Shown: positions 1-64,000 of the stretch, one piece after another
Layout of the letters: each line of letters opens with the position of its first letter
Position numbering within the stretch: the stretch's first letter is position 1
Assembly: GCF_900105065.1 (NCBI RefSeq)
Contig: NZ_LT629749.1
Coordinates: 930,001-994,000 of the forward strand
Direction of reading: 5' to 3'
DNA from: Friedmanniella luteola
Lineage (GTDB): Bacteria; Actinomycetota; Actinomycetes; Propionibacteriales; Propionibacteriaceae
DNA: 64,000 nt
The notes under the pieces: model-generated
The model's database searches: none
The model's input: the letters and a program-made list of their open reading frames with translations, nothing else
Told to the model about the DNA's origin: nothing
Translations under genes and position numbers: made by a program

Positions 1-344
1 ACCCGGTCCAGATGCCCGGCGCCAAGTTCACCCTGCGCGGCCTCGCCCTGGACTCGGTGGTGAGCCCGGGCTGCATCATCTCCGGCGGTTCGATCGAGAG
101 CTCGGTGCTGTCCCCGAACGTGCGGGTGGCCGAGAACTCGAAGGTCGACCGGTCCGTGCTGCTCAGCAACGTGCGGATCGGCCAGAAGGCCATCGTCCGC
201 AACGCCATCCTCGACAAGAACGTCGTCGTGGCCGACGGCGCCAAGATCGGCGTCAACAGCCAGGACGACCTCGACCGGGGCTTCACCGTCTCCGAGGCCG
301 GGATCACCGTCGTCGGCAAGGGTGTCAAGGTCGAGAAGAGCTGA
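1..344 (+). CDS. glgC: Glucose-1-phosphate adenylyltransferase, C-terminal part
   Basis: Only the last ~113 codons are inside the window; the start lies upstream. The visible part is the left-handed beta-helix tail of ADP-glucose pyrophosphorylase, with the repeated hexapeptides typical of GlgC (SVVSPGCIISGG, SSVLSPNVRV, RSVLLSNVRIG, AILDKNVVV) and the usual ending FTVSEAGITVVGKG. In the family this domain supports oligomerisation and allosteric control, while the catalytic nucleotidyltransferase domain would precede it. The enzyme makes ADP-glucose for glycogen and alpha-glucan synthesis in the cytoplasm. It converges on the O-methyltransferase gene. Identity is secure from the tail alone; the completeness of the gene cannot be judged. 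Confidence 0.93.
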   Translation, partial: PVQMPGAKFTLRGLALDSVVSPGCIISGGSIESSVLSPNVRVAENSKVDRSVLLSNVRIGQKAIVRNAILDKNVVVADGAKIGVNSQDDLDRGFTVSEAGITVVGKGVKVEKS

Positions 345-374
345 CCGCCGCGGCCTGGGCCGACCACCGCGGCC

Positions 375-406
375 GGCTCAGGGCGCGGGGACAGGCTCAG
401 GGCGCG
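375..406. repeat. Tandem GGCTCAGGGCGCG repeat between convergent genes
   Basis: The 13-mer GGCTCAGGGCGCG occurs at 375-387 and again at 394-406. The 12-mer GACAGGCTCAGG at 390-401 is the exact reverse complement of CCTGAGCCTGTC inside the hairpin at 31871-31913, so this looks like a short dispersed intergenic element. It may help end transcription of glgC and the facing gene. Confidence 0.5.
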
Positions 407-413
407 AGCCGGC

Positions 414-1073
414 TCAGCGCTTGGCGGCGACCAGCAGCCCGTCGCCGACGGGCAGCAGGGTGGTGACGAGGTCCTCGTGGTCGCGGAGCAGCTCCAGCGC
501 GGCGCGGACCGACTCGGTCTCCTCGTCGTTCTGGCCCGGGTCGGCGATGCGGTCACCCAGCAGGGCGTTGTCGAGCGCGATCAGCCCGCCGTGCCGCAGC
601 AGCCGGATGCCCTGCTCGACGTACTCGGGGTACTCCATCGGGTCGCCGTCGACGAAGACGAGGTCGTAGGCGCCGTCGCTCAGCCGGGGGAGCACGTTCA
701 GCGCGTCCCCGCTGATCAGCCGGAACCGCTGGGTGGGCACGCCCACCGAGAGGAACGCCTTCCGCGCCGCCTGCTGGTGGGCCGGTTCGGTGTCGACGCT
801 GGTCAGGATGCCGTCGGGCCGCATGCCGGCGAACAGCGCCAGCCCGGACACGCCCGCGCCGGTGCCGATCTCCACCACGTGGCGGGCCTGGACGGCGCGG
901 GCCAGGAGTGTCAGCGTCGCGGCGGAGCCGCGCCCGACGGAGGTGATGCCCAGCGGGACGGCGGCCTCGCGGGCGGCCGTGGCCGCCTCCGGCTCGACGA
1001 CGAAGTCCTCGGCGTAGGCCCAGGTCGCCGGCTTCGGGGCAGTCTTGGGGGAGGTCTTGCCTGACGCGGTCAC
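414..1073 (-). CDS. SAM-dependent O-methyltransferase (family 3, Rv1220c-like)
   Basis: A 219-residue class I methyltransferase of the caffeoyl-CoA/catechol O-methyltransferase type. The SAM-binding motif I reads VVEIGTGAGVSGL, followed by an acidic residue after strand 2 (SVDTEP) and the metal/substrate loop DLVFVDGDP and ALDNAL. The GTG at 1073 is preferred over the GTG at 1082, because a TAGGGT hexamer (1086-1081) lies exactly 7 nt before it, suggesting a leaderless mRNA. In mycobacteria the orthologue also sits just before sigE. The substrate is unknown. Divergent from the biotinyl carrier gene. Confidence 0.85.
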   Translation of the reverse strand: MTASGKTSPKTAPKPATWAYAEDFVVEPEAATAAREAAVPLGITSVGRGSAATLTLLARAVQARHVVEIGTGAGVSGLALFAGMRPDGILTSVDTEPAHQQAARKAFLSVGVPTQRFRLISGDALNVLPRLSDGAYDLVFVDGDPMEYPEYVEQGIRLLRHGGLIALDNALLGDRIADPGQNDEETESVRAALELLRDHEDLVTTLLPVGDGLLVAAKR

Positions 1074-1159
1074 GGGCCTCACCCTAGCGACATCCGGACC
1101 GCCTCCACTCCGCCGCCGGGCGGTCCGGACGAGGCGTCGCTCACCCTACGATGGGGCTC

Positions 1160-1387
1160 ATGAGCCATACCGTCGTCGCCGAGCTGGTGGCCGCCGTGAT
1201 GAAGGTGGAGGTCGCCGTCGGCCAGCGGGTGAGCGCGGAGGACCCGGTGGTCATCCTCGAGTCGATGAAGATGGAGATCCCGGTGCTGGCCGAGGTGTCC
1301 GGCGCGGTGGCGGAGATCGTCGTCGCCGCCGGTGACGTGGTGAACGACGGCGACCCGCTGGTGGTCATCGCCCCCGACGGGCGCTGA
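1160..1387 (+). CDS. Biotin/lipoyl-attachment carrier protein (TB7.3-like)
   Basis: A 75-residue single-domain carrier. It carries the biotinylation motif ESMKMEIPV with acceptor lysine near residue 37, followed by the second half of the flattened barrel (GDVVNDGDPLVVI). Free-standing proteins of this kind resemble mycobacterial TB7.3 (Rv3221c), which is biotinylated and found beside sigH; here it lies two genes before sigE. A carboxylase partner is not visible nearby. The ATG at 1160 is chosen because TACGAT (1147-1152) sits 7 nt upstream; an ATG at 1151 would overlap that hexamer. Confidence 0.85.
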   Translation: MSHTVVAELVAAVMKVEVAVGQRVSAEDPVVILESMKMEIPVLAEVSGAVAEIVVAAGDVVNDGDPLVVIAPDGR

Positions 1388-1431
1388 GCGGCTCCACCCC
1401 GCCGGGGTGCGCTGACCCTAGGATGACGACC

Positions 1432-2319
1432 ATGCCTACGCCGCCGTTCGGCCGTCTGCTGACCGCCATGGTGACGCCCTTCCGGGCCGACGGCGCCCTG
1501 GACCTGGACGCGGCCGCCGCGCTGGCCACCTACCTCGTCGACGACCTGCGGAACGACGGGCTGGTCATCAGCGGCACCACGGGGGAGTCCCCGACCACCA
1601 CCGACGCCGAGAAGGCCGAGCTGCTCCGCGTCGTCCTGGACGCCGTCGGCGACCGGGCCTCCGTCCTGACGGGGGTCGGCACCTTCTCCACCGCGCACAC
1701 CGTCGAGCTGGCCCGGCAGGCCGCCGAGGTGGGCGCGCACGGCCTGCTCGTCGTCACGCCGTACTACTCGCGTCCGCCGCAGGCCGGGCTGCTGGAGCAC
1801 TTCCGGACCGTCGCCGACGCGACCGACCGGCCCGTCATGCTGTACGACCACCCTGGCCGCGCCGCCGTCCCGCTGGCCCGCGACACCCTGCTGCGGCTGG
1901 CCGAGCACGAGCGCGTCATCGCGGTCAAGGACGCCACCGGCGACCCGGTCGCCAGCTCGGCCGTGGTCGCGGCCACGGGCCTGGCCTACTACTCCGGTGA
2001 CGACCCGATGACCCTCCCGCTGCTCGCGGTCGGGGCCGTCGGCGTCGTCGGCACCTCGACCCACTTCAGCGCGCTGGGCACCCGGGCGATGATCGAGGCC
2101 TACCTCGCCGGGGACGTCGCCGGCGCGCTGGCGTGGCACCGCCGCCTGCTGCCGATCTTCACCGGCGTCTTCGCCACCCAGGGCGTCATCCTCGTCAAGG
2201 CCGGGCTCGCCCTGCAGGGCCGTCCCGTCGGCGGCCTGCGCGCGCCCCTGGTGCCCGCCACCGCCGAGGAGACCGCCGCCCTCGCCCGCGCCCTCGAGGC
2301 TGCCGGCCTGCCGGTCTGA
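1432..2319 (+). CDS. dapA: Dihydrodipicolinate synthase (DapA family)
   Basis: A 295-residue TIM-barrel class I aldolase. Visible hallmarks are the GTTGES phosphate/pyruvate loop (about 48-53), the catalytic-site tyrosine in MLYDHPGR (Y138) and the Schiff-base lysine in VIAVKDATG (K166). The family member expected here condenses pyruvate with aspartate semialdehyde to start lysine and diaminopimelate synthesis. The usual LYNIPGR is LYDHPGR here, a mild variant seen among actinobacterial copies. Start ATG 1432 follows TAGGAT (1419-1424) by 7 nt, so the transcript is probably leaderless. A sugar-acid aldolase of the same superfamily is the alternative. Confidence 0.87.
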   Translation: MPTPPFGRLLTAMVTPFRADGALDLDAAAALATYLVDDLRNDGLVISGTTGESPTTTDAEKAELLRVVLDAVGDRASVLTGVGTFSTAHTVELARQAAEVGAHGLLVVTPYYSRPPQAGLLEHFRTVADATDRPVMLYDHPGRAAVPLARDTLLRLAEHERVIAVKDATGDPVASSAVVAATGLAYYSGDDPMTLPLLAVGAVGVVGTSTHFSALGTRAMIEAYLAGDVAGALAWHRRLLPIFTGVFATQGVILVKAGLALQGRPVGGLRAPLVPATAEETAALARALEAAGLPV

Positions 2320-2369
2320 CCCCGGGCGGCGCCCACGCCCCGCTCGACGCCGCGTCGCCCCCGTCAGTG

Positions 2370-2400
2370 CCCGCCCCGCCCCACCCCCCCGCCCCGCCCC
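2370..2400 (-). other. G-rich tract able to form a quadruplex (minus strand)
   Basis: Between dapA and sigE the plus strand is almost pure C with single interruptions. The minus strand therefore has at least six runs of three to seven G separated by one base, a textbook G-quadruplex motif. It lies directly before the inverted-repeat element at 2404-2491. No gene is seen in 2320-2725. Confidence 0.6.
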
Positions 2401-2403
2401 GGT

Positions 2404-2491
2404 CCGTCCCCCACTTCACACCCCTGCGGTGGTCCCCGCCCCCGTTGCCCGGGGTGTGAAGTCCACCGACGGGGTGTGACGTGGGGGACGG
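2404..2491. promoter_or_regulatory. Long inverted repeat with three GGGGTGTGA boxes upstream of sigE
   Basis: The left arm at 2404-2424 matches the reverse complement of 2471-2491 at 20 of 21 positions. A middle copy at 2451-2462 is a perfect 12-nt match to the same left arm. The box GGGGTGTGA therefore occurs directly at 2451 and 2471 (20 bp, two helical turns) and inverted at 2416-2424. This could be an operator array for a sigE regulator, or alternative hairpins after dapA. There is no T tract. Confidence 0.6.
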
Positions 2492-2575
2492 GCTCCGCCC
2501 GGCGCGCGGCAGGGTGGCGACGCCGGCCGCCGAGCGGGAAGATCGTCCCACCGGGCACCGACACCGCGGGGGACG

Positions 2576-2601
2576 GGAACGCCCCGGTCCTGGACGGCGT
2601 T
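2576..2601 (+). promoter_or_regulatory. ECF-sigma promoter of sigE
   Basis: GGAAC at 2576-2580, 17-nt spacer, CGTT at 2598-2601. This equals the SigE/SigH-type consensus (GGAAC-N16-18-CGTT) known in actinobacteria. It predicts a start near 2607 and a leader of about 119 nt before the sigE ATG, consistent with autoregulation or control by a SigH-like factor. Confidence 0.6.
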
Positions 2602-2725
2602 CTGCCACCGGGAGGTGGGACGGGTGCACAGGTCGTTCACAGGCTTCGGCCAGCGGGATGCCAGGAACGAGGGTCAGACTGGAAGGCCCGAACGTGGCCG
2701 TCCCGGCCGCAAGGAGGTCGTCCCC

Positions 2726-3412
2726 ATGGCTCAGTGGCCCGCTCCCGACCCGGAGCAGTGGCAGCCGCCGGTCGACGCGACCTCCGACGCCGAGCCACCC
2801 GTCTGGACCCCGCCCACCTGGGAGGAGGTCGTCCGCGACCACAGCGCCCGCGTGTACCGCCTGGCCTACCGGTTGACCGGCAACGCGCACGACGCCGAGG
2901 ACCTGACGCAGGACGTCTTCGTCCGCGTCTTCCGCTCCCTGCACCGCTTCCAGCCCGGCACCTTCGAGGGCTGGATCCACCGGATCACCACGAACCTCTT
3001 CCTGGACGGCGCCCGCCGCCGGCAGAAGATCCGCTTCGACGGCATGGCCGACGGCTCCGAGGAGCGGCTGCCCAGCAGCTGGCCCACCCCGTCCGAGCAG
3101 CTCGCCGACGCCGACCTCGACCACGACGTCGCCGCCGCCCTGGCCGCGCTGTCCCCGGACTTCCGGGCGGCCGTCGTGCTCTGCGACATCGAGGGGCTGA
3201 GCTACGACGAGATCAGCGAGGTCCTCGACATCAAGATCGGCACCGTCCGCAGCCGCATCCACCGCGGGCGCTCGCAGCTCCGCGCCGCCCTGGCCCACCG
3301 CCGCCCCACCGGGGAGCGCGGCCGGTACCTCGGTGTGGAGGTGGAGCGGGGCGAGGCCGCACCGGCCCGCGGCGAGCGTCGCGGCCGGGCGGAACGGGAG
3401 CGCGTCGGGTGA
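2726..3412 (+). CDS. sigE: ECF RNA polymerase sigma factor SigE
   Basis: A 228-residue group 4 sigma factor. Region 2 is visible as RVYRLAYRLTGNAHDAEDLTQ with DVFVRVFRSL following, and region 4 as LSPDFRAAVVLCDIEGLSYDE followed by the helix-turn-helix ending GTVRSRIHRGR. Start ATG 2726 has a strong AAGGAGG (2711-2717) 8 nt upstream; longer in-frame starts lie before this site. The stop overlaps the GTG of the anti-sigma gene by 4 nt, giving translational coupling so that sigma and antagonist are made together. The order sigE, anti-sigma, htrA, tatB is the conserved envelope-stress operon. Confidence 0.95.
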   Translation: MAQWPAPDPEQWQPPVDATSDAEPPVWTPPTWEEVVRDHSARVYRLAYRLTGNAHDAEDLTQDVFVRVFRSLHRFQPGTFEGWIHRITTNLFLDGARRRQKIRFDGMADGSEERLPSSWPTPSEQLADADLDHDVAAALAALSPDFRAAVVLCDIEGLSYDEISEVLDIKIGTVRSRIHRGRSQLRAALAHRRPTGERGRYLGVEVERGEAAPARGERRGRAERERVG

Positions 3413-4911
3413 CCCGCCGGCCCTGCCGTCCCCTCGCCGAGGACCGCTCCGCGCTCGTCGACGGCTCGCTGCCGCCCGCGCGCCGGGAGCGGCTGCTCGT
3501 GCACCTGGTGCACTGCACCCCCTGCCGGGACGACGTCGCCGAGCTCCGTCGGCTCCGGGAGTCGCTGCGGCGCCGGACCTCGTCCGAGGCCCCGCACGAC
3601 CTCGCGCAGCGACTGGTCCTCATCGCCGGCGCGGAGGCGCGGGCGCCGCTGTGGTGCCGGCCCTTCCGCCGCACCCGCCGCGGCACGCTGACCAGCCGTC
3701 GCCGGGTCCGCCGTCTCCGTGCGGCCGCCGCGCTCGCCGTCGGCACCAGTGTCGTGGGGGCCGGTGCCCTCGGCTGGGTGGCCGCGCCCGCCGCAGCCCT
3801 CACCCCCGTCGCCGACCCGGCGGTGCGGGCGCAGGCCGACCTCGGCGCCACCCTCGCCCAGCTCCCGCTCGTGGACCCGGCCGTCGGTGCGGTGGTCAGC
3901 GCCGACCCGGCCGACCTCACCGGTCGCGCCCCGGTCGGCGGGCGGGCGCCGGCCGTCACCGGGAGCCGCACCATCGACGCCGTCACCGCGGCCGGCGTGC
4001 TCCGCCGCGCCCTGCGGGCGGTCGACCAGGTCGGCTACCGGGGCGTCCAGGACGTCCGCTCCCGCAGCGCCGCCGGGACCGTGGCCGCGACCGTCCTGGT
4101 CCGTGCCGTGCCGGGCCAGGGCAGCACCGCCGAGGTCCTCGACGCCGACGGCGACGCGGTCGCGAGCAGCACGACCCCCGCCCCAGGACCGGGTCGGCTG
4201 CCCGACGACAGCGCCGTGGACCTGCTGGCCTCCCACCACCGGCTCGAGGGCTGGTCCGACGGGCAGGCCGCGGGCCGCCCCGCCGCCGTCGTCCAGGCCA
4301 CCCGCGCTGACGGCACCCCCGCCGCCCGCTGGTGGGTCGACGAGGCCACCGGCCTGCTGCTGGCCCAGCAGACGTTCGACGCGGACGGTGGGCCGCTGGT
4401 CGCGGCCGGCTTCGCCGTGGTCGAGGTGGACCCGCCCGCCGCGGAGCTGGCCCCCCTGCCCCAGCGTGCCGGTGTGGTCGCGGCCAGCACGACGCTGACC
4501 CTCTCGAACGCGCCCGCGCTCGCCCAGGAGGGCTGGTCCTGCGACGAGCGGCTGGCCGGGCTGGCGCTCGTCCGGCTGCGCAGCGACGGGGCGGCCGAGC
4601 CGGGTGCGGTGCACCTGGTCTACAGCGACGGCGTCTCGACCGTGAGCGTGCACGAGCAGCGCGGCGCCCTCGCCACCGGACCGGACGGCTCGTCGTGGGA
4701 CACCACCCTCGGGGCCTGGACCCGGACCGGTCCGGCCAGCCTGGCCAGCTGGCAGTCGGGGGACCGGGTCTTCACCGTGGCCACCGACGGACCCAGCACC
4801 CTGCTGGCCGCCGCCGTGGCCTCGTTGCCCCACGAGCCGTCGCAGGAGCGCACTACGATGGGGCGCATCCGCGAGGGCTGGGGAACGCTGCTGGCCGACA
4901 TGAAGGGCTAG
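3409..4911 (+). CDS. Anti-sigma factor fused to an RseB-like sensor domain
   Basis: A 500-residue protein with three parts. Residues 1-100 hold an anti-sigma zinc finger, H32-x3-C36-x2-C39 (HLVHCTPC), expected to bind SigE in the cytoplasm. Residues ~104-127 form one membrane segment (AAAALAVGTSVVGAGALGW). Residues ~135-500 are an extracytoplasmic region with the pattern of MucB/RseB proteins (paired beta modules, RWWVDEATGLLLAQQTF, YSDGVSTVSVHEQ). Mycobacterial RseA is only about 150 residues, so this gene appears to combine RseA and RseB functions. GTG start overlaps sigE (GTGA). The downstream HtrA may cleave it; that is inference from the order. Confidence 0.85.
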   Translation: MTRRPCRPLAEDRSALVDGSLPPARRERLLVHLVHCTPCRDDVAELRRLRESLRRRTSSEAPHDLAQRLVLIAGAEARAPLWCRPFRRTRRGTLTSRRRVRRLRAAAALAVGTSVVGAGALGWVAAPAAALTPVADPAVRAQADLGATLAQLPLVDPAVGAVVSADPADLTGRAPVGGRAPAVTGSRTIDAVTAAGVLRRALRAVDQVGYRGVQDVRSRSAAGTVAATVLVRAVPGQGSTAEVLDADGDAVASSTTPAPGPGRLPDDSAVDLLASHHRLEGWSDGQAAGRPAAVVQATRADGTPAARWWVDEATGLLLAQQTFDADGGPLVAAGFAVVEVDPPAAELAPLPQRAGVVAASTTLTLSNAPALAQEGWSCDERLAGLALVRLRSDGAAEPGAVHLVYSDGVSTVSVHEQRGALATGPDGSSWDTTLGAWTRTGPASLASWQSGDRVFTVATDGPSTLLAAAVASLPHEPSQERTTMGRIREGWGTLLADMKG

Positions 4912-4915
4912 GTCA

Positions 4916-6433
4916 TTGGGCGAGAACACCCCGCCGGGCAGCAGCTCCGGCGGCCCCCGCCCCGGAGACCCCGCACCGCAGGGTCCGCCTCCCGACGAGC
5001 AGTACTGGGCCCCGTTCGGCCGCCCGCCCGCCCCGGAGCCGGCCCCGCCGCCGCTGCCCGGCGCGACGCCGCAGACCGCCGCGACCGACCCGCACGCCGA
5101 CACCGACGCCGGCGCGGACACCGCACCGCTGCCGGTGGGGGAGTGGAGCCGCCCGGACGCCTGGACGCCGCGCGGGCCCGGCTTCGACACCCAGCCGACC
5201 CAGGCTCCCGTGCCGTCCCCCTACGCCGCAGCACCGCCCCCGTGGGGTCCGCCGTCCTCGTCCGGTCCGCAGGCCTGGGGGCCGCCGCCGCCGTTCTCCC
5301 CACCAGCGGGCGCCGGCTCGACGGCGCTCCCCGGCCCTGCGGCCCGGCGCCGCAGCCGGCTGTGGCCGGTCCTCGCCCTCGCCGCCCTGACCGCCCTGCT
5401 GGTCGGCGGTGCGGCCGGCTACGGCGGCTCGCTGCTCGCCGGCCGCGGCACGGCCGGCCCGACGGTCGCGACCAGCGCCCCGGCCGACCCGGGCACCAGC
5501 GGCAGCGCCCGCCCGCTGCCGGCGCCGCCGGCCCAGGCGGACACCGTCGAGGTCGCCAAGCGGGTGCTGCCCGGCACCGTGATGATCCAGACCGGCAGCT
5601 CGACGGGGTCCGGGTTCGTGCTCGACACCGCCGGCCGGATCATGACCAACAACCACGTCGTGGCCGGGGCCGCCGACGGCGACCGGATCCGCGTCGTCTT
5701 CTCCGACGGCCGTCGGCAGAACGCCACCCTGGTGGGCCGCAGCCCCTCCTACGACCTGGCCGTCATCAAGGTCCGGGCCTCCGAGGACCTCGAGCCGCTG
5801 CCGTTCGGTGACTCCGAGGCCATCGAGGTGGGCCAGCCGGTCATCGCGGTCGGCGCCCCGCTGGGCCTGCCCGGCACCGTCACCCAGGGCATCGTGAGCG
5901 CGCAGGACCGGCCCGTCGTCGTCAACGGCGGCTCGGACGCCGACGCCCCGACCGCCTACATCAACGCCATCCAGACCGACGCCCCGATCAACCCCGGCAA
6001 CTCGGGCGGGCCGCTGGTCGACGCCGCCGGACGCGTGATCGGCGTGAACTCCGCGATCCTCACCCTCGGGTCCAGCCAGGGCCAGACCGGCAACATCGGG
6101 CTCGGCTTCGCCATCCCCGTCGACCAGGCCCGCCAGATCGGCCGGCAGCTCGCGGAGAAGGGCAAGGCCAGCTACCCCGTCATCGGGGCGACCGTGCAGG
6201 ACACCAGCTCGGGCGTCCAGCTGCAGACCGTCGAGTCCGGCGGCCCCGCCGACGACGCGGGGCTGCGGCAGGGGGACGTGGTCACCCGGATCGACGACCA
6301 GCGGGTGCGGACCATGGAGGAGCTGATCGTCACGATCCGCACGCGACGGCCGGGCCAGGCGGTCGTGCTCGACTACACTCGCGGCTCGGCCGACCGGTCG
6401 GCCAGGGTCACGCTGGGCAGCAAGGAGGGGTGA
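4916..6433 (+). CDS. htrA: Membrane-anchored HtrA/DegP serine protease
   Basis: A 505-residue trypsin-like protease. Residues 1-148 are a Pro/Gly-rich cytoplasmic tail, 149-171 a transmembrane anchor, then the protease domain with the triad H247 (TNNHVVAG), D280 (SYDLAVIKV) and S363 (NPGNSGGPLV), and a C-terminal PDZ domain (VESGGPADDAGLRQGDVV). It degrades or refolds damaged envelope proteins outside the membrane. Starts at a rare TTG, with AAGGG 8 nt upstream, only 4 nt after the anti-sigma stop, so it belongs to the sigE operon. Its stop overlaps the tatB leader. Confidence 0.93.
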   Translation: MGENTPPGSSSGGPRPGDPAPQGPPPDEQYWAPFGRPPAPEPAPPPLPGATPQTAATDPHADTDAGADTAPLPVGEWSRPDAWTPRGPGFDTQPTQAPVPSPYAAAPPPWGPPSSSGPQAWGPPPPFSPPAGAGSTALPGPAARRRSRLWPVLALAALTALLVGGAAGYGGSLLAGRGTAGPTVATSAPADPGTSGSARPLPAPPAQADTVEVAKRVLPGTVMIQTGSSTGSGFVLDTAGRIMTNNHVVAGAADGDRIRVVFSDGRRQNATLVGRSPSYDLAVIKVRASEDLEPLPFGDSEAIEVGQPVIAVGAPLGLPGTVTQGIVSAQDRPVVVNGGSDADAPTAYINAIQTDAPINPGNSGGPLVDAAGRVIGVNSAILTLGSSQGQTGNIGLGFAIPVDQARQIGRQLAEKGKASYPVIGATVQDTSSGVQLQTVESGGPADDAGLRQGDVVTRIDDQRVRTMEELIVTIRTRRPGQAVVLDYTRGSADRSARVTLGSKEG

Positions 6434-6435
6434 GC

Positions 6436-6864
6436 ATGACGCCGATGCTGCTCGACATCAACGGGCCCGAGTTCCTGCTCCTGCTGGTCATCGCCGTGGT
6501 GCTGTTCGGCCCCGACCGGCTGCCCGACCTGGCCCGCAAGGCGGCCCGCGTCGTCCAGTACGTCCGGACCATCGCCGGCACCGCCCAGGAGCAGATCACC
6601 AAGGAGCTGGGCCCCGGGTTCGAGGACGTGGACCTGCGGGACCTGAACCCCAAGTCGTTCATCCAGAAGCACCTGCTGGACGACGTCCAGCCCATCGTCG
6701 CCGACGTCAAGGCCGAGATCAGCGACGTGTCCGCGACGGTGAGCGGGGAGCCCTCCGACGTCGCCGACGCGATCAACGGCGTCAAGGGCGAGGAGCCGGA
6801 GATGGCCGGGGCCGCGGCCGGCCCGGCCCGCGTGCTCACCCCGTTCGACTCCGACGCGACCTGA
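6436..6864 (+). CDS. tatB: Twin-arginine translocase subunit TatB
   Basis: A 142-residue protein with a short N-out region, one hydrophobic segment (PEFLLLLVIAVVLFGPDRLP) and an amphipathic helix (DLARKAARVVQYVRTI), as in TatA/TatB. The GPDRLP hinge and the following QEQITKELGPGFEDVDLRDL stretch match actinobacterial TatB rather than TatA. TatB recognises Tat signal peptides together with TatC. ATG 6436 has AAGGAGG (6422-6428) at ideal spacing; the GTG at 6430 is too close to that site. Last gene of the sigE-htrA-tatB run. Confidence 0.88.
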   Translation: MTPMLLDINGPEFLLLLVIAVVLFGPDRLPDLARKAARVVQYVRTIAGTAQEQITKELGPGFEDVDLRDLNPKSFIQKHLLDDVQPIVADVKAEISDVSATVSGEPSDVADAINGVKGEEPEMAGAAAGPARVLTPFDSDAT

Positions 6865-6911
6865 GCCGGACCGCCCGCCCCGGGACTCCCGGGAGCCGGG
6901 CGGAGCCGTCG

Positions 6912-8090
6912 TCAGCGACCGGCGGGGGCGAGCCCCAGCTGGCGGCCCAGCAGGCCGCGACCGCGCCGGTCGAGCCCGGTGGCCAGCTCGGCCAGCGCCC
7001 GCGCCGACGGCTGGTCGGGGGCGGTGCTGACGACGGGCAGGCCCTCGTCGCCGCCCGCCCGCAGCCGGGGGTCGAGCGGGATCTGCGCCAGCAGCGGGAC
7101 GTCGTAGCCCAGCCGGGTGGTGAGCCCGTCGGCGGTGTCCTGGCCACCGCCGTGGCCGAAGACCTCGTGCCGCTGCTCCTCCCCGCAGTGCGGGCAGGTG
7201 ACGGCCAGGTAGGACATGTTCTCCACCACGCCGATCACGCGCTGGTTCATCATCGACGCCATCGTGCCGGCCCGCTCGGCCACCTCGGCGGCCGCGGCCT
7301 GCGGCGTCGTGACCACGAGGACCTCGGCGTTCGGCAGCTTCTGGCCCAGCGAGATGGCCACGTCACCGGTCCCGGGCGGCAGGTCCAGCAGCAGGTAGTC
7401 CAGGTCCCCCCAGTACACGTCGGCCAGCATCTGGGTGAGCGCGCGGTCGAGGATGGGCCCGCGCCAGGCGATCACCTGGTCGCGCCGCGGCTTGAGCATG
7501 CCGATCGACATCACCTTGAGCCCCTGGCTGGGCACCGGCAGGATCATGTCCTCCACCGAGGTGGGCTTGGCGTCGGCGATGCCGAGCATGGCCGGCACCG
7601 AGTGGCCGTAGATGTCGGCGTCCAGCAGCCCGACGCTCCGCCCGGCCGCGGCCAGCGACAGGGCGAGGTTGACCGTCACCGAGGACTTGCCGACGCCGCC
7701 CTTGCCCGAGGCGACGGCGATCACCTTGGTCAGCGAGCCGGGGAGGGCGAACGGGATCTCGCGGTCGGTCTGGCCACCCTTGAGCTGCTCGCGGAGCGCC
7801 ACCCGCTGCGCGTCGCTCATCACCCCGAGGTCCACCCGGACCCCGGTGACGCCCTCGACGGCGGACACCGCAGCGGTGACCTCACGGGTCAGCGTGTCCT
7901 TCATCGGGCAGCCCGACACCGTCAGCAGCACCTCGACGCGGACGTGACCGGCGGCGTCCACCTCGACCGCGGCCACCATCCCGAGCTCGGTGATCGGCTT
8001 CTTGATCTCGGGGTCGTCGACGCGGGTGAGGGCCTCGCGGACCGGGGGCAGCAGGGGGTGGTCGAGAACAGGCGTCTGGGCGTCGAGCAT
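6912..8090 (-). CDS. mrp: Mrp/ApbC iron-sulfur cluster carrier ATPase
   Basis: A 392-residue P-loop protein. Residues ~8-90 form a MIP18/DUF59 domain (DPEIKKPITELGMV, SGCPMKDTL) and the rest is a MinD-like ATPase with deviant Walker A VASGKGGVGKSS and the cysteine pair in TCPHCGEE that ligates a bridging Fe-S cluster at the dimer interface. It delivers Fe-S clusters to apoproteins. The ATG has TAGGCT 7 nt upstream (8103-8098), so despite following DUF1003 on the same strand it has its own likely leaderless promoter. The orthologue in mycobacteria is Rv1229c, in the same neighbourhood. Confidence 0.93.
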   Translation of the reverse strand: MLDAQTPVLDHPLLPPVREALTRVDDPEIKKPITELGMVAAVEVDAAGHVRVEVLLTVSGCPMKDTLTREVTAAVSAVEGVTGVRVDLGVMSDAQRVALREQLKGGQTDREIPFALPGSLTKVIAVASGKGGVGKSSVTVNLALSLAAAGRSVGLLDADIYGHSVPAMLGIADAKPTSVEDMILPVPSQGLKVMSIGMLKPRRDQVIAWRGPILDRALTQMLADVYWGDLDYLLLDLPPGTGDVAISLGQKLPNAEVLVVTTPQAAAAEVAERAGTMASMMNQRVIGVVENMSYLAVTCPHCGEEQRHEVFGHGGGQDTADGLTTRLGYDVPLLAQIPLDPRLRAGGDEGLPVVSTAPDQPSARALAELATGLDRRGRGLLGRQLGLAPAGR

Positions 8091-8114
8091 GCCCCCCAGC
8101 CTAGGCGAGCGTCG

Positions 8115-8681
8115 TCAGCGCTCCCGCCGGTCCGGGTGGGTGGGACTGCTCAGCCGGCCCTGGTGGCCGTCGCGACCGTCCTCCGCGGCGTCCAGCTCGG
8201 CCAGCATCGACCGCAGCTCGGACCGCAGCTCGGAGCGGACGTAGTCGCGGGTGGCCAGCTCGCCGACCGAGTTCCGCAGGCTGGCGATCTCCCGGGCCAG
8301 GAAGTCCATGTCGGCCCGGCTCTGCGCCGCCTGCTCCCGGTCGGCGTCACGGCCCACCCGGTCCCGGGCCTCCTGACGGTTCTGCGCCAGCAGGATCAGC
8401 GGCGCCGCGTAGGAGGCCTGCAACGACAGCACCAGGGTCAAGAAGATGAAGGGGAAGGGGTCGAACCGGGGACGGTCCGGCCCGATCGGCACGTTCCACA
8501 GCACCCAGACGGCGACGATGACCGACATCCAGGCCAGGAAGCGGGCCGTGCCCATGAACCGGGCGAAGCCCTCCGCGAACTGGCCGAAGGCGTCCCGGTC
8601 GAAGTCCATGCTCGGCAGCTCGAACCGGCGCCGGGCCCCGGGGGTGTTGAGGCGCTGCGAGGCCCGGTCAGCCCTGGCCAC
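8115..8681 (-). CDS. DUF1003 membrane protein
   Basis: A 188-residue protein with two membrane segments (FLAWMSVIVAVWVLWNV and the DUF1003 hallmark FPFIFLTLVLSLQASYAAPL) followed by a charged coiled-coil tail (DREQAAQSRADMDFLAREI, SELRSELRSMLAELD). The molecular role of the family is not established. GTG start overlaps the end of the upstream CBS-domain gene by 14 nt, with GAGG 7-8 nt before it, so the two are co-translated. The conserved pairing suggests a joint membrane complex in which this protein supplies the membrane part; that is inference. Confidence 0.85.
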   Translation of the reverse strand: MARADRASQRLNTPGARRRFELPSMDFDRDAFGQFAEGFARFMGTARFLAWMSVIVAVWVLWNVPIGPDRPRFDPFPFIFLTLVLSLQASYAAPLILLAQNRQEARDRVGRDADREQAAQSRADMDFLAREIASLRNSVGELATRDYVRSELRSELRSMLAELDAAEDGRDGHQGRLSSPTHPDRRER

Positions 8682-9969
8682 GGCTCACCTCGCGGCCGGC
8701 GGCGGGGCTGACGGCGGACTGGGAGTCCAGCTGGGTGCCGCGCCAGTCCTCGGGCAGGACGTGGTCCAGCACGTCGTCGACGGTGACCGCACCGATCAAG
8801 CGGTGCTCGGCGTCGATGACCGGGGCGTTGACCAGGTTGTAGGTGGCGAAGTAGCGGCTCACCTCGTGCAGGTTCGCCGCCGCCGTCAGCGGTTCCAGGT
8901 CGCTGTCGAGGAGCGACGACACCAGGGTCGAGGGAGGTTCCCGGAGCAGCCGCTGGAAGTGCACGGCGCCGATGAAGCGGCCGGTCGGGGTCTCCAGCGG
9001 CGAGCGGCAGACGTAGACCATGCAGGCCAGCGCCGGGGTCAGCTCGGCGTCCCGGACGCGGGCCAGCGCCTCGGCGACCGTCGCGTCCGGCGGCAGGACG
9101 AGGGGCTCGGGCGTCATCATCCCGCCCGCGGTGAACTCGGCGTAGTTGAGCAGCCGGCGGACGTCCTTGGCGTCCTCGGGCTCCATCCGGGCCAGCAGGA
9201 TCTCGGCCAGCTCGGGGGCCAGTTCGGCGATCAGGTCCGCGGCGTCGTCCCGGTCCATCTCCTCGAGCACGTCCGCGGCCCGGTCGGTGTCGAGCACGGT
9301 GATCAGCGCGACCTGCTCGTCCTCCGGCAGCTCCTCGAGCGCGTCGGCGAGCCGGCCGTCGTCCAGCGCCGAGGCGATCTCGGTCCGCCGCTCCGGGGAC
9401 ATGTCGTGCAGCTCCCGGGCCACGTCGGCCGGCTTCATGTCCTCCATCGCCGCGATGAGCTGCTCGGTGCCCTGCGCGTGCTCCACCCGGAGCATGTCGA
9501 CCTCGGACCAGTCGACGATGGCGGTGTGCCCGCGCCGGGCGAAGCGCGACGCCTTGACCACCTCGCGCAGCGCCACCTCCGACAGCACCCAGTCGTGGCT
9601 GCGCACGGAGCGCATCGCCACGTCGAAGATCACGGCCGGGCCGGGCTGGTCCAGCCGCTGGACGGTGAGGTCGAACAGGTCGTCGATGACGAGCATCTCG
9701 GACTCGCGGCGCTCGAAGCGCCGGGTGTTGACCGGTCCGGTGATGACCACCTGGACGGCGTCGACGCGGGTGATCCAGGCCATCGGGACGAAGATGCGGT
9801 GCTTGGCGAAGGACTCGACGACCAGGCCCTTCACCCGGGGCGGTCGGCCGGCGGCCCGCCGCTGGATGACGACGTCGCGGACCTTCCCGGCCTGGTCCCC
9901 GGCCCCGTCGAGCACCGGCAGACCCCGGATGCGGGAGATGAAGACCGAGGTCGCGCTGGAGGGTGCCAC
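8668..9969 (-). CDS. Soluble MgtE-N/CBS-domain protein
   Basis: A 433-residue protein. Residues ~1-110 resemble a PRC-barrel-like region, ~165-280 the right-handed superhelix of MgtE N domains (ELPEDEQVALITVLDTDRAA, MDRDDAADLIAEL, DVRRLLNY), and ~285-400 two CBS motifs (TAGGMMTPEPLVLP, FIGAVHF, LIGAVTVDDVLDHV). There is no transmembrane domain, so unlike MgtE it cannot itself be a magnesium channel; it may sense magnesium or nucleotides. Resembles Rv1232c. GTG 9969 has GATAAT 6 nt upstream (9981-9976). Confidence 0.87.
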   Translation of the reverse strand: MAPSSATSVFISRIRGLPVLDGAGDQAGKVRDVVIQRRAAGRPPRVKGLVVESFAKHRIFVPMAWITRVDAVQVVITGPVNTRRFERRESEMLVIDDLFDLTVQRLDQPGPAVIFDVAMRSVRSHDWVLSEVALREVVKASRFARRGHTAIVDWSEVDMLRVEHAQGTEQLIAAMEDMKPADVARELHDMSPERRTEIASALDDGRLADALEELPEDEQVALITVLDTDRAADVLEEMDRDDAADLIAELAPELAEILLARMEPEDAKDVRRLLNYAEFTAGGMMTPEPLVLPPDATVAEALARVRDAELTPALACMVYVCRSPLETPTGRFIGAVHFQRLLREPPSTLVSSLLDSDLEPLTAAANLHEVSRYFATYNLVNAPVIDAEHRLIGAVTVDDVLDHVLPEDWRGTQLDSQSAVSPAAGREVSRGQG

Positions 9970-10028
9970 GCGACGATTATCAACCAGCCGCGACCGTGCC
10001 CCCGGAACGGCCCGGACCCGGCCGCGCG

Positions 10029-11048
10029 TCAGGCCCGCCGGTGCGGGTCGACGTGCACCTTGGGTCCCGGCCCGGCACCGGCCGGCCGTTCGCCGGCCAG
10101 CACCGCGGGCACGCCGTCGAGCCCGACCACGGCCGCGACGAGCGGGTCGGGCACGACCTCGCCGGCGGTGTACCAGGCGATCGCGCCCTCGAGCCCGGAG
10201 GAGGCGCCGAGCACCGCCGTCACCCGCAGGTCCTTGTAGACGAGGTCGCGGCTGTCCAGCGTGCTGGGGGTGGCCGCGAGCCCGATCAGCACGACGTGGC
10301 CGGCGGGCTCGGCCAGCCGGACCGCCGCCGCCGGGCTGGGAGCGCCGGTGCTGGCGTCGATGACCGCGCGGAAGGCCGACTCCTCGGTGAGGTCGGCGGG
10401 GTCGACGCCTTCCGCCCCGAAACGGGCGGCGAGGGCGAGCGCCTCCGGCCGCGGGTCCGCCACCACCACCGAGGCCCCGTGCACAGCGGCGAAGGCGGCG
10501 GCCAGCAGCCCGATCGTCCCCGCGCCCAGCACCAGGACCCGCTCGCCGCCCTCGAGGTGCGCGGCGCGGACGGCCCGCAGCGCGCCGCCGCCCGGCTCCA
10601 CCAGGGCGCCGGCCGCCGGCGTCAGCTCCTCCGGGATGGGGTGCAGGGCCGACGCGGGCAGGGCCAGCCGCTCGGCCAGCGCACCGGGCTGGTCACCGCG
10701 GACGCCGATCTCGGTCCGGTCCGCGCAGACGTGGTGACGGCCGGCCCGGCAGCGCGCGCAGCGACCGCAGCCCAGCATGGTGTCGCCGACCACCCGGCGG
10801 CCCAGCCAGCCGCGGTCGACGCCGGCGCCCAGCGCGCGGACCCGGCCGCACCACTCGTGGCCGGGCCGGATCGGGTAGCGGGTCGCCCCGTCGGCGATGT
10901 AGGCCAGGCTGCCGTGGAAGAGCTCGACGTCGGTGCCGCAGACGCCGGCCCGTTCCACCTCGACCACGACCTCACCGCCGTGGGCGCGCGGCGCGGGCAC
11001 CTCGCCCACCTCGGCCCGGCCAGGGGCGGTCATCAGCAGGGCCCGCAT
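10029..11048 (-). CDS. Zinc-dependent medium-chain dehydrogenase
   Basis: A 339-residue MDR-family alcohol/polyol dehydrogenase. Catalytic zinc ligands are C37 (AGVCGTD) and H64-E65 (GHEWCG); structural zinc ligands are C94, C97, C100 and C108. The nucleotide-binding motif is VLVLGAGTIGLLAA and the following acidic VVVADPRPE suggests NAD(H). Substrate could be a polyol, sugar or threonine. It is divergently transcribed from a sugar-acid dehydratase gene, which suggests sugar oxidation. ATG 11048 has TAGGAT (11060-11055) 6 nt upstream. Confidence 0.85.
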   Translation of the reverse strand: MRALLMTAPGRAEVGEVPAPRAHGGEVVVEVERAGVCGTDVELFHGSLAYIADGATRYPIRPGHEWCGRVRALGAGVDRGWLGRRVVGDTMLGCGRCARCRAGRHHVCADRTEIGVRGDQPGALAERLALPASALHPIPEELTPAAGALVEPGGGALRAVRAAHLEGGERVLVLGAGTIGLLAAAFAAVHGASVVVADPRPEALALAARFGAEGVDPADLTEESAFRAVIDASTGAPSPAAAVRLAEPAGHVVLIGLAATPSTLDSRDLVYKDLRVTAVLGASSGLEGAIAWYTAGEVVPDPLVAAVVGLDGVPAVLAGERPAGAGPGPKVHVDPHRRA

Positions 11049-11054
11049 GCGCGC

Positions 11055-11158
11055 ATCCTAGGGGCCGCGCCGGGGCACGGTGCCGGCCGAGGTCCCGACG
11101 CCGGGGCCCGGCGGTCGTCGTGCCGGCCGCCCCGGACCGGCCCGGACCCCACTAGGGT
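11055..11158. promoter_or_regulatory. Divergent leaderless promoter pair
   Basis: TAGGAT on the minus strand (11060-11055) and TAGGGT on the plus strand (11153-11158) each lie 6 nt before a start codon. The ~90 bp between them is the only regulatory space for the dehydrogenase and the IlvD-type dehydratase; no clear operator palindrome is visible. Confidence 0.6.
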
Positions 11159-11164
11159 GCGGGG

Positions 11165-12880
11165 ATGCGCAGCGACGCCTGGTACAGCGACGCGGGCGGC
11201 AACGTCCGGGACGCCTACATCCACCGGGCCTGGATGCGGCGGGGCACGCCGGAGGACTCCTTCGACGGCCGCCCGCACATCGCCATCGCCAACACCGCCT
11301 CCGACCTCACCCCGTGCAACGCCCACCTGGACGAGGTGGCGGCGTCGGTCAAGGCCGGAGTCTGGGCGGCCGGCGGGGTGCCGCACAACCTGCCGGTGAT
11401 GTCGCTGGGGGAGACGCTGGTGCGCCCGACCGCGATGCTCTGGCGCAACCTGGCAGCCATGGCCATCGAGGAGATGCTGCGGGCCAACCCGGTCGACGGC
11501 GTCGTGCTGCTGGGCGGCTGCGACAAGACGATCCCCGCCCTGTTGATGGCGGCGGCGTCGGTGGACCTGCCGGCCGTCGTCGTGCCGGGCGGCCCGATGC
11601 TGACCGGCACCTTCCGGGGCCAGCCGCTCGGCTGCGGCACCGACGTCTGGCGGCTGTCGGAGGAGGTCCGGGCGGGCACGCTCGCCGCCCGCGAGTTCAC
11701 GGCCTCGGAGTCGTCGATGATCCGCAGCAAGGGCCACTGCAACACCATGGGCACCGCGTCGACGATGGCCTGCCTGGCCGAGGCGCTGGGCATGACCCTG
11801 CCCGGCTTCGCGGGCACCCCGGCCGCGGACGCCCGGCTGCTGACCCTCGCCCACGCGACCGGCCGGCTGGCCGTCGACCTGGTGCACCGGGACCACCGGC
11901 CGAGCGCCGTGCTGAGCGCCGCGGCCTTCCACAACGCCATCGTCACGCTGGCCGCGGTGGGGGGCTCGACGAACGCCGTCGTGCACCTGCTGGCCCTGGC
12001 CGGCCGGCTGGGCGTCCCGCTGGAGCTGGACGACTTCGACCGGATCGGCCACGCCGTGCCGCTGCTGGTCGACCTGCAGCCCTCGGGCCGGCACCTGATG
12101 GACGACTTCCACCGGGCCGGCGGGCTGCGGGCCGCGCTGGCGGAGGTCGCGGACCTGCTGGCACCGGAGGCGGTGACGGTGACGGGCGAGCGGTTCGTCG
12201 ACACCCTGGCCGACCAGCCCGTCTGGGACGCCGACGTCATCACCCCGCGGCACGCCCCGCTGATCGAGGCGGCCGGGATCGCCGTGCTGCACGGGAACCT
12301 GGCGCCCGACGGCGCGATCATCAAGCCCGCCGCCGCGTCACCGGCGCTGCTGGTGCACCGTGGGCCGGCCGTCGTCTTCGACAGCATCGAGGACGCGCAC
12401 GCCCGCCTGGAGGACCCCGACCTGGACGTCACCGCCGACTCGGTGCTGGTGCTCCGCGGCTGCGGACCGCGCGGCTACCCCGGGATGCCGGAGGTGGGCA
12501 ACCTGCCCATCCCGCGCCGGCTGGTGCAGCAGGGGGTCCGCGACATGGTGCGGATCAGCGACGCCCGGATGAGCGGCACCGCCTACGGGACGGTGGTGCT
12601 GCACGTCGCACCCGAGGCGGCGGCCGGCGGGCCGCTGGGCCGGCTGCGGACCGGCGACGTCGTCGTCCTCGACGTGCCGGCCCGGACGCTCGACGCCGAG
12701 GTGGACCCGGACGTGTGGGCGGCGCGGCTGCCGTCCGAGGCCTCCACCGCCGCCTACGCCCAGCCGCTCCGCGGGTGGGAGCGCCTCTACGTCGACCACG
12801 TGCTGCAGGCTGACCGCGGGGCCGATCTCGACTTCCTGGTCGGCCGGAGCGGATCGGAGGTGAGCCGTGAGTCGCACTGA
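11165..12880 (+). CDS. IlvD/Edd-family dehydratase (sugar-acid type)
   Basis: A 571-residue Fe-S dehydratase. All three cluster cysteines are present: C51 (DLTPCNAHL), C119 (GGCDKTIPA) and C192 (GHCNTMGTAST), along with VGGSTNAVVHL and KPAAASPAL. Length and the N-terminal pattern fit the pentonate/arabinonate dehydratase branch, though branched-chain IlvD cannot be excluded by eye. It would remove water from a dihydroxy-acid to give a 2-keto acid. ATG follows TAGGGT by 6 nt. The stop overlaps the VOC gene by 14 nt, and the zinc dehydrogenase is divergent: together they resemble a non-phosphorylative sugar pathway. Confidence 0.82.
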   Translation: MRSDAWYSDAGGNVRDAYIHRAWMRRGTPEDSFDGRPHIAIANTASDLTPCNAHLDEVAASVKAGVWAAGGVPHNLPVMSLGETLVRPTAMLWRNLAAMAIEEMLRANPVDGVVLLGGCDKTIPALLMAAASVDLPAVVVPGGPMLTGTFRGQPLGCGTDVWRLSEEVRAGTLAAREFTASESSMIRSKGHCNTMGTASTMACLAEALGMTLPGFAGTPAADARLLTLAHATGRLAVDLVHRDHRPSAVLSAAAFHNAIVTLAAVGGSTNAVVHLLALAGRLGVPLELDDFDRIGHAVPLLVDLQPSGRHLMDDFHRAGGLRAALAEVADLLAPEAVTVTGERFVDTLADQPVWDADVITPRHAPLIEAAGIAVLHGNLAPDGAIIKPAAASPALLVHRGPAVVFDSIEDAHARLEDPDLDVTADSVLVLRGCGPRGYPGMPEVGNLPIPRRLVQQGVRDMVRISDARMSGTAYGTVVLHVAPEAAAGGPLGRLRTGDVVVLDVPARTLDAEVDPDVWAARLPSEASTAAYAQPLRGWERLYVDHVLQADRGADLDFLVGRSGSEVSRESH

Positions 12881-13559
12881 GGTGCCGGCCGGACGGCTGC
12901 GGTACAAGGACCTGTGCGTCGACGCCGTGGACGCCGGCCGGATGAGCGGGTTCTGGGCCAGCGCCCTGGGCCTGGCGGCGGAGCGGCGCGGGGACAACGC
13001 GCTGCTGGTCGACGGGGTGCCCGAGCACACGCTGTGGGTGAACCAGGTGCCGGAGCCGGTCACGGTGAAGCAGCGGGTGCACCTCGACGTGCACGTCCGC
13101 GCGGTCGACGACCTCGTCGGGCTGGGGGCGCAGGTGGTCGACGCCGACAGCTTCCGCTGGACCCTGATGACCGACCCGGAGGGCGGCGAGCTGTGCGCGT
13201 TCGTCCGGGAACCTGACCGGCTGCCGCGGTACCGGCTGTACGAGCTGGCGGTCGACAGCCCCGACCCGGAGCGGATCGCCCGCTGGTGGGGGGACCTGTT
13301 CGGCGTCGGGGTGGAGCACCCGGCCGACGGCGGCGACTTCTGCTGGCTGGAGGGGGTCCCGGGCATGCCGTGGGACCTCGTGTTCCAGGTCGTCCCGGAG
13401 CCGAAGACCGTCAAGAACCGCATCCACTGGGACCTCTGGGGCGACACCCGCGACGCCCTCGCGGCCGGCGCCACCCTGCTGCGGGCGGCGGACGACGACA
13501 TCCGCTGGGACGTGCTGGCCGACCCCGACGGCAACGAGTTCTGCGTCGACGTCGAGTAG
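12867..13559 (+). CDS. Two-domain VOC (glyoxalase-like) protein
   Basis: A 230-residue protein of two tandem vicinal-oxygen-chelate halves: residues ~10-110 (YKDLCVDAVDAGRMSGFWA, HLDVHVRAVDD) and ~118-230 (YELAVDSPDPERIARWWGD, RIHWDLWGD). The internal repeat also shows in LMTDPEGGELCAF and VLADPDGNEFCVD. Such actinobacterial proteins are of unknown substrate; the usual metal ligands are only partly clear (H, E). GTG start lies inside the dehydratase end, with GGAGG (12856-12860) 6 nt before, so translation is coupled. It may act on the dehydratase product or a reactive by-product; inference only. Confidence 0.75.
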   Translation: MSRTEVPAGRLRYKDLCVDAVDAGRMSGFWASALGLAAERRGDNALLVDGVPEHTLWVNQVPEPVTVKQRVHLDVHVRAVDDLVGLGAQVVDADSFRWTLMTDPEGGELCAFVREPDRLPRYRLYELAVDSPDPERIARWWGDLFGVGVEHPADGGDFCWLEGVPGMPWDLVFQVVPEPKTVKNRIHWDLWGDTRDALAAGATLLRAADDDIRWDVLADPDGNEFCVDVE

Positions 13560-13651
13560 CCGGCGCGGGCCGGCCGGCCTGCGCCGGGCGGCGACGGGGT
13601 TGACACCCCTGGATACCGTGAGGGCCCTCGGGGTCGACCACAGGAGTGTCC

Positions 13652-15160
13652 GTGCGCACCAGCCGTCCGTCCCCGCCCACCCGTGCCGGCGCGCGCCGGC
13701 TGCTCGCCGTGCTCGTCGCCGGGGCGGCCGCGGTGGCCCTGGCTGCCGGCACCGCCACCCCGGCCGCCGCCGCCTCGCCCGACCCGGCCCTGGCGCGCAA
13801 GCTCACCGCGGTGATGTCGGACTCCCGCGTCCGGCAGGCGTCCAGCGCCACGGTGGTGCTCGACGCCACCAGCGGGGCCACGCTGTACGACCGCTCCGGC
13901 GGCCGGGCGCTGATCCCCGCCTCGAACACCAAGTCGCTGACCGCCGCCGCCGCGCTGCACACGCTCGGCCCGTCCTACCGCTTCACGACCGAGGTCTTCC
14001 GCCGCGGCCCGGTGGTCAAGGGCACGGTCCGGGGCCGGCTCTACCTCAAGGGCTACGGCGACCCGACGACCCGGGAGCAGGACTACCGCTCCCTCGCCCG
14101 GCAGGTGCGGAAGGCGGGCATCACCCGGGTCGCCGGGCCGCTCGCCGTGGACGTCACCTTCTTCGACGCGCAGCGCTACAACCCCGGCTGGTCCACCGGC
14201 TACGCCGACGACTACTACGCGGCGGAGATCTCCGCGCTCACGGTGGCGCCGAACGCCGACCTCGACGCGGGGACGGTCCTGGTGAACTACGCGCCGGGCC
14301 AGCGCGGCGGCAAGGCCAGGATCACCACGACGCCGGCGTCGGCGGCGCGGTACGTGAAGATCGTCAACAAGACGACGACCGGCTCCTCCTCCAGCTCCAG
14401 CACGTTCTCGGCCCGGCGGAGCCACGGCTCGGGCACGATCACCGTCTCGGGCCGGGTGCCGCTGGGCCGCGGCCGGGCGAGCACGCTGATCACGGTGCAC
14501 CGGCCGGAGCTGTACGCGGCCGCCGTGTTCCGCGCCGAGCTGGCCAGGGCCGGCGTCGCCGTCGAGGGCGAGACGTTGGTGGTCACCGCCCTGACCAGCC
14601 AGCGGACCCGGCTGGCCCGGGACACCTCGATGAAGCTGTCGGACCTCCTCGTGCCCTTCCTGAAGCTGAGCAACAACATGCACGCCGAGGCCCTGACCAA
14701 GGCGATGGCGGCCCGGTCCGGCCGGCCGGGCAGCTGGCCGGCCGGGCTCAAGATCACCAGGGCCTACCTGCGCAGCCTCGGCGTGCCGATGCGCGGGGTC
14801 GCGCTGACCGACGGCTCCGGCCTCACCCGGCGCAACACGGTGACCGCCCGCGCGCTGGCCACCACCCTGGTCAAGGTGCGGCGGGAGCCGTGGTTCGCCG
14901 CCTTCGACCGGGCGCTGCCGGTGGCCGGGGACCGCCGCCGGATGGTCGGCGGCACGCTGCGGGCGCGGATGAACGGCACCCGGGCGGCCGGCAACGCCCA
15001 CGCCAAGACCGGCACGCTCACCGGGGTCACCGCGCTCAGCGGGTACGTCCGGGGCCGCGACGGCCGGCGCTACGTCTTCGCCATGATCAGCAACCACCGC
15101 GGCGCCTCCCCGCGACCGGTGGAGAACACCCTCGTCGTGACCCTGGCGGGCTGGCGCTGA
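13652..15160 (+). CDS. dacB: D-alanyl-D-alanine carboxypeptidase/endopeptidase (PBP4, S13)
   Basis: A 502-residue secreted penicillin-binding protein. A signal peptide (residues ~1-41, ending TPAAAAS) precedes the S13 domain. The catalytic motifs are S91-x2-K94 (PASNTKSL), SNN (LKLSNNMHAEAL) and KTG (HAKTGTLTG). It trims peptidoglycan stem peptides or cross-links outside the membrane. AGGAG at 13642-13646 favours GTG 13652 over GTG 13646. An upstream TTGACA (13600-13605) with TACCGT nearby is not at standard spacing, so the promoter is unclear. Single gene by context. Confidence 0.9.
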   Translation: MRTSRPSPPTRAGARRLLAVLVAGAAAVALAAGTATPAAAASPDPALARKLTAVMSDSRVRQASSATVVLDATSGATLYDRSGGRALIPASNTKSLTAAAALHTLGPSYRFTTEVFRRGPVVKGTVRGRLYLKGYGDPTTREQDYRSLARQVRKAGITRVAGPLAVDVTFFDAQRYNPGWSTGYADDYYAAEISALTVAPNADLDAGTVLVNYAPGQRGGKARITTTPASAARYVKIVNKTTTGSSSSSSTFSARRSHGSGTITVSGRVPLGRGRASTLITVHRPELYAAAVFRAELARAGVAVEGETLVVTALTSQRTRLARDTSMKLSDLLVPFLKLSNNMHAEALTKAMAARSGRPGSWPAGLKITRAYLRSLGVPMRGVALTDGSGLTRRNTVTARALATTLVKVRREPWFAAFDRALPVAGDRRRMVGGTLRARMNGTRAAGNAHAKTGTLTGVTALSGYVRGRDGRRYVFAMISNHRGASPRPVENTLVVTLAGWR

Positions 15161-15319
15161 GGGGTCTGTCCTCGCTCCACGCGGACGCGACGGGGCTCCT
15201 GGCCCCCGGGGCCATCCTGATCTCGCTGCGCTCCTGGTGCGGGGGCTAGATTTGGTGCGGACAGCCGCAGTGCCCCCGAGGGGTCGACCCCTCGCACTCC
15301 CTCGAAGCCTGGAGAGCCC

Positions 15320-15829
15320 ATGAGCATCCCGCAGCAACGCACCCTCGGCTCGATCTTCGAGCTGCAGTTCCCCCAGTCGGTCGGGATCTACTCCAGCTAC
15401 GCCGACGCGCAGAAGGCCGTGGACTACCTCGCCGACGAGAAGTTCGAGGTGCAGAACCTCGCCATCGTCGGGACCGACCTGAAGTCGGTCGAGCGGGTGC
15501 TGGGCCGGCGCACCTGGAGCACCGTCCTGCTGGGCGGGGTCCAGTCCGGCGTGTCCACCGGTCTGCTGGTCGCCCTGGTGCTGCTGATCTTCGTGCCCGG
15601 TGTGCAGAGCTTCCTGGTGCTGCTGCTGTCGTCGCTGGCCATCGGGGTCCTGCTCGGCATGGGTTTCGCCGCCATCGGCTACGCCATGTCGCGGGGTCGA
15701 CGGGACTTCACCTCGGTGACGCAGACCGTCGCCACCAAGTACGAGGTGCTCTGCGAGCACAAGGCCGCCGCCCAGGCGCGGGAGATGCTGCTGAAACTGC
15801 CCGGCGCCCGCGCGGCCGCCTTCGAGTAG
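15320..15829 (+). CDS. General-stress-protein-17M-like membrane protein
   Basis: A 169-residue protein. The N-terminus (SVGIYSSYADAQKAVDYL, VQNLAIVGTDLKSVERV) matches the GSP17M/DUF1269-like ferredoxin-fold module; residues ~68-125 carry a glycine-rich hydrophobic pair (TGLLVALVLLIFVPG, VLLGMGFAAIGYAM). A homologue (Rv1234) lies near mrp and the CBS gene in mycobacteria, so its presence here extends the conserved neighbourhood. Function unknown. A GGAG lies 5 nt before the ATG; a TAGATTT about 70 nt upstream may be the -10. The 159-bp gap before it shows only a GGCCCCCGGGGCC palindrome. Confidence 0.78.
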   Translation: MSIPQQRTLGSIFELQFPQSVGIYSSYADAQKAVDYLADEKFEVQNLAIVGTDLKSVERVLGRRTWSTVLLGGVQSGVSTGLLVALVLLIFVPGVQSFLVLLLSSLAIGVLLGMGFAAIGYAMSRGRRDFTSVTQTVATKYEVLCEHKAAAQAREMLLKLPGARAAAFE

Positions 15830-15858
15830 GCGACCAGGACCACGAGCACGGTGACCGG

Positions 15859-16269
15859 ATGAGCGGACGGCGCCTGGTCTCCTCCGGCGGGCCCTGGGAG
15901 GACGTCGTCGGCTACTCCCGCGCCGTGCGCGTCGGCGACCTCGTGCTCGTCGCCGGGACCACGGCCGCTGCCGACGGCGGGGGAGCGGTCGGGGGCGACG
16001 ACGTCGCCGCCCAGACCCGGGAGGCGCTGCGCCGGGTCGCGCTGGCCCTCGAGCAGGCCGGCGCGCGGCTGTCCGACGTCGTCCGCACCCGGATCTACGT
16101 GACCGACATCGACCGCTGGCCCGAGGTGGGGCAGGTGCACGGCGAGGTGTTCGCCGACATCCGGCCCGCCGCCACGATGGTCGAGGTCTCCCGGCTGATC
16201 GACCCGGCGCTGCTGGTCGAGATCGAGGCGGACGCCGTGGTCGCCGCGGACGGGGACGACCGGGCCTGA
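15859..16269 (+). CDS. RidA/YjgF-family protein
   Basis: A 136-residue member of the Rid family (RidA-like: AVRVGDLVLVAGTTAA, QTREALRRVALALEQAGARL, VVRTRIYVTDI, PAATMVEVSRLIDPALLVEIE). The arginine before IYVTD is the conserved RidA residue needed for deaminating reactive enamines/imines, so activity is plausible. Not enough to say which Rid subgroup. ATG follows CACGGT by 6 nt. A three-codon reading frame (GTG ACC GGA TGA) overlaps the ATG as ATGA, but may be chance. Confidence 0.85.
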   Translation: MSGRRLVSSGGPWEDVVGYSRAVRVGDLVLVAGTTAAADGGGAVGGDDVAAQTREALRRVALALEQAGARLSDVVRTRIYVTDIDRWPEVGQVHGEVFADIRPAATMVEVSRLIDPALLVEIEADAVVAADGDDRA

Positions 16270-16342
16270 ACCGCCGGCACCGCGTCGAGGGCGGTCACGG
16301 CCCGACCTGGTCCGGTGCGGTGCCCGGTGGCACGATCGGCCC

Positions 16343-17398
16343 GTGCCCCTGACCTCCCTGCGGACCCTCGGCCGGTCCGGCCTCCCCGTCAGCCCGCTGA
16401 CCCTCGGCGCCATGACGCTCGGCAACGACGACTGGGGCTCGGGCGACGACGCGTCCGCGCGGATCCTGCACGCCTACGTCGACGCGGGCGGCAACGCCGT
16501 CGACACCGCCGACGTCTACTCCGGCGGCCGCAGCGAGGAGCTGCTCGGCCGGCTGCTGGCCGAGCGCGGTCTCCGGGACCGGGTGGTGCTGGCCACCAAG
16601 TACGGCTTCCGGTCCGACGGGGCGAACCCGCTGGCCGGCGGGGCCGGCCGCAAGAACCTGGTCCGGGCCCTGGAGGGGTCGCTGCGCCGGCTCGGCACCG
16701 ACTACGTCGACCTCTACTGGCTGCACGTCTGGGACCGGGTCACCCCCGCCGAGGAGGTGCTGCAGGCCCTCACCGACCTCGTGCGGGCGGGCAAGATCCG
16801 CTACTACGGCTTCTCGGACCTGCCCGCCTGGTTCGCCACCCGGGTCGCCACGCTGGCGCAGGCCCACGGGCTGCCCGCTCCGGTGGGCCTGCAGGTCGAG
16901 TACTCCCTCGTCGAGCGCACGGTGGAGCGCGAGCACGTGCCGGCCGCCCGCGCGCTGGGGATGGGCGTCGTGCCGTGGAGCCCGCTGGCCGGCGGCTTCC
17001 TCGCCGGCAAGTACGAGCGGGGCACGCCGCCGCAGCCCGCGGACGGACGCCTCGGCGGGCCCAACCCGTTCGGCGACTCCAAGTTCACCGAGCGGAACTT
17101 CGCCGTCCTCGACGTGCTGCGGGAGGTCGCGGCCGAGGTCGGGCGCCCGCCGGCGCAGGTGGCGCTGGCCTGGCTGACCCGGCGGCCGGGCGTCGGCACC
17201 GTCCTGGTCGGGGCCCGCACCGAGGACCAGCTGACCGCGAACGTCGCGGCCCTGGAGGTGGAGCTGAGCCCCGAGCAGACCTCCCGGCTGGACCGTGCCA
17301 GCGCGCCGGAGCCGGCGTTCCCCTACCCGCTCTTCTCCGACGACGACCTGCGGCAGGCGGCCGTCACCGGCGCCCCGGTCGCCGGGTGGGACGACTGA
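16343..17398 (+). CDS. Aldo/keto reductase
   Basis: A 351-residue AKR. The catalytic tetrad is visible: D54 and Y59 (DTADVYSGG), K86 (LATKYGF) and H128 (LYWLHVWD). The NADP-binding end is VLVGARTEDQLTANVAAL. Resembles the YdhF/Tas-like and AKR12/13 group; substrate unknown. GTG start follows CACGAT (16331-16336) by 6 nt. The stop and the next gene's ATG share one base (TGATG), so it forms a two-gene operon with an epimerase-like protein. Confidence 0.88.
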   Translation: MPLTSLRTLGRSGLPVSPLTLGAMTLGNDDWGSGDDASARILHAYVDAGGNAVDTADVYSGGRSEELLGRLLAERGLRDRVVLATKYGFRSDGANPLAGGAGRKNLVRALEGSLRRLGTDYVDLYWLHVWDRVTPAEEVLQALTDLVRAGKIRYYGFSDLPAWFATRVATLAQAHGLPAPVGLQVEYSLVERTVEREHVPAARALGMGVVPWSPLAGGFLAGKYERGTPPQPADGRLGGPNPFGDSKFTERNFAVLDVLREVAAEVGRPPAQVALAWLTRRPGVGTVLVGARTEDQLTANVAALEVELSPEQTSRLDRASAPEPAFPYPLFSDDDLRQAAVTGAPVAGWDD

Positions 17399-18399
17399 TG
17401 CGGCTGCTGGTCCTGGGTGGCGGCGGGTTCCTGGGCTACCACGCGGTCGCGGAGGCGCTGGCCGCCGGTCACGAGGTCACCGTCCTCAGCCGCTCCGGGA
17501 CGGCGCCGGTCGACGGCGTCGAGGTCCTGCAGGGCGACCGGCAGGGCGACCTGTCGGCGCTCCGGGGCCGGGAGTGGGACGGCGTCTTCGACACCTTCAA
17601 CGACACGACGCCCGGGGCACCCGCCCTCCGCACGACGGCCCGGCTGCTGTCCGGGGCGGTCGGCGGCTACGCCTACGTGTCCGGGATGAGCGTCTACGCA
17701 CCGGGCGGGCCGGCCGTGCCGGACGAGGACGCGCCCGTGCGCGCGGCGGGCGTCGAGCCGGGCACCGACCGGTTGCAGGAGCGCTCGCTGGCCAAGCTCG
17801 CCGGCGAGGCCGCGGTCACCGAGGAGTTCGACGGCGTCGCGCTGTTCCCGCGGGTCGGGATCATGGTCGGCCCCCGGACCACCCGCTTCAGCTACTGGCC
17901 GCTGCGGCTCGCCGGGGCCCGCGACGGCCGGCTCCCGCGCCGGGTGCTGGTGCCGGGCGACCCGTCGCGGACCGTGCAGTACTCCGACGCCCGCGACATC
18001 GCCCGGTGGTCGACGGCGATGCTGGAGGCGGGCCGGGGCGGCACGTTCAACACCGTCGGCCCGGGCCGGCCGGACACCCTGGCGGAGGTGCTCCGGGCGT
18101 GCCTGGAGGCGGTCGGGGCCGGACCTGACGACGTCGAGCTGGTCGTCGTCCCGCACGAGAAGCTGCTCCGCGGCCAGCTGATCGACGTCGACGAGGAGGA
18201 CCGGCCGCTCTGGTACCCGGAGGACCAGATCTGCCAGGACGCGGTCGACTCGCGCCGGGCCGCGGCGGCCGGGCTGGCCTTCCGGCCCGCGGTGGAGACG
18301 GCGCACGACACCTGGCGCGCGGCCGAGGCCGCCGGCTCCACGGAGGCGGCCGACTTCGTCGAGCGCGAGCAGGGCATCCTCCGCGCCTGGCGCCGCTGA
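17398..18399 (+). CDS. NAD-dependent epimerase/dehydratase-like protein
   Basis: A 333-residue extended short-chain dehydrogenase-like protein. The Rossmann motif is VLGGGGFLGYHA at the N-terminus; the active-site region reads YAYVSGMSVYAPGG, where the usual YxxxK is hard to place, so it may be an atypical (isoflavone-reductase or regulatory) member. C-terminal YSDARDIARWSTAML and TFNTVGPG are typical of this group of actinobacterial reductases. Translationally coupled to the aldo/keto reductase. Substrate unknown. Confidence 0.78.
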   Translation: MRLLVLGGGGFLGYHAVAEALAAGHEVTVLSRSGTAPVDGVEVLQGDRQGDLSALRGREWDGVFDTFNDTTPGAPALRTTARLLSGAVGGYAYVSGMSVYAPGGPAVPDEDAPVRAAGVEPGTDRLQERSLAKLAGEAAVTEEFDGVALFPRVGIMVGPRTTRFSYWPLRLAGARDGRLPRRVLVPGDPSRTVQYSDARDIARWSTAMLEAGRGGTFNTVGPGRPDTLAEVLRACLEAVGAGPDDVELVVVPHEKLLRGQLIDVDEEDRPLWYPEDQICQDAVDSRRAAAAGLAFRPAVETAHDTWRAAEAAGSTEAADFVEREQGILRAWRR

Positions 18400-18415
18400 G
18401 GGGGACGGCCGGCGG

Positions 18416-19909
18416 TCAGGCCCGGCGCCCCGCCCACACGTCGGCCATCCAGGCCTCGACGTCGTCGGCGGTCCGGGGCAGGCCGGCGGACAGGTTCTCG
18501 TTGCCGTCCGCGGTGATGAGGATGTCGTCCTCGATCCGGACCCCGATGCCGCGCAGCTCGTCGGGCACCAGCTCGTCGTCGCCCTTGAAGTAGAGCCCGG
18601 GCTCGACGGTCAGCACCATGCCGGCCTCGAGCGTCCCCTGCCGGTAGCGCTCGTTGCGGGCCTGCGCGCAGTCGTGGACGTCGATCCCCAGGTGGTGGGA
18701 GGTGCCGTGCACCATCCACCGGCGGTGCTGGCCACCCTCCTCGCCGAGCGACTCCTCCGCCGTCACGGGCAGCAGACCCCACGCCTCCAGGTGCCGGGCG
18801 ATGACGGCCACGGCCGCCTTGTGCACGTCGGAGAACGTCGCGCCCGGCTGCGCCGCCGCGATCCCGGCCTCCTGGGCCTCCAGCACGGCCTCGTAGACGC
18901 GCCGCTGGGCGGGGGAGAAGGTGCCCGAGACGGGCAGCGTGCGGGTCACGTCGGCGGTGTAGAGGCTGTCGAGCTCGACGCCGGCGTCGAGCAGCAGCAG
19001 GTCCTGCGGGCGGAGGTCGCCGTCGTTGCGGATCCAGTGCAGCGTGCAGGCGTGCTCGCCGGAGGCGGCGATGGTGTCGTAGCCGGCCGCGTTGCCGACG
19101 TGCCGGGCGTGCAGCCCGAAGACGCCCTCGACCCAGCGCTCGCCCCGGCCGCGGCGGACCGCCTCGGGCAGGTCGGCCACGACGGCGGCGAACCCGTCGG
19201 CGGTCTGCCGGCACGCCTCGCGCATCTGCTCGATCTCGTAGCCGTCCTTGGTCAGCCGCAGCTCGCTGAGGGCGACGACCAGCTCGGTGTCGGCGGCGGC
19301 GACGGCCTCGGCGGCCTCGGCGTCGAGCCCGGCCCGGATCTCGGCCAGCACCTCGGCCAGCTCGCCGTCGGCGACCCCGGTCACCACCCGGACGGGGATC
19401 GTGCCGGCGTCCTTGCGGATCCGGTCGGGCAGCTCCTCGACGGGGGCGCAGTCCACCCCGCAGAGGGCGGCCAGCTCCTCCAGGGAGGGCCGCTTGCCCA
19501 CCCACATCTCGCCGTGGCGGGCGTCGGCGTAGAACTCGGCGGAGTCGCGTGGGGCGCGCGGCTTGAAGTACAGCGTGGCCTCGTGCCCGGCGTCCGTCGG
19601 CTCCAGCACCAGGACGGCGTCGGGCTCGCGGTCGGTGCCCAGTCCCGTCAGGTGGGCGAAGGCCGAGTGCGGCCGGTACCGGAAGTCGGTGTCGTTGGAG
19701 CGGATCTTGAGCCCACCGGCCGGCACCACCAGGCGCTCGCCCGGGAACTGGGCGCTGACGGCGTCGCGCCGGGCGCGGGCGGGCCCGGCCGCGGGCAGCG
19801 GTGCCGGCAGCACCGGGTCGTGCGGGGCCCAACCCTGGGCGATGAACTGCTTGAACGCCTCGGAGAACGGGGTCTGGCGGTTGGGCAGGGTGGGCTGGCG
19901 GTCGCTCAT
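18416..19909 (-). CDS. pepP: Xaa-Pro aminopeptidase (aminopeptidase P)
   Basis: A 497-residue M24B metallopeptidase. An N-terminal creatinase-like domain (FRYRPHSAFAHLTGL) precedes the pita-bread domain with the two-metal site: DAGVELDSLYTADVTRT (two Asp), HHLGIDVHD (His), TVEPGLY (Glu) and RIEDDILIT (Glu). It removes N-terminal residues preceding proline. ATG 19909 is chosen because GATGAT (19922-19917) lies 7 nt upstream; an in-frame ATG at 19921 overlaps that hexamer. Convergent with the epimerase gene, divergent from the acyltransferase. Confidence 0.92.
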   Translation of the reverse strand: MSDRQPTLPNRQTPFSEAFKQFIAQGWAPHDPVLPAPLPAAGPARARRDAVSAQFPGERLVVPAGGLKIRSNDTDFRYRPHSAFAHLTGLGTDREPDAVLVLEPTDAGHEATLYFKPRAPRDSAEFYADARHGEMWVGKRPSLEELAALCGVDCAPVEELPDRIRKDAGTIPVRVVTGVADGELAEVLAEIRAGLDAEAAEAVAAADTELVVALSELRLTKDGYEIEQMREACRQTADGFAAVVADLPEAVRRGRGERWVEGVFGLHARHVGNAAGYDTIAASGEHACTLHWIRNDGDLRPQDLLLLDAGVELDSLYTADVTRTLPVSGTFSPAQRRVYEAVLEAQEAGIAAAQPGATFSDVHKAAVAVIARHLEAWGLLPVTAEESLGEEGGQHRRWMVHGTSHHLGIDVHDCAQARNERYRQGTLEAGMVLTVEPGLYFKGDDELVPDELRGIGVRIEDDILITADGNENLSAGLPRTADDVEAWMADVWAGRRA

Positions 19910-19984
19910 GGCGCTCATCATCGCACCAGCCCCGACGCCGGTCCCGGTCACGGGCGCCGGCTGAGGCGTCCCTAGGGTGGGCGG

Positions 19985-20878
19985 ATGCAGGACGCGCGCA
20001 CGGTGCTCGACGCCCCCGATCTGGACGACCGGCTGGCCCGCCTGGGGCTGCGCCCGGACGACGTGGCCGACGCCGTCCGCAGCGCCGCGGTCGTCGCCCG
20101 CGACCCCGCCGCCGTGGCCGAGGTGGACCGGCTGGCGGAGGCGCTGCGGCGGACGGTGGGCCGCTTCCCGGGGGAGCCCGACCGCGACCCGTTCCCGGGC
20201 TACGACGGGGACGCCGACCGGTACGGCGTCGGCGTGCTGGCCCTGTGGGCGCTGGTCGTCACCGAGCCCGACCTGGTCGCGTTCCACCGCAGCCGCGGCG
20301 TCCCCGACGACGTGAGCGCGGCCACCCTGCGCGAGCTGGGACAGCAGCTGCTCGTGCACCGGCTGACCTTCGGGGTGTTCGGCCTGCACACCCACGGCTG
20401 GCTGGCGCACACCTGGAGCGGCTCGCTGTACTGGCTGGGCCGGCTGCAGTTCAACCTCGAGGTGCTGGCGGAGGGCCGGGTCTGCTCCACCCACATCCCG
20501 CGCTCCGGGCCGCTGGACCCGGCGGCCGTCGACGCGTCGTTCGCCCGGGCGGCGGAGTTCTTCCCGACGCACTTCCCCGACCGCCCGGTCACGGACTTCT
20601 GGTGCCGCAGCTGGCTGCTCGACCCGGCCCTGGCCGCCGCCCTCGACCCGGCGTCGAACATGGCCCGTTTCCAGTCCCGGTGGCGCCTGTACGGTGAGCC
20701 CATGCCCGGGGACGACGACGCGCTGTTCTTCTGCTTCGCCCGTCGCGGGGTGGTGGACCGGGCTGCGCTGCCCCGGGAGACCAGCCTCCAGCGGGCCATC
20801 CTCGACCGCTGGGCGTCCGGCGGCCGCTGGTCGGTCCGCGACGGCCGGCTGCCGATGGCGGCAGCGGTGGCCCGGTGA
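19985..20878 (+). CDS. Acyltransferase-domain protein (NAT_N/GNAT_C type)
   Basis: A 297-residue protein matching the actinobacterial acyltransferase-domain family with an N-terminal helical part and a GNAT-like C-terminal half. Recognisable pieces are RLQFNLEVLAEGR, THIPRSGPLD, FWCRSWLLDPAL and SNMARFQSRWRLYG. No substrate is known for this family. ATG follows TAGGGT (19973-19978) by 6 nt. The stop overlaps the next gene's GTG by 4 nt (GTGA), so it is co-translated with a histidine phosphatase, perhaps a two-step metabolite processing pair; inference. Confidence 0.65.
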   Translation: MQDARTVLDAPDLDDRLARLGLRPDDVADAVRSAAVVARDPAAVAEVDRLAEALRRTVGRFPGEPDRDPFPGYDGDADRYGVGVLALWALVVTEPDLVAFHRSRGVPDDVSAATLRELGQQLLVHRLTFGVFGLHTHGWLAHTWSGSLYWLGRLQFNLEVLAEGRVCSTHIPRSGPLDPAAVDASFARAAEFFPTHFPDRPVTDFWCRSWLLDPALAAALDPASNMARFQSRWRLYGEPMPGDDDALFFCFARRGVVDRAALPRETSLQRAILDRWASGGRWSVRDGRLPMAAAVAR

Positions 20879-21450
20879 CCGAGCTGTACGTCGTCCGGCA
20901 CGGCGAGACCGAGTGGAGCGCCAACGGCCGGCACACGTCGGTGACCGACCTGCCGCTGACCGAGCGCGGTGAGCAGCAGGCGAAAGCGCTGGTCGGGCAC
21001 CTCCACCCCGCGGACTTCGGGCTGGTGCTGTCGAGCCCCCGCCGCCGCGCCCGCGACACCGCCGCGCTGGCCGGCTTCACCGGCGCCCACGAGCCGCGGC
21101 TGGACGAGGACCTGGCGGAGTGGGCGTACGGCGACTACGAGGGCCTGACGAGCCCGGAGATCCAGGAGGACGTGCCGGACTGGACCATCTGGAGCCACCC
21201 GGCCCCGGGCGGGGAGACGGCCCAGCAGGTCGCGGACCGGCTCGACCGCGTCGTCCAGCGGGTCCGGGACTCCGGCGTCGAGCGGGCCATCTGCTTCGCC
21301 CACGGCCACAGCCTGCGGGCGCTGGCGATGCGCTGGCTCGGCTTCGACCTCACCCTCGGCGTGCACTTCCCCCTGGACACCAGCACCGTCTCGGTGCTGG
21401 GCGAGGAGAAGGGTCAGCCGGCCCTCGAGCGCTGGAACGCCCGCCCCTGA
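20875..21450 (+). CDS. Histidine phosphatase family protein
   Basis: A 191-residue phosphoglycerate-mutase-like acid phosphatase. The catalytic RHG motif is at residues 8-10 (YVVRHGETEWS) and the second histidine in ICFAHGHSLRAL; the proton donor is in LAEWAYGDYEG. Members include phosphatases of sugar phosphates and nucleotides; the length fits the CobC/GpmB-like small group. GTG start overlaps the acyltransferase stop. Followed by a convergent exporter gene. Confidence 0.88.
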   Translation: MTELYVVRHGETEWSANGRHTSVTDLPLTERGEQQAKALVGHLHPADFGLVLSSPRRRARDTAALAGFTGAHEPRLDEDLAEWAYGDYEGLTSPEIQEDVPDWTIWSHPAPGGETAQQVADRLDRVVQRVRDSGVERAICFAHGHSLRALAMRWLGFDLTLGVHFPLDTSTVSVLGEEKGQPALERWNARP

Positions 21451-21489
21451 GACCCGGCGTTCTGCGGGCTCAGGGGGCGGGCTGGCACG

Positions 21490-22758
21490 TCACTCGTAGG
21501 AGACGGAGTCCAGCGCGCGCCGGGCGGTCAGGAACAGCACGAGGGCGAGCGTGCTGGCCCCCAGGATGACGCCCGCCATCGGCACCGGGGTGCCGTTGGC
21601 CAGGGCACCGACCAGAGGGGCGATGGCCCCGCCGATCATGAACTGCGCCGACCCCAGCAGGGCGGCGGCGCTGCCGGCCGCCTCGCCGTGCCGGTTCAGC
21701 GCGATGGCCGGGGCGTTCGGGAACGACAGGCCGGCGGCCGAGACCACGAAGAACAGCGGCACCATGAAGCCGAGGAAGCCACCGAACCCGGTCGCCGTCG
21801 TGACGACGAGGGCGGCGGCGCCGGCCGTGGAGATGGTGACCGAGGCCAGCAGCACCCGGACCGGGCTGTAGCGCTTGATGAGCAGCGGGTTCACCTGGGT
21901 CATCACGACGAGGCCGAGGGCGTTGGCGCTGAAGGCCACCCCGAACTGCGCCGGGCTGAGCCCGTACAGCTCCTGCAGGATGAACGGCGCACCCGAGATG
22001 TAGGCGAAGAGGGTGGCGAACATCAGGCCGGAGACCAGCACCATGATCACGAACAGCCGGTCGGTGAACAGCCCCCGGTAGGCCCGCAGCGAGCCCAGGA
22101 CGTTGCTCGGCTGGCGGCGCACGACGGGCAGCGTCTCCGGCAGTGCGACCAGCGCCAGCACGAAGAGGCCGACGGCGACCGCGGCGAGCACGACGAAGAT
22201 CCCGCGCCACGAGGTGAAGGACAGCAGCGCGCTGCCGATCGACGGCGCCAGGATCGGCGCGACGCCCACGACGAGCATCAGCCGGGAGAGCAGCTGGGCG
22301 GCCTTGATGCCGCTGAAGAGGTCGCGGACCACGGCCATCGAGACCACGGCCACGGCCGCACCGGCCAGGCCCTGCAGGGTGCGGGTGACGGCCAGCATGG
22401 TGATCGACGGGGCCACCGCGCAGAGCAGCGAGGTCACCCCGTGCGCCGCCAGCCCGATGAGGAGCGGCTTGCGGCGGCCGACGGCGTCGGACAGCGGGCC
22501 GACCAGCAGCTGGCCCAGGCCGAGGCCCAGCAGCAGTCCGGTGATGGTCAGCTGCGCCTGCGAGTCGGTCGCACCCATCTGCGCGCTGAGCGCCGGGAGC
22601 GCGGGCAGGTAGGCGTCGATGGTCAGCGGGCCGATGGCGCTGAGCGCGCCCAGCACCAGCACGAGCTGGAGGTAGCGACGGCCCACGTAGCGGGTGGCGG
22701 GCGTGCCGGCGGTGGTGACGGCGTCGGTGGTGGTCAGCGGTTCGGCGACGGAGGTCAT
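21490..22758 (-). CDS. Bcr/CflA-type multidrug efflux MFS transporter
   Basis: A 422-residue 12-TM major facilitator. The first segments (YLQLVLVLGALSAIGPLTID, AYLPALPAL, LGLGLGQLLVGPLSDAVGRR) carry the motif A signature GPLSDAVGRRKPL, and the proline-rich TM1 and motif C (TRTLQGLAGAAVAVVSMAVV) are typical of Bcr/CflA drug:H+ antiporters. ATG 22758 has AAGGA at proper spacing; longer upstream frames are not supported. The leader contains a GAGCTC-GG-GAGCTC dyad that may be an operator or mRNA hairpin. Confidence 0.87.
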   Translation of the reverse strand: MTSVAEPLTTTDAVTTAGTPATRYVGRRYLQLVLVLGALSAIGPLTIDAYLPALPALSAQMGATDSQAQLTITGLLLGLGLGQLLVGPLSDAVGRRKPLLIGLAAHGVTSLLCAVAPSITMLAVTRTLQGLAGAAVAVVSMAVVRDLFSGIKAAQLLSRLMLVVGVAPILAPSIGSALLSFTSWRGIFVVLAAVAVGLFVLALVALPETLPVVRRQPSNVLGSLRAYRGLFTDRLFVIMVLVSGLMFATLFAYISGAPFILQELYGLSPAQFGVAFSANALGLVVMTQVNPLLIKRYSPVRVLLASVTISTAGAAALVVTTATGFGGFLGFMVPLFFVVSAAGLSFPNAPAIALNRHGEAAGSAAALLGSAQFMIGGAIAPLVGALANGTPVPMAGVILGASTLALVLFLTARRALDSVSYE

Positions 22759-22775
22759 GCGGGCGTCCTTCGGTA

Positions 22776-22789
22776 GAGCTCGGGAGCTC
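22776..22789. promoter_or_regulatory. GAGCTC-N2-GAGCTC dyad in the exporter leader
   Basis: Two GAGCTC palindromes separated by GG, 18 bp upstream of the exporter ATG and just beyond its AAGGA. The whole is a 14-bp dyad. It could be a repressor site or a short hairpin near the ribosome-binding site. Confidence 0.4.
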
Positions 22790-23006
22790 GTCTGACGGCG
22801 CACGACGGTGTGACCAAGGAGAGCAGGTGGCCCTCGTCCCCGGCAGCCGGGGAGGTGGACCTGATGGGTGAACTCCACCATCCGCCGGTTCATTCCGGGA
22901 GCACCGCCACGATCTCGTGCGGTGCTGCCCGGGCGCGGGACCCCCGCGGATAGGCTGGGCGGCCAGCGGGACCCGTGCGGGTCGCCGCGCACGGAGGGAG
23001 CACACC

Positions 23007-23750
23007 ATCAGAGCCGACCAGGGGGACCAGCAGCGCCTGCTCGACCTGCAGGGGGTCGACACCGCCCTCGCCCAGCTGGCGCACCGGCGGCGCACGCTGC
23101 CCGAGCACGCCGAAATCGCCCGGCTGGAGGACGCCCGCCGCCGGCTCGCCTCGGACCTCGTCGGTGCCGACACCGCGGTGTCGGACCTGCAGCGCGACCA
23201 GGACCGCGCGGAGAACGAGCTGGAGCCGGTCCGCGAGCGGCTGAACCGCAACCAGCACCGGATCGCCGACGGCTCCGTCGCCGACCCGAAGGCGCTCAGC
23301 TCGCTGGTCGACGAGGTCGCCCACCTCAAGCGGCGGATCGACACGCTGGAGGAGGCCGAGCTCGCCGTCATGGAGCAGCTCGAGACCGCCACCTCCGACC
23401 GGGAGCGGCTGCGCCGGGAGGCCGCGGAGATCGACGGGCAGCTGGCCACGCTCGAGGCCAAGCGGGCGACCCAGCTGCGTGAGCTCGCGGCCCAGGCCGC
23501 GGACCGCCAGCAGGTGCGGGACGAGATCGCCGGCGTCCTGCCGCCGGCGCTGCTGACGCTCTACGACAAGATCGGCGCCAGCCACTCCGGCGTCGGCGCC
23601 GCCGAGCTCCGCCGGCGCCGGTGCACCGGCTGCCAGCTCGACATCAACGCCGCGGACCTGCGGGGCTTCTCCGCGGCGCCGGCCGACGAGGTGCTGCGCT
23701 GCGAGGAGTGCGGACGGATCCTGGTGCGGACGGCCGAGTCGGGGCTCTGA
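23007..23750 (+). CDS. Coiled-coil zinc-ribbon protein (Rv2229c-like), probable ATC start
   Basis: A 247-residue protein: long coiled coil (~20-180, many ARLEDARRRL/LERDRERL-type heptads) and a C-terminal zinc ribbon with CTGC and CEEC pairs ~35 residues apart. Homologues (Mycobacterium Rv2229c, ~245 residues) begin MxADP-like; the matching position here is an ATC (23007) with GGAGG 9 nt upstream. The only in-frame ATG (22917) lies before the likely -10 TAGGCT (22951-22956), so it would not be transcribed. Function unknown; homologues may bind nucleic acid or tether Nif3-like partners. Confidence 0.78.
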   Translation: MRADQGDQQRLLDLQGVDTALAQLAHRRRTLPEHAEIARLEDARRRLASDLVGADTAVSDLQRDQDRAENELEPVRERLNRNQHRIADGSVADPKALSSLVDEVAHLKRRIDTLEEAELAVMEQLETATSDRERLRREAAEIDGQLATLEAKRATQLRELAAQAADRQQVRDEIAGVLPPALLTLYDKIGASHSGVGAAELRRRRCTGCQLDINAADLRGFSAAPADEVLRCEECGRILVRTAESGL

Positions 23751-23812
23751 GCCCCGGCGCGGTCGCCGCCGGCGCCGGTCGGCGCGGGCGGCCGTCCTTG
23801 TAGGGTCAGCCC

Positions 23813-25243
23813 ATGCCTGCCCGCAAGGTCGACCTGCCCGGGGTGGTGCCGCCCGAGCTGGCCGCCGGCCTCGCCCGCATCCGGGCCGAGCTGGAGGTGC
23901 CGGAGGCCTTCCCGGCGGACGTCGTCGACGCCGCGCAGGCCGCCGTGGCCGCCGCGTCGCTGCCCGCGCTGGACCGCACCGACCTCGAGCTGGTGACCAT
24001 CGACCCCCCGGGGGCGCGGGACCTGGACCAGGCCCTGCACCTCGCCCGGGACGGGGACGGCTTCGTCGTCTCCTACGCCATCGCCGACGTCGCCGGCTTC
24101 GTCCGGGCCGGCGACCCGGTCGACCGCGAGGCCCACCGCCGCGGGATGACCCTCTACGCCCCCGACCGCCGGATCCCGCTGCACCCGCCCGTGCTCAGCG
24201 AGGGGGCGGCGAGCCTGCTGCCCGACCAGCTGCGGCCGGCCCTGCTGTGGACGCTGCGGCTCGACGCGCACGGCCGGATGACCGACGCGGAGGTGGTCCG
24301 GGCCCGCGTCCGCAGCCGCGAGCAGCTCGACTACGCCCAGGCGCAGGCCGAGATCGACGGCGGCTCGCCGCGGGAGGCGCTCGCCCTGCTGGCGGAGGTC
24401 GGCCGCTGGCGTGAGCAGCGCGAGCGCGAGCGCGGCGGGGTCAGCCTGCCGCTGCCCGAGCAGGAGATCGTGCCGGACGAGGGCGGCTGGCGGCTGGAGT
24501 TCCGCGCCCCGCTGCCGGTCGAGGGCTGGAACGCGCAGATCTCGCTGCTCACCGGGATGGCGGCCGCGCACCTGATGCTCTACGGCCAGGTGGGCGTCGT
24601 CCGCAGCATGCCGCCGGCCGGCCCGGGGGCGCTGCGCACGCTGCGGGCCACCGCGAAGGCGCTGCGGATCACTTGGCCGGCCGAGCTGGACTACCCCGAG
24701 TTCGTGCGGAGCCTCGACCCCGCCCGTCCCGCGCACGCAGCCATGCTCAACGCGTGCACCACGCTCTTCCGCGGCGCGGGCTACCGCGCGTTCGACGGCG
24801 ACGTGCCGCCCGACGCCGAGCACTCCGCACTGGCCACCGACTACGCCCACTGCACGGCGCCGCTGCGCCGGCTGGTCGACCGCTACGTCGGCGAGGTGTG
24901 CCTCTCGCTCTGCGCCGGGACCCCGGTGCCGGGCTGGGTGCGCGAGGCGCTGCCGGCGCTCCCGCAGGAGATGGCCGTCGCCGACCGCCGGGCCAAGAAG
25001 TACGAGCGGGCGGTGCTGGACCTCGTCGAGGTGGTCCTCCTCGCGCCCCGGGTCGGGGAAGTGTTCACGGCCACGGTCGTCGACGTAGACGAGCAGCGGC
25101 GGCACGGCACCGTGGTGGTCGCCGACCCCGCCGTCGAGGCCCGGGTCCGGGGCGAGGGGCTGCCGCTCGGGCAGGAGATCGAGGTGCGGCTGGTCTCGGC
25201 CGACCTCGCGACGGGCGCCGTCGTCTTCGAACGCGCCGGCTGA
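23813..25243 (+). CDS. RNB-domain ribonuclease (RNase II/R-like)
   Basis: A 476-residue single-chain 3'-5' exoribonuclease. The RNB active site is TIDPPGARDLDQAL with its clustered aspartates, and FVVSYAIADVAGFV, HCTAPLRRLVDRY and YERAVLDL complete the domain; a short C-terminal S1-like barrel (GEVFTATVVDVDEQRRHGTV) follows. It lacks the N-terminal cold-shock domains of RNase R, as is usual for this actinobacterial form. ATG follows TAGGGT (23801-23806) by 6 nt. A hairpin terminator follows at 25271. Confidence 0.88.
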   Translation: MPARKVDLPGVVPPELAAGLARIRAELEVPEAFPADVVDAAQAAVAAASLPALDRTDLELVTIDPPGARDLDQALHLARDGDGFVVSYAIADVAGFVRAGDPVDREAHRRGMTLYAPDRRIPLHPPVLSEGAASLLPDQLRPALLWTLRLDAHGRMTDAEVVRARVRSREQLDYAQAQAEIDGGSPREALALLAEVGRWREQRERERGGVSLPLPEQEIVPDEGGWRLEFRAPLPVEGWNAQISLLTGMAAAHLMLYGQVGVVRSMPPAGPGALRTLRATAKALRITWPAELDYPEFVRSLDPARPAHAAMLNACTTLFRGAGYRAFDGDVPPDAEHSALATDYAHCTAPLRRLVDRYVGEVCLSLCAGTPVPGWVREALPALPQEMAVADRRAKKYERAVLDLVEVVLLAPRVGEVFTATVVDVDEQRRHGTVVVADPAVEARVRGEGLPLGQEIEVRLVSADLATGAVVFERAG

Positions 25244-25270
25244 GCGGCGGGCCCGGGTCCGGGGAACGGC

Positions 25271-25299
25271 GCAGCCCCCGCCTGGCGGGCGGGGGCTGC
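25271..25299. terminator. Hairpin terminator after the RNB gene
   Basis: Perfect 12-bp stem (25271-25282 with 25288-25299; GCAGCCCCCGCC), 5-nt loop. It lies 28 nt past the RNB stop, in a convergent gap. No T run, so intrinsic efficiency is uncertain. Confidence 0.7.
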
Positions 25300-25372
25300 A
25301 GGCTGTCCCTCCCCAGAGACGCCAGATCAGGGGCCCGTCGGTCCGGAGCGGAGCTCCGACGGGCGGAGGAGG

Positions 25373-25414
25373 GCGGGGCGAGAGGAAGCTCGGGGGTTCA
25401 TCCCCTCGCCCCGC
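25373..25414. other. Second hairpin in the convergent gap
   Basis: A 10-bp perfect stem (25373-25382 with 25405-25414; GCGGGGCGAG) closes a loop that contains an inner GGGG/CCCC pairing. It could be a terminator for the lipoprotein gene reading leftwards, or a folded part of an unannotated small RNA in 25244-25557. No protein gene is visible in this gap. Confidence 0.5.
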
Positions 25415-25461
25415 TGAGAAGAACACTACGCAGCACGAACCGACGCTTCAAGCAACCGGGT

Positions 25462-25493
25462 TGTCCACTGTCGGACATGTCCAATAGTGGACA
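25462..25493. promoter_or_regulatory. Tandem TGTCC-N6-GGACA operator pair
   Basis: Two abutting 16-bp sites, 25462-25477 and 25478-25493, each TGTCC-N6-GGACA, form one larger dyad whose centre is GGACATGTCC (25473-25482). The surrounding bases are locally less GC-rich, as in promoters. The site lies between two convergent gene ends, with no annotated start nearby. It is a likely operator of a dimeric regulator acting in pairs. Confidence 0.55.
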
Positions 25494-25557
25494 GAGCGGC
25501 GACGGCGCGCAGGACCGCGCCCGGCCTGGGGAGCGGGCCGCGCACCGTCCGGGCGGG

Positions 25558-26319
25558 TCAGGCCAGTTGGTCGAGAAGGAGCCGGGCCTGCGCCCGGCTC
25601 ATCCGGTGGCCGGGGTCGCTGAGGATGACGAGGGTGACCCGCGCCCGGCTGCGCCGGCCGACCTCGGTCCACTCGCCGTCGGGGTAGGTGCGGCGGTCGA
25701 CGAGACCCGGCAGGCCCTCGACCAGCGCGGTCCGCACCGGCTCGTCCAGGGTGCGGCACGCCGCGACCTGCGCGGTGTAGCGCTCCCAGTAGGCGGCCGC
25801 GGCCGCCTCGTCGGCGAAGTCCAGGGCCAGCCCCACCCCCGGCGCGCCGTCGCCGTCGGTGTAGTTGCCCTCCAGGGCGGCCACCGGGTCGGGGTAGTCG
25901 TCGCGGGTCACGTCGGCGCAGCCGATGGTGATCGCGTCCTGGGCGGCGTAGCGGGGGTCCCGGGCGTGCACCCAGCTGCCGTTGCCCTCGAAACCCTCCT
26001 CGGTGCTGCCCTCCAGCGCGACGGTCCGCCAGCCGGCCGGCACGGGCAGAGCCGCTGCCGCCAGGTCGCCGGCCGTCGAGGGCGCGGGCCCGCTGGGTGC
26101 GGGCGGGGGCGGCAGGGTGTTGGTGGTCGTGGGCTCGGGCGCCGGGTCGGCGGTGCTGTAGGCCGCCGTCGCCGGCCCCGACGCCGACGCCGGAGCCGGT
26201 GACGGACGTGGGGCGGGCGCCGGTCCCGCCGGTCCCGCCGGTCCCGCCGGTCCCGCCGTGCAGCCGGCGATCAGCACGAGCGACGCCGCCGCCAGCGCGG
26301 CCCGTCCCCGGCGGCTCAC
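25558..26319 (-). CDS. Secreted lipoprotein of unknown function
   Basis: A 253-residue protein with a lipobox (SLVLIAGC) at residues ~13-20, then a Pro/Ala/Ser-rich linker of about 65 residues including four GPA repeats encoded by a GGTCCCGCC microrepeat. The globular part (~90-253; AALPVPAGWRTVALEGSTEE, WERYTAQVAACRTLD, RSRARVTLVILSDPG) resembles sensor-like domains of actinobacterial lipoproteins, but I cannot name it. GTG start, 10 nt after the M15 peptidase stop, so it is probably cotranscribed with that peptidase. Confidence 0.7.
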   Translation of the reverse strand: MSRRGRAALAAASLVLIAGCTAGPAGPAGPAGPAPAPRPSPAPASASGPATAAYSTADPAPEPTTTNTLPPPPAPSGPAPSTAGDLAAAALPVPAGWRTVALEGSTEEGFEGNGSWVHARDPRYAAQDAITIGCADVTRDDYPDPVAALEGNYTDGDGAPGVGLALDFADEAAAAAYWERYTAQVAACRTLDEPVRTALVEGLPGLVDRRTYPDGEWTEVGRRSRARVTLVILSDPGHRMSRAQARLLLDQLA

Positions 26320-26329
26320 CGGCGGTCGC

Positions 26330-27847
26330 TCATCGCCGGTACTCGAAGTGCTGGTAGTCCCGGCCCGGGTTCCACAGACCGCCCCAGAAGAAGCCGTCGG
26401 AGCGCAGCTGCCTGGTCAGCGCGGACTTCGTGCCCAGCATGCCGAAGCGCAGCGGGGTGCGGTCGATGTAGGACTTCCCGTTGGCCGGCCACCACCTGCC
26501 CGTCGAGTCGCGGTACGGGTTCTGCACGGTGTCGACGTCGATGGCGATCCCGTAGGAGTGCGGGGACTGCGCGTACGGGTTGCCGACCACCTTGCGGCAG
26601 TTGAACCCGCTGGTGTTGTTCGCCGCCATCTGCTTCGGGTCGTTGCCGCCGTAGACGTTGGGGTTGTTCATCTTGGCGATGGGGAAGCGGGCGCTCAGGC
26701 CCTTGCCGAAGCTGCGCTCGATCTCCGCCACGAGGTCGGTCCGGATGACCAGCATCCCGCGGTGCATCACCTTGTCCCGGCCGTAGTAGTTCATGGTGAT
26801 GGTGCTGAGCTTCGAGCGGCCGACCGGGCAGCCCTTGCGGTACGTCTTGGCCACCTCGGCGGCCGTGGTCTTGTGGACGACGGCGTTGAGCACGGCGACG
26901 CGCTGGACCGTGCGGCTGCCGCTGATCTCCCAGCGGTCCCGGTTCGGGGCCTTGGTGGTGGCCCGCACCGGGTAGCCCGCGAGCTTGCCCTGGCCGTAGG
27001 AGAACGTGGCCCTGAACCGTCCGGCGGCGTCGGTCCGCGCCGTGGTGTGGAGCCGGAACCGGCTGCCCACCTTCACGTCGAGGTGCACGTCGACGCCCTG
27101 GCGCGCCGGCACGACGGACCCGTTCAGCGTGGGGTTCTTGAGGGAGTCCACCCTGGCCGGGGGCCTGCCGAGGCTGACGGTCGAGTCGACGACCTGCACG
27201 CGGACCTCGGCGCTGCGCACCTCGTCGCCACTGCCGGGCGCGCCACCCGTGGTGGCCACGAAGACGAACGACCCCATCGAGGTGACCGGTCGCGCGGACG
27301 AGAAGGACCCGTCCACCACGGCCGCGCTGGAGACGCGGGTCCACGTCGTGCGGCTGGCCGGACGCTGGTAGACGGCGATGCTGCTGCCGGCCGGCAGCGC
27401 GGTCGCGGTGCCGGTGAAGGCGTAGCGACCGACGTCCTGGAAGAAGCGCCCGGCGACCGGGCTGCCGCTGGGGCTGACCCGGAGGCTGACCGCGACGTCC
27501 CCGGCCGCCGCGCGTGCCGCGGCGGCGGGCCGGGCGGGTGCGGGCCTCGCCGCGCCGGTGGGCGCCGGGCTCGCGGCCACGGGCGGAGCGGGGGTCGTCG
27601 ACGGCGTGGCGCCGGGGGTGGTGCTGGGCGTGGACCGCGACGCCGACGGCGTGGGGGACCCGGAGCCGGGCGTGCCGCTCGTCGGGGTCCCCGACGGGCT
27701 GGGGCTAGCGGTCGGCGTCAGCGCCGGGGCCGGGGCCGGGGCGGGGGTGTCGGCGTGGGCACCCGAGGGCGCGAGCACGAGCAGTCCGGCGAGGGCGGTG
27801 GCGAGCAGCGCGACGCGCCGCCGCCCGGGGGAGGGCTGCAACTGCAT
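26330..27847 (-). CDS. Secreted M15 (VanY/Peptidase_M15_4) peptidase
   Basis: A 505-residue exported protein. A signal peptide (~1-33, ending SGAHADT) and a Pro/Ser/Thr linker of ~80 residues precede beta-rich repeats (~120-300) and a C-terminal M15C zinc peptidase domain: SPHSYGIAIDVDTVQNP gives zinc ligands His and Asp, and DYQHFEYR the final His. It probably hydrolyses cell-wall peptides outside the membrane. ATG 27847 has AAGG at proper spacing and a TACGAT -10 near 27888, so it has its own promoter after the glycosylase gene. The longer upstream frame lacks support. Confidence 0.87.
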   Translation of the reverse strand: MQLQPSPGRRRVALLATALAGLLVLAPSGAHADTPAPAPAPALTPTASPSPSGTPTSGTPGSGSPTPSASRSTPSTTPGATPSTTPAPPVAASPAPTGAARPAPARPAAAARAAAGDVAVSLRVSPSGSPVAGRFFQDVGRYAFTGTATALPAGSSIAVYQRPASRTTWTRVSSAAVVDGSFSSARPVTSMGSFVFVATTGGAPGSGDEVRSAEVRVQVVDSTVSLGRPPARVDSLKNPTLNGSVVPARQGVDVHLDVKVGSRFRLHTTARTDAAGRFRATFSYGQGKLAGYPVRATTKAPNRDRWEISGSRTVQRVAVLNAVVHKTTAAEVAKTYRKGCPVGRSKLSTITMNYYGRDKVMHRGMLVIRTDLVAEIERSFGKGLSARFPIAKMNNPNVYGGNDPKQMAANNTSGFNCRKVVGNPYAQSPHSYGIAIDVDTVQNPYRDSTGRWWPANGKSYIDRTPLRFGMLGTKSALTRQLRSDGFFWGGLWNPGRDYQHFEYRR

Positions 27848-27928
27848 GGGAGGCCTTCGGCTAGCGGGACCCGAGTCCGAGGATCGTAACCCGTGCCGCC
27901 GGGACGGGTCAGCGGTCACGGGGAGCGC

Positions 27929-28765
27929 TCAGCGCTGCTCGGCCGGGCACCACCAGGTGGTGCGTCCGCCGACGGTGTCCCGGACCATCTCCGCGCCGCA
28001 CCGCGGGCAGTGCCGGCCGGCTCCCCGGAAGGGGATCACCTCGCCGGTGTGCACCCCGCCCTGGTCGATCGCCGCCCGCGTCGCGGTGTGCAGCGCGTCG
28101 TGCAGCCGGTCCAGCTCGGCGTCGGTCAGCTCGTCCACCGGCCGGCGGGGCGACAGCCGCGCCTGCCACAGGGTCTCGTCGGCCAGCAGGTTCCCGACGC
28201 CGGCGACGACGGACTGGTCCAGCAGGCGAGCCTTCACCGGGGACCGGCCGCGCCGGAGCCGGGCGGCCAGCTCCGCCGCGTCGACCAGCTCGGCGTCCGG
28301 GCCGAGCGCGCTGGTGTCCGGGTCGAGCCGGACCCGGCCGAGCCGTCGCTTGTCGAACAGCCGCAACGTGCCGCCGTCGGCGAAGGTCAGGGTGAAGCGG
28401 TCCCACACGGCCTTCCGGCCGGGCTCCTCCCCGCCCTGGCCGTAGCGGCCGCCGAGCCAGTCGCCGCCCTCGGTCAGCGTGCCGTCAGGGCCGGTGACCA
28501 GGATCCGGCCGCTCATCCCCAGGTGCAGCCCCAGCACGGGCCCCGGCGTGCGCGACCGGCCGAGGCCCGACGTCTCGCACCACATCGACTTGCCCCGGCG
28601 GAAGGCGCCGGTCAGCGAGCGGCCGAGCAGGGCCGCGCGGATCTCGCCGGGCGGGTGCGGCCGGCACTCCCAGGTGTCGGTGTCGTCGACCTGGACGATG
28701 CGGCGGTGCAGCCCGGCCCGCTCCACGGTGGCGCGGGCACTCTCGACCTCGGGCAGCTCGGGCAC
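27929..28765 (-). CDS. Fpg/Nei-family DNA glycosylase with altered zinc finger
   Basis: A 278-residue base-excision glycosylase/AP lyase. P2 and E3 follow the initiator (MPELPEVE), K59 lies in the beta-hairpin (AFRRGKSMW), and the helix-two-turn-helix is ARLLDQSVVAGVGNLLADE. The zinc finger has C253, C256 and C273 but the fourth cysteine is E276 (WWCPAEQR instead of CPxCQ). It would remove oxidised bases in the cytoplasm. GTG 28765 follows CAGACT (28778-28773) by 7 nt; longer frames continue into the divergent arfB gene. Confidence 0.88.
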   Translation of the reverse strand: MPELPEVESARATVERAGLHRRIVQVDDTDTWECRPHPPGEIRAALLGRSLTGAFRRGKSMWCETSGLGRSRTPGPVLGLHLGMSGRILVTGPDGTLTEGGDWLGGRYGQGGEEPGRKAVWDRFTLTFADGGTLRLFDKRRLGRVRLDPDTSALGPDAELVDAAELAARLRRGRSPVKARLLDQSVVAGVGNLLADETLWQARLSPRRPVDELTDAELDRLHDALHTATRAAIDQGGVHTGEVIPFRGAGRHCPRCGAEMVRDTVGGRTTWWCPAEQR

Positions 28766-28826
28766 GGCCGTCAGTCTGCCCGGCACGGGCAAGAGCGGTC
28801 GGCGTGCGCTGGCTAGGCTCGCGGGC

Positions 28827-29279
28827 ATGGCTGCCGACGGACCGCTCGAGGTGACCGCGGACTTCGTGGTCGACCCCGAGGAGCTGCGCTGGCGGTTCTC
28901 CCGCGCCTCCGGTCCCGGCGGGCAGGGCGTCAACACCACCGACAGCCGGGTCGAGCTGGCCTGGACGCCGGCCGGGTCGGCCTCGCTGGCCCGGCTGCCG
29001 GTCGCGCTGCAGGAGCGGCTGACGGCCCGGCTGGCCGGCCAGCTGGTGCAGGGGGCCGTCGTGGTGGTGGCGTCGGAGCACCGGGCCCAGCTCCGCAACC
29101 GGGCGGCCGCCCGGGACCGGCTGGTGGTCCGGCTGCGGCAGGCCCTGGCCCCGCCCCCGCCGCGACGGCGCGGCACCCGGCCGACCCGCGGATCGGTCGA
29201 GCGGCGGCTGCAGGGCAAGCGGGTCCGCGCCGGCGTCAAGGCCGGGCGACGGCGGGGCCGGGACGCCGGCTGGTCCTGA
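28827..29279 (+). CDS. arfB: Ribosome-rescue peptidyl-tRNA hydrolase ArfB
   Basis: A 150-residue release-factor-domain-3 protein with the GGQ motif at residues 31-33 (ASGPGGQGVN) and a basic disordered C-terminal tail (RRRGTRPTRG, KRVRAGVKAGRRRG) that enters the empty mRNA channel. ArfB hydrolyses peptidyl-tRNA on ribosomes stalled at mRNA ends. Divergent from the glycosylase. ATG 28827 follows TAGGCT (28814-28819) by 7 nt. Confidence 0.9.
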   Translation: MAADGPLEVTADFVVDPEELRWRFSRASGPGGQGVNTTDSRVELAWTPAGSASLARLPVALQERLTARLAGQLVQGAVVVVASEHRAQLRNRAAARDRLVVRLRQALAPPPPRRRGTRPTRGSVERRLQGKRVRAGVKAGRRRGRDAGWS

Positions 29280-29356
29280 TCACCGGTGGCTGGTCGGCGC
29301 CGCGATCACGATCATGGACGGCAGCACCACCCGCCAGGCCGTATAGGGTGCACGAC

Positions 29357-29377
29357 GTGTCCCGGTGCAACCCGTGA
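29357..29377 (+). CDS. Six-codon leaderless upstream frame before lacI
   Basis: GTG 29357 is 7 nt after TAGGGT (29344-29349), the arrangement used by verified genes in this window, yet it opens a frame of six codons (MSRCNP) whose TGA overlaps the regulator's GTG at 29374 as GTGA. It may be translated so as to couple initiation of the regulator. It is not a homologue of anything I know. Confidence 0.4.
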   Translation: MSRCNP

Positions 29378-30381
29378 CCGCGCCCAAGCTCGGTCACCCC
29401 GCGAGCATCCGGGACGTCGCCCGGATCGCCGGCGTCTCGCGGCAGACGGTCTCCCGGGTGATCAACGACCACCCCAGCCTCCGTCCGGAGACGCGGGACC
29501 GGGTGCAGGCGGTGATCGACCAGCTGCACTACCGGCCCAACCCGATCGCCCGGGCGCTGGGCGGCAGCCGCTCCCGGACCTTCGGCGTCATCGCCTCCCA
29601 GCGCACCCAGTGGGGGCCCTCCGCCGCCATCCAGGGGATCGAGCTGGCCGCCCGGGACGCCGGGTACCTGGTCAACACCACGAACCTGGCCTCGACCGAG
29701 CCCCAGGTCATCCGCGACGCCCTCGCGCTGCAGGTCGAGCACAAGGTCGAGGGGCTGGTGATCATCGCCCCGCAGACCCGGACGCTCGACCAGATCGACG
29801 AGCTGGCCCTCGACATCCCCTACGTGCTGCTGCACTCCCGCGCCCAGGGCGACGAGCACGAGCTGTTCGTCGACCAGCTCGCGGGTGCCCGGGCCGCCAC
29901 CCGGCACCTGGTGCAGCTGGGTCACCGGGACGTGTTCCACCTGGCGGGGCCGCAGGAGTGGATCGAGGCCGAGGCGCGGATGCAGGGCTTCCTCACCGAG
30001 ATGATCGACGCGGACCTGCCGATCCGGCCGCCGATCCTGGGTGACTGGACGCCGGACTTCGGGTACCACGCGGGCCGCGAGCTCGCCCGGTTCCGCGACT
30101 TCACCGCGGTGTTCACCGCGAACGACCAGATGGCGCTGGGGCTGGTGCACGCCTTCCGCGACGCCGGCCTGGACGTGCCCCGGGACGTCAGCGTCGTCGG
30201 CTTCGACGACATGCCCGAGGCGGCGCACTTCTGGCCGCCGCTCACCACCGTCCGCCAAGACTTCGAGGAGCTGGGCCGCCGCTGCGTCGCCCGGCTGCTC
30301 GGCGGCAGCGAGGGGGAGGAACCCGCCCCGTTGGAGCCGCAGCTGGTGGTCCGCGGCTCGACGGCGGCGCCGTCACGCTGA
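29374..30381 (+). CDS. LacI-family transcriptional regulator of the sugar ABC transporter
   Basis: A 335-residue regulator. The N-terminal helix-turn-helix is SIRDVARIAGVSRQTVSRVI, the hinge GSRSRTFGVIAS, and the sugar-binding domain ends with FTANDQMALGLVHAFRDAGL and VVGFDDMPEAAHFWPPL. Transcribed towards the ABC operon, whose promoter carries a LacI-type palindrome. Start chosen at GTG 29374 (overlapping the upstream frame); GTG 29365 is an alternative. The effector sugar is unknown, but a monosaccharide is likely from its neighbour. Confidence 0.88.
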   Translation: MTAPKLGHPASIRDVARIAGVSRQTVSRVINDHPSLRPETRDRVQAVIDQLHYRPNPIARALGGSRSRTFGVIASQRTQWGPSAAIQGIELAARDAGYLVNTTNLASTEPQVIRDALALQVEHKVEGLVIIAPQTRTLDQIDELALDIPYVLLHSRAQGDEHELFVDQLAGARAATRHLVQLGHRDVFHLAGPQEWIEAEARMQGFLTEMIDADLPIRPPILGDWTPDFGYHAGRELARFRDFTAVFTANDQMALGLVHAFRDAGLDVPRDVSVVGFDDMPEAAHFWPPLTTVRQDFEELGRRCVARLLGGSEGEEPAPLEPQLVVRGSTAAPSR

Positions 30382-30445
30382 CCATCGTTATGGGAGCGAG
30401 ACTGAGAGTTTCCCCAAGTTGGCGCTGGTCCTGCACGCCCTGTGC

Positions 30446-30464
30446 TTAGATGTGACCGGTCACA
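30446..30464 (+). promoter_or_regulatory. Promoter -10 and LacI-type operator of the sugar operon
   Basis: TGTGACCGGTCACA at 30451-30464 is a perfect 14-bp palindrome typical of LacI-family operators. It overlaps a -10-like TTAGAT (30446-30451) and the predicted start, so binding would block transcription. A half of a TGGGAGCGCTCCCA-type site (TGGGAGCG) lies at 30391. The leader to the GTG at 30693 is over 220 nt and contains a GGGGA-TCTT-TCCCC hairpin. Confidence 0.75.
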
Positions 30465-30692
30465 AACGTGGGGATCTTTCCCCTGACGACGACGAGGTCG
30501 GATAGATGTCAGCAGTCAGCGCGCCCGGCGCGCCCTCTGCTGCGCCCGCCCGAGCCCAGCGCCGGTGACCACACCGTCCGCGACGTCCGCGCCCCAGGTG
30601 GGTCCTCGACCCCCTGCCGCGCGTGCCCGCTCCCGCTCGTTCCGCTCCGCGCTTCTCGTGGGTGCCGGCAGCACCAACCGAAAGGATCCTTC

Positions 30693-31823
30693 GTGATCAA
30701 CAGACGCCGTATGCTCGCCGGTCTCGCGGCCACCGCCGCCCTGACCCTCACCGTGTCCGCCTGTGGCGGCGGCCGCGCCGGGGCCGGTGGCGACACCTCC
30801 GCCGCTCCCGGCTCCAACGCCGGCGCCCTGATCGGCGTGGCGATGCCCACCAAGACGTCCGAGCGCTGGATCGACGACGGCAACAACGTCAAGGCCAAGC
30901 TCGAGGCGCTCGGCTACAAGGTCGACCTGCAGTACGCGAACGACAAGGTCCCCGACCAGCAGCAGCAGATCGAGTCCATGCTGAACAACGGCGCCAAGGC
31001 GCTGATCGTGGCCTCCATCGACGGCACCGCGCTCACCACGCAGCTGGCCGACGCCGGCACCGACGGCGTCAAGGTCATCGCCTACGACCGGCTGATCAAC
31101 GGCTCGCCGAACGTCGACTACTACGTGACGTTCGACAACGAGAAGGTCGGCATCCAGCAGGGCACGTCGCTGCTCACCGGCCTCGGCATCCTCGACGCCG
31201 CGGGCAAGGAGACCGGCAAGAAGGGCCCGTTCAACGTCGAGCTCTTCGCCGGCAGCCCGGACGACAACAACGCCACGTTCTTCTACAAGGGCGCGATGGG
31301 CGTGCTGCAGCCCTACATCGACAACGGCACCCTCGTCGTGCCGTCGGGCCAGACCGAGTTCCAGCAGGTCGCCACCCAGCAGTGGAAGCTCGACACCGCG
31401 CAGGCCCGGATGGAGACCATCCTCAACGGCTTCTACTCCGGCAAGGACCTCGACGGCGTGCTCTCGCCCTACGACGGCATCTCGCGCGGCATCCTGAACG
31501 CCACCAAGTCGGCGGGCATCGACAACCCGGTCGTCACCGGCCAGGACGCCGAGAAGCCCTCGGACAAGCTGATCCTCGACGGCGTGCAGTACTCGACGAT
31601 CTTCAAGGACACCCGCCTGCTGGGCAACACCGCGGCCACCATGGTCGACGACGTGCTGAACGGCAGGACCCCCGAGACGAACGACAACGAGACCTACAAC
31701 AACAAGGTCAAGGTCGTCCCGTCCTACCTGCACGAGTCGGTCATCATCACCAAGGACAACCTCACCAAGGAGGTCGTCGACTCCGGCTACTACACCCAGG
31801 AAGAGGTCGAGAAGGGCGAGTGA
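30693..31823 (+). CDS. chvE: ChvE-like multiple-monosaccharide substrate-binding lipoprotein
   Basis: A 376-residue periplasmic-binding-protein-like lipoprotein with signal sequence and lipobox (TLTVSACGG). The binding domain shows the type I sugar-binding pattern: GVAMPTKTSERWIDDG, KALIVASIDGTAL, VTGQDAEKPSDKLI and TIFKDTRLLGNTAATMV, closest to ChvE/MmsE that bind arabinose, galactose, xylose or glucose. AAAGGA lies 6 nt before the GTG start. First gene of a three-gene import operon under LacI control. Confidence 0.88.
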   Translation: MINRRRMLAGLAATAALTLTVSACGGGRAGAGGDTSAAPGSNAGALIGVAMPTKTSERWIDDGNNVKAKLEALGYKVDLQYANDKVPDQQQQIESMLNNGAKALIVASIDGTALTTQLADAGTDGVKVIAYDRLINGSPNVDYYVTFDNEKVGIQQGTSLLTGLGILDAAGKETGKKGPFNVELFAGSPDDNNATFFYKGAMGVLQPYIDNGTLVVPSGQTEFQQVATQQWKLDTAQARMETILNGFYSGKDLDGVLSPYDGISRGILNATKSAGIDNPVVTGQDAEKPSDKLILDGVQYSTIFKDTRLLGNTAATMVDDVLNGRTPETNDNETYNNKVKVVPSYLHESVIITKDNLTKEVVDSGYYTQEEVEKGE

Positions 31824-31870
31824 GCCCCCTCCGGTCCTGAACCGGACGACCGGCTCCCGAGCCGACCAAC

Positions 31871-31913
31871 GCGTCCTGAGCCTGTCCCGTCGAGCGGGGC
31901 GGGCTCAGGACGC
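31871..31913 (+). terminator. Intra-operon hairpin after the binding-protein gene
   Basis: A perfect 12-bp stem, 31871-31882 (GCGTCCTGAGCC) with 31902-31913. Such hairpins between a binding-protein gene and the ATPase gene usually protect or partly terminate the upstream mRNA, giving excess binding protein. It also carries the CCTGAGCCTGTC 12-mer found inverted at 390-401. Confidence 0.6.
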
Positions 31914-31960
31914 GGCCGCGGGTCCGACCCGCACCACCGAAGCAGCACACGAGGAAGAAC

Positions 31961-33499
31961 ATGGCTGACCACATCCTTGAGATGGTGAACATCACCAAGA
32001 CGTTCCCGGGCGTGAAAGCGCTGCAGGACGTGAACCTGACCGTCGAGCGCGGCGAGGTGCACGCGATCTGCGGCGAGAACGGCGCCGGGAAGTCGACGCT
32101 GATGAAGGTGCTGTCGGGGGTCTACCCGCACGGCACCTACGAGGGCGAGATCATCCTCGACGGTCAGCCGGCCTCGTTCTCCGGGATCCGCGACTCCGAG
32201 AAGTCGGGCGTCGTGATCATCCACCAGGAGCTGGCGCTCAGCCCGTTCCTGTCGATCGCGGAGAACATCTTCCTCGGCAACGAGCAGGCCCGGCGCGGGG
32301 TGATCGACTGGAACGCCACCAACCTCGAGGCGGCCCGGCTGCTGCAGCGGGTGGGGCTGACGGAGAACCCGATCACCAAGATCACCGACATCGGCGTGGG
32401 CAAGCAGCAGCTGGTGGAGATCGCGAAGGCGCTGTCCAAGGACGTCCGGCTGCTGATCCTGGACGAGCCGACCGCGGCCCTGAACGACGAGGACTCCGCG
32501 CACCTGCTGGACCTGCTGCGCGGCCTGCGCGAGCACGGCATCACCTGCATCATCATCAGCCACAAGCTGAACGAGATCAAAGCCATCGCCGACCGGGTGA
32601 CGGTCATCCGCGACGGCCGCACGATCGAGACCCTCGACCTCGACGCCGACGACATCTCCGAGGAGCGGATCATCCGCGGGATGGTCGGCCGCGACCTGCA
32701 GAGCCGCTACCCCGACCGCACCCCGGACATCGGCGAGGAGGTGCTGCGGATCGAGGACTGGACCGTGCAGCACCCGCTGGAGCACTCCCGCACCGTGGTG
32801 GACCACGCGAACCTCTACGTCCGGGCGGGTGAGGTCGTCGGCATCGCCGGGCTGATGGGCGCCGGGCGCACCGAGCTGGCGATGAGCGTCTTCGGCCGCT
32901 CCTACGGCCACAACATCACCGGAAACCTGTACAAGGACGGCCGGCAGATCCAGCTGAGGACCGTCCGCGACGCGATCAAGAACGGCATCGCCTACGCCAC
33001 GGAGGACCGCAAGCGGTACGGCCTGAACCTGATCGACGACATCAAGCGCAACATCTCCGGTGCCGCGCTGGAGAAGCTGGCCAAGACCGGCTGGGTCGAC
33101 GCCAACCGCGAGACCGTCGTGGCCAACGACTACCGCCAGAGCATGCGGATCAAGGCGCCGAACGTGGGCGTGCTGACCGGCAAGCTCTCGGGCGGCAACC
33201 AGCAGAAGGTCGTGCTGAGCAAGTGGATGTTCACCGACCCCGACGTGCTGATCCTGGACGAGCCCACCCGCGGCATCGACGTCGGCGCCAAGTACGAGAT
33301 CTACACGATCATCAACACCCTGGCCGCGCAGGGGAAGGCGATCATCGTCATCTCCTCCGAGCTGCCGGAGCTGATGGGCATCTGCGACCGCATCTACGCC
33401 CTGGCCGCCGGCCGCATCACCGGTGAGGTCGAGGTGGCGGGCGCGAAGGCCGAAGATCTGATGCACTACATGACCATGGACAAGGACGGATCCCGATGA
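31961..33499 (+). CDS. gguA: Multiple-monosaccharide ABC transporter ATP-binding protein
   Basis: A 512-residue two-domain ATPase of the XylG/MmsA type. NBD1 has Walker [10 protein letters not shown] and a degenerate signature ([12 protein letters not shown]); NBD2 has a diverged P-loop region ([12 protein letters not shown]) and a good signature [12 protein letters not shown] with Walker [14 protein letters not shown]. It powers import of monosaccharides bound by the upstream lipoprotein. The stop overlaps the permease start (ATGA). AGGAAGAAC lies before the ATG. Part of the LacI-regulated operon. Confidence 0.9.
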
Positions 33500-34737
33500 G
33501 CTCGACCACCCAGACCGCGACGGACCCGTCGCCGGTCATCCCGCCGCCGCGCGAGCAGTCCTCGGGCGGCGTGCTGTCGTTCCTCGCCGGACGGCTGCGC
33601 CAGATCGGCATCTTCATCGCCCTGATCGCGATCGTGATCCTGTTCCAGATCCTGACCCAGGGCACGCTGCTGACCCCGCGCAACGTCACCAGCATCATCA
33701 ACCAGAACGCCTATGTCCTGATCCTGGCCATCGGCATGGTGATGATCATCATCGCCGGCCACATCGACCTCTCGGTGGGCTCGGTGGTGGCCTTCGTCGG
33801 CGCCATGAGCGGCATCTTCATCGTGCAGTGGGGCTTGCCGGTGTGGGCCGGCGTGCTGCTCGGCCTCGTCGTGGGCGGCCTGATCGGCGCCTGGCAGGGG
33901 TTCTGGGTCGCCTACGTCGGCATCCCGGCGTTCATCGTCACCCTGGCCGGCATGCTGACCTTCCGCGGCCTCACGCAGATGGTGCTGCAGAACGTGCCGA
34001 TCACGCCGTTCCCGGACTCCTACGTGGCCATCGGCTCGGGCTTCCTGCCCCAGCCCAGCGCCACCTCGACCTTCGAGATCCTCACGGTCGTCCTCGGGGT
34101 GGCTGCGACCGCGGGCCTGCTGCTCAGCCAGTTCCGCGAGCGCGCCAAGCGGGTCAAGATGGGCCTGGAGGACGAGCCGCGCTCGTGGTTCCTGGTCAAG
34201 GCCGCCTTCACCGCCGTCTTCATCCTCGCCATCACCTTCACCCTGGCCAGCTACCGGGGCACCCCGATCGTGCTCGTCATCCTGGCCGCCCTCGTGCTGC
34301 TCTACTCGACGGTGATGAACCGCTTCGTGTTCGGCCGGCACGTCTACGCCCGCGGTGGCAACCTGCACGCGGCGCAGCTGTCCGGCGTCGACACCAAGCG
34401 GGTCGACTTCTGGCTGTTCGTCAACATGGGGGTGCTGGCCGCCATCGCCGGCATCGCCTTCACCGCCCGCAGCAACTCGGCCCTGCCCGGGGCCGGTACC
34501 GGCTTCGAGCTGGACGCCATCGCCGCCGTCTTCATCGGCGGGGCGGCGGTCACCGGCGGCATCGGCACGGTCACCGGGGCCATGATCGGCGGCCTGATCA
34601 TGGGCGTGCTGAACAACGGCATGTCGCTGCTGGGCCTGGGCAGCGAGGTCCAGTCCTTCATCAAGGGCTTCGTCCTGCTGCTGGCCGTCGCGTTCGACAT
34701 CTTCAACAAGCGCCGCGCCGCCAACGCCTCCAAGTAG
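33496..34737 (+). CDS. gguB: Multiple-monosaccharide ABC transporter permease
   Basis: A 413-residue integral membrane protein with about 10-11 hydrophobic segments. The motif [19 protein letters not shown] and [20 protein letters not shown] are typical of XylH/MmsB permeases. It forms the translocation channel for the sugars carried by the binding protein. Starts inside the ATPase stop and ends just before a strong terminator at 34760, so it is the last gene of the operon. Confidence 0.9.
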
Positions 34738-34759
34738 GCCCGGCTCGGCAGCACCCTCC

Positions 34760-34791
34760 AGCGCCCTCCCCGCTCCGGCGGGGAGGGCGCT
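34760..34791 (+). terminator. Terminator of the monosaccharide operon
   Basis: A 14-bp perfect stem (34760-34773 with 34778-34791; AGCGCCCTCCCCGC) with a TCCG tetraloop, 22 nt after the permease stop and just before the convergent methyltransferase. It may end both transcripts. Confidence 0.8.
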
Positions 34792-34799
34792 GTCGCGTC

Positions 34800-35483
34800 T
34801 CAGCCCGGTCGCGTCCCCTCGACGCAGAGCTGGGTGGCCACCTCGGCGGGGTGCATGCGGTGCTCCAGGCCCTTCAGGTCCGGGTGGTGGCTGTCGCCGG
34901 CGACGCGGCGCTCGACCTCGAAGCCGACCGCCCGCATCTCGGCGGCGAGGGCGGCGTAGTCGTAGCAGAAGCCGCGGTAGTGCTCGGCGCCGACGTAGAC
35001 CTCCGAGAGCAGCTGGACGGGGTGGGTGAGGACGTTGCCCAGCTCGGCGTTGCGCGCCATGCCCAGCCGCGCCAGCTCGCCGTTCTCCAGGTAGCTGCGG
35101 GCGCTGGCCTCGACGTCCGGGGTCGACAGCCGGATCACCCCGCCCGGGGCGAGGGCCCGGAACGCCTCCCGGAGCAGCACCCGTCCCTGCTCCAGGGTGA
35201 GGTGCTCGATCACGTTGTCGCCGTGCACGAGGTCGACGCTGCCGGCCGGGACGGGCCAGGGCCGGACGACGTCGAGGTGGGCCGCGCAGCGCCAGGAGAT
35301 GTCGGTGTTCACCCACCCGGGCAGCGCGCGGCGGCCGGCGCCGACGTTGATGCGCACCGGGCCCGCCGCGCGGGCGCGGGCGAGCTCGGACTGGAAGCGG
35401 TGTCGTCGTCGGCTCAGCAGCACGGCGTCGTAGACGCGCCGTCGTGATCCCCCGAGGACACGCCGGAGCAGCGAACGTGTCAT
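34800..35483 (-). CDS. Class I SAM-dependent methyltransferase
   Basis: A 227-residue methyltransferase. The glycine-rich motif I is INVGAGRRALPGWVNTDI; the acidic strand-4 motif is VDLVHGDNVIEHL and APGGVIRLSTPDVE follows, as in type 11 methyltransferases that often act on polysaccharides or small molecules. An SxSExRGFCYDY-like stretch (SEVYVGAEHYRGFCYDY) lies late. Start ATG 35483 follows TAGGGT (35496-35491) by 7 nt; the upstream frame is not supported. Substrate unknown. Convergent with the sugar operon, downstream of rnpB on the same strand. Confidence 0.75.
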   Translation of the reverse strand: MTRSLLRRVLGGSRRRVYDAVLLSRRRHRFQSELARARAAGPVRINVGAGRRALPGWVNTDISWRCAAHLDVVRPWPVPAGSVDLVHGDNVIEHLTLEQGRVLLREAFRALAPGGVIRLSTPDVEASARSYLENGELARLGMARNAELGNVLTHPVQLLSEVYVGAEHYRGFCYDYAALAAEMRAVGFEVERRVAGDSHHPDLKGLEHRMHPAEVATQLCVEGTRPG

Positions 35484-35624
35484 GCCCGGCACCCTACGAA
35501 CCGACGCGGCCGGGCGTCGACCTGTCGGGCCGCGCCCGCGCCGGGACGCCTGGGAGAGGTGCACAAATGTGCGGTCGAGCCGGGCGGCCGGTGCCGCGGC
35601 CCCGAGCCGGCCGTGGTGGAGGGA

Positions 35625-36006
35625 CGAGTCGGTCGGTAAGCCGGATTCTGTCCCGACCACGAGGGCCGGGGACGGTCATCCATCTGCGACCGCTGTCACC
35701 AGCGGCCTGGTGCGACCTACCCGGAGACTCGGGCGAGCAGCCCTCGAACGCCTCCGCAGGCACGCGAGCGTGCCCTTCTTGGTCTTGCTCCCGGTGGGGT
35801 TTGCCGAGCCGCCCCAGTCACCTGGGGCGCTGGTGGTCTCTTACACCGCCGTTTCACCCTTACCCGCACGTCGCCGCGCGGGCGGTCTGTTCTCTGTGGC
35901 ACTGTCCCGCGGGTCACCCCGGGTGGGCGTTACCCACCACCGTGCTCTGTGGAGTCCGGACTTTCCTCGACGCCGTCGCCGGCGCCGCAACCGTCTGACC
36001 GACTCG
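35625..36006 (-). ncRNA. rnpB: RNase P RNA (class A)
   Basis: About 382 nt on the minus strand. The 5' half shows the conserved GAGGAAAGTCCGGACTCC, and the 3' half the ACAGAATCCGGCTTACCG of the universal RNase P core. The 5' end CGAGTCGGTCAGACGG pairs with the 3' end CCGACCGACTCG to close helix P1. It is the catalytic RNA that cuts the 5' leader of tRNA precursors. Short spurious frames in the same span are not genes. Confidence 0.97.
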
Positions 36007-36113
36007 TCCGCGCGCCACTCTAACGGAGTTGTCCGCGCCGGTGGTCGCCCGGGCCGCCACCGACGCTGACAGGTCGGCGGGCGAGGGGGCCAGGGCGAGG
36101 GCAGGGGGCGTGG

Positions 36114-36962
36114 TCAGGGGAGGGTCAGCACCTCGGCGCCCGTGCTCGTGACCACCAGGCTGTGCTCGAACTGGGCGCAGCGGCTGCCGTCGGCGGTCAG
36201 CACCGTCCAGCCGTCGTCCCACATGAACCACTCCGACGTGCCCAGCGTCAGCATGGGCTCGATGGTGAAGGTCATGCCCGGCGCCATCACCGTGTCGTGC
36301 CGGGGCTCGTCGACGTGCGGGATGACCAGCCCGGAGTGGAACGCCGTGTGCACGCCGTGGCCCGTGTAGTCGCGGACGACGCCGTAGCCGAACCGCTTCG
36401 CGTAGCTCTCGATGACGCGGCCGATGACGTTGACCCGACGGCCGGGGCGGACGGCGGCGACGGCGCGGCGCAGGGCCTCCTGGGTGCGCTCGGCGAGCAG
36501 CCGGGACGCCTCGTCCACCGAGCCGCAGCCGAAGGTGACGCAGCTGTCGCCGTGCACGCCGTCGACGAAGGCGGTGATGTCGATCTTGACCAGGTCGCCG
36601 TCCTCGAGCGGCCGGGCGTCCGGGATGCCGTGGCAGATCACCTCGTTGACCGAGGTGCAGGAGGACTTGGGGAACCCGCGGTAGCCGAGCGTCGACGGGT
36701 AGGCGCCGTGGTCGAGCAGGTAGGTGTGGGCCACCGCGTCGAGGGCGTCGGTGGTGACCCCCGGGGCGATCGCCGCGCCGGCGGCCTGGATCGCGCCGGC
36801 GGCGATCCGGCCGGCCACCCGCATCCTCTCCACGGTCTCGGCCGACTGGACGTCGGGGCCGTCGTAGGGCCGGGGAGCGGGACGCCCCACGTAGTCGGGG
36901 CGGCGGATGGAGCGCGGGACCGCACGCGGCGGGGAGACGGGGGCGGGCAGGACGGGACTCAC
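36114..36962 (-). CDS. map: Type I methionine aminopeptidase
   Basis: A 282-residue M24A enzyme with an N-terminal extension of about 40 residues, as in mycobacterial MapB. Metal ligands are D128 (KIDITAF), D139 (GDSCVTF), H202 (GHGVHTAF), E235 (TIEPML) and E266 (FEHSLVV). It removes the initiator Met from new proteins. GTG 36962 follows TAGCCT (36975-36970) by 7 nt. It faces a SPOR-like gene across only 29 bp. The next gene on this strand is rnpB. Confidence 0.93.
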
Positions 36963-36969
36963 GCAGGCC

Positions 36970-36985
36970 AGGCTAGTTGTACGGT
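36970..36985. promoter_or_regulatory. Back-to-back leaderless promoters of map and the SPOR-like gene
   Basis: Minus-strand TAGCCT (36975-36970) and plus-strand TACGGT (36980-36985) are only 4 bp apart, each 6-7 nt before a start codon. The whole divergent gap is 29 bp (36963-36991), so polymerases at the two sites would collide and the -35 regions lie inside the opposite genes. Confidence 0.6.
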
Positions 36986-36991
36986 CTGACC

Positions 36992-37177
36992 ATGGCTGAC
37001 GGGCAGTGGTGGTACGACCTCAAGACGAAGTCGGCGGTGCAGGACGCCCGGGCGGGCAAGATCGCCGACCGGCTCGGGCCCTACGCCTCCCGCGAGGAGG
37101 CCGAGCAGGCCCTCGACAAGGTGGCCGAGCGCAACGAGGCCTTCGACAACGACCCCCGCTGGAAGGACGACGACTGA
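36992..37177 (+). CDS. Small SPOR-domain-like protein
   Basis: A 61-residue protein, [17 protein letters not shown] followed by [19 protein letters not shown]. The W-containing start and the SREEAEQAL helix match small actinobacterial SPOR-related proteins; a complete peptidoglycan-binding SPOR fold is not obvious at this length. ATG follows TACGGT by 6 nt. A GGCACGCGTGCC palindrome at 37189-37200 follows the stop and may terminate transcription. Function unknown. Confidence 0.6.
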
Positions 37178-37265
37178 CGCCGGCCGGGCACGCGTGCCGG
37201 CGGACCGCACCCCGGAGCCGGTCCGGGTGGCCGGTCCCCAGCACTCACCGGCCCGCCGCGCCGGC

Positions 37266-37655
37266 TCAGCGCGCGACGAGCTTCTGCAGGGCCCACCAGG
37301 CCAGCGGGGCGTAGGCCGTCACCACGGCGGCCGGTCCCTGGATCACCAGGCCGGTCGCCGAGCCGCCGCCGGGCACGGCGCGCACGTCGTGGTGCAGGTC
37401 CAGCTGCAGCGGGCCGAGCCGCACCAGCCAGCTCCAGCGGCGGGCGACCACGTCGACGTCGGTGATCGTGAACCGCAGCCGGAGGCCGCCCAGCGCGTGC
37501 ACCGTCCCGGTCACCCCGCGGGCGATCCGCTCCGCGTCGGCGTCCACCCGCACGATCTGCGGGGACCAGGTCGGCCAGCGCGCGATCTCGGCGTAGCGCT
37601 CCCAGGCGGTCCCGACCGCGGCCGGCCCCTCCGCCGTCAGCCGGCGCACGGCCAT
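37266..37655 (-). CDS. SRPBCC (START-like) family protein
   Basis: A 129-residue protein of the SRPBCC helix-grip fold: WERYAEIARWPTWSPQIVRV near the start, RLRFTITDVDVV in the sheet, and a C-terminal helix (WWALQKLVAR). These proteins bind hydrophobic ligands or act as small cyclases/dehydratases; nothing here identifies the ligand. ATG has AGGAGG 6 nt upstream. Convergent with the SPOR-like gene, and no other partner is evident. Confidence 0.68.
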   Translation of the reverse strand: MAVRRLTAEGPAAVGTAWERYAEIARWPTWSPQIVRVDADAERIARGVTGTVHALGGLRLRFTITDVDVVARRWSWLVRLGPLQLDLHHDVRAVPGGGSATGLVIQGPAAVVTAYAPLAWWALQKLVAR

Positions 37656-37792
37656 CGGTTCCTCCTGCTGTCGAGGTCAGCGCCGCGTCCGCGCGGCGTA
37701 GCCCCCGGCGGGGCGTGACCGGCACATCGTAAACTCCCCTGAGGCGCCGACGGAGTGCGTCGACCGCAGTCCACGGGAGCGAGGAGAGACGC

Positions 37793-38197
37793 ATGAAGAT
37801 CGTCAAGATCAGGACCCTGCTGGTGGCCGCCATCGCTGGTGGCACCGGGTACGTGCTGGGCACTAAGGCCGGCCAGACCCGCTACGCCGAGCTGAAGGTG
37901 CAGGCCGACAAGCTGCGCGCCCAGGCCGACCGGCTGGCCCGCAGCCCGCAGGTCCGCGAGACCGTGGCGAACGTCGCCGACAAGGTCCGGGAGAGCGCGG
38001 AGAAGCTGCCCGACCCGATCGCCGACGCCGTCAACAAGGTGGCGGACTCCGCCACCGAGGCCACCAGCGCCAGCGACGGCCCCACGTCCCCGTCCCCGAC
38101 GACGGTCGCCCCGGCCACCGCCGCGCCGGACCCCGACGCCCTCGAGGGCGACGACCCGGTCAGCGGGATCGGCGGCCCGCCCCGTCCCGTCGTCTGA
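37793..38197 (+). CDS. YtxH-like membrane-anchored small protein
   Basis: A 134-residue protein. One N-terminal hydrophobic segment with glycine zipper (LLVAAIAGGTGYVLGTKAGQ) is followed by an amphipathic, coiled-coil-like region (RYAELKVQADKLRAQADRLA and ETVANVADKVRESAEKL), then a Ser/Thr/Pro-rich tail. The pattern recalls YtxH/YtxH-like stress proteins with the LGTKAGQ motif. GAGGAGA precedes the ATG and TAAACT (37730-37735) is the likely -10. The next gene starts 4 nt after its stop, probably in the same operon. Confidence 0.6.
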   Translation: MKIVKIRTLLVAAIAGGTGYVLGTKAGQTRYAELKVQADKLRAQADRLARSPQVRETVANVADKVRESAEKLPDPIADAVNKVADSATEATSASDGPTSPSPTTVAPATAAPDPDALEGDDPVSGIGGPPRPVV

Positions 38198-38201
38198 CCC
38201 G

Positions 38202-39014
38202 GTGACCACCCGCACCCTGCAGATCGGCTGCGAGTTCGTCCACCAGTCGCGCTACGACGTGCCCTCGGTGTTCCAGGTGGAGCCGCTGGGTGACCAGCAG
38301 GCCGAGCTGGTCGAGTCCGCGTGGTCGGGCGACCCCGAGCTGCGCAGCACCACCTACACGGACCTGTACGGCAACCTGTGCCGCCGGCTCGTCATCCCGG
38401 CGGGCCGGTCGGTGATCCGCTACGACGCCACGATGATCGTCCCCGACGACACCGAGGAGGCCGACGAGGAGGCTCCGGAGCTCGCTCCGGAGAAGCTTCC
38501 CGACGACGTGCTGATCTACACCCTCCCCAGCCGGTACGCACTGCCCGACGTGCTGGGCAAGGAGGCGTGGAACCGCTTCGGCGGCCTGGACCCGGGCTAC
38601 ACCCGGGTGCAGGCGATCTGCGACTACGTCAACAGCCACCTCACGTTCCAGTACGGCGCGAGCGACGCCCGCACCACGGCCGCCGACGTGCACGCGTCCG
38701 GCTACGGCGTCTGCCGCGACTTCACCCACCTGGCGGTGTCGCTGTGCCGGGCGCTGAACATCCCGGCCCGGTACGTCTTCGGCTACCTCCCGCAGATCGA
38801 GGTGCCACCGCTGGACGCGCCGATGGACTTCGCGGCCTGGATGGAGGTCTACCTCGGCGACCGCTGGTGGACCTTCGACCCCCGCAACAACCAGCGGCGC
38901 AAGGGCCGGGTGCTGATCGGCCGCGGCCGTGACGCCGGGGACGTGGCCATGGCGACGACCTTCGGCTCGCCCTACCTGGAGAGCATGACCGTCATCGCCC
39001 AGGACGAGCGCTAG
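38202..39014 (+). CDS. Transglutaminase-like protein with altered active site
   Basis: A 270-residue protein of the transglutaminase-like cysteine protease superfamily. C171 lies in SGYGVCRDFTHLAVSL. The triad histidine normally in DFHAWFE is alanine here (MDFAAWMEVYL, A211), though D226 (WWTFDPRNN) is kept, so it may be a binding rather than catalytic member; related actinobacterial sequences often show S or A at that place. GTG start 4 nt past the upstream stop suggests a short operon. Followed by a double hairpin terminator. Confidence 0.78.
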   Translation: MTTRTLQIGCEFVHQSRYDVPSVFQVEPLGDQQAELVESAWSGDPELRSTTYTDLYGNLCRRLVIPAGRSVIRYDATMIVPDDTEEADEEAPELAPEKLPDDVLIYTLPSRYALPDVLGKEAWNRFGGLDPGYTRVQAICDYVNSHLTFQYGASDARTTAADVHASGYGVCRDFTHLAVSLCRALNIPARYVFGYLPQIEVPPLDAPMDFAAWMEVYLGDRWWTFDPRNNQRRKGRVLIGRGRDAGDVAMATTFGSPYLESMTVIAQDER

Positions 39015-39030
39015 CGGCGCGGGCGTCGAG

Positions 39031-39088
39031 GGGCGGGCGCCCGCCCTCGCCCGGAGGAGGCGGGACGGGACACGCTCGTCGTCCCGCC
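39031..39088. terminator. Double hairpin between convergent genes
   Basis: A perfect 16-bp palindrome GGGCGGGCGCCCGCCC (39031-39046) and a 9-bp stem (39059-39067 with 39080-39088; GGCGGGACG) follow the transglutaminase-like gene. They likely end transcription from both sides. The 140-bp gap holds no gene. Confidence 0.65.
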
Positions 39089-39155
39089 CCGCCGACGAAG
39101 GCGGGGGCCACCCGTCCCGCACACGCGTGCGCGGCTCCACGACACCGTGCGGGGG

Positions 39156-41204
39156 TCACCGGGGCACGTTGCGCGCCAGCTCCTCCAGCCAGATCGTCGC
39201 GTTGCCGTCCGACGGTGCCCGCCACTCGCTGCGGGGGGACAGCGAGCCGCCCGCCACCACCTTCGGGCCGTTCGGCAGGGCCGACCGCTTGAACTGGCTG
39301 AAGCCGAAGAAGCGGCGCAGGAACACCTCGAGCCAGTGCCGGATGATCGGCAGGTCGAACTCCTTGCGGGAGTCGAGGTCGAAGCCGGGCGGCCAGTCGC
39401 CCCGGTCGGCGTGCTCCCACGCGTGCAGGGCCAGGAAGGCGATCCGGCTGGGCGGGAACCCGTAGCGCAGGACGTGGAACAGGGTGAAGTCCTGCAGCGC
39501 GTAGGGCCCCACCACGTCCTCGGTGCTCTGGGGTCGCTCGCCCGCGGCGACCGGCACCAGCTCCGGCGAGATCTCCTGGTCGAGGATCACCCGCAGCACC
39601 GCGCTGGTCCCCTCGTCGAACTGGCCCGTGCCGATCACCCACCGGATCAGGTGCTGGATCAGCGTCTTCGGCACGCCGGCGTTGACGCCGTAGTGCGACA
39701 TCTGGTCCCCGACCCCGTAGGTGCACCAGCCGAGCGCCAGCTCCGACAGGTCGCCGGTGCCCAGCACGATCCCGCCGCGCTGGTTGGCCAGCCGGAACAG
39801 GTAGTCGGTGCGCAGCCCGGCCTGCACGTTCTCGAACGTGACGTCGTACACCGGCTCGCCGCCGGCGAACGGGTGGTCCATGTCGGCCAGCAGCTGCCGG
39901 GCGGCCGGGCGGATGTCCAGCTCGGCGAACGTCGTGCCGACGGCCTCGGCCAGCCGGGTCGCGCTGTCCTTGGTGCCCGCGCTGGTCGCGAAGCCCGGCA
40001 TGGTGAAGGCCAGGATGTCGCTGCGCGGCCGGCCCAGCCGGTCCATCGCCTTGGCCGCCACGATCAGCGCGTGGGTGGAGTCCAGGCCGCCCGAGACGCC
40101 GATGACGATCTTGGGCTGGCCGATCGCCGTGAGCCGCTGCTCCAGGGCCGAGACCTGGATGTTGTACGCCTCGTAGCAGTCCTGGGCCAGCTGCGCCGGG
40201 TCGTCGGGCACGAAGGGGTAGCGGTCGACGCGGCGCCGGAGCCCGATGTCGCGCCGCGGCGGGTCGAGCGTGAAGGGCACGGTCCGGAACGGCCGTCCGC
40301 CGGTGCGCTCCTGCCAGCTGCGGCGGTTGTCGTCGAACGTCCCCATCCGCAGCCGCTCCTGCCGCAGCCGCAGCAGGTCGACGTCGGCGACGCTGCGGCG
40401 GGGGCCGTCCGGGAACCGCTCCGTCTCGGCCAGCAGCTGGCCGAGCTCGTAGACCATCGTCTGGCCGTCCCAGGACAGGTCGGTGCTGGACTCGCCCGCG
40501 CCGGCGGCCGCGTAGACGTAGGCCGCCAGGCAGCGGGCTGACTGCGAGCGGACCAGCAGCCGCCGGTCGTCGGCCCGGCCGACGGTGATCGGGCTGCTGG
40601 AGAGGTTGAGCAGCACGGTCGCCCCCGCCAGCGACGCCTCGGTGCTGGGGGGCAGCGGCACCCACAGGTCCTCGCAGACCTCGACGTGGACCACGAGGCC
40701 GGGCACGTCGGTGGCGGCGAACAGCAGGTCCGGGCCCAGCGGGACCTCCTGGCCGGCCACGGTGACGACGGCGCCCGACCGGTCGTCGCCGGCGGCGAAG
40801 TGGCGGCGCTCGTAGAACTCTCGGTAGGTCGGCAGGTAGGACTTGGGGGCGACCCCGAGCACGGTCCCGCGGTGGACGACGACCGCCGCGTTCAGCAGCC
40901 GGTGGCCGTGCCGCAGCGGCGCGCCGACCACGACGACGGTGCGCAGGTCGGCGGTCCCGGCCACGAGGTCGGCCAGGGCCGCGTCGACCTGGTCCAGCAG
41001 CAGCTCCTGCAGCAGCAGGTCCTCGATCGAGTAGCCGCTGAGGGTCAGCTCCGGGAACACCGCCACGCCGACGCCCTCGGCCTCGCAGGCCCGGACCTGC
41101 TCGAGGACGGAGGCCGCGTTGGCGCGCGGGTCGGCGAGGATGACCGGTGCCGTGCAGGCCGCGATCCGGACGAAGCCCTGGTCGTACACGGAGTGGAAGT
41201 CCAC
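39156..41204 (-). CDS. nadE: Glutamine-dependent NAD+ synthetase
   Basis: A 682-residue two-domain enzyme. The N-terminal nitrilase domain (residues ~1-300) has FPELTLSGYS (Glu), YLPTYREFYE (Lys region) and EVCEDLWVP (Cys), and hydrolyses glutamine. The C-terminal synthetase domain carries the ATP-pyrophosphatase P-loop GVSGGLDSTHAL and FATSAGTKDSATRLAEAVG. It converts deamido-NAD to NAD. Start GTG 41204 is fixed by CAGACT (41216-41211) 6 nt upstream and by the family length (~680). The long upstream frame is not coding. Divergent from a nitrilase gene. Confidence 0.93.
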   Translation of the reverse strand: MDFHSVYDQGFVRIAACTAPVILADPRANAASVLEQVRACEAEGVGVAVFPELTLSGYSIEDLLLQELLLDQVDAALADLVAGTADLRTVVVVGAPLRHGHRLLNAAVVVHRGTVLGVAPKSYLPTYREFYERRHFAAGDDRSGAVVTVAGQEVPLGPDLLFAATDVPGLVVHVEVCEDLWVPLPPSTEASLAGATVLLNLSSSPITVGRADDRRLLVRSQSARCLAAYVYAAAGAGESSTDLSWDGQTMVYELGQLLAETERFPDGPRRSVADVDLLRLRQERLRMGTFDDNRRSWQERTGGRPFRTVPFTLDPPRRDIGLRRRVDRYPFVPDDPAQLAQDCYEAYNIQVSALEQRLTAIGQPKIVIGVSGGLDSTHALIVAAKAMDRLGRPRSDILAFTMPGFATSAGTKDSATRLAEAVGTTFAELDIRPAARQLLADMDHPFAGGEPVYDVTFENVQAGLRTDYLFRLANQRGGIVLGTGDLSELALGWCTYGVGDQMSHYGVNAGVPKTLIQHLIRWVIGTGQFDEGTSAVLRVILDQEISPELVPVAAGERPQSTEDVVGPYALQDFTLFHVLRYGFPPSRIAFLALHAWEHADRGDWPPGFDLDSRKEFDLPIIRHWLEVFLRRFFGFSQFKRSALPNGPKVVAGGSLSPRSEWRAPSDGNATIWLEELARNVPR

Positions 41205-41280
41205 GGAGGCAGTCTGCCGCACGGGCGCCGCGCTCCGGTCGGGCCGCCCCGGGGGCGTGCCGGAGCGGCAGGATGGGGCC

Positions 41281-42075
41281 ATGCGCATCGCTCTCGCCCA
41301 GATCGTCAGCGGTCCCGACCCGGCCGCGAACCTCGCGCAGCTGACCCGCCGGACGCGGGAGGCCGCCGGCGCGGGGGCGGAGCTCGTGCTGTTCCCGGAG
41401 GCGACGATGCGCGCCTTCGGCGGGGGCGACCTGGCCGCGGTGGCCGAGCCGCTCGACGGGCCGTGGGCCTCGGCGGTGCGCGAGGCCGCCACGGAGGCGG
41501 GCGTCGTGGTCGCGGCCGGGATGTTCACCCCGGCCGGCGGCGGCCGGGTCACCAACACGTTGCTGGTGACCGGCCCGGGCGTCGAGGCGTCCTACACCAA
41601 GATCCACCTCTTCGACGCCTTCGGCTTCGCGGAGTCCGACACCGTCGCCGCGGGCGAGGAGCCGCTGGTCGTCGAGGTCGCGGGGGTCGGCGTCGGCTTC
41701 ACCACGTGCTACGACGTCCGGTTCCCGGGCCTGTACACGACGCTGGCCGAGCGCGGCGCCACGGTGGTGGCGGTCTGCGCCTCCTGGGGGGCCGGCCCGG
41801 GAAAGGTGGAGCAGTGGGAGCTGCTGGTGCGCGCGCGCGCCCTGGACGCCACGGTGTTCGTCGCCGCCTGCGGCCAGGCCGACCCGTCGACGACCGGGGT
41901 GGCGCCGGCCGGCAGCGCGCCGACGGGCGTCGGTCACAGCCTCGTCGTGGGACCCACCGGGACGGTGCTGGCGGGGCTGGGCGCCGAGCCCGGGCTGCTC
42001 CTGGCCGACGTCGACCCGGCCGAGCTGGCGGCGGTCCGGCAGGCCCTGCCGGTGCTGGCGAACCGGCGGTTCTGA
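41281..42075 (+). CDS. Carbon-nitrogen hydrolase (nitrilase superfamily)
   Basis: A 264-residue nitrilase-superfamily amidase with the complete Glu-Lys-Cys triad: E40 (LFPEATMRAF), K107 (YTKIHLFDAF) and C143 (TTCYDVRFPG). The length and motifs resemble omega-amidase/NIT-type deaminated-glutathione amidases, but the substrate cannot be fixed. ATG follows CAGGAT (41269-41274) by 6 nt and is divergent from nadE, which also has a nitrilase domain. Next is glnA2 on the same strand; coordination with nitrogen metabolism is plausible. Confidence 0.85.
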   Translation: MRIALAQIVSGPDPAANLAQLTRRTREAAGAGAELVLFPEATMRAFGGGDLAAVAEPLDGPWASAVREAATEAGVVVAAGMFTPAGGGRVTNTLLVTGPGVEASYTKIHLFDAFGFAESDTVAAGEEPLVVEVAGVGVGFTTCYDVRFPGLYTTLAERGATVVAVCASWGAGPGKVEQWELLVRARALDATVFVAACGQADPSTTGVAPAGSAPTGVGHSLVVGPTGTVLAGLGAEPGLLLADVDPAELAAVRQALPVLANRRF

Positions 42076-42087
42076 ACACGCCGAGGG

Positions 42088-42105
42088 CGTAACGCGAGCG
42101 TTACG
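42088..42105 (+). promoter_or_regulatory. GlnR-like operator before glnA2
   Basis: CGTAACGC-GA-GCGTTACG is a perfect 18-bp dyad. It contains GTAAC-N6-GTTAC, two half-sites 11 bp apart as in actinobacterial GlnR boxes (gTnAC-n6-GaAAC). It lies just upstream of a CACACT -10 (42116-42121) that is 6 nt before the GTG, so it occupies about -40 to -23 of a leaderless promoter. Confidence 0.55.
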
Positions 42106-42127
42106 GGGGGACGGGCACACTGAGCCC

Positions 42128-43465
42128 GTGGACAAGCAGACCGAGTTCGTCTTGAGGGCCATCGAGGAGCGGGACGTCCGCTTCGTCCGGATGTGGTTCA
42201 CCGACGTGCTCGGGTTCCTCAAGTCGGTGGCCATCGCGCCGGCCGAGCTCGAGGGCGCCTTCGCGGAGGGGATGGGTTTCGACGGCTCGGCGATCGAGGG
42301 CTTCGCCCGGGTCTACGAGTCCGACATGGTGGCCCACCCCGACCCCGCCACGTTCCAGGTGCTGCCCTGGCGCGACACCAGCCCGGCCACCGCGCGGATG
42401 TTCTGCGACATCTCGATGCCGGACGGCTCGCCGTCCTACGCCGACCCGCGCTACGTCCTCAAGCGTGCGCTGAAGAAGGCCGCCGACCTCGGCTTCACCT
42501 TCTACACCCACCCCGAGGTGGAGTTCTTCCTCTTCAAGGACCCGCTGGAGCCCGACCAGCCGCCGGTCCCGGTCGACCAGTCCGGCTACTTCGACCACAC
42601 CCCGCAGAGCCTGGGCAGCGACTTCCGCCGCAAGGCGATCACCATGCTGGAGCAGATGGGCATCTCGGTGGAGTTCTCCCACCACGAGGGCGGCCCCGGC
42701 CAGCAGGAGATCGACCTGCGCTACGCCGACGCCCTGTCCACCGCGGACAACCTGATGACCTTCCGCGTGGTGGTCAAGGAGGTGGCGCTCTCCCAGGGCA
42801 TCCACGCCTCGTTCATGCCGAAGCCGTTCACCGAGCACCCCGGCTCCGGCATGCACACGCACATGTCCCTGTTCGAGGGCGACAACAACGCCTTCTACGA
42901 CGCCGGGGCCGAGCACCACCTGTCCAAGATCGCCCGCTACTTCATCGCCGGCCTGCTGCGGCACGCCGGTGAGATCACCGCGGTCACCAACCAGTGGGTC
43001 AACTCCTACAAGCGGCTGGCGGGCGGCGGCGAGGCGCCCAGCTACATCTGCTGGGGGCGCAACAACCGCTCCGCGCTGGTCCGGGTGCCGATGTACAAGC
43101 CCAACAAGGGCTCCTCCGCCCGGGTCGAGCTGCGCTCCATCGACTCCGCCGCCAACCCCTACCTGGCCTTCGCGCTGATGCTCAACGCCGGCCTGGCCGG
43201 CATCGAGGGCGAGTACGAGCTCCCCGAGGGGGCCGAGGACGACGTCTGGTCGCTGACCGAGCGGGAGCGTCAGGCCCTCGGCATCGAGCCTCTGCCGCGC
43301 AACCTCGACGAGGCCATCCGGGCCATGGAGCGTTCCGAGCTGGTCGCGGAGACCCTCGGCGAGCACGTCTTCGACTTCTTCCTGCGCAACAAGCGCGCCG
43401 AGTTCGAGGAGTACCGCCGCCAGGTCACCCCGATGGAGCTGCGCCGGCTGCTGCCCGTCCTCTGA
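42128..43465 (+). CDS. glnA2: Glutamine synthetase I-alpha type (GlnA2)
   Basis: A 445-residue type I glutamine synthetase. Signatures are FDGSAIEGFARVYESDM, EVEFFLFKDP, the metal/ATP loop STADNLMTFRVVVKEVA, and KPFTEHPGSGMHTHMSLF. The adenylylation-site region of the beta class (NLYDLPPEE) is absent and ends as EYELPEGAEDD, so GlnE should not regulate it. Homologous to Rv2222c. It makes glutamine from glutamate and ammonia. Transcribed from a leaderless promoter with a GlnR-like site; glnE follows two genes away as in mycobacteria. Confidence 0.9.
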   Translation: MDKQTEFVLRAIEERDVRFVRMWFTDVLGFLKSVAIAPAELEGAFAEGMGFDGSAIEGFARVYESDMVAHPDPATFQVLPWRDTSPATARMFCDISMPDGSPSYADPRYVLKRALKKAADLGFTFYTHPEVEFFLFKDPLEPDQPPVPVDQSGYFDHTPQSLGSDFRRKAITMLEQMGISVEFSHHEGGPGQQEIDLRYADALSTADNLMTFRVVVKEVALSQGIHASFMPKPFTEHPGSGMHTHMSLFEGDNNAFYDAGAEHHLSKIARYFIAGLLRHAGEITAVTNQWVNSYKRLAGGGEAPSYICWGRNNRSALVRVPMYKPNKGSSARVELRSIDSAANPYLAFALMLNAGLAGIEGEYELPEGAEDDVWSLTERERQALGIEPLPRNLDEAIRAMERSELVAETLGEHVFDFFLRNKRAEFEEYRRQVTPMELRRLLPVL

Positions 43466-43485
43466 CGGCAGGCCCGCCGGGCGGG

Positions 43486-44232
43486 TCAGCCCCGCCGCAG
43501 CAGCGGGAGCACCGGGGTGAGGTCGGCGCGCAGCCCGCTGGCGGCGACCCGGCCCGACGCCACCGCCTGCGGCCAGGGCGTTCGGCCGACGGCCAGCCGC
43601 AGGAAGGTGACGGCGTCGGTCTCGACCACGTTGGGCGGGGTCCCCCGGGTGTGCCGCGGACCCGGGTCGCCGATGGCGCACTGCACCGCGGCGAACGGCG
43701 GCACCCGCACCTCCACCGACCGGCCCGGGTGCCGGTCCGCCAGCACGGCGACCAGGGCCCGGCTGGCCCGGGCCAGCGCGCCACGCCCCAGCGCGACCAG
43801 CGGCGGGTCCGGGTGCGAGCGGTTCAGGTCGTCGGCGGCCAGCACCTGGGCGACCAGCTGCACGGCGAGGGCGTCGTCGAGGGTGGCCGGACCCGCCGCC
43901 GTGCGGACGACGGCGCTGCCCGGCAGGCCGTCGGGACCCAGGGCGCTCGCCACCTCGTCGGCGTGGGCGGCCAGCTCCTCGACGGCCTCCTCGACCGTCG
44001 TCGACGGGTGGTCGGGGGCCACCGCGGCGAGGGTGAGCAGGGCGGGCAGCGGCTGCGGCCGCTCGGCGACCGGGGTGGCCAGGGTCGCCCGCAGCCCGCG
44101 CTGCAGGGCGACCAGCCGGCCGGCCACCTCGTCGGCGTCCGCGGTGCCCCCGGCCAGCCCGCGCAGGGCGTCCAGGACGGTCGCCGCCTGCTCCAGCAGC
44201 GCGTCGGCGGGCCGCTGTCGCAGCGATGCCAT
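43486..44232 (-). CDS. Sterol-carrier-family (SCP_3) protein
   Basis: A 248-residue protein. Residues ~1-130 are helical and DinB/maleylpyruvate-isomerase-like ([38 protein letters not shown]); the rest is a SCP-like domain ([40 protein letters not shown]) typical of actinobacterial sterol-carrier-family proteins. Enzyme activity is not established; mycothiol-dependent functions are common in the helical partner family. ATG 44232 has GGAGG 7 nt upstream; TAGCGT near 44256 may be the -10. Convergent with glnA2. Confidence 0.7.
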
Positions 44233-44338
44233 CAGTTGACCTCCGGCGGCGACGCTACCAAGCGTGCGGAGGTGGTCACCTGGCACCCGGGTCGCTAGGC
44301 TCGCCGGGACTCGGGGTCGCGCTGGGAGAGGGACGTCC

Positions 44339-44356
44339 ATGGCGGCACCGCGGTGA
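44339..44356 (+). CDS. Five-codon upstream frame overlapping the MBL-fold gene
   Basis: ATG 44339 has a good GGGAGAGG 7 nt upstream, encodes MAAPR, and its TGA overlaps the metallo-hydrolase GTG (44353) as GTGA. The hydrolase has no ribosome-binding site of its own, so this frame probably recruits ribosomes for it. Promoter TAGGCT lies near 44295. Confidence 0.45.
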
Positions 44357-45177
44357 GGCTCACGATCCTGGGCGGGGGGACCGCCTGGCCGACGCCGGCA
44401 CGCGCCTGCGGTGGCTACCTGGTGGAGCACGGCGGCACCACCGTCCTGCTCGACCCGGGGCACGGCGTGCTGGTCCAGCTGCTGGCCCTCGACCCGGTGC
44501 CCCGGCTGGACGCGGTGGTGGTGAGCCACGGCCACCTCGACCACTGCGCCGACCTGCCCGCCCTGCTCGGCTGGCACGCCGGCCGCCCCGGCGCCGACGC
44601 GCTCCCGGTGCTCGCCCCGGCCCACGCGCTGGACGACGTGCTGGCCGCCGGCCGCAGCGCGGTGGTGCGCCGGGCCGCCGACGTCGTCCGGCTGGGCGAC
44701 GGCGACACCGTCGAGCTCGGGCCGCTGACCCTGGAGGCCGCGCTGCTGCCGCACCAGGTGCCGACCGCCGGGCTGCGGATCTCCGCCGCAGGGCACGTGC
44801 TGGCCTGCACCGGCGACTCGGGTCCGTGCCAGGAGCGGGTGACGCTGGCCAAGGGGGCGGACGTGCTGCTCGCCGAGGCCACCTGGGCCGACCGGGTGCC
44901 CGCCGCCCAGGCCTGGTTCCTGTCCAGCGCGCGGCAGGCGGCCCGGCTGGGCCTCGCGGCGGAGGTGGGCCACACCGTCCTCACCCACGCCCACCCCGAC
45001 CAGGCCCCCGCGGCCCTGCTGGCAGCGGCCCGGTCCGAGGGCGCCGCCTCGGTGCTGGCGGCGTCCCCGGGCCTGGGCCTGGAGCTGGGGTCGGCCGCCC
45101 CCGCCTGGGCGCGGCGGGCCAACCGGGACCCGGTGCAGGCTGTCCCGGCCCCGGTGCCGCCCCGCCGGGCCCGCTGA
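44353..45177 (+). CDS. MBL-fold metallo-hydrolase
   Basis: A 274-residue metallo-beta-lactamase-fold protein. The metal motif is [15 protein letters not shown], with ACTGDSGPC and LTHAHPDQ giving further ligands. Similar to RNase Z/phosphodiesterase-like proteins (cyclic nucleotide or nucleic-acid hydrolases), without a clear exosite. GTG start is coupled to the upstream micro-frame. It lies before glnE, but glnE has its own leaderless promoter. Function unknown. Confidence 0.8.
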
Positions 45178-45244
45178 GCGCGGCCGCCCTCGGGGCCGGC
45201 CGCGCAGCCCGGTGCCCGGTCAGGGCGTCAGTACCATGCGAGCC

Positions 45245-48217
45245 ATGACGCGGCTGCAGACCACCCAGGGCACGCTGGCGCGCCGTGGCTTCCTCGACGC
45301 GGCCGCCGCCCTCGAGGCCCTGGAGGGCTGGCGCGCCGACCAGGAGGTCGTGCTGGACCTCGTCGTGCGCAGCGCCGACCCCGACCTGGCCCTGGCGGGT
45401 CTGAGCCGGCTCTACGAGCAGCAGCCCGACCTGCCCGACCGACTGGTCGCCGCACCCGGGCTCGCCCGGCACCTGGTCACGGTGCTGGGGGCCAGCGCCT
45501 CGCTGGGCCAGCACCTCCGGGCCCACCCCGAGCACCTCGACCTGCTGGACGACCAGCTGGACAAGGCCGCTCCGGGGGCCCTCCGGCGCACCCTCCTCGA
45601 GGCCACCGGCGCCGACCCCGACGCCGCTGCGCCGGTGGCCGTCGAGCTGACCGGCGACCCGCTCCGGACCGCCTACCGGGGCGCCCTGCTCCGGATCGCC
45701 GCCCGGGACCTGTGCGCGCCGGAGCCGATCGAGATGGTCGACGACGTCGCCGACGAGCTGTCCGACCTCGCCGACGCCACCCTGGAGGCCGCGCTCTCGA
45801 TCGCCCGCGCCAAGGTCGGCGCGCAGGCCCTGCTCACCCGGCTGGCCGTCGTCGGGCTGGGCAAGTGCGGGGCCCAGGAGCTCAACTACGTCAGCGACGT
45901 CGACGTGCTGTTCGTGGCCGAGCCCGTGCTGGGGGCGGACGGCGAGCCGCTGCTGAGCGGGGACGCCGCGGTCACCACCGGGACCCGGATGGCCGCCGAG
46001 CTCAGCCGGATCTGCTCGGCCCACACGGCGGCGGGGACGATCTGGGAGGTCGACGCCGCCCTCCGCCCGGAGGGCCGCGCCGGCCAGCTGGTCCGCCGGC
46101 TGGCCAGCCACCAGGCCTACTACGAGCGCTGGGCCAAGACCTGGGAGTTCCAGGCGATGCTGAAGGCCCGCGCCTGCGCCGGGGACCTGGCGCTGGGCCA
46201 GGACTTCGTCGACATGGTGGCGCCGATGGTCTGGCAGGCCGCGGAGCGGGAGAACTTCGTCAGCGACGCCCAGGCCATGCGCAAGCGGGTCGTCGCCCAC
46301 ATCCCGGCCCGCGAGCAGGGCCGGGAGCTGAAGCTGGGGGAGGGCGGGCTCCGCGACGTCGAGTTCTCCGTCCAGCTGCTCCAGCTGGTGCACGGCCGGG
46401 TCGACGAGCGGCTGCGCACCCGCGCCACCCTGCCGGCGCTCCGGGCGCTGGTCGACAACGGCTACGTCGGCCGCGAGGACGGCAAGGGCTTCGGCCTGGC
46501 CTACCGCTTCCTGCGGACGCTCGAGCACCGGATCCAGCTGTTCCACCTGCGCCGCACCCACGTGCTGCCCGACAGCGAGGCCGACCTCCGCCGGCTGGGC
46601 CGGTCGCTCGGCTACGGCGACCCCGTCGAGCAGCTGCTGAGCACCTGGCGGCACGTCTCCGGCCGGGTGCGCCGGCTGCACCAGCGGCTGTTCTACTCCC
46701 CGCTGCTGGACGTGGTCGCCCGGATCCCCAGCCCGGAGCTCCGGCTGACCACCGGGGCGGCGGTCGACCGCCTCAAGGCGCTCGGCTACGCCGACCCGGT
46801 GGCGGCGCTGCGGCACATCGGCGCGCTCGGCCAGGGGGTGTCGCGGCAGGCGGAGATCCAGCGCCAGCTGCTGCCCGCCATGCTCGGCTGGTTCGCGGAG
46901 GCGCCCAGCCCCGACGCCGGCCTGCTCGCGTTCCGCCAGGTCTCGGAGGCGCTCGGCACCACCCCGTGGTACCTGCGGGCGCTCCGCGACGAGGGGGCGA
47001 TGGCGGAGCGGCTGGCGCGCATCCTCGCGTCGAGCCGCTTCGCGGTCTCGCTGCTGACCCGGGCGCCGCAGACGGTGCAGATGCTGGCCGGGGAGCAGGA
47101 GCTGCGGCCCCGGCCGCTGGCCGACCTGGCCGGCGAGATGCGGGCGGCCGCGGGCCGGCAGAGCAGCACCGAGGCGGCCATCGAGGCGATCCGGGCCATC
47201 CGCCGCCGGGAGCTGTTCCGCGTCGCGGCGGCCGACCTGCTGGGCCAGCTGGACGTGCTGGGGGTCGGTGAGGCGATCAGCGACCTGGCGTCGGCGACCA
47301 TCGACGCCGCCCTGGCCGTGGTCCGCTCCAGGGCGTCCGACCCGTCCGCGGTGCCGCCGATCGCGGTCATCGCGATGGGCCGGTGGGGCGGGCACGAGAT
47401 GTCCTACGCCTCCGACTGCGACGCCATGTTCGTGATGGGCGACGTCGTGCCCGGCGGGGCCGGCGACCCGACCCGGGCCGCGGCCGCGGTGATCAGCGAG
47501 ATGCGCCGGCTGCTGGCCCGGCCCGGCGCCGACCCGGCGCTCGCCGTCGACGCGGACCTGCGTCCGGAGGGCAAGGGCGGGGCGCTGATCCGCTCGTTGA
47601 CCGCCTACCGCAACTACTACGGCCGGTGGTCCTCCACCTGGGAGCTGCAGGCCCTCGTCCGGGCGGACGCGCTGGCCGGCGCGGCCGACGTGGGCGCCGA
47701 CCTGCTGGCCGAGATCGACGCCCGCCGCTGGCCCGAGGGCGGCCTGACCGGCGCCCAGCTGTCGGAGATCCGCAAGCTCAAGGCGCGGGTGGAGGCCGAG
47801 CGGCTGCCCCGCGGCGCCGACCCCGCCAAGCACACCAAGCTGGGGCCCGGGGGGCTGGCCGACGTCGAGTGGACGGTCCAGCTGCTGCAGCTGCAGCACG
47901 CCCACGCGGTGCCGGCGCTGCGCTCGTCGCGGACGATCACCGCGCTCCGGGCGGCCCGCGACGCCGAGCTGGTCGACCCGACCGACGCGGGCCACCTCGA
48001 GGCGGCCTGGCTGTTCGCGAGCCGGATCCGCAACCAGATCATGCTGGTCCGCGGGCGCGGCTCCGACTCCCTGCCCGCCGACAACCGGGAGCTGGCCGCC
48101 CTGGCCGAGCTGCTGGGCTACGGCCCGGGGGAGTCGTCGCACCTGCTGGCCGACTACCGCCGGATCACCCGCCGGGCCAGCGGCGTCGTCGACCGGGTCT
48201 TCTGGGGCCTGGACTAG
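45245..48217 (+). CDS. glnE: Glutamine synthetase adenylyltransferase/deadenylyltransferase
   Basis: A 990-residue bifunctional enzyme with two nucleotidyltransferase domains: GLGKCGAQELNYVSDVDVLF in the N-terminal (deadenylylating) half and AMGRWGGHEMSYASDCDAMF in the C-terminal (adenylylating) half; each keeps the paired aspartates. It adds AMP to a tyrosine of beta-class GlnA1, present at 56846-58267. Length equals the mycobacterial protein (~994). ATG 45245 follows TACCAT (45232-45237) by 7 nt; the longer frame is not supported. Confidence 0.95.
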   Translation: MTRLQTTQGTLARRGFLDAAAALEALEGWRADQEVVLDLVVRSADPDLALAGLSRLYEQQPDLPDRLVAAPGLARHLVTVLGASASLGQHLRAHPEHLDLLDDQLDKAAPGALRRTLLEATGADPDAAAPVAVELTGDPLRTAYRGALLRIAARDLCAPEPIEMVDDVADELSDLADATLEAALSIARAKVGAQALLTRLAVVGLGKCGAQELNYVSDVDVLFVAEPVLGADGEPLLSGDAAVTTGTRMAAELSRICSAHTAAGTIWEVDAALRPEGRAGQLVRRLASHQAYYERWAKTWEFQAMLKARACAGDLALGQDFVDMVAPMVWQAAERENFVSDAQAMRKRVVAHIPAREQGRELKLGEGGLRDVEFSVQLLQLVHGRVDERLRTRATLPALRALVDNGYVGREDGKGFGLAYRFLRTLEHRIQLFHLRRTHVLPDSEADLRRLGRSLGYGDPVEQLLSTWRHVSGRVRRLHQRLFYSPLLDVVARIPSPELRLTTGAAVDRLKALGYADPVAALRHIGALGQGVSRQAEIQRQLLPAMLGWFAEAPSPDAGLLAFRQVSEALGTTPWYLRALRDEGAMAERLARILASSRFAVSLLTRAPQTVQMLAGEQELRPRPLADLAGEMRAAAGRQSSTEAAIEAIRAIRRRELFRVAAADLLGQLDVLGVGEAISDLASATIDAALAVVRSRASDPSAVPPIAVIAMGRWGGHEMSYASDCDAMFVMGDVVPGGAGDPTRAAAAVISEMRRLLARPGADPALAVDADLRPEGKGGALIRSLTAYRNYYGRWSSTWELQALVRADALAGAADVGADLLAEIDARRWPEGGLTGAQLSEIRKLKARVEAERLPRGADPAKHTKLGPGGLADVEWTVQLLQLQHAHAVPALRSSRTITALRAARDAELVDPTDAGHLEAAWLFASRIRNQIMLVRGRGSDSLPADNRELAALAELLGYGPGESSHLLADYRRITRRASGVVDRVFWGLD

Positions 48218-48249
48218 GAGCCGTCCGCGCCCCGACCCGGGGACGGCCG

Positions 48250-48286
48250 AGCCCCGCGCCCGTCGGCTGGCGACGGGCCCGGGGCT
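48250..48286. terminator. Terminator after glnE
   Basis: A 16-bp stem with one C-C mismatch (48250-48265 with 48271-48286; AGCCCCGCGCCCGTCG) and a 5-nt loop, 33 nt past glnE and before the convergent DUF4383 gene. Confidence 0.7.
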
Positions 48287-48309
48287 CTGCGGTGGTCAGG
48301 CGTCCGAGG

Positions 48310-48798
48310 TCAGGCGTTGGCGACGTCGGTGTGCCGCTCGACGTCCGGGCGCCGGGTCAGCAGGGCGCCGAGGGCGATCATGCCCAGGCCGAGCACCAGG
48401 TGCAGGATGTCGTCCGCGACGTTCAGCGGCACGAAGTTGGCGTCGCTGTCGTTCCCCACGGCCAGGCCGTAGACGAACAGCACGAGGTAGATGACCCCGC
48501 CGCCGATGAGGTAGTTCTTCGCGCCGCGGATGCTGCGGGACAGCACCAGGCCGGCGACGCCGAAGAGCAGGTGCACGATGTTGTGCAGGATCGAGACCTG
48601 GAACAGGCCCAGCAGCTTGGCCTCGGAGTGGTGCGAGGCGAACTGCAGGGTGTCGTAGTTGGTGGTGATGCCGGGGATGAACCCCAGCACGCCGACGGCG
48701 AGGAAGACGATGCCGACGAGGCGGGCGGCCTTCTGGACATCGGTGGGGCCGCGGCCGTGCGTGGTCGCGCCGGTGCCGCTCTGCGAGGCGGTGGACAT
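48310..48798 (-). CDS. DUF4383 membrane protein
   Basis: A 162-residue protein with four predicted membrane segments: IVFLAVGVLGFIPGIT, LFQVSILHNIVHLLFGVAGL, YLIGGGVIYLVLFVYG and HLVLGLGMIALGALL. The HNIVHLLFGVAGL stretch is the DUF4383 hallmark. Function unknown. ATG 48798 has AGGAGA 5 nt upstream; TACAAC (48842-48837) is a likely -10. A dyad just upstream of that -10 lies between this gene and the gntR gene. Confidence 0.8.
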   Translation of the reverse strand: MSTASQSGTGATTHGRGPTDVQKAARLVGIVFLAVGVLGFIPGITTNYDTLQFASHHSEAKLLGLFQVSILHNIVHLLFGVAGLVLSRSIRGAKNYLIGGGVIYLVLFVYGLAVGNDSDANFVPLNVADDILHLVLGLGMIALGALLTRRPDVERHTDVANA

Positions 48799-48844
48799 GG
48801 GATCTCCTGTGACGGTGCGGGGAAGTTGTCGTCCGCGTTGTACC

Positions 48845-48870
48845 CCGCGGTTCTCCACCACAAACCGCGG
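48845..48870. promoter_or_regulatory. CCGCGGTT-N10-AACCGCGG dyad at the DUF4383 promoter
   Basis: 8-bp arms (48845-48852, 48863-48870). On the minus strand it is 7 nt past the gntR stop and immediately before the DUF4383 -10. It may be the operator of the adjacent GntR-family regulator or a terminator of the mshA-MFS-gntR run. Confidence 0.45.
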
Positions 48871-48876
48871 CGCTCG

Positions 48877-49260
48877 TCAACCCCCCAGCACCGACCGGAC
48901 GAGGCGCAGCACCTCGGCGGAGCTCATCCCCTCGTCGAGCAGCGGCTGCAGGACGGCGCGCAGCTGCTGCCGGGTGCGCGCGGTCGCCTCGACCCGCTGG
49001 TCGGCCACCACGGTGCCGTTGCGGCCCGCGGTCTCCACGAAGCCCTCCTGCTCCAGGCCGCGGTAGGCCTTGGCCACCGTCCCCGGGGCGACGCCGAGCG
49101 TCGCGGCCAGGGTGCGCACCGGCGGCAGCCGCCGCCCGGGCGGCAGCACCCCGGACGTCACCAGGTCGACGACCTGGACCTGGATCTGCTCGGCCACGGG
49201 GAGGGCCGAGGCCGGGTCCAGCCGCAGCGCGGGCAGGTCGGACGGTGCGGGGGTGCTCAC
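48877..49260 (-). CDS. GntR-family (YtrA subgroup) regulator
   Basis: A 127-residue regulator consisting almost entirely of the winged helix: SALPVAEQIQVQVVDLVTSG, LPPGRRLPPVRTLAATLGVA, APGTVAKAYRGLEQEGFVE. The short C-terminal helix without effector domain is typical of YtrA proteins that dimerise and often control nearby transporters. GTG start 4 nt after the MFS gene's stop, so the two are cotranscribed; it likely regulates that operon or DUF4383. Confidence 0.85.
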   Translation of the reverse strand: MSTPAPSDLPALRLDPASALPVAEQIQVQVVDLVTSGVLPPGRRLPPVRTLAATLGVAPGTVAKAYRGLEQEGFVETAGRNGTVVADQRVEATARTRQQLRAVLQPLLDEGMSSAEVLRLVRSVLGG

Positions 49261-49264
49261 CCGC

Positions 49265-50476
49265 TCAGCCTGCCGGAGGCCGGCGGAGGCTGACCAGCAG
49301 CAGGACCAGCGACACGACCTGGGTGAGGGCGACGACGGTGACCAGCCCCGGCAGCGACCGCTCGTACAGCCAGCCGGCGGCCGCCCCGCCCAGCACCGCG
49401 GCGCCGCCCTGCACCGCGGCGAACGAGCCGTAGGCGGCGGCGCGGCGGCCGGCGGGGACGAGGTCGGCCACCAGGGCCTTCACCGTGGAGTCCTGGACGC
49501 CGACGGCGGCGCCCCAGACCAGCACGCCGGCGACCGCCGGCCCGAGGTCGTCGGAGAAGGCCAGCAGCGGCACGAGGACCACGAGCACGGGCAGCACCAG
49601 CAGCACCCGCCCGGCGACCCGGTCGTAGGCCCAGCCGGTGGCCAGCGCGGCGAGCGCGCCCACGGCCATGGCGCCGGCGTAGACGACGGGGACGCCCGCC
49701 ACCGGCACCACCTGCTCGCGGGTCAGGTGGAACGAGATGACGCCGAAGGTGACCAGTCCCGCGGTGGCCGCGGCCGACGACGCCGCGAACCACCAGAACC
49801 GCCGGGGCAGCCGGGTGGTGAGGACGGGCGCAGCGGCCGTCGGGCGCTCCCGCGACGCTCGTGGGCCGTCGACCCGCCGCCGGACCCACAGCAGCAGGGC
49901 CATCGCCACCCCGCCGGGCACGACGAGCACGGCCAGCGCCGGCCACAGCGCCCCGGTGAGCGCGGCGACGCCGGCCACCAGCAGCGGCCCGGCGAACGCG
50001 CCGACCTGGTCGAGCGCCTTGTGGACGCCCAGGCCGCGGCCCAGCCCCACCTGCGCCGCGGCGGTGGCCAGCAGGGCCGATTTGGCGGGGCTGCGGACCG
50101 CCTTGCCGGTGCGCTCGGCCAGGACCAGGGCGATCGCCACGGCGAGCCCGGCGGCGCCCAGGAACGGGGTGACCGCCAGCAGCGGCACGCAGACGGCCGT
50201 GAGCGCGTAGCCGGCCAGCGTGAGGCCCCAGTAGCGCCCGGTCCGGTCGGCCAGCGAGCCCGAGAACAGCCGCAGCACGAGCGCGACGGCCTCGCCGAGC
50301 CCCGTGACCAGCCCGACGACGACGGCCGTCGCCCCCAGCGAGGCCAGCAGCGGCCCGGTGACCGAACGGGCGCCCTCGTAGACCATGTCGGCGGCCAGGC
50401 TCACCACCCCGAACCCGACGACGGCCCGCCAGGCCCCGGCGGTCCGCTGCTGCTCCGCCGTCGCCGGCTCAGCCAC
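49265..50476 (-). CDS. MFS transporter
   Basis: A 403-residue 12-TM major facilitator with the N-terminal VSLAADMVYEGARSVTGPLL motif and LSLRLFSGSLADRTGRYWGL-type motif A (FSGSLADRTGRYWG), resembling the UMF-like group of DHA transporters near YfkF. Substrate unknown. GTG start lies inside the mshA stop (8-nt overlap), so it is translated with mshA and the following gntR. Whether it exports or imports a compound related to mycothiol cannot be told. Confidence 0.82.
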   Translation of the reverse strand: MAEPATAEQQRTAGAWRAVVGFGVVSLAADMVYEGARSVTGPLLASLGATAVVVGLVTGLGEAVALVLRLFSGSLADRTGRYWGLTLAGYALTAVCVPLLAVTPFLGAAGLAVAIALVLAERTGKAVRSPAKSALLATAAAQVGLGRGLGVHKALDQVGAFAGPLLVAGVAALTGALWPALAVLVVPGGVAMALLLWVRRRVDGPRASRERPTAAAPVLTTRLPRRFWWFAASSAAATAGLVTFGVISFHLTREQVVPVAGVPVVYAGAMAVGALAALATGWAYDRVAGRVLLVLPVLVVLVPLLAFSDDLGPAVAGVLVWGAAVGVQDSTVKALVADLVPAGRRAAAYGSFAAVQGGAAVLGGAAAGWLYERSLPGLVTVVALTQVVSLVLLLVSLRRPPAG

Positions 50477-51719
50477 GCGCGCCCCGGCGGACCCGAGCGG
50501 CGTGGTAGGCCTCGAGCGTCGCGGCGGCGGTGTTGTCCCAGCTGAACCGCGACGCGTGCCCGGCGGCGTTGGCGCCCATCCGGCCGCGCTCCCCGGCGTC
50601 GTCCAGCACGGCGGCCAGCGCGTCGGCCCAGGCCTCCGGGGCGTGGCCGGCCACCAGCAGCCCGGTCTGCCCGTCGCGGACGGCGTGCCGCAGCCCGCCG
50701 ACGTCGGTGGCGACCACCGGGCGGCCGCACGCCTGGGCCTCCAGCGCGACCAGCCCGAAGGACTCGTTGTAGGAGGGCACCGCGACGACGTCGGAGGCGC
50801 AGTACCAGCGGAACAGCTCCGAGCGCGGGGAGTGCGGCCGCAGCTCGACCACGTCGGCCACCCCCAGCTCGGCCGCGAGCGGGCCGAGCGAGCCGGCCCA
50901 GGCGGCCTGCGGGCCGCTGGGGCTGCCGACGACGATCAGCCGCAGCTGCTGACGTCGCCGGGGGTCGCGGCGGACCAGCTCGGCCACCGCCCGGATGACG
51001 ACGTCGGGCGCCTTGAGGGGCTGGATCCGGCCGACGAACAGCACGACCTGCCGGTCGGGGTCGACGTGCAGCTGGGTCCGGGACGCCGGCTGCTGGCACG
51101 CGTGGAAGGTGTGCAGGTCGACGCCGGGCGGCACGACGGCGATCGCGGCCGGGTCGGCGGCGTAGTGCCGCTGCAGCTCCTCGGCCTCGTCGGTGGTGTT
51201 GGCGGTGAGGACGTCGGCCCCCGCGACGACCTCGGCCTCACCGCGCTCCCGGACGTCGGGCTCGCCGGTCTGCCCGGCGCCCAGGGCGCCGTTCTTCACC
51301 CGCGCCATCGTGTGCATGGTGTGCACCAGCGGCAGCCCGTGCCGACGGGCGACGGCCAGGCCGACTTGCCCGGAGAGCCAGTAGTGGGAGTGCAGCAGGT
51401 CGTGCCCGTCGAGCCGCTGCTCGAGGGCCGCGGTGAACGCGGGCAGCAGGGCCGGCAGGTCCTCCTTGGCCACCGGCTCGCGGGGGCCGGCCTCGACCTG
51501 CACGACGCGGGTGTGCTCGTTGACCTCGACGACGTCGGGTCCGTCGTCCTCGGCCCGGGTGAACACGTCCACGGCCACGCCGCGCTCACCGAGCCGGCGG
51601 GCCACCTCGGCCACGTAGACGTTCAGGCCGCCGGCGTCGCCGACGCCCGGGGTGGCGAGCGGGGAGGTGTGCAGGCTGACCATCGCGATCCGCTGCGGGT
51701 ACTCGACCGGGGCCCCCAC
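50469..51719 (-). CDS. mshA: D-inositol-3-phosphate glycosyltransferase MshA
   Basis: A 416-residue GT4-family glycosyltransferase. The N-terminal GVGDAGGLNVYVAEVARRL and LHSHYWLSGQVGLAVARRHG are hallmark MshA motifs; the donor motif is PSYNESFGLVALEAQACGRP. It transfers GlcNAc from UDP-GlcNAc to inositol-3-phosphate, the first step of mycothiol synthesis. GTG 51719 with GGGAGG 5 nt upstream is preferred to GTG 51725; a TAGGGT (51769-51764) promoter overlaps the end of the upstream gene. Confirms an actinobacterial origin. Confidence 0.9.
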   Translation of the reverse strand: MGAPVEYPQRIAMVSLHTSPLATPGVGDAGGLNVYVAEVARRLGERGVAVDVFTRAEDDGPDVVEVNEHTRVVQVEAGPREPVAKEDLPALLPAFTAALEQRLDGHDLLHSHYWLSGQVGLAVARRHGLPLVHTMHTMARVKNGALGAGQTGEPDVRERGEAEVVAGADVLTANTTDEAEELQRHYAADPAAIAVVPPGVDLHTFHACQQPASRTQLHVDPDRQVVLFVGRIQPLKAPDVVIRAVAELVRRDPRRRQQLRLIVVGSPSGPQAAWAGSLGPLAAELGVADVVELRPHSPRSELFRWYCASDVVAVPSYNESFGLVALEAQACGRPVVATDVGGLRHAVRDGQTGLLVAGHAPEAWADALAAVLDDAGERGRMGANAAGHASRFSWDNTAAATLEAYHAARVRRGARG

Positions 51720-51766
51720 GCGCACCTCCCTCTGCCGTCCGGGAGGCCCGCGCCGCCCGGGACACC

Positions 51767-52573
51767 CTATCCCCGGGCGCCCGACGTCAGCCGTGCCCCG
51801 GCGCGCAGGGCGGCCCGCTCCGGGGCCCGCCCCGTCGTCGCCCTCGGGGCCGCCCGCCGGGCGGTCTCGTGGAAGACCGGCCCCAGCCGCTCGGCCGCCC
51901 GGCCGTCGGCGTGGCGGAGCCGTAGCCCGGGGAGGTCGACGAGGGCGTCGGCCACCTCGTCGGTGGTCCGGACGACCGGACCGGGGGCCACCTCCTCCAG
52001 GTCGACGTAGAAGCCCCGCAGGTCGTCGCGGTACGCCTCGAGGTCGTAGGCGTAGAAGAGGAGGAGCGGCTTACCGGTGATGGCGAAGTCGAACATCACG
52101 GAGGAGTAGTCGGTCACCAGCACGTCGGCCGGCCGGTACAGCGCGTGCACCTCGGGGTGGCGGGAGACCTCGACGACGCCGGGCCGGTAGAACTCGCGGT
52201 CGCGCCAGGTGGGCGCGTGGAGGACGGCGGTCGTGCCCTCGGCGACCTTGCCCGGCGGGGCCCACAGGGAGTCGTGGTGGATCCGCTTGAGCGGGGTGCC
52301 GTGCCAGGTCTGCAGGTACCGCGCGCCGGGCTTCTCCACCCAGTCCAGCTCGAGGTGGGTGTTGCCGACGACGAGGTCGGCCGACTCGAGCGCCGCCACG
52401 GCCTCCGACCCGCCCGTGGGCACCGTCGCCACGTCGGAGGGGAAGGTGCTCGCGTGCCGCGGGTCGCAGAGCCAGACGGGCTGGTCCTGGGGACGGCGTG
52501 CCCGCATCCAGGCGTGCAGCGCCCGTGGGCTGTCGCTGCAGCGGCCTTCGAACGAGTCGTAGACCACCTTCAT
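51767..52573 (-). CDS. Shortened CDP-glycerol glycerophosphotransferase-like protein
   Basis: A 268-residue protein. N-terminal YDSFEGRCSDSPRALHAWM, then GARYLQTWHGTPLKRIHHDSLW (HGTPLK) and a C-terminal VLVTDYSSVMFDFAITGKP are classic for TagF/teichoic-acid polymerases of ~380 residues. Here the usual 55-60-residue block after LWAPPGK and the ~40-residue block after the APTWRD motif are missing (EGTTAVLHAPTWRDREFYRP runs straight into VVEVSRHPEV). The gene is in frame, so it may be a reduced enzyme or decayed copy. ATG has GGGAGG 8 nt upstream. Confidence 0.75.
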   Translation of the reverse strand: MKVVYDSFEGRCSDSPRALHAWMRARRPQDQPVWLCDPRHASTFPSDVATVPTGGSEAVAALESADLVVGNTHLELDWVEKPGARYLQTWHGTPLKRIHHDSLWAPPGKVAEGTTAVLHAPTWRDREFYRPGVVEVSRHPEVHALYRPADVLVTDYSSVMFDFAITGKPLLLFYAYDLEAYRDDLRGFYVDLEEVAPGPVVRTTDEVADALVDLPGLRLRHADGRAAERLGPVFHETARRAAPRATTGRAPERAALRAGARLTSGARG

Positions 52574-52837
52574 CCTCTGTCCTCCCCTGCAGGGACGGTG
52601 GGACGGCCGACCAGGGTCGGGCGTGACGTGCGGACGCGGGGGCGTCACGGGTGCCGGGCCGGCGGCGGGTCCTCGCGGCCCGGACGGCGACGGCGGTGCT
52701 CGTGCTGCGGCCGGGCGCTCCCGGGGAGGGAGCGCGGTCCGGCGGCGTGGTCTCCTGCGTGGTGCTGGCAGCCATCCTGCACCGGGGTGAACGCCCGGCC
52801 TCCCCGTTGCCGGCGGGCCGGGGGCCGCCGGCCGGGG

Positions 52838-53608
52838 TCAGGCGGCGCGGTGCTCGGCGGTCCCGACGCCCAGCAGCCCGGCGGCCTCGGCCCAGGAGGT
52901 GACGACGGCGCTCACCCCGACCTCCTCGAGGGCCGACCGCCGCGCAGCGCGCTCGTCGGGGGCCACGAACTGCAGGTTGCCGAACGTGGCGAGGCCGGCG
53001 GCGACGGCCGAGGTCGCCCCGGCCACCGAGTCCTCCACGGCGACGGCCTCCGCCGGGTCCAGGCCCAGGGCGGCCAGGGCGTGCAGGTAGATGGCCGGGT
53101 CCGGCTTGCTGGTCGGGTGGGGGAGCGAGTCCTCGGCGCTGAACCGGCGTCCGGGCGGGAAGAACCCGGCCAGCCCGGTCACCTCGAAGGACGCCGTGAT
53201 CCGCGCTTCCGCGCTCGAGCTGACCGCCGCCACCCCGAAGCGGTCGGCCAGGGCCGTCAGCGGCTCGAGGACGGCGGGGTCCGGCTGCAGGACGGTCCGC
53301 AGGTGGGCCGTGACCTCCTGCTTCTCGGTCTGCACCCAGCGGTCCACGTCCGGCGCCGCCAGCACGCCGACGCCGTGCTCGCGCGCCAGCGCTGCGAGGG
53401 TGGAGCGGAAGTTCAGCCCGGTGGTGGCCAGCCGCAGCTCCTCGGCGCCGTAGCGACGGTCCACGCCGTGCTCGGCCAGGAACCGGTTCGTCACCGCGGC
53501 GGAGGCGACGAAGGCCGGCTCCTCGGAGGGGAAGAGGTTGCCGTCGGCGTCGCAGAGCACGACGCGGACCCGGCCGAACCGGGTGGGCACCCCGTCGGCG
53601 GCGCTCAC
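52838..53608 (-). CDS. HAD-superfamily hydrolase
   Basis: A 256-residue HAD phosphatase of subfamily IA. Motif I is LCDADGNLFPSE (the second residue is A instead of F/L), motif II includes AVSSSAEARI, motif III SKPDPAIYL and motif IV AVEDSVAGATSAVAAG. It could dephosphorylate sugar phosphates, for example polyol or glycolate phosphates. GTG start overlaps the polyol dehydrogenase stop by 4 nt, so the pair is translationally coupled and may act in the same polyol pathway. The 264-bp gap upstream of the CDP-glycerol gene shows no gene. Confidence 0.85.
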   Translation of the reverse strand: MSAADGVPTRFGRVRVVLCDADGNLFPSEEPAFVASAAVTNRFLAEHGVDRRYGAEELRLATTGLNFRSTLAALAREHGVGVLAAPDVDRWVQTEKQEVTAHLRTVLQPDPAVLEPLTALADRFGVAAVSSSAEARITASFEVTGLAGFFPPGRRFSAEDSLPHPTSKPDPAIYLHALAALGLDPAEAVAVEDSVAGATSAVAAGLATFGNLQFVAPDERAARRSALEEVGVSAVVTSWAEAAGLLGVGTAEHRAA

Positions 53609-55137
53609 GCGGCCGACTCCTGGGCCTCGACGCCCGCGTCTCGCTGGAGCGCCGCGGCTGCGGCCAGGGCGCCGTCCTCCAGCCCCGTCAGCGCCGCCTC
53701 GAGCTCCTGCGCGAACCCCGGGGTGGCCGCCAGGGCGCCGAACAGGTCGGTGCGGCCCAGCAGCGGGTGCGGGTCGGTGCCCCCCAGCTCGGCCAGCGCC
53801 CGCAGCTCGTCCGCCAGGGCGTCGGTGACCTCGAGGGCCCGGCCGTCGTCGTCGGTGCCGCGCAGGTACCGCATCCAGGCCGCGACGGCGAGCACCAGGT
53901 GCTCACGCGGGCCGGCGTGGTCGAGCGCCACCTGCACCGACGGCAGCACGTAGGTGGGCACCTTGGTCGAGCTGCGCCGGCAGAGCCGCGCGAGCTCGTC
54001 GCTGATCTGGGGGTTCGAGAACCGTTCCACCAGGGTGTCGGCGTACGCGTCGAGGTCGACGCCGGGCACCTGGAGGAGGCCGCGGGCCACCTCGTGGAGG
54101 TAGCCCCGGACGAAGCCGCGGATGGTCGGGTCCGCCATGGCCTCGGCGGTGGTGCTGAACCCCGCGAGCGAGGCCAGGTGCCCCAGCGCGCTGTGCGCGC
54201 CGTTGAGCATCCGCGTCTTCATGATCTCGAAGGGGCGGACGTCGTCGACGAACTGGACGCCGACCTCGTCCAGCGGCGGCCGGCCGGCGCAGAAGCGGTC
54301 CTCGACGATCCACTGGCTGAACGGCTCGGTGATGACCGGCCAGCGGTCGTCGATGCCGTGCCGCCGGGCGATCGCGTCGCGTCCCTCCGGCGTCGTCTCC
54401 GGCGTGATCCGGTCGACCATGCTGCCCGGGAACGTCACCTGCTCCTCGATCCAGCCGGCCAGGCCGACGTCCCGCAGCCGGGCGGTGGCGAGCACGGCGG
54501 CCCGGGCGAGGTCGCCGCTGTGCTGCGCGTTGTCGCAGGACAGCACGGTGAAGCCGGCCAGGCCGGCGGCGCGGCGCCGCCGCAGCCCCTCGACGAGGAA
54601 GCCGAAGGCGGTGCCGGGCGTGCCGGGGGTCGCGACGTCGGCCCGGACGTCCGGGTCCTCCGGGTCGGGCTCGCCCGCCGGGTAGGCCGACCCGGTGATG
54701 GTGAGCGTGACCAGCCGGGTGCGCGGGTCGGCCAGGGTGGCCAGCACGGCCTCCGGGTCGTCCGGGGCGAACAGGTAGCGGACGAGCGAGCCGATCACGC
54801 GGACGTCGTCGCCCTCGGGTCCGCGGACGACGAGGGTGTAGAGGTGGTCCTGGTCGCCCAGCACCTCACCCATCTGCGGGCTGCGCAGACCGACACCGGT
54901 GATGCCCCAGCCGGTGGACACGCCGGCCCGGGCCAGCTCGTCGAAGTAGACGGCCTGGTGGGCGCGGTGGAAGCCGCCGACGCCGATGTGGACGACGGCG
55001 GGCTCGAGCTGGCTCCGGTCGTAGCCCGGGACCGCGACGGCGTCCGGGAGCGCCGCGACGCTGCCGTCGTGGAGCGGGGCCGGCGGCTCGGGGGAGAGGG
55101 GTGCGGGCGCGTCGGTACGCGCGTGGGTGACGGTCAT
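53605..55137 (-). CDS. Mannitol 2-dehydrogenase family protein
   Basis: A 510-residue polyol-specific long-chain dehydrogenase. The dinucleotide motif is VVHIGVGGFHRAHQAVY and the catalytic lysine lies in IMKTRMLNGAHSALGH. Family members oxidise mannitol, arabinitol or fructuronate; sequence alone does not fix which. ATG 55137 lacks a good ribosome-binding site; TATCCT (55242-55237) is a likely -10, leaving a ~93-nt leader. Operon with the HAD hydrolase, divergent from the acyl-activating protein. Confidence 0.87.
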   Translation of the reverse strand: MTVTHARTDAPAPLSPEPPAPLHDGSVAALPDAVAVPGYDRSQLEPAVVHIGVGGFHRAHQAVYFDELARAGVSTGWGITGVGLRSPQMGEVLGDQDHLYTLVVRGPEGDDVRVIGSLVRYLFAPDDPEAVLATLADPRTRLVTLTITGSAYPAGEPDPEDPDVRADVATPGTPGTAFGFLVEGLRRRRAAGLAGFTVLSCDNAQHSGDLARAAVLATARLRDVGLAGWIEEQVTFPGSMVDRITPETTPEGRDAIARRHGIDDRWPVITEPFSQWIVEDRFCAGRPPLDEVGVQFVDDVRPFEIMKTRMLNGAHSALGHLASLAGFSTTAEAMADPTIRGFVRGYLHEVARGLLQVPGVDLDAYADTLVERFSNPQISDELARLCRRSSTKVPTYVLPSVQVALDHAGPREHLVLAVAAWMRYLRGTDDDGRALEVTDALADELRALAELGGTDPHPLLGRTDLFGALAATPGFAQELEAALTGLEDGALAAAAALQRDAGVEAQESAA

Positions 55138-55336
55138 CGGGGATCGCTTCTGCTGGGGGGCTGCGAGAGCGACGCTCACCCGGGGTCCGTCCCGTCCGGG
55201 GGGTCGCGAGCCGACTGCTCGACTGGTCGCGCTCTCAGGATAGGCGGGCCCACCCCTCACCGGCAACGTCGACCCGGTCACACCGGGTCCGGCCGATCGC
55301 CGCTCAGCGCCGAGCGGTCCGGGGTAGTCTTCGCGC

Positions 55337-56656
55337 GTGGCGCCGCCGGCGAGGTTCGTGTCCTTCCAGCAGCGGACGCGGCAGGCGTTCCCGCTGCGAC
55401 TGGGCATGCGCTGGTCGTTGGACCGGATGCAGCGACGCTCGGCCGAGGAGATCGTCCGCTACCAGGAGCGCCGCCTGCGCCTGCTGGTCCGGCTCGCGGC
55501 GTCGAGGTCGGACTTCTACCGCGACTGGTTCGCCGGTGCTGGCGTCGACCCCGCCTCGATCCGGACGCTGGCCGATCTCGAGAAGCTCCCGCTGCTGGAC
55601 CGTTCGCACCTGGTCCACCGGCCGGAGCGGTTCCTGGTCTACCCCCGGCTGCTGACGTGGGTCGCCCACTCCAGCGGCACCTCCGGGCAGGTGGTGACGG
55701 TCCACCGCACCCCGGGCTCCTCCGTGTACGAGCTGGCCTCGCTGCAACGGCAGTGGAGCTGGTTCGACGTGCCCCACCGGCCACGGAGCCTGCTGCTGCG
55801 GAGCAGCGACCCGGATCCGGAGGGAGCGGGCGTGCTGACCCGCGAGATCCCGGCGACCCGTCAGCTGCTGGTGTCCAGCTTCCGCCTGGGCCAGGAGCAG
55901 CTGCCGCAGCTGGTGGACCAGATCCGCGCCTTCGACCCCCAGGTGGTCGAAGGATGGCCCTCCAGCATCACCATCTTGGCGTCGTTGCTCCGGGAACGCG
56001 GGGAGCGGTTGCCGGTCCGTGCGGTCATCACCTCGTCGGAGGTGATGACGGTCGAGCAGCTGACCCTGATGCGGGAGGTCTTCGACGGCCCCGTGGTGGA
56101 CCACTACGGCCAGACGGAGCGGGTGGTGATGGCGGGGGCCTGCGAGGCCGGCGGCTACCACGAGTTCCCCGACTACGGGATCGTCGAGCTGCTGCCGGTC
56201 GAGGGCCGCGAGGACCGCTGGGAGATCGTCGGCACCCCGCTGCACAACTGGGGGTTCCCGTTGTTCCGCTACCGGACGGGCGACGAGGTGGGCCCGCGCC
56301 CCACCGCCCCGTGCCCGTGCGGTCGGGCCTTCCCGCTGCTCGGGAAGATCGACGGGCGGGTGGAGGACTCCTTCACCGCCGCGAACGGTCGACCGCTGCC
56401 GCTGCCCTCGGTGGTGCTGGACGACCTGGTGGGGTTGCGGGAGGTGCAGGTGGCCCAGCTGGCCCCGGGCTGCTTCGAGTTCCGGCTCGTCCCGGGCACG
56501 GGTGCCGACACCTCGGCCGCCGAGGAGCAGGCGCGGCGCAACGTCGAGAAGTACTTCGGGCCGGACCAGACCGTGACGTTCCGCGTCATGAGCGAGATCC
56601 CCCGCGAGGGCAACGGCAAGCTGCGGGCGGCCGTCCGGCTCTCCGCCCCGTCCTGA
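55337..56656 (+). CDS. Phenylacetate-CoA-ligase-like (PaaK/CapK) adenylating protein
   Basis: A 439-residue acyl-adenylate-forming protein. The core motif A3-like HSSGTSGQVVTVHRT and VEGWPSSITILAS are seen, and VVDHYGQTERVVMAGAC is the second core motif; C-terminal CPCGRAFPLLGKIDGRVED. It resembles PaaK family members outside phenylacetate clusters (CapK-like), which may activate an unknown carboxylic acid. GTG follows TAGTCT (55325-55330) by 6 nt. No carrier protein, thioesterase or ligase partner is nearby, so the acid cannot be guessed. Confidence 0.83.
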   Translation: MAPPARFVSFQQRTRQAFPLRLGMRWSLDRMQRRSAEEIVRYQERRLRLLVRLAASRSDFYRDWFAGAGVDPASIRTLADLEKLPLLDRSHLVHRPERFLVYPRLLTWVAHSSGTSGQVVTVHRTPGSSVYELASLQRQWSWFDVPHRPRSLLLRSSDPDPEGAGVLTREIPATRQLLVSSFRLGQEQLPQLVDQIRAFDPQVVEGWPSSITILASLLRERGERLPVRAVITSSEVMTVEQLTLMREVFDGPVVDHYGQTERVVMAGACEAGGYHEFPDYGIVELLPVEGREDRWEIVGTPLHNWGFPLFRYRTGDEVGPRPTAPCPCGRAFPLLGKIDGRVEDSFTAANGRPLPLPSVVLDDLVGLREVQVAQLAPGCFEFRLVPGTGADTSAAEEQARRNVEKYFGPDQTVTFRVMSEIPREGNGKLRAAVRLSAPS

Positions 56657-56731
56657 CGCACCGGTCCTGAGGCCGCCCCGGACCCGTCGACGACCGCTCG
56701 TGCCCCGGGCGGGGCTCCGGGCTGATCGCAC

Positions 56732-56763
56732 CGGGCCGCGATCACCGTGGTGATCGCGGCCCG
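56732..56763. terminator. Bidirectional hairpin terminator
   Basis: A 14-bp perfect stem (56732-56745 with 56750-56763; CGGGCCGCGATCAC) with a CGTG loop. It lies between convergent genes and likely ends both transcripts. The same CCGCGATCAC string appears singly near 29300. Confidence 0.75.
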
Positions 56764-56845
56764 CGCGGCAGCGCGCGACGACGGGTCGCCGCCCCCCGGG
56801 GACACCGTGCCCGGCGTCCCCCTCACCTCGCGGTGAGCGGAGCGG

Positions 56846-58267
56846 TCAGCAGTCGTAGTACAGCTCGAACTCGTGCGGGTGCGGGCGCAGCCGGACGCCG
56901 TCGATGTCGGCCCGCTTCAGCTCGACCCAGGCCTCGATCAGGTCGGGGGTGAAGACGTCGCCGCCGAGGAGGAAGTCGTGGTCGGCCTCCAGGTTGTCCA
57001 GCACCCCGCCCAGGCTGTCGGGCACGGTCGGCACGGAGGCGTGCTCCTCGGGCGGCAGCTCGTAGAGGTCCTTGTCGACGGGGGCCATCGGCTCGGTCTT
57101 CTTCTGGATGCCGTCGATGCCGGCCATCAGGATCGCGGCGAACGCCAGGTACGGGTTCGACGACGGGTCCGGGCAGCGGAACTCGACGCGCTTGGCCTTC
57201 GGGTTCGAGCCGGTGATCGGGATCCGCATCGCGGCGGAGCGGTTCCGCGAGCTGTAGACCAGGTTGACCGGGGCCTCGAAGCCGGGCACGAGGCGGTGGT
57301 AGGAGTTCACGCTGGGGTTGGTGAACGCGAGGATCGAGGGCGCGTGCGCCAGCACGCCGCCGATGTACCAGCGGGCGATGTCGGACAGGCCGCCGTAGCC
57401 GGCCTCGTCGTAGAACAGCGGGGTGCCGGCGTTCCAGATCGAGGAGTGCACGTGCATGCCCGAGCCGTTGTCGCCGAAGATCGGCTTCGGCATGAAGGTG
57501 GCCGTCTTGCCCGCCGCCCAGGCCGTGTTCTTGATGATGTACTTGAACTTCTGCAGGTCGTCGCCCGCGGACAGCATGGTGTTGAAGCGGTAGTTGATCT
57601 CCGCCTGGCCCGCCGTGCCGACCTCGTGGTGGGCGCGCTCGACGATCAGCCCCGAGGCCTCGAGGTGCTTGGTCATCTCGTCGCGGAGGTCCGCGAAGTG
57701 GTCGATCGGGGGCAGCGGGAAGTAGCCGCCCTTGTACTTGACCTTGTACCCGCGGTTGCCGCCCTCCTCGACGCGCCCGGTGTTCCAGGCGCCGGCGACG
57801 GAGTCGATGGCGTAGTAGCCGGTGTTGGCCTTGGTCTCGTAGCGCACGTCGTCGAAGACGTAGAACTCCGCCTCGGGGGCGAAGAAGGCGGTGTCACCGA
57901 TGCCGGTGGACGCCAGGTAGGCCTCGGCCTTGCGCGCGATGTTGCGCGGGTCGCGGCTGTAGGGCTCCTTGGTCAGCGGGTCGTGGACGAAGAAGTTGAT
58001 GCAGAGCGTCTTCGCGATCCGGAAGGGGTCCAGGTAGGCCGTCGTCGGGTCCGGCAGCAGGGCCATGTCGGACTCGTGGATCTTCTGGAAGCCCCGGATC
58101 GACGACCCGTCGAACGCCAGACCGTCCTCGAAGACCTCGGGCCCGAAGGACCCGGCCGGCACGGTGAAGTGCTGCATGGTGCCGGGCAGGTCGCAGAAGC
58201 GGACGTCGACGATCTCGACGCCCTCGTCCTTGATGTAGGCCAACAGGTCGTCGGCGCCTTGGAACAT
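56846..58267 (-). CDS. glnA1: Glutamine synthetase I-beta (GlnA1)
   Basis: A 473-residue type I glutamine synthetase of the regulated beta class. [29 protein letters not shown] and [18 protein letters not shown] are clear, and the adenylylation tyrosine is Y402 ([11 protein letters not shown]). GlnE (45245-48217) can therefore control it. ATG 58267 has GGAGG just upstream and a ~94-nt leader from a -10 (TAGCCT, 58373-58368). Three 11-bp-spaced GNAAC half-sites lie upstream at 58408-58434. It is the housekeeping enzyme for ammonium assimilation. Confidence 0.95.
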
Positions 58268-58365
58268 TCGTCCTCCGTGGGAGTGGGCGTGCGAGCACGC
58301 GAGACGGGATCGAGCCCTTCAGCACGGGCAGCGCCGTCGGGCGCAGGACGGTGCGTCAGGCACGG

Positions 58366-58381
58366 CGAGGCTATCGCCTCG
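58366..58381. promoter_or_regulatory. CGAGGC-N4-GCCTCG dyad over the glnA1 -10
   Basis: A perfect inverted repeat with TATC spacer covers the -10 hexamer TAGCCT of glnA1. A protein bound here would block RNA polymerase, complementing activation from the upstream GlnR-like sites. No candidate repressor is evident. Confidence 0.4.
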
Positions 58382-58407
58382 GCTCCCGGCAAGGTACGCC
58401 AGAGGTC

Positions 58408-58434
58408 GTTACCACCACGTTGCGGAACTGTTGC
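58408..58434 (-). promoter_or_regulatory. GlnR-like triple half-site before glnA1
   Basis: Minus strand: GCAAC (58434-58430), GCAAC (58423-58419), GTAAC (58412-58408), each separated by 6 nt, i.e. 11-bp period, matching the GlnR box architecture of actinobacteria. The centre is about 60 bp upstream of the predicted start, a position typical for activators. Confidence 0.6.
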
Positions 58435-58493
58435 GGGCGTGCGTCGCCGGACGGCCCCGTGGGAGCCGTCCGGCGGACGTCGTGCGCGGCGGC

Positions 58494-60665
58494 TCAGATG
58501 ATGGTCAGCATCTCCTGGTAGGTGGGGAGCGGCCACAGGTCGTCGGCGACCAGACCCTCGAGCGCGTCGGCGGCGCTGCGGACCGCCGTCATCGGCGGGA
58601 TGAGCGCGTCCCGGGCGTAGGTGGCGTGGTCCATCGAGGTGCCCTCGGCCTCGTGCCCGAGCGCGGCCTCGAGGTCGGCCAGCGCGCCGAGCAGGTCGGT
58701 GACCAGACCGGAGATCGCGGTGAGCGTGCCGGTGTCCCAGGGCAGGTCGACGGCCTTGAGGCTCGCGGCCTGGCCGGCGAGCTCGCCGAGGTAGCGCTGG
58801 GCCGCGGGCAGGATCGTCGTCCGGCCCAGCTCGGCGGTCTGCTTCGCCTCGACGTGGACGCTGAAGACGTACTGCTCCAGGTAGACCTCCTGGCGGCTGG
58901 CCAGCTCGCGGTTGCTCAGCACGTCGTAGCGGTCGAGCACGTCGATGATGGCCGGCTCGGAGAACTGCTGCAGCGCGTCCGGCGTGGTCCGCAGGTTGAG
59001 CAGGCCGCGCGCGGCCGCCTCCTCCTGCCACGCGTCGCTGTAGCCGTTGCCGTTGAACACGGCGGCACCGTGGTCGGTGATCATCTTCGCCAGCAGCGTC
59101 TGGACCGCCTCGTTGAACGGCGTCCCGGCCTCGACCGCCGTCTCCAGGTCGGTGGCGATGTGGTCCATCGCCTCGGCCATGATCGTGTTGATCGCGACCA
59201 TCGGTCCGGAGATCGACTGGTTCGAGCCGGGGGCGCGGAACTCGAACCGGTTGCCCGTGAACGCGAACGGGCTGGTCCGGTTCCGGTCCCCCGGGTCGGC
59301 CTTCATCGGCGGCAGGGTGTCCACCCCGACGTGCAGGAGGCCGGACTCCTTGGAGTCGGTCGCCCCGCCCTTGGCGATCTGGTCGAAGACGTCCATCAGC
59401 TGGTCGCCGAGGAAGATCGAGATGATGGCGGGCGGGGCCTCGTTGGCGCCGAGCCGGAAGTCGTTGCTGGCCGAGGCGACGACGGCCCGCAGCAGCCCGC
59501 CGTAGCGGTGCACCGAGCGGATGACGGCGGCGCAGAAGACCAGGAACTGCGCGTTCTCGTGGGGGGTGTCACCCGGGTTCAGCAGGTTGCCCTGCTTCTT
59601 GTTCCCGATCGAGAAGTTGACGTGCTTGCCGGAGCCGTTGACGCCGTTGAACGGCTTCTCGTGCAGCAGGCAGGCCATCCCGTAGCGCTCGGCGACCTTC
59701 TTCAGCGTGGTCATCATCAGCTGCTGGTGGTCGTGGGCGAGGTTCGACTTCTCGAACAGCGGGGCGATCTCGAACTGGCCGGGGGCGACCTCGTTGTGCC
59801 GGGTCTTGGCCAGGATGCCCTGCTTGAACAGCTCCCGGTCGACCTCGATCATGTACGCCAGCACCCGCTCCGGGATGTGGCCGAAGTAGTGGTCGTCGAA
59901 CTCCTGGCCCTTGGCGGGCGGCGCGCCGAACAGGGTGCGGCCGGTGCTCATCAGGTCGGGGCGGGCGTGGAAGAAGTGCTCGTCGACCAGGAAGTACTCC
60001 TGCTCGGCGCCGGCGTAGGAGACGACCGTGTCGATGTCGGTGTGGCCGAACAGCCGCAGCACGCGGGCGGCCTGCACGCTCATCGCCTGCTGCGAGCGCA
60101 GCAGCGGCGTCTTCTTGTCGAGGGCCTCCCCGGTCCAGGAGATGAAGATGGTGGGGATGCAGAGGGTGTTGCCGTTCGGGTTCTCGAGGATGTAGGCCGG
60201 GCTGGTCACGTCCCAGCCGGTGTAGCCGCGGGCCTCGAAGGTGCTGCGGATGCCGCCGTTGGGGAAGCTGGACCCGTCCGGCTCGCCCTGCAGCAGGGTC
60301 TTGCCGCTGAACTCCGCCATCGAGGAGGAGTCGCTGGAGGGCTCGAGGAACGAGTCGTGCTTCTCCGCGGTCAGCCCGGTCAGCGGGTAGAAGACGTGCG
60401 CGTAGTGCGAGGCGCCGTTCTCCATCGCCCAGTCGCGCATGGCGGAGGCGACGGCGTCCGCGACCGTCGGGTCGAGCGGGGCGCCCTCCTCGATGGTGGC
60501 GTTGACCGAGCGGAAGATGTTCTTCGGCAGCCGGGCCTTCATCTCGGTCGGGCCGAAGACGTTCTTCCCGAACAGCTCACCGAGCGGCTCGCTGAAGTCC
60601 TTGTCGGGGATGACGTAGTCGCTGACCGCCTTCACGGCGGCGCGGCGGGTGGCGTTTCCACTCAT
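58494..60665 (-). CDS. glnN: Type III glutamine synthetase (GlnN)
   Basis: A 723-residue enzyme, much longer than GSI. Type III hallmarks are [56 protein letters not shown] and [20 protein letters not shown], with the C-terminal [14 protein letters not shown]. It forms a double-ring dodecamer making glutamine. GAGGAG lies 8 nt before the ATG. A GCGGAC-TT-GTCCGC dyad sits next to its -10. Its presence with two GSI genes is unusual in one 18-kb stretch. Confidence 0.93.
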
Positions 60666-60749
60666 GCGGTGGCTCCTCGGGTGGTGGCTCGGCGGTGGAC
60701 CGGGGTCGGACGGCGCGCGCTGCTCACCGGAGGCCCCGTCCGCCCGCAG

Positions 60750-60773
60750 ACGCTACGGAGCGGACAAGTCCGC
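60750..60773 (-). promoter_or_regulatory. Promoter with dyad before the type III synthetase
   Basis: On the minus strand the perfect 14-bp dyad GCGGAC-TT-GTCCGC (60773-60760) lies 4 bp before a -10-like TAGCGT (60755-60750), i.e. in the promoter spacer. It is unlike the GlnR half-sites of glnA1 and glnA2, so a different regulator may control this gene. Confidence 0.45.
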
Positions 60774-60835
60774 GGTGTTCCGGCTCGGTGTCGGCGGTGT
60801 GACGGCGGCTGCGGGCGGCGACGTAGCCTCGACGG

Positions 60836-61264
60836 GTGAGCACCGCCACCGCGCCCCAGGAGTACCCCGGCGAGCGGTTGGGGCTGGCCCCGGACGGCCG
60901 CGGGTCGCTGGCCTCCTGGCGGTCCCGGATCGCCGCCCTGCTGCTGGACTGGGCCGTCTCGATGGCGGTCGCCGTCGGGCTGTTCGGCACCGCCGTGATG
61001 ACCTCGAACGGGTGGCAGGCGTGGATGGTGCTCGCCACCTTCTTCGTCGAGTCCGCCGTCCTCAGCTGGCTCACGGGCGGCAGCCTCGGCCAGCTGGTGT
61101 GCCGGATCGGCATCGTCCGGCTCGACCGGGTGCCGCTCGGCCTGCTCCGGGCGGTGCTCCGCGCCGCGCTGGTGAGCCTGGCCCTGCCGCCGCTGGTCGT
61201 CGGTGCCGACCGTCGCGGCCTGCACGACTACGCCGTCGGCACCGTCGTGGTGCACCGCCGCTGA
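60836..61264 (+). CDS. RDD-family membrane protein
   Basis: A 142-residue protein. RDD-like signature residues are seen in SWRSRIAALLLDWAVSMAVAV, then two further hydrophobic segments (WMVLATFFVESAVLSWL, LRAVLRAALVSLALPPLVV) and the closing ADRRGLHDYAVGTVVV. RDD proteins are small membrane proteins of mostly unknown role. Orthologues are found next to glnA1 in mycobacteria, as here. GTG follows TAGCCT (60824-60829) by 6 nt. Confidence 0.87.
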   Translation: MSTATAPQEYPGERLGLAPDGRGSLASWRSRIAALLLDWAVSMAVAVGLFGTAVMTSNGWQAWMVLATFFVESAVLSWLTGGSLGQLVCRIGIVRLDRVPLGLLRAVLRAALVSLALPPLVVGADRRGLHDYAVGTVVVHRR

Positions 61265-61289
61265 GGCGGGCTGCGGCCGGTCGGCCGGG

Positions 61290-62654
61290 CTAGAGCACCG
61301 CGCCGGGGTTGAGGATCCCCTGCGGGTCCAGGGCGTCCTTGATCTTCCGGGACAGCGCCATCACGTCGGCGCCCAGCTGGGCCGGCAGCGCCCCCTTCTT
61401 GGTGCGGCCCACCCCGTGCTCGCCCGTGATCGTCCCGCCCAGCCCGAGGGCCAGCGTCATGATCTGCTCGAACGCCTGCTGGGCGCGGGCCGCGCCGGCC
61501 GGGTCGGCGGGGTCGAAGACGATGATCGGGTGCGTGTTGCCGTCCCCGGCGTGCGCGACGACGGGGATCTCCACCGCCAGCTCGGCCGCGATGGCCGCGA
61601 CGCCCTCGACCAGCTCGGGCAGCAGCGGCACCGGGACGCCGACGTCCTCCAGCAGCAGCGACCCGCGCGCCTCGATGGCCGGGAACGCCAGCCGGCGGGC
61701 GGCGATGAACATCTCGCCCTCCTCCGGGTCGTCGGTGCAGAAGACGTCGTCGGCCCCGGCGGCGCGGCACGCCGCCTCGATCACGGCCACCTCCTCGGCG
61801 GCGGCCGCGGCCGGGGCGTCCGACTGCGCGATCAGCAGGGCGCCGGCGCTGCGGTCCAGCCCCATCGGCTTGTGGTCCTCGACCGCGTTGATCGAGGCGG
61901 CGTCCATCAGCTCCAGCATCGACGGGCGCAGCGTCCGGCCGACGGCGACGACGGCCCGGGCGGCGGCCGTGACCGTGGGGAACGACGCGACCAGGGTGGC
62001 GCGGGGCGGCTGGGCGGGGATCAGCCGCAGGACCGCCCGGGTGACGATGCCCAGCGTCCCCTCGCTGCCCACGAACAGCTTGAGCAGGCTGAGCCCGGCG
62101 ACGTCCTTGATCCGCTTGCCGCCCAGGGTGATCAGGGTGCCGTCGGCGAGCACGACGTCGAGGCCCAGCACGTAGTCGGTGGTCACGCCGTACTTCACGC
62201 AGCACAGGCCACCGGCGTTGGTGGCGACGTTGCCGCCGATCGAGCAGATCTCGTAGGACGACGGGTCCGGCGGGTACCAGAGACCGTGCTCGGCCGCCGC
62301 GGCCTTGACCGCGATGTTCAGCGCGCCGGGCTCGACCACCGCCACCCGGGTCTCGACGTCGATCTCGATCCCGCGCATCTGCTCCAGGCTGACCACCAGC
62401 CCGCCGTCGACGGCGGACGACCCGCCGGACAGCCCGGTGCCCGCGCCGCGGGGGACGACCGGGACGCCGTGCGCGGTGGCCCAGCGCAGCGCCTCCTGGA
62501 CGTCGGCGGCGCTCCGGGCCCGGACGACGGCCAGCGGGGTGCCCGCCCCCGGCTCGCGCGCCCAGTCGTGGCGGTAGGCCTCGCACGCGTCCGCGTCCGT
62601 CAGCACCGCATCGCCGAGCGCCTCGACCAGACCGTCCAACGTCGTCGTCGTCAT
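61290..62654 (-). CDS. glcD: FAD-binding glycolate/lactate-oxidase-type dehydrogenase
   Basis: A 454-residue flavoprotein of the VAO/GlcD family. The FAD-binding PP-loop is VPVVPRGAGTGLSGGSSAV; ICSIGGNVATNAGGLCCVKYG and GGTITGEHGVGRTKKGAL complete the signature. It oxidises a 2-hydroxy acid such as glycolate or lactate. No partner GlcE/GlcF is nearby; single-subunit members exist. ATG follows TAGGTT (62666-62661) by 6 nt. The convergent RDD gene ends 26 bp away. Confidence 0.88.
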   Translation of the reverse strand: MTTTTLDGLVEALGDAVLTDADACEAYRHDWAREPGAGTPLAVVRARSAADVQEALRWATAHGVPVVPRGAGTGLSGGSSAVDGGLVVSLEQMRGIEIDVETRVAVVEPGALNIAVKAAAAEHGLWYPPDPSSYEICSIGGNVATNAGGLCCVKYGVTTDYVLGLDVVLADGTLITLGGKRIKDVAGLSLLKLFVGSEGTLGIVTRAVLRLIPAQPPRATLVASFPTVTAAARAVVAVGRTLRPSMLELMDAASINAVEDHKPMGLDRSAGALLIAQSDAPAAAAAEEVAVIEAACRAAGADDVFCTDDPEEGEMFIAARRLAFPAIEARGSLLLEDVGVPVPLLPELVEGVAAIAAELAVEIPVVAHAGDGNTHPIIVFDPADPAGAARAQQAFEQIMTLALGLGGTITGEHGVGRTKKGALPAQLGADVMALSRKIKDALDPQGILNPGAVL

Positions 62655-62683
62655 GGCGCCAACCTAGCCGCCGTCCGGCGGGG

Positions 62684-64000
<1,317 letters not shown>

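Follow-up and report, generated by a model that had tools for sequence, protein, structure and literature searches.

Why should the gap between the 3ʹ ends of two genes carry what appears to be a regulatory site, and does this gap encode a transcript of its own? The question is raised by positions 25244-25557 of the window, by which we mean the whole stretch of 64,000 nucleotides of Friedmanniella luteola DNA that was analysed. On the left, a plus-strand gene for an RNB-domain (RNase II-type) exoribonuclease (23813-25243; PF00773, E 9.4e-42) converges on the gap. On the right, a minus-strand open reading frame (25558-26319) directs its 3ʹ end towards it; its start looks lipoprotein-like by eye, and its product matches no Pfam family above that family's cut-off. 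The original prediction had described a structured convergent gap holding operators, from which an unannotated small RNA (sRNA) or a short gene might be expressed. The space between the gene ends does contain a dyad of 32 bp (25462-25493), accompanied by GC-rich hairpins. The sRNA has fared well: a fixed geometry of operator, -10 element and hairpin, covariation within the hairpin, and retention of the same gap in a relative together give good support for an unannotated sRNA encoded on the minus strand. We consider it probable that the complete account also holds, in which a LuxR-type activator acts on the dyad, the RNA displays a loop with five consecutive C residues (C5), and sibling sRNAs exist elsewhere in the genome.

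The predicted sRNA gene occupies 25262-25416 (minus strand). Its start near 25416 is placed from a putative -10 hexamer, TAGTGT (25423-25428, minus strand), located 33 nt past the end of the operator, whereas its 3ʹ end is uncertain (approximately 25262-25271) because the terminator-like hairpin there has no T-run behind it. Hairpin 1 (25373-25414, minus strand) has 14-bp arms that are 93% complementary, and its C-rich apical loop AACCCCCGAG (25389-25398, minus strand) is a candidate binding site for mRNA or protein. It is followed by hairpin 2 (25333-25364, minus strand), with 9-bp arms, and by a conserved 3ʹ module (25271-25326, minus strand) that ends in the terminator-like hairpin at 25271-25299, with 12-bp arms. 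The gap had been said to contain two perfect hairpins, which is true of 25271-25299 and 25333-25364 and does not extend to hairpin 1. When the minus strand from 25262 to 25422 was folded, the predicted free energy was -97.2 kcal/mol (z -4.2), and none of 200 shuffled sequences was equally low; for the slightly longer segment 25260-25430, the z-score was -3.3 and 2 of 200 shuffles were equally low. Generic sigma-70 promoter and terminator scans of 25200-25600 returned no sites. The terminator-like hairpin, with its GTCCCTCCCCAG-type tail (25271-25326), has a second copy in both G000 and G018 (L003 and L022, ~1501-1556). Elsewhere in the window, Rfam identifies a class A RNase P RNA at 35621-36006 (minus strand; 294.5 bits).

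The operator, TGTCCACTGTCGGACATGTCCAATAGTGGACA (TGTCCACTATTGGACATGTCCGACAGTGGACA in the sRNA orientation, on the minus strand), consists of two TGTCC-N6-GGACA units of 16 bp each that directly adjoin one another (25462-25477 and 25478-25493). These had been interpreted as two tandem operators. Both units are present, but the relatives favour one 32-bp two-fold dyad made of four half-sites, because some inner bases are non-random across the alignment of operators. With the 18-base form TGTC-N7-GGACATGTCC-N7-GACA, the site is the sole match in the window at up to 3 mismatches, where shuffled sequences would give 0.03. Across the organism's own genome (4.7 Mb in one contig), the 20-base form TGTCC-N6-GGACATGTCC-N6-GGACA yields 5 sites at up to 3 mismatches, 2 of them exact, compared with 0 for a reversed control. 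The 18-base form at up to 3 mismatches finds sites in all 20 genomes of the genus, some of which must be due to chance since the reversed control matches in 8 of the 20. At up to 2 mismatches, the operator occurs in 12 of 117 genomes of the family, comprising 9/9 genus members and 3 of 108 others (one site each), and the reversed control in 2 of 117. The idea that relatives would keep the operator pair is thus upheld by these sites in all nine genus members, and the whole gene is present in the relative G018.

Exact operators were encountered at four loci in a scan of named genomes: in the genus members G002 and G016, and in Sinosporangium and Streptomyces. The latter two loci (L100: 5169, 5202; L102: 3616, 3632) each carry, besides the exact operator, another site with 1-3 mismatches that overlaps it or lies close by, at a distance of 16 or 33 bp. 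We have not built on these sites because a tblastn search for homologues of the regulator or protease described below found none within 8 kb. Another element, GATCCCCCGATC(GTC), recurs in L006, L008, L009, L027, L043, L077, L096 and L173, by eye upstream of the operator in the sRNA orientation at several of them; none was seen in the window copy.

Matches to the window gap are found in 15 of 40 relatives. They cover nearly the whole gap in G018, and in several others lie only around hairpin 1. The relatives also contain many hairpins that present the loop AACCCCCGAG on unlike, covarying stems. We aligned 31 of 40 such hairpins, omitting L013, L025, L037, L045, L049, the first of L050, L059 and both of L092. 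In this alignment, 94.6% of 496 cells are paired and the covariation score is 0.91, values that were both reached by none of 500 shuffles; slid versions of the alignment are 40-51% paired. The paired percentage is inflated because a hairpin was collected only if 9 or more of its 12 inner pairs formed. However, the four outer pairs of the stem, which played no role in collecting, are paired in 25, 29, 31 and 31 of the 31 rows. Double changes occur in 15 of 16 pairs, which is not distinctive, given that 73 of 500 shuffles reach the same level. Conservation and covariance analysis, proposed at the outset as a way to examine the gap, speaks for an RNA gene, both by the covariation score and by the preservation of the gap in G018.

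A covariance model built from these hairpins describes a 16-bp stem closing the 10-nt AACCCCCGAG loop. The window hairpin matches it at 25369-25418 (minus strand; 64.3 bits) by construction, as this copy sits in the model's alignment. Among 117 family genomes, 12 have matches: 9/9 genus members and 3 others with a single weak match. G003 and G017 have 14 matches apiece, and the organism's own genome has 8 hairpins, distributed over 7 loci. At E<=5e-4 and with stricter filters, a search of 396 genomes of the phylum recovered the own genome and 19 genomes of one other genus, presumably Streptomyces, with one copy in each; these copies lie upstream of a gene starting MAPTSTPQTPFGRV, which we take to be dapA. 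Collection at up to 1 loop mismatch gave 92 unique hairpins, 19 of them from this distant genus, with the exact loop AACCCCCGAG in 87 and ACCCCCCGAG in the remaining 5. The sequence GGGAACCCCCGAGCACC was also noted at L056 (G000:C1:1465362-1465385), apparently between the 23S and 5S rRNA genes in the own genome; it was not scored as a family hairpin.

The spacing of these hairpins relative to the operator also supports an RNA gene. We compared 22 operator-hairpin pairs, orthologous pairs included, which remained from 28 after two kinds of row were set aside: 5 from the distant genus, where a site with 5 mismatches is separated from the loop by 47 nt, and one that represented a second hairpin. 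In these pairs, the loop begins 58-65 nt past the operator. A TAnnnT hexamer appears at offset 32-34 after the operator in 19 of 22 pairs (exactly at 33 in 15), leaving 3/22 without one, whereas every 4-wide window over offsets 0-26 gives 0/22. The T, A and T of the hexamer are the commonest bases of their columns in 17, 17 and 19 of the 22 rows. In the -35 region (offsets 10-15), no column exceeds 10/22. Of 21 operators from 15 regulator loci, two of these loci being from g12 genomes, 19 are flanked by TAnnnT at 33-35, on one side or on both. If the hexamer is placed at -12 to -7, then the operator would span approximately -77 to -46 with its centre near -61, and the RNA would start at the foot of hairpin 1. 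An operator centred near -61 is in an activator-like position.

This arrangement is kept in G018, where the same gap between the same neighbours contains the operator, the -10 element and hairpin 1, followed by a divergent middle stretch, in which the counterpart of hairpin 2 has a different sequence, and a near-identical 3ʹ module. The flanks of the gap form blocks that are 85.6% and 81.8% identical between the two genomes. For the hairpin loci of the own genome, 6 of 7 align with their G018 partners across 1-3 kb, and the seventh (2831752) does so across 451 bp only.

These observations bear on three other ways to explain the gap. The hairpins might be dispersed (REP-like) repeats or intrinsic terminators rather than sRNAs, given that the copies are numerous and GC-rich and that the 3ʹ hairpin of the window has a second locus in the own genome. 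However, REP elements are copies made alike by recent spread, and the stems of this family differ and covary; at least two kinds of promoter stand at fixed distances upstream of them, and the long alignments with G018 at the own-genome loci also argue against mobile copies, so that we regard this explanation as very unlikely. It is more improbable still that a regulator binds the site where no RNA gene exists and that the hairpins are bidirectional terminators of the two neighbours. This proposal fits the convergent gene ends that flank the gap, yet the geometry of operator, -10 element and hairpin repeats at other loci and in other genomes. Finally, a short open reading frame (ATG AAC CCC CGA GC., MNPRA...) could be imagined across the loop, since ATG precedes AAC in 19 of 92 unique hairpins and GAGGGG lies ahead of the ATG in the window copy. 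In the other hairpins, the triplet before AACCCCCGAG is CTG (43), TTG (18), ACG (8), GTG (2), GCG (1) or GAG (1), the loop is invariant where third codon positions would fall, and where hairpins occur as double copies, the distance between their loops is 51 or 52 nt, and 43 nt in one case. The short gene that had been proposed as an alternative to the sRNA is disfavoured on all three counts, and we find it scarcely credible.

The family can be compared with several known sRNAs. One is F6 (SfdS; RF01791) of mycobacteria, which likewise forms a long hairpin, with a loop given as UGA.CCCCCGA in the model alignment. F6 is reported to be located between genes that converge on it and to be induced by stress and in stationary phase (PMC8557902). 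It has a SigF promoter, in contrast to the 32-bp operator of the window RNA. None of 20 genus genomes exceeds the 46-bit cut-off of the F6 model, and identity with F6 was rejected on this basis. The best match (42.4 bits) has, by eye, the look of a terminator hairpin and lacks the loop, and the second, at 33.5 bits in G018, is a family hairpin. In Rfam searches of the window and, with lax thresholds, of 24 related loci, the model matched three times below its cut-off; L029 scores 25.2 bits. Actinobacterial 6C RNA (RF01066) is described as two stem-loops with six or more C residues in each (PMC8388888). The window copy, unlike 6C RNA with its two C6 loops, has a single C5 loop; moreover, 0/20 genus genomes exceed the 47-bit cut-off, no match was obtained on the 24 related loci with lax thresholds, and 6C identity was likewise rejected. 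By description, a C-rich loop is shared with scr5583 and scr1434 of Streptomyces, reported as expressed and conserved sRNAs (PMC3765725). No above-cut-off Rfam match in the window, or on the 24 related loci with lax thresholds, covers a family hairpin, and the titles and opening abstract lines of open-licence PMC articles gave no account of an sRNA family with the AACCCCCGAG loop or of the 32-bp operator. If the family is real, then Propionibacteriaceae gain an sRNA family that has no matching Rfam 15 model here.

Which protein might bind the operator? Operators that lack an sRNA hairpin often reside in one shared neighbourhood, whose order is a gene that we take to be 6-phosphogluconate-dehydrogenase-like, a regulator gene, a short gene for a peptide that by eye is exported, the operator, and an M4 protease gene. 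The regulator, represented by the product of L089:3611-4615, combines a TrmB-like N-terminus with a GerE-type helix-turn-helix, both under Pfam cut-offs: the own-genome protein scores 21.6 bits for GerE against a gathering threshold of 23.5, and with E<=0.01 as the limit, GerE is matched by 6 of 8 members. Its C-terminal part matches the GerE and DosR chains of the PDB (9.2e-5 and 0.0087), a resemblance to LuxR-type proteins, from which it departs in its N-terminus, in having no receiver domain among its Pfam matches, and in its association with a 32-bp dyad. It is present as a single copy in 9/9 genus genomes drawn; at E<=1e-20, a search of 117 family genomes finds it in 13. Outside the family there are only distant homologues: at E<=1e-25, the regulator search matches 19 of 296 genomes of the phylum, the own genome being one of the 19.

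We inspected the regulator locus in 13 of 20 genus genomes, 9 of which had been found by the regulator search; the other four (G002, G006, G011 and G016) are a biased sample because they were chosen for having operators. An operator with 0-3 mismatches lies 375-3355 bp from the regulator gene in all 13. A search for TGTCC-N6-GGACA pairs and the regulators beside them, as had been suggested, thus led both to the 5 own-genome sites and to a LuxR-type gene within 0.4-3.4 kb of an operator in every genome inspected. The operator of the own genome at this locus has 3 mismatches, and when so many are allowed the control pattern produces matches as well; two g12 genomes with a close homologue of the regulator have just a 4-mismatch site, 2.3-2.6 kb off. 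Since the joint occurrence of regulator and operator is confined to a single genus, shared ancestry alone could account for their presence and absence, and physical linkage is the stronger argument. The comparison points to the LuxR-type regulator as the protein that would bind. Alternatively, the sRNA and its operator may be real and bound by another activator, such as a CRP/FNR-type protein, with the LuxR-type gene being a target or a neighbour. The 16-bp units with their 5-6-5 layout would suit such a protein, and we take TGTCC-N6-GGACA to resemble CRP/CooA-type sites. Against this stand the inner bases, which favour a single 32-bp dyad, and the position of the operator near the LuxR-type gene in 13/13 genomes, given that regulator genes under autoregulation often have their operator nearby. 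We consider another activator unlikely.

The peptide genes hint at what the regulator might sense. In 11 of 13 regulator loci we could read a gene for a short or repeat-containing peptide, which could not be made out in G010 and G011, and a full-length homologue of the M4 protease, a class assigned by running Pfam on the own-genome protein, occurs in the fetched stretch of 11 of 13 (exceptions, G002 with an 82-residue match and G019). Tandem repeats include GNSL x12 in G019, LNGA x27 in G006, VNGL x16 in G012, VNGF x20 in G007 and VNGV x6 in G016. INGV repeats occur in G002. The own genome has GRGV two times, its precursor ending in LDGRGV, G018 has GRGI two times, and a single C-terminal GRGY ends the peptides of G003, G014 and G017. 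Precursors with repeat or GRG units adjoin the operator and the LuxR-type gene at L191, L080, L081, L084, L095, L079, L089, L091 and L192-L194; they are candidate peptide pheromones, and the location of the gene beside operator and regulator suggests an autoinducing peptide. At L089, L091 and L191-L194, AATCGCGTTAGG is no more than ~20 nt from the operator, on the flank opposite the peptide gene, and in most cases has a complementary arm behind it.

The operator itself, synteny, the hairpin family, the spacing of the -10 element, and the linkage of operator and regulator gene emerge from sequence comparison, whereas transcription, regulator binding, a response to peptide and mRNA targets belong to the following model. 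An activator acting as a dimer or tetramer, most probably the genome's single LuxR-type regulator and perhaps in a peptide-bound form, would occupy the 32-bp dyad and recruit RNA polymerase to a promoter that has a -10 element and lacks a conserved -35. The transcript would then begin at the foot of the 16-bp hairpin that displays AACCCCCGAG, whose C5 core is likely to base-pair with mRNAs at G-rich ribosome-binding sites, a mode of action that has been proposed for other sRNAs with C-rich loops. A search of the window for complements of the loop showed no enrichment (4 matches, one being the sRNA itself, versus 6.5 expected). Stems with a G-rich loop accompany the operator in places, among them one next to an own-genome operator: the loop GGATCGGGGGGTCA, which could pair with the CCCCCGA of the sRNA, is found on such a stem in two genomes (L032 ~1610-1640; L093 ~5610-5645), and the stem might be a sponge or target of the sRNA.

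The window RNA would be one of several sibling sRNAs, some under the 32-bp operator and some under an ECF-like promoter. More tentatively, the system could represent Microlunatus-type peptide quorum sensing, in which the operator drives its own peptide gene together with sibling C-rich-loop sRNAs, and ECF-like siblings allow one loop to integrate several signals. The parts of such a circuit, equally conjectural, would be exported peptides (GNSL, GRGV/GRGY, LNGA, VNGL, VNGF and INGV units), a one-component LuxR/TrmB-type receptor and, in most genomes, the M4 protease. Vibrio Qrr RNAs are also several siblings under control linked to quorum sensing (PMC3262071). Their sequence and regulator are unrelated to those described here, where the link to quorum sensing is suggested by gene neighbourhood. 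If these proposals are correct, then sRNA control would be tied to a putative peptide-signalling locus in high-GC Gram-positive bacteria, and one invariant loop would be read out under different promoters. The operator, the promoter spacing and the loop are defined sharply enough for direct testing.

The second kind of promoter is represented by GTAACG-N13-20-CGAT, found upstream of 20 of 92 unique hairpins; 17 of these 20 have a spacer of 16 and a distance of 28 nt from the end of CGAT to the loop. We take GTAACG-N16-CGAT to be an ECF-sigma-like promoter. A scripted search found neither the operator nor the GTAACG pattern for 31 genus or family and 14 distant-genus rows of the 92, second hairpins of double copies included. 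Many of the AACCCCCGAG hairpins at L133-L152 and L108-L111 lie under GTAACG-N16-CGAT at fixed spacing, and at L108-L111 a CRP-like TGTGA-N6-TCACA-type site is visible by eye upstream of the hairpin. At two other loci, a c-di-AMP riboswitch (L004, 2010-2170; L025, 2005-2164) resides ~0.5 kb from a AACCCCCGAG hairpin that has no operator.
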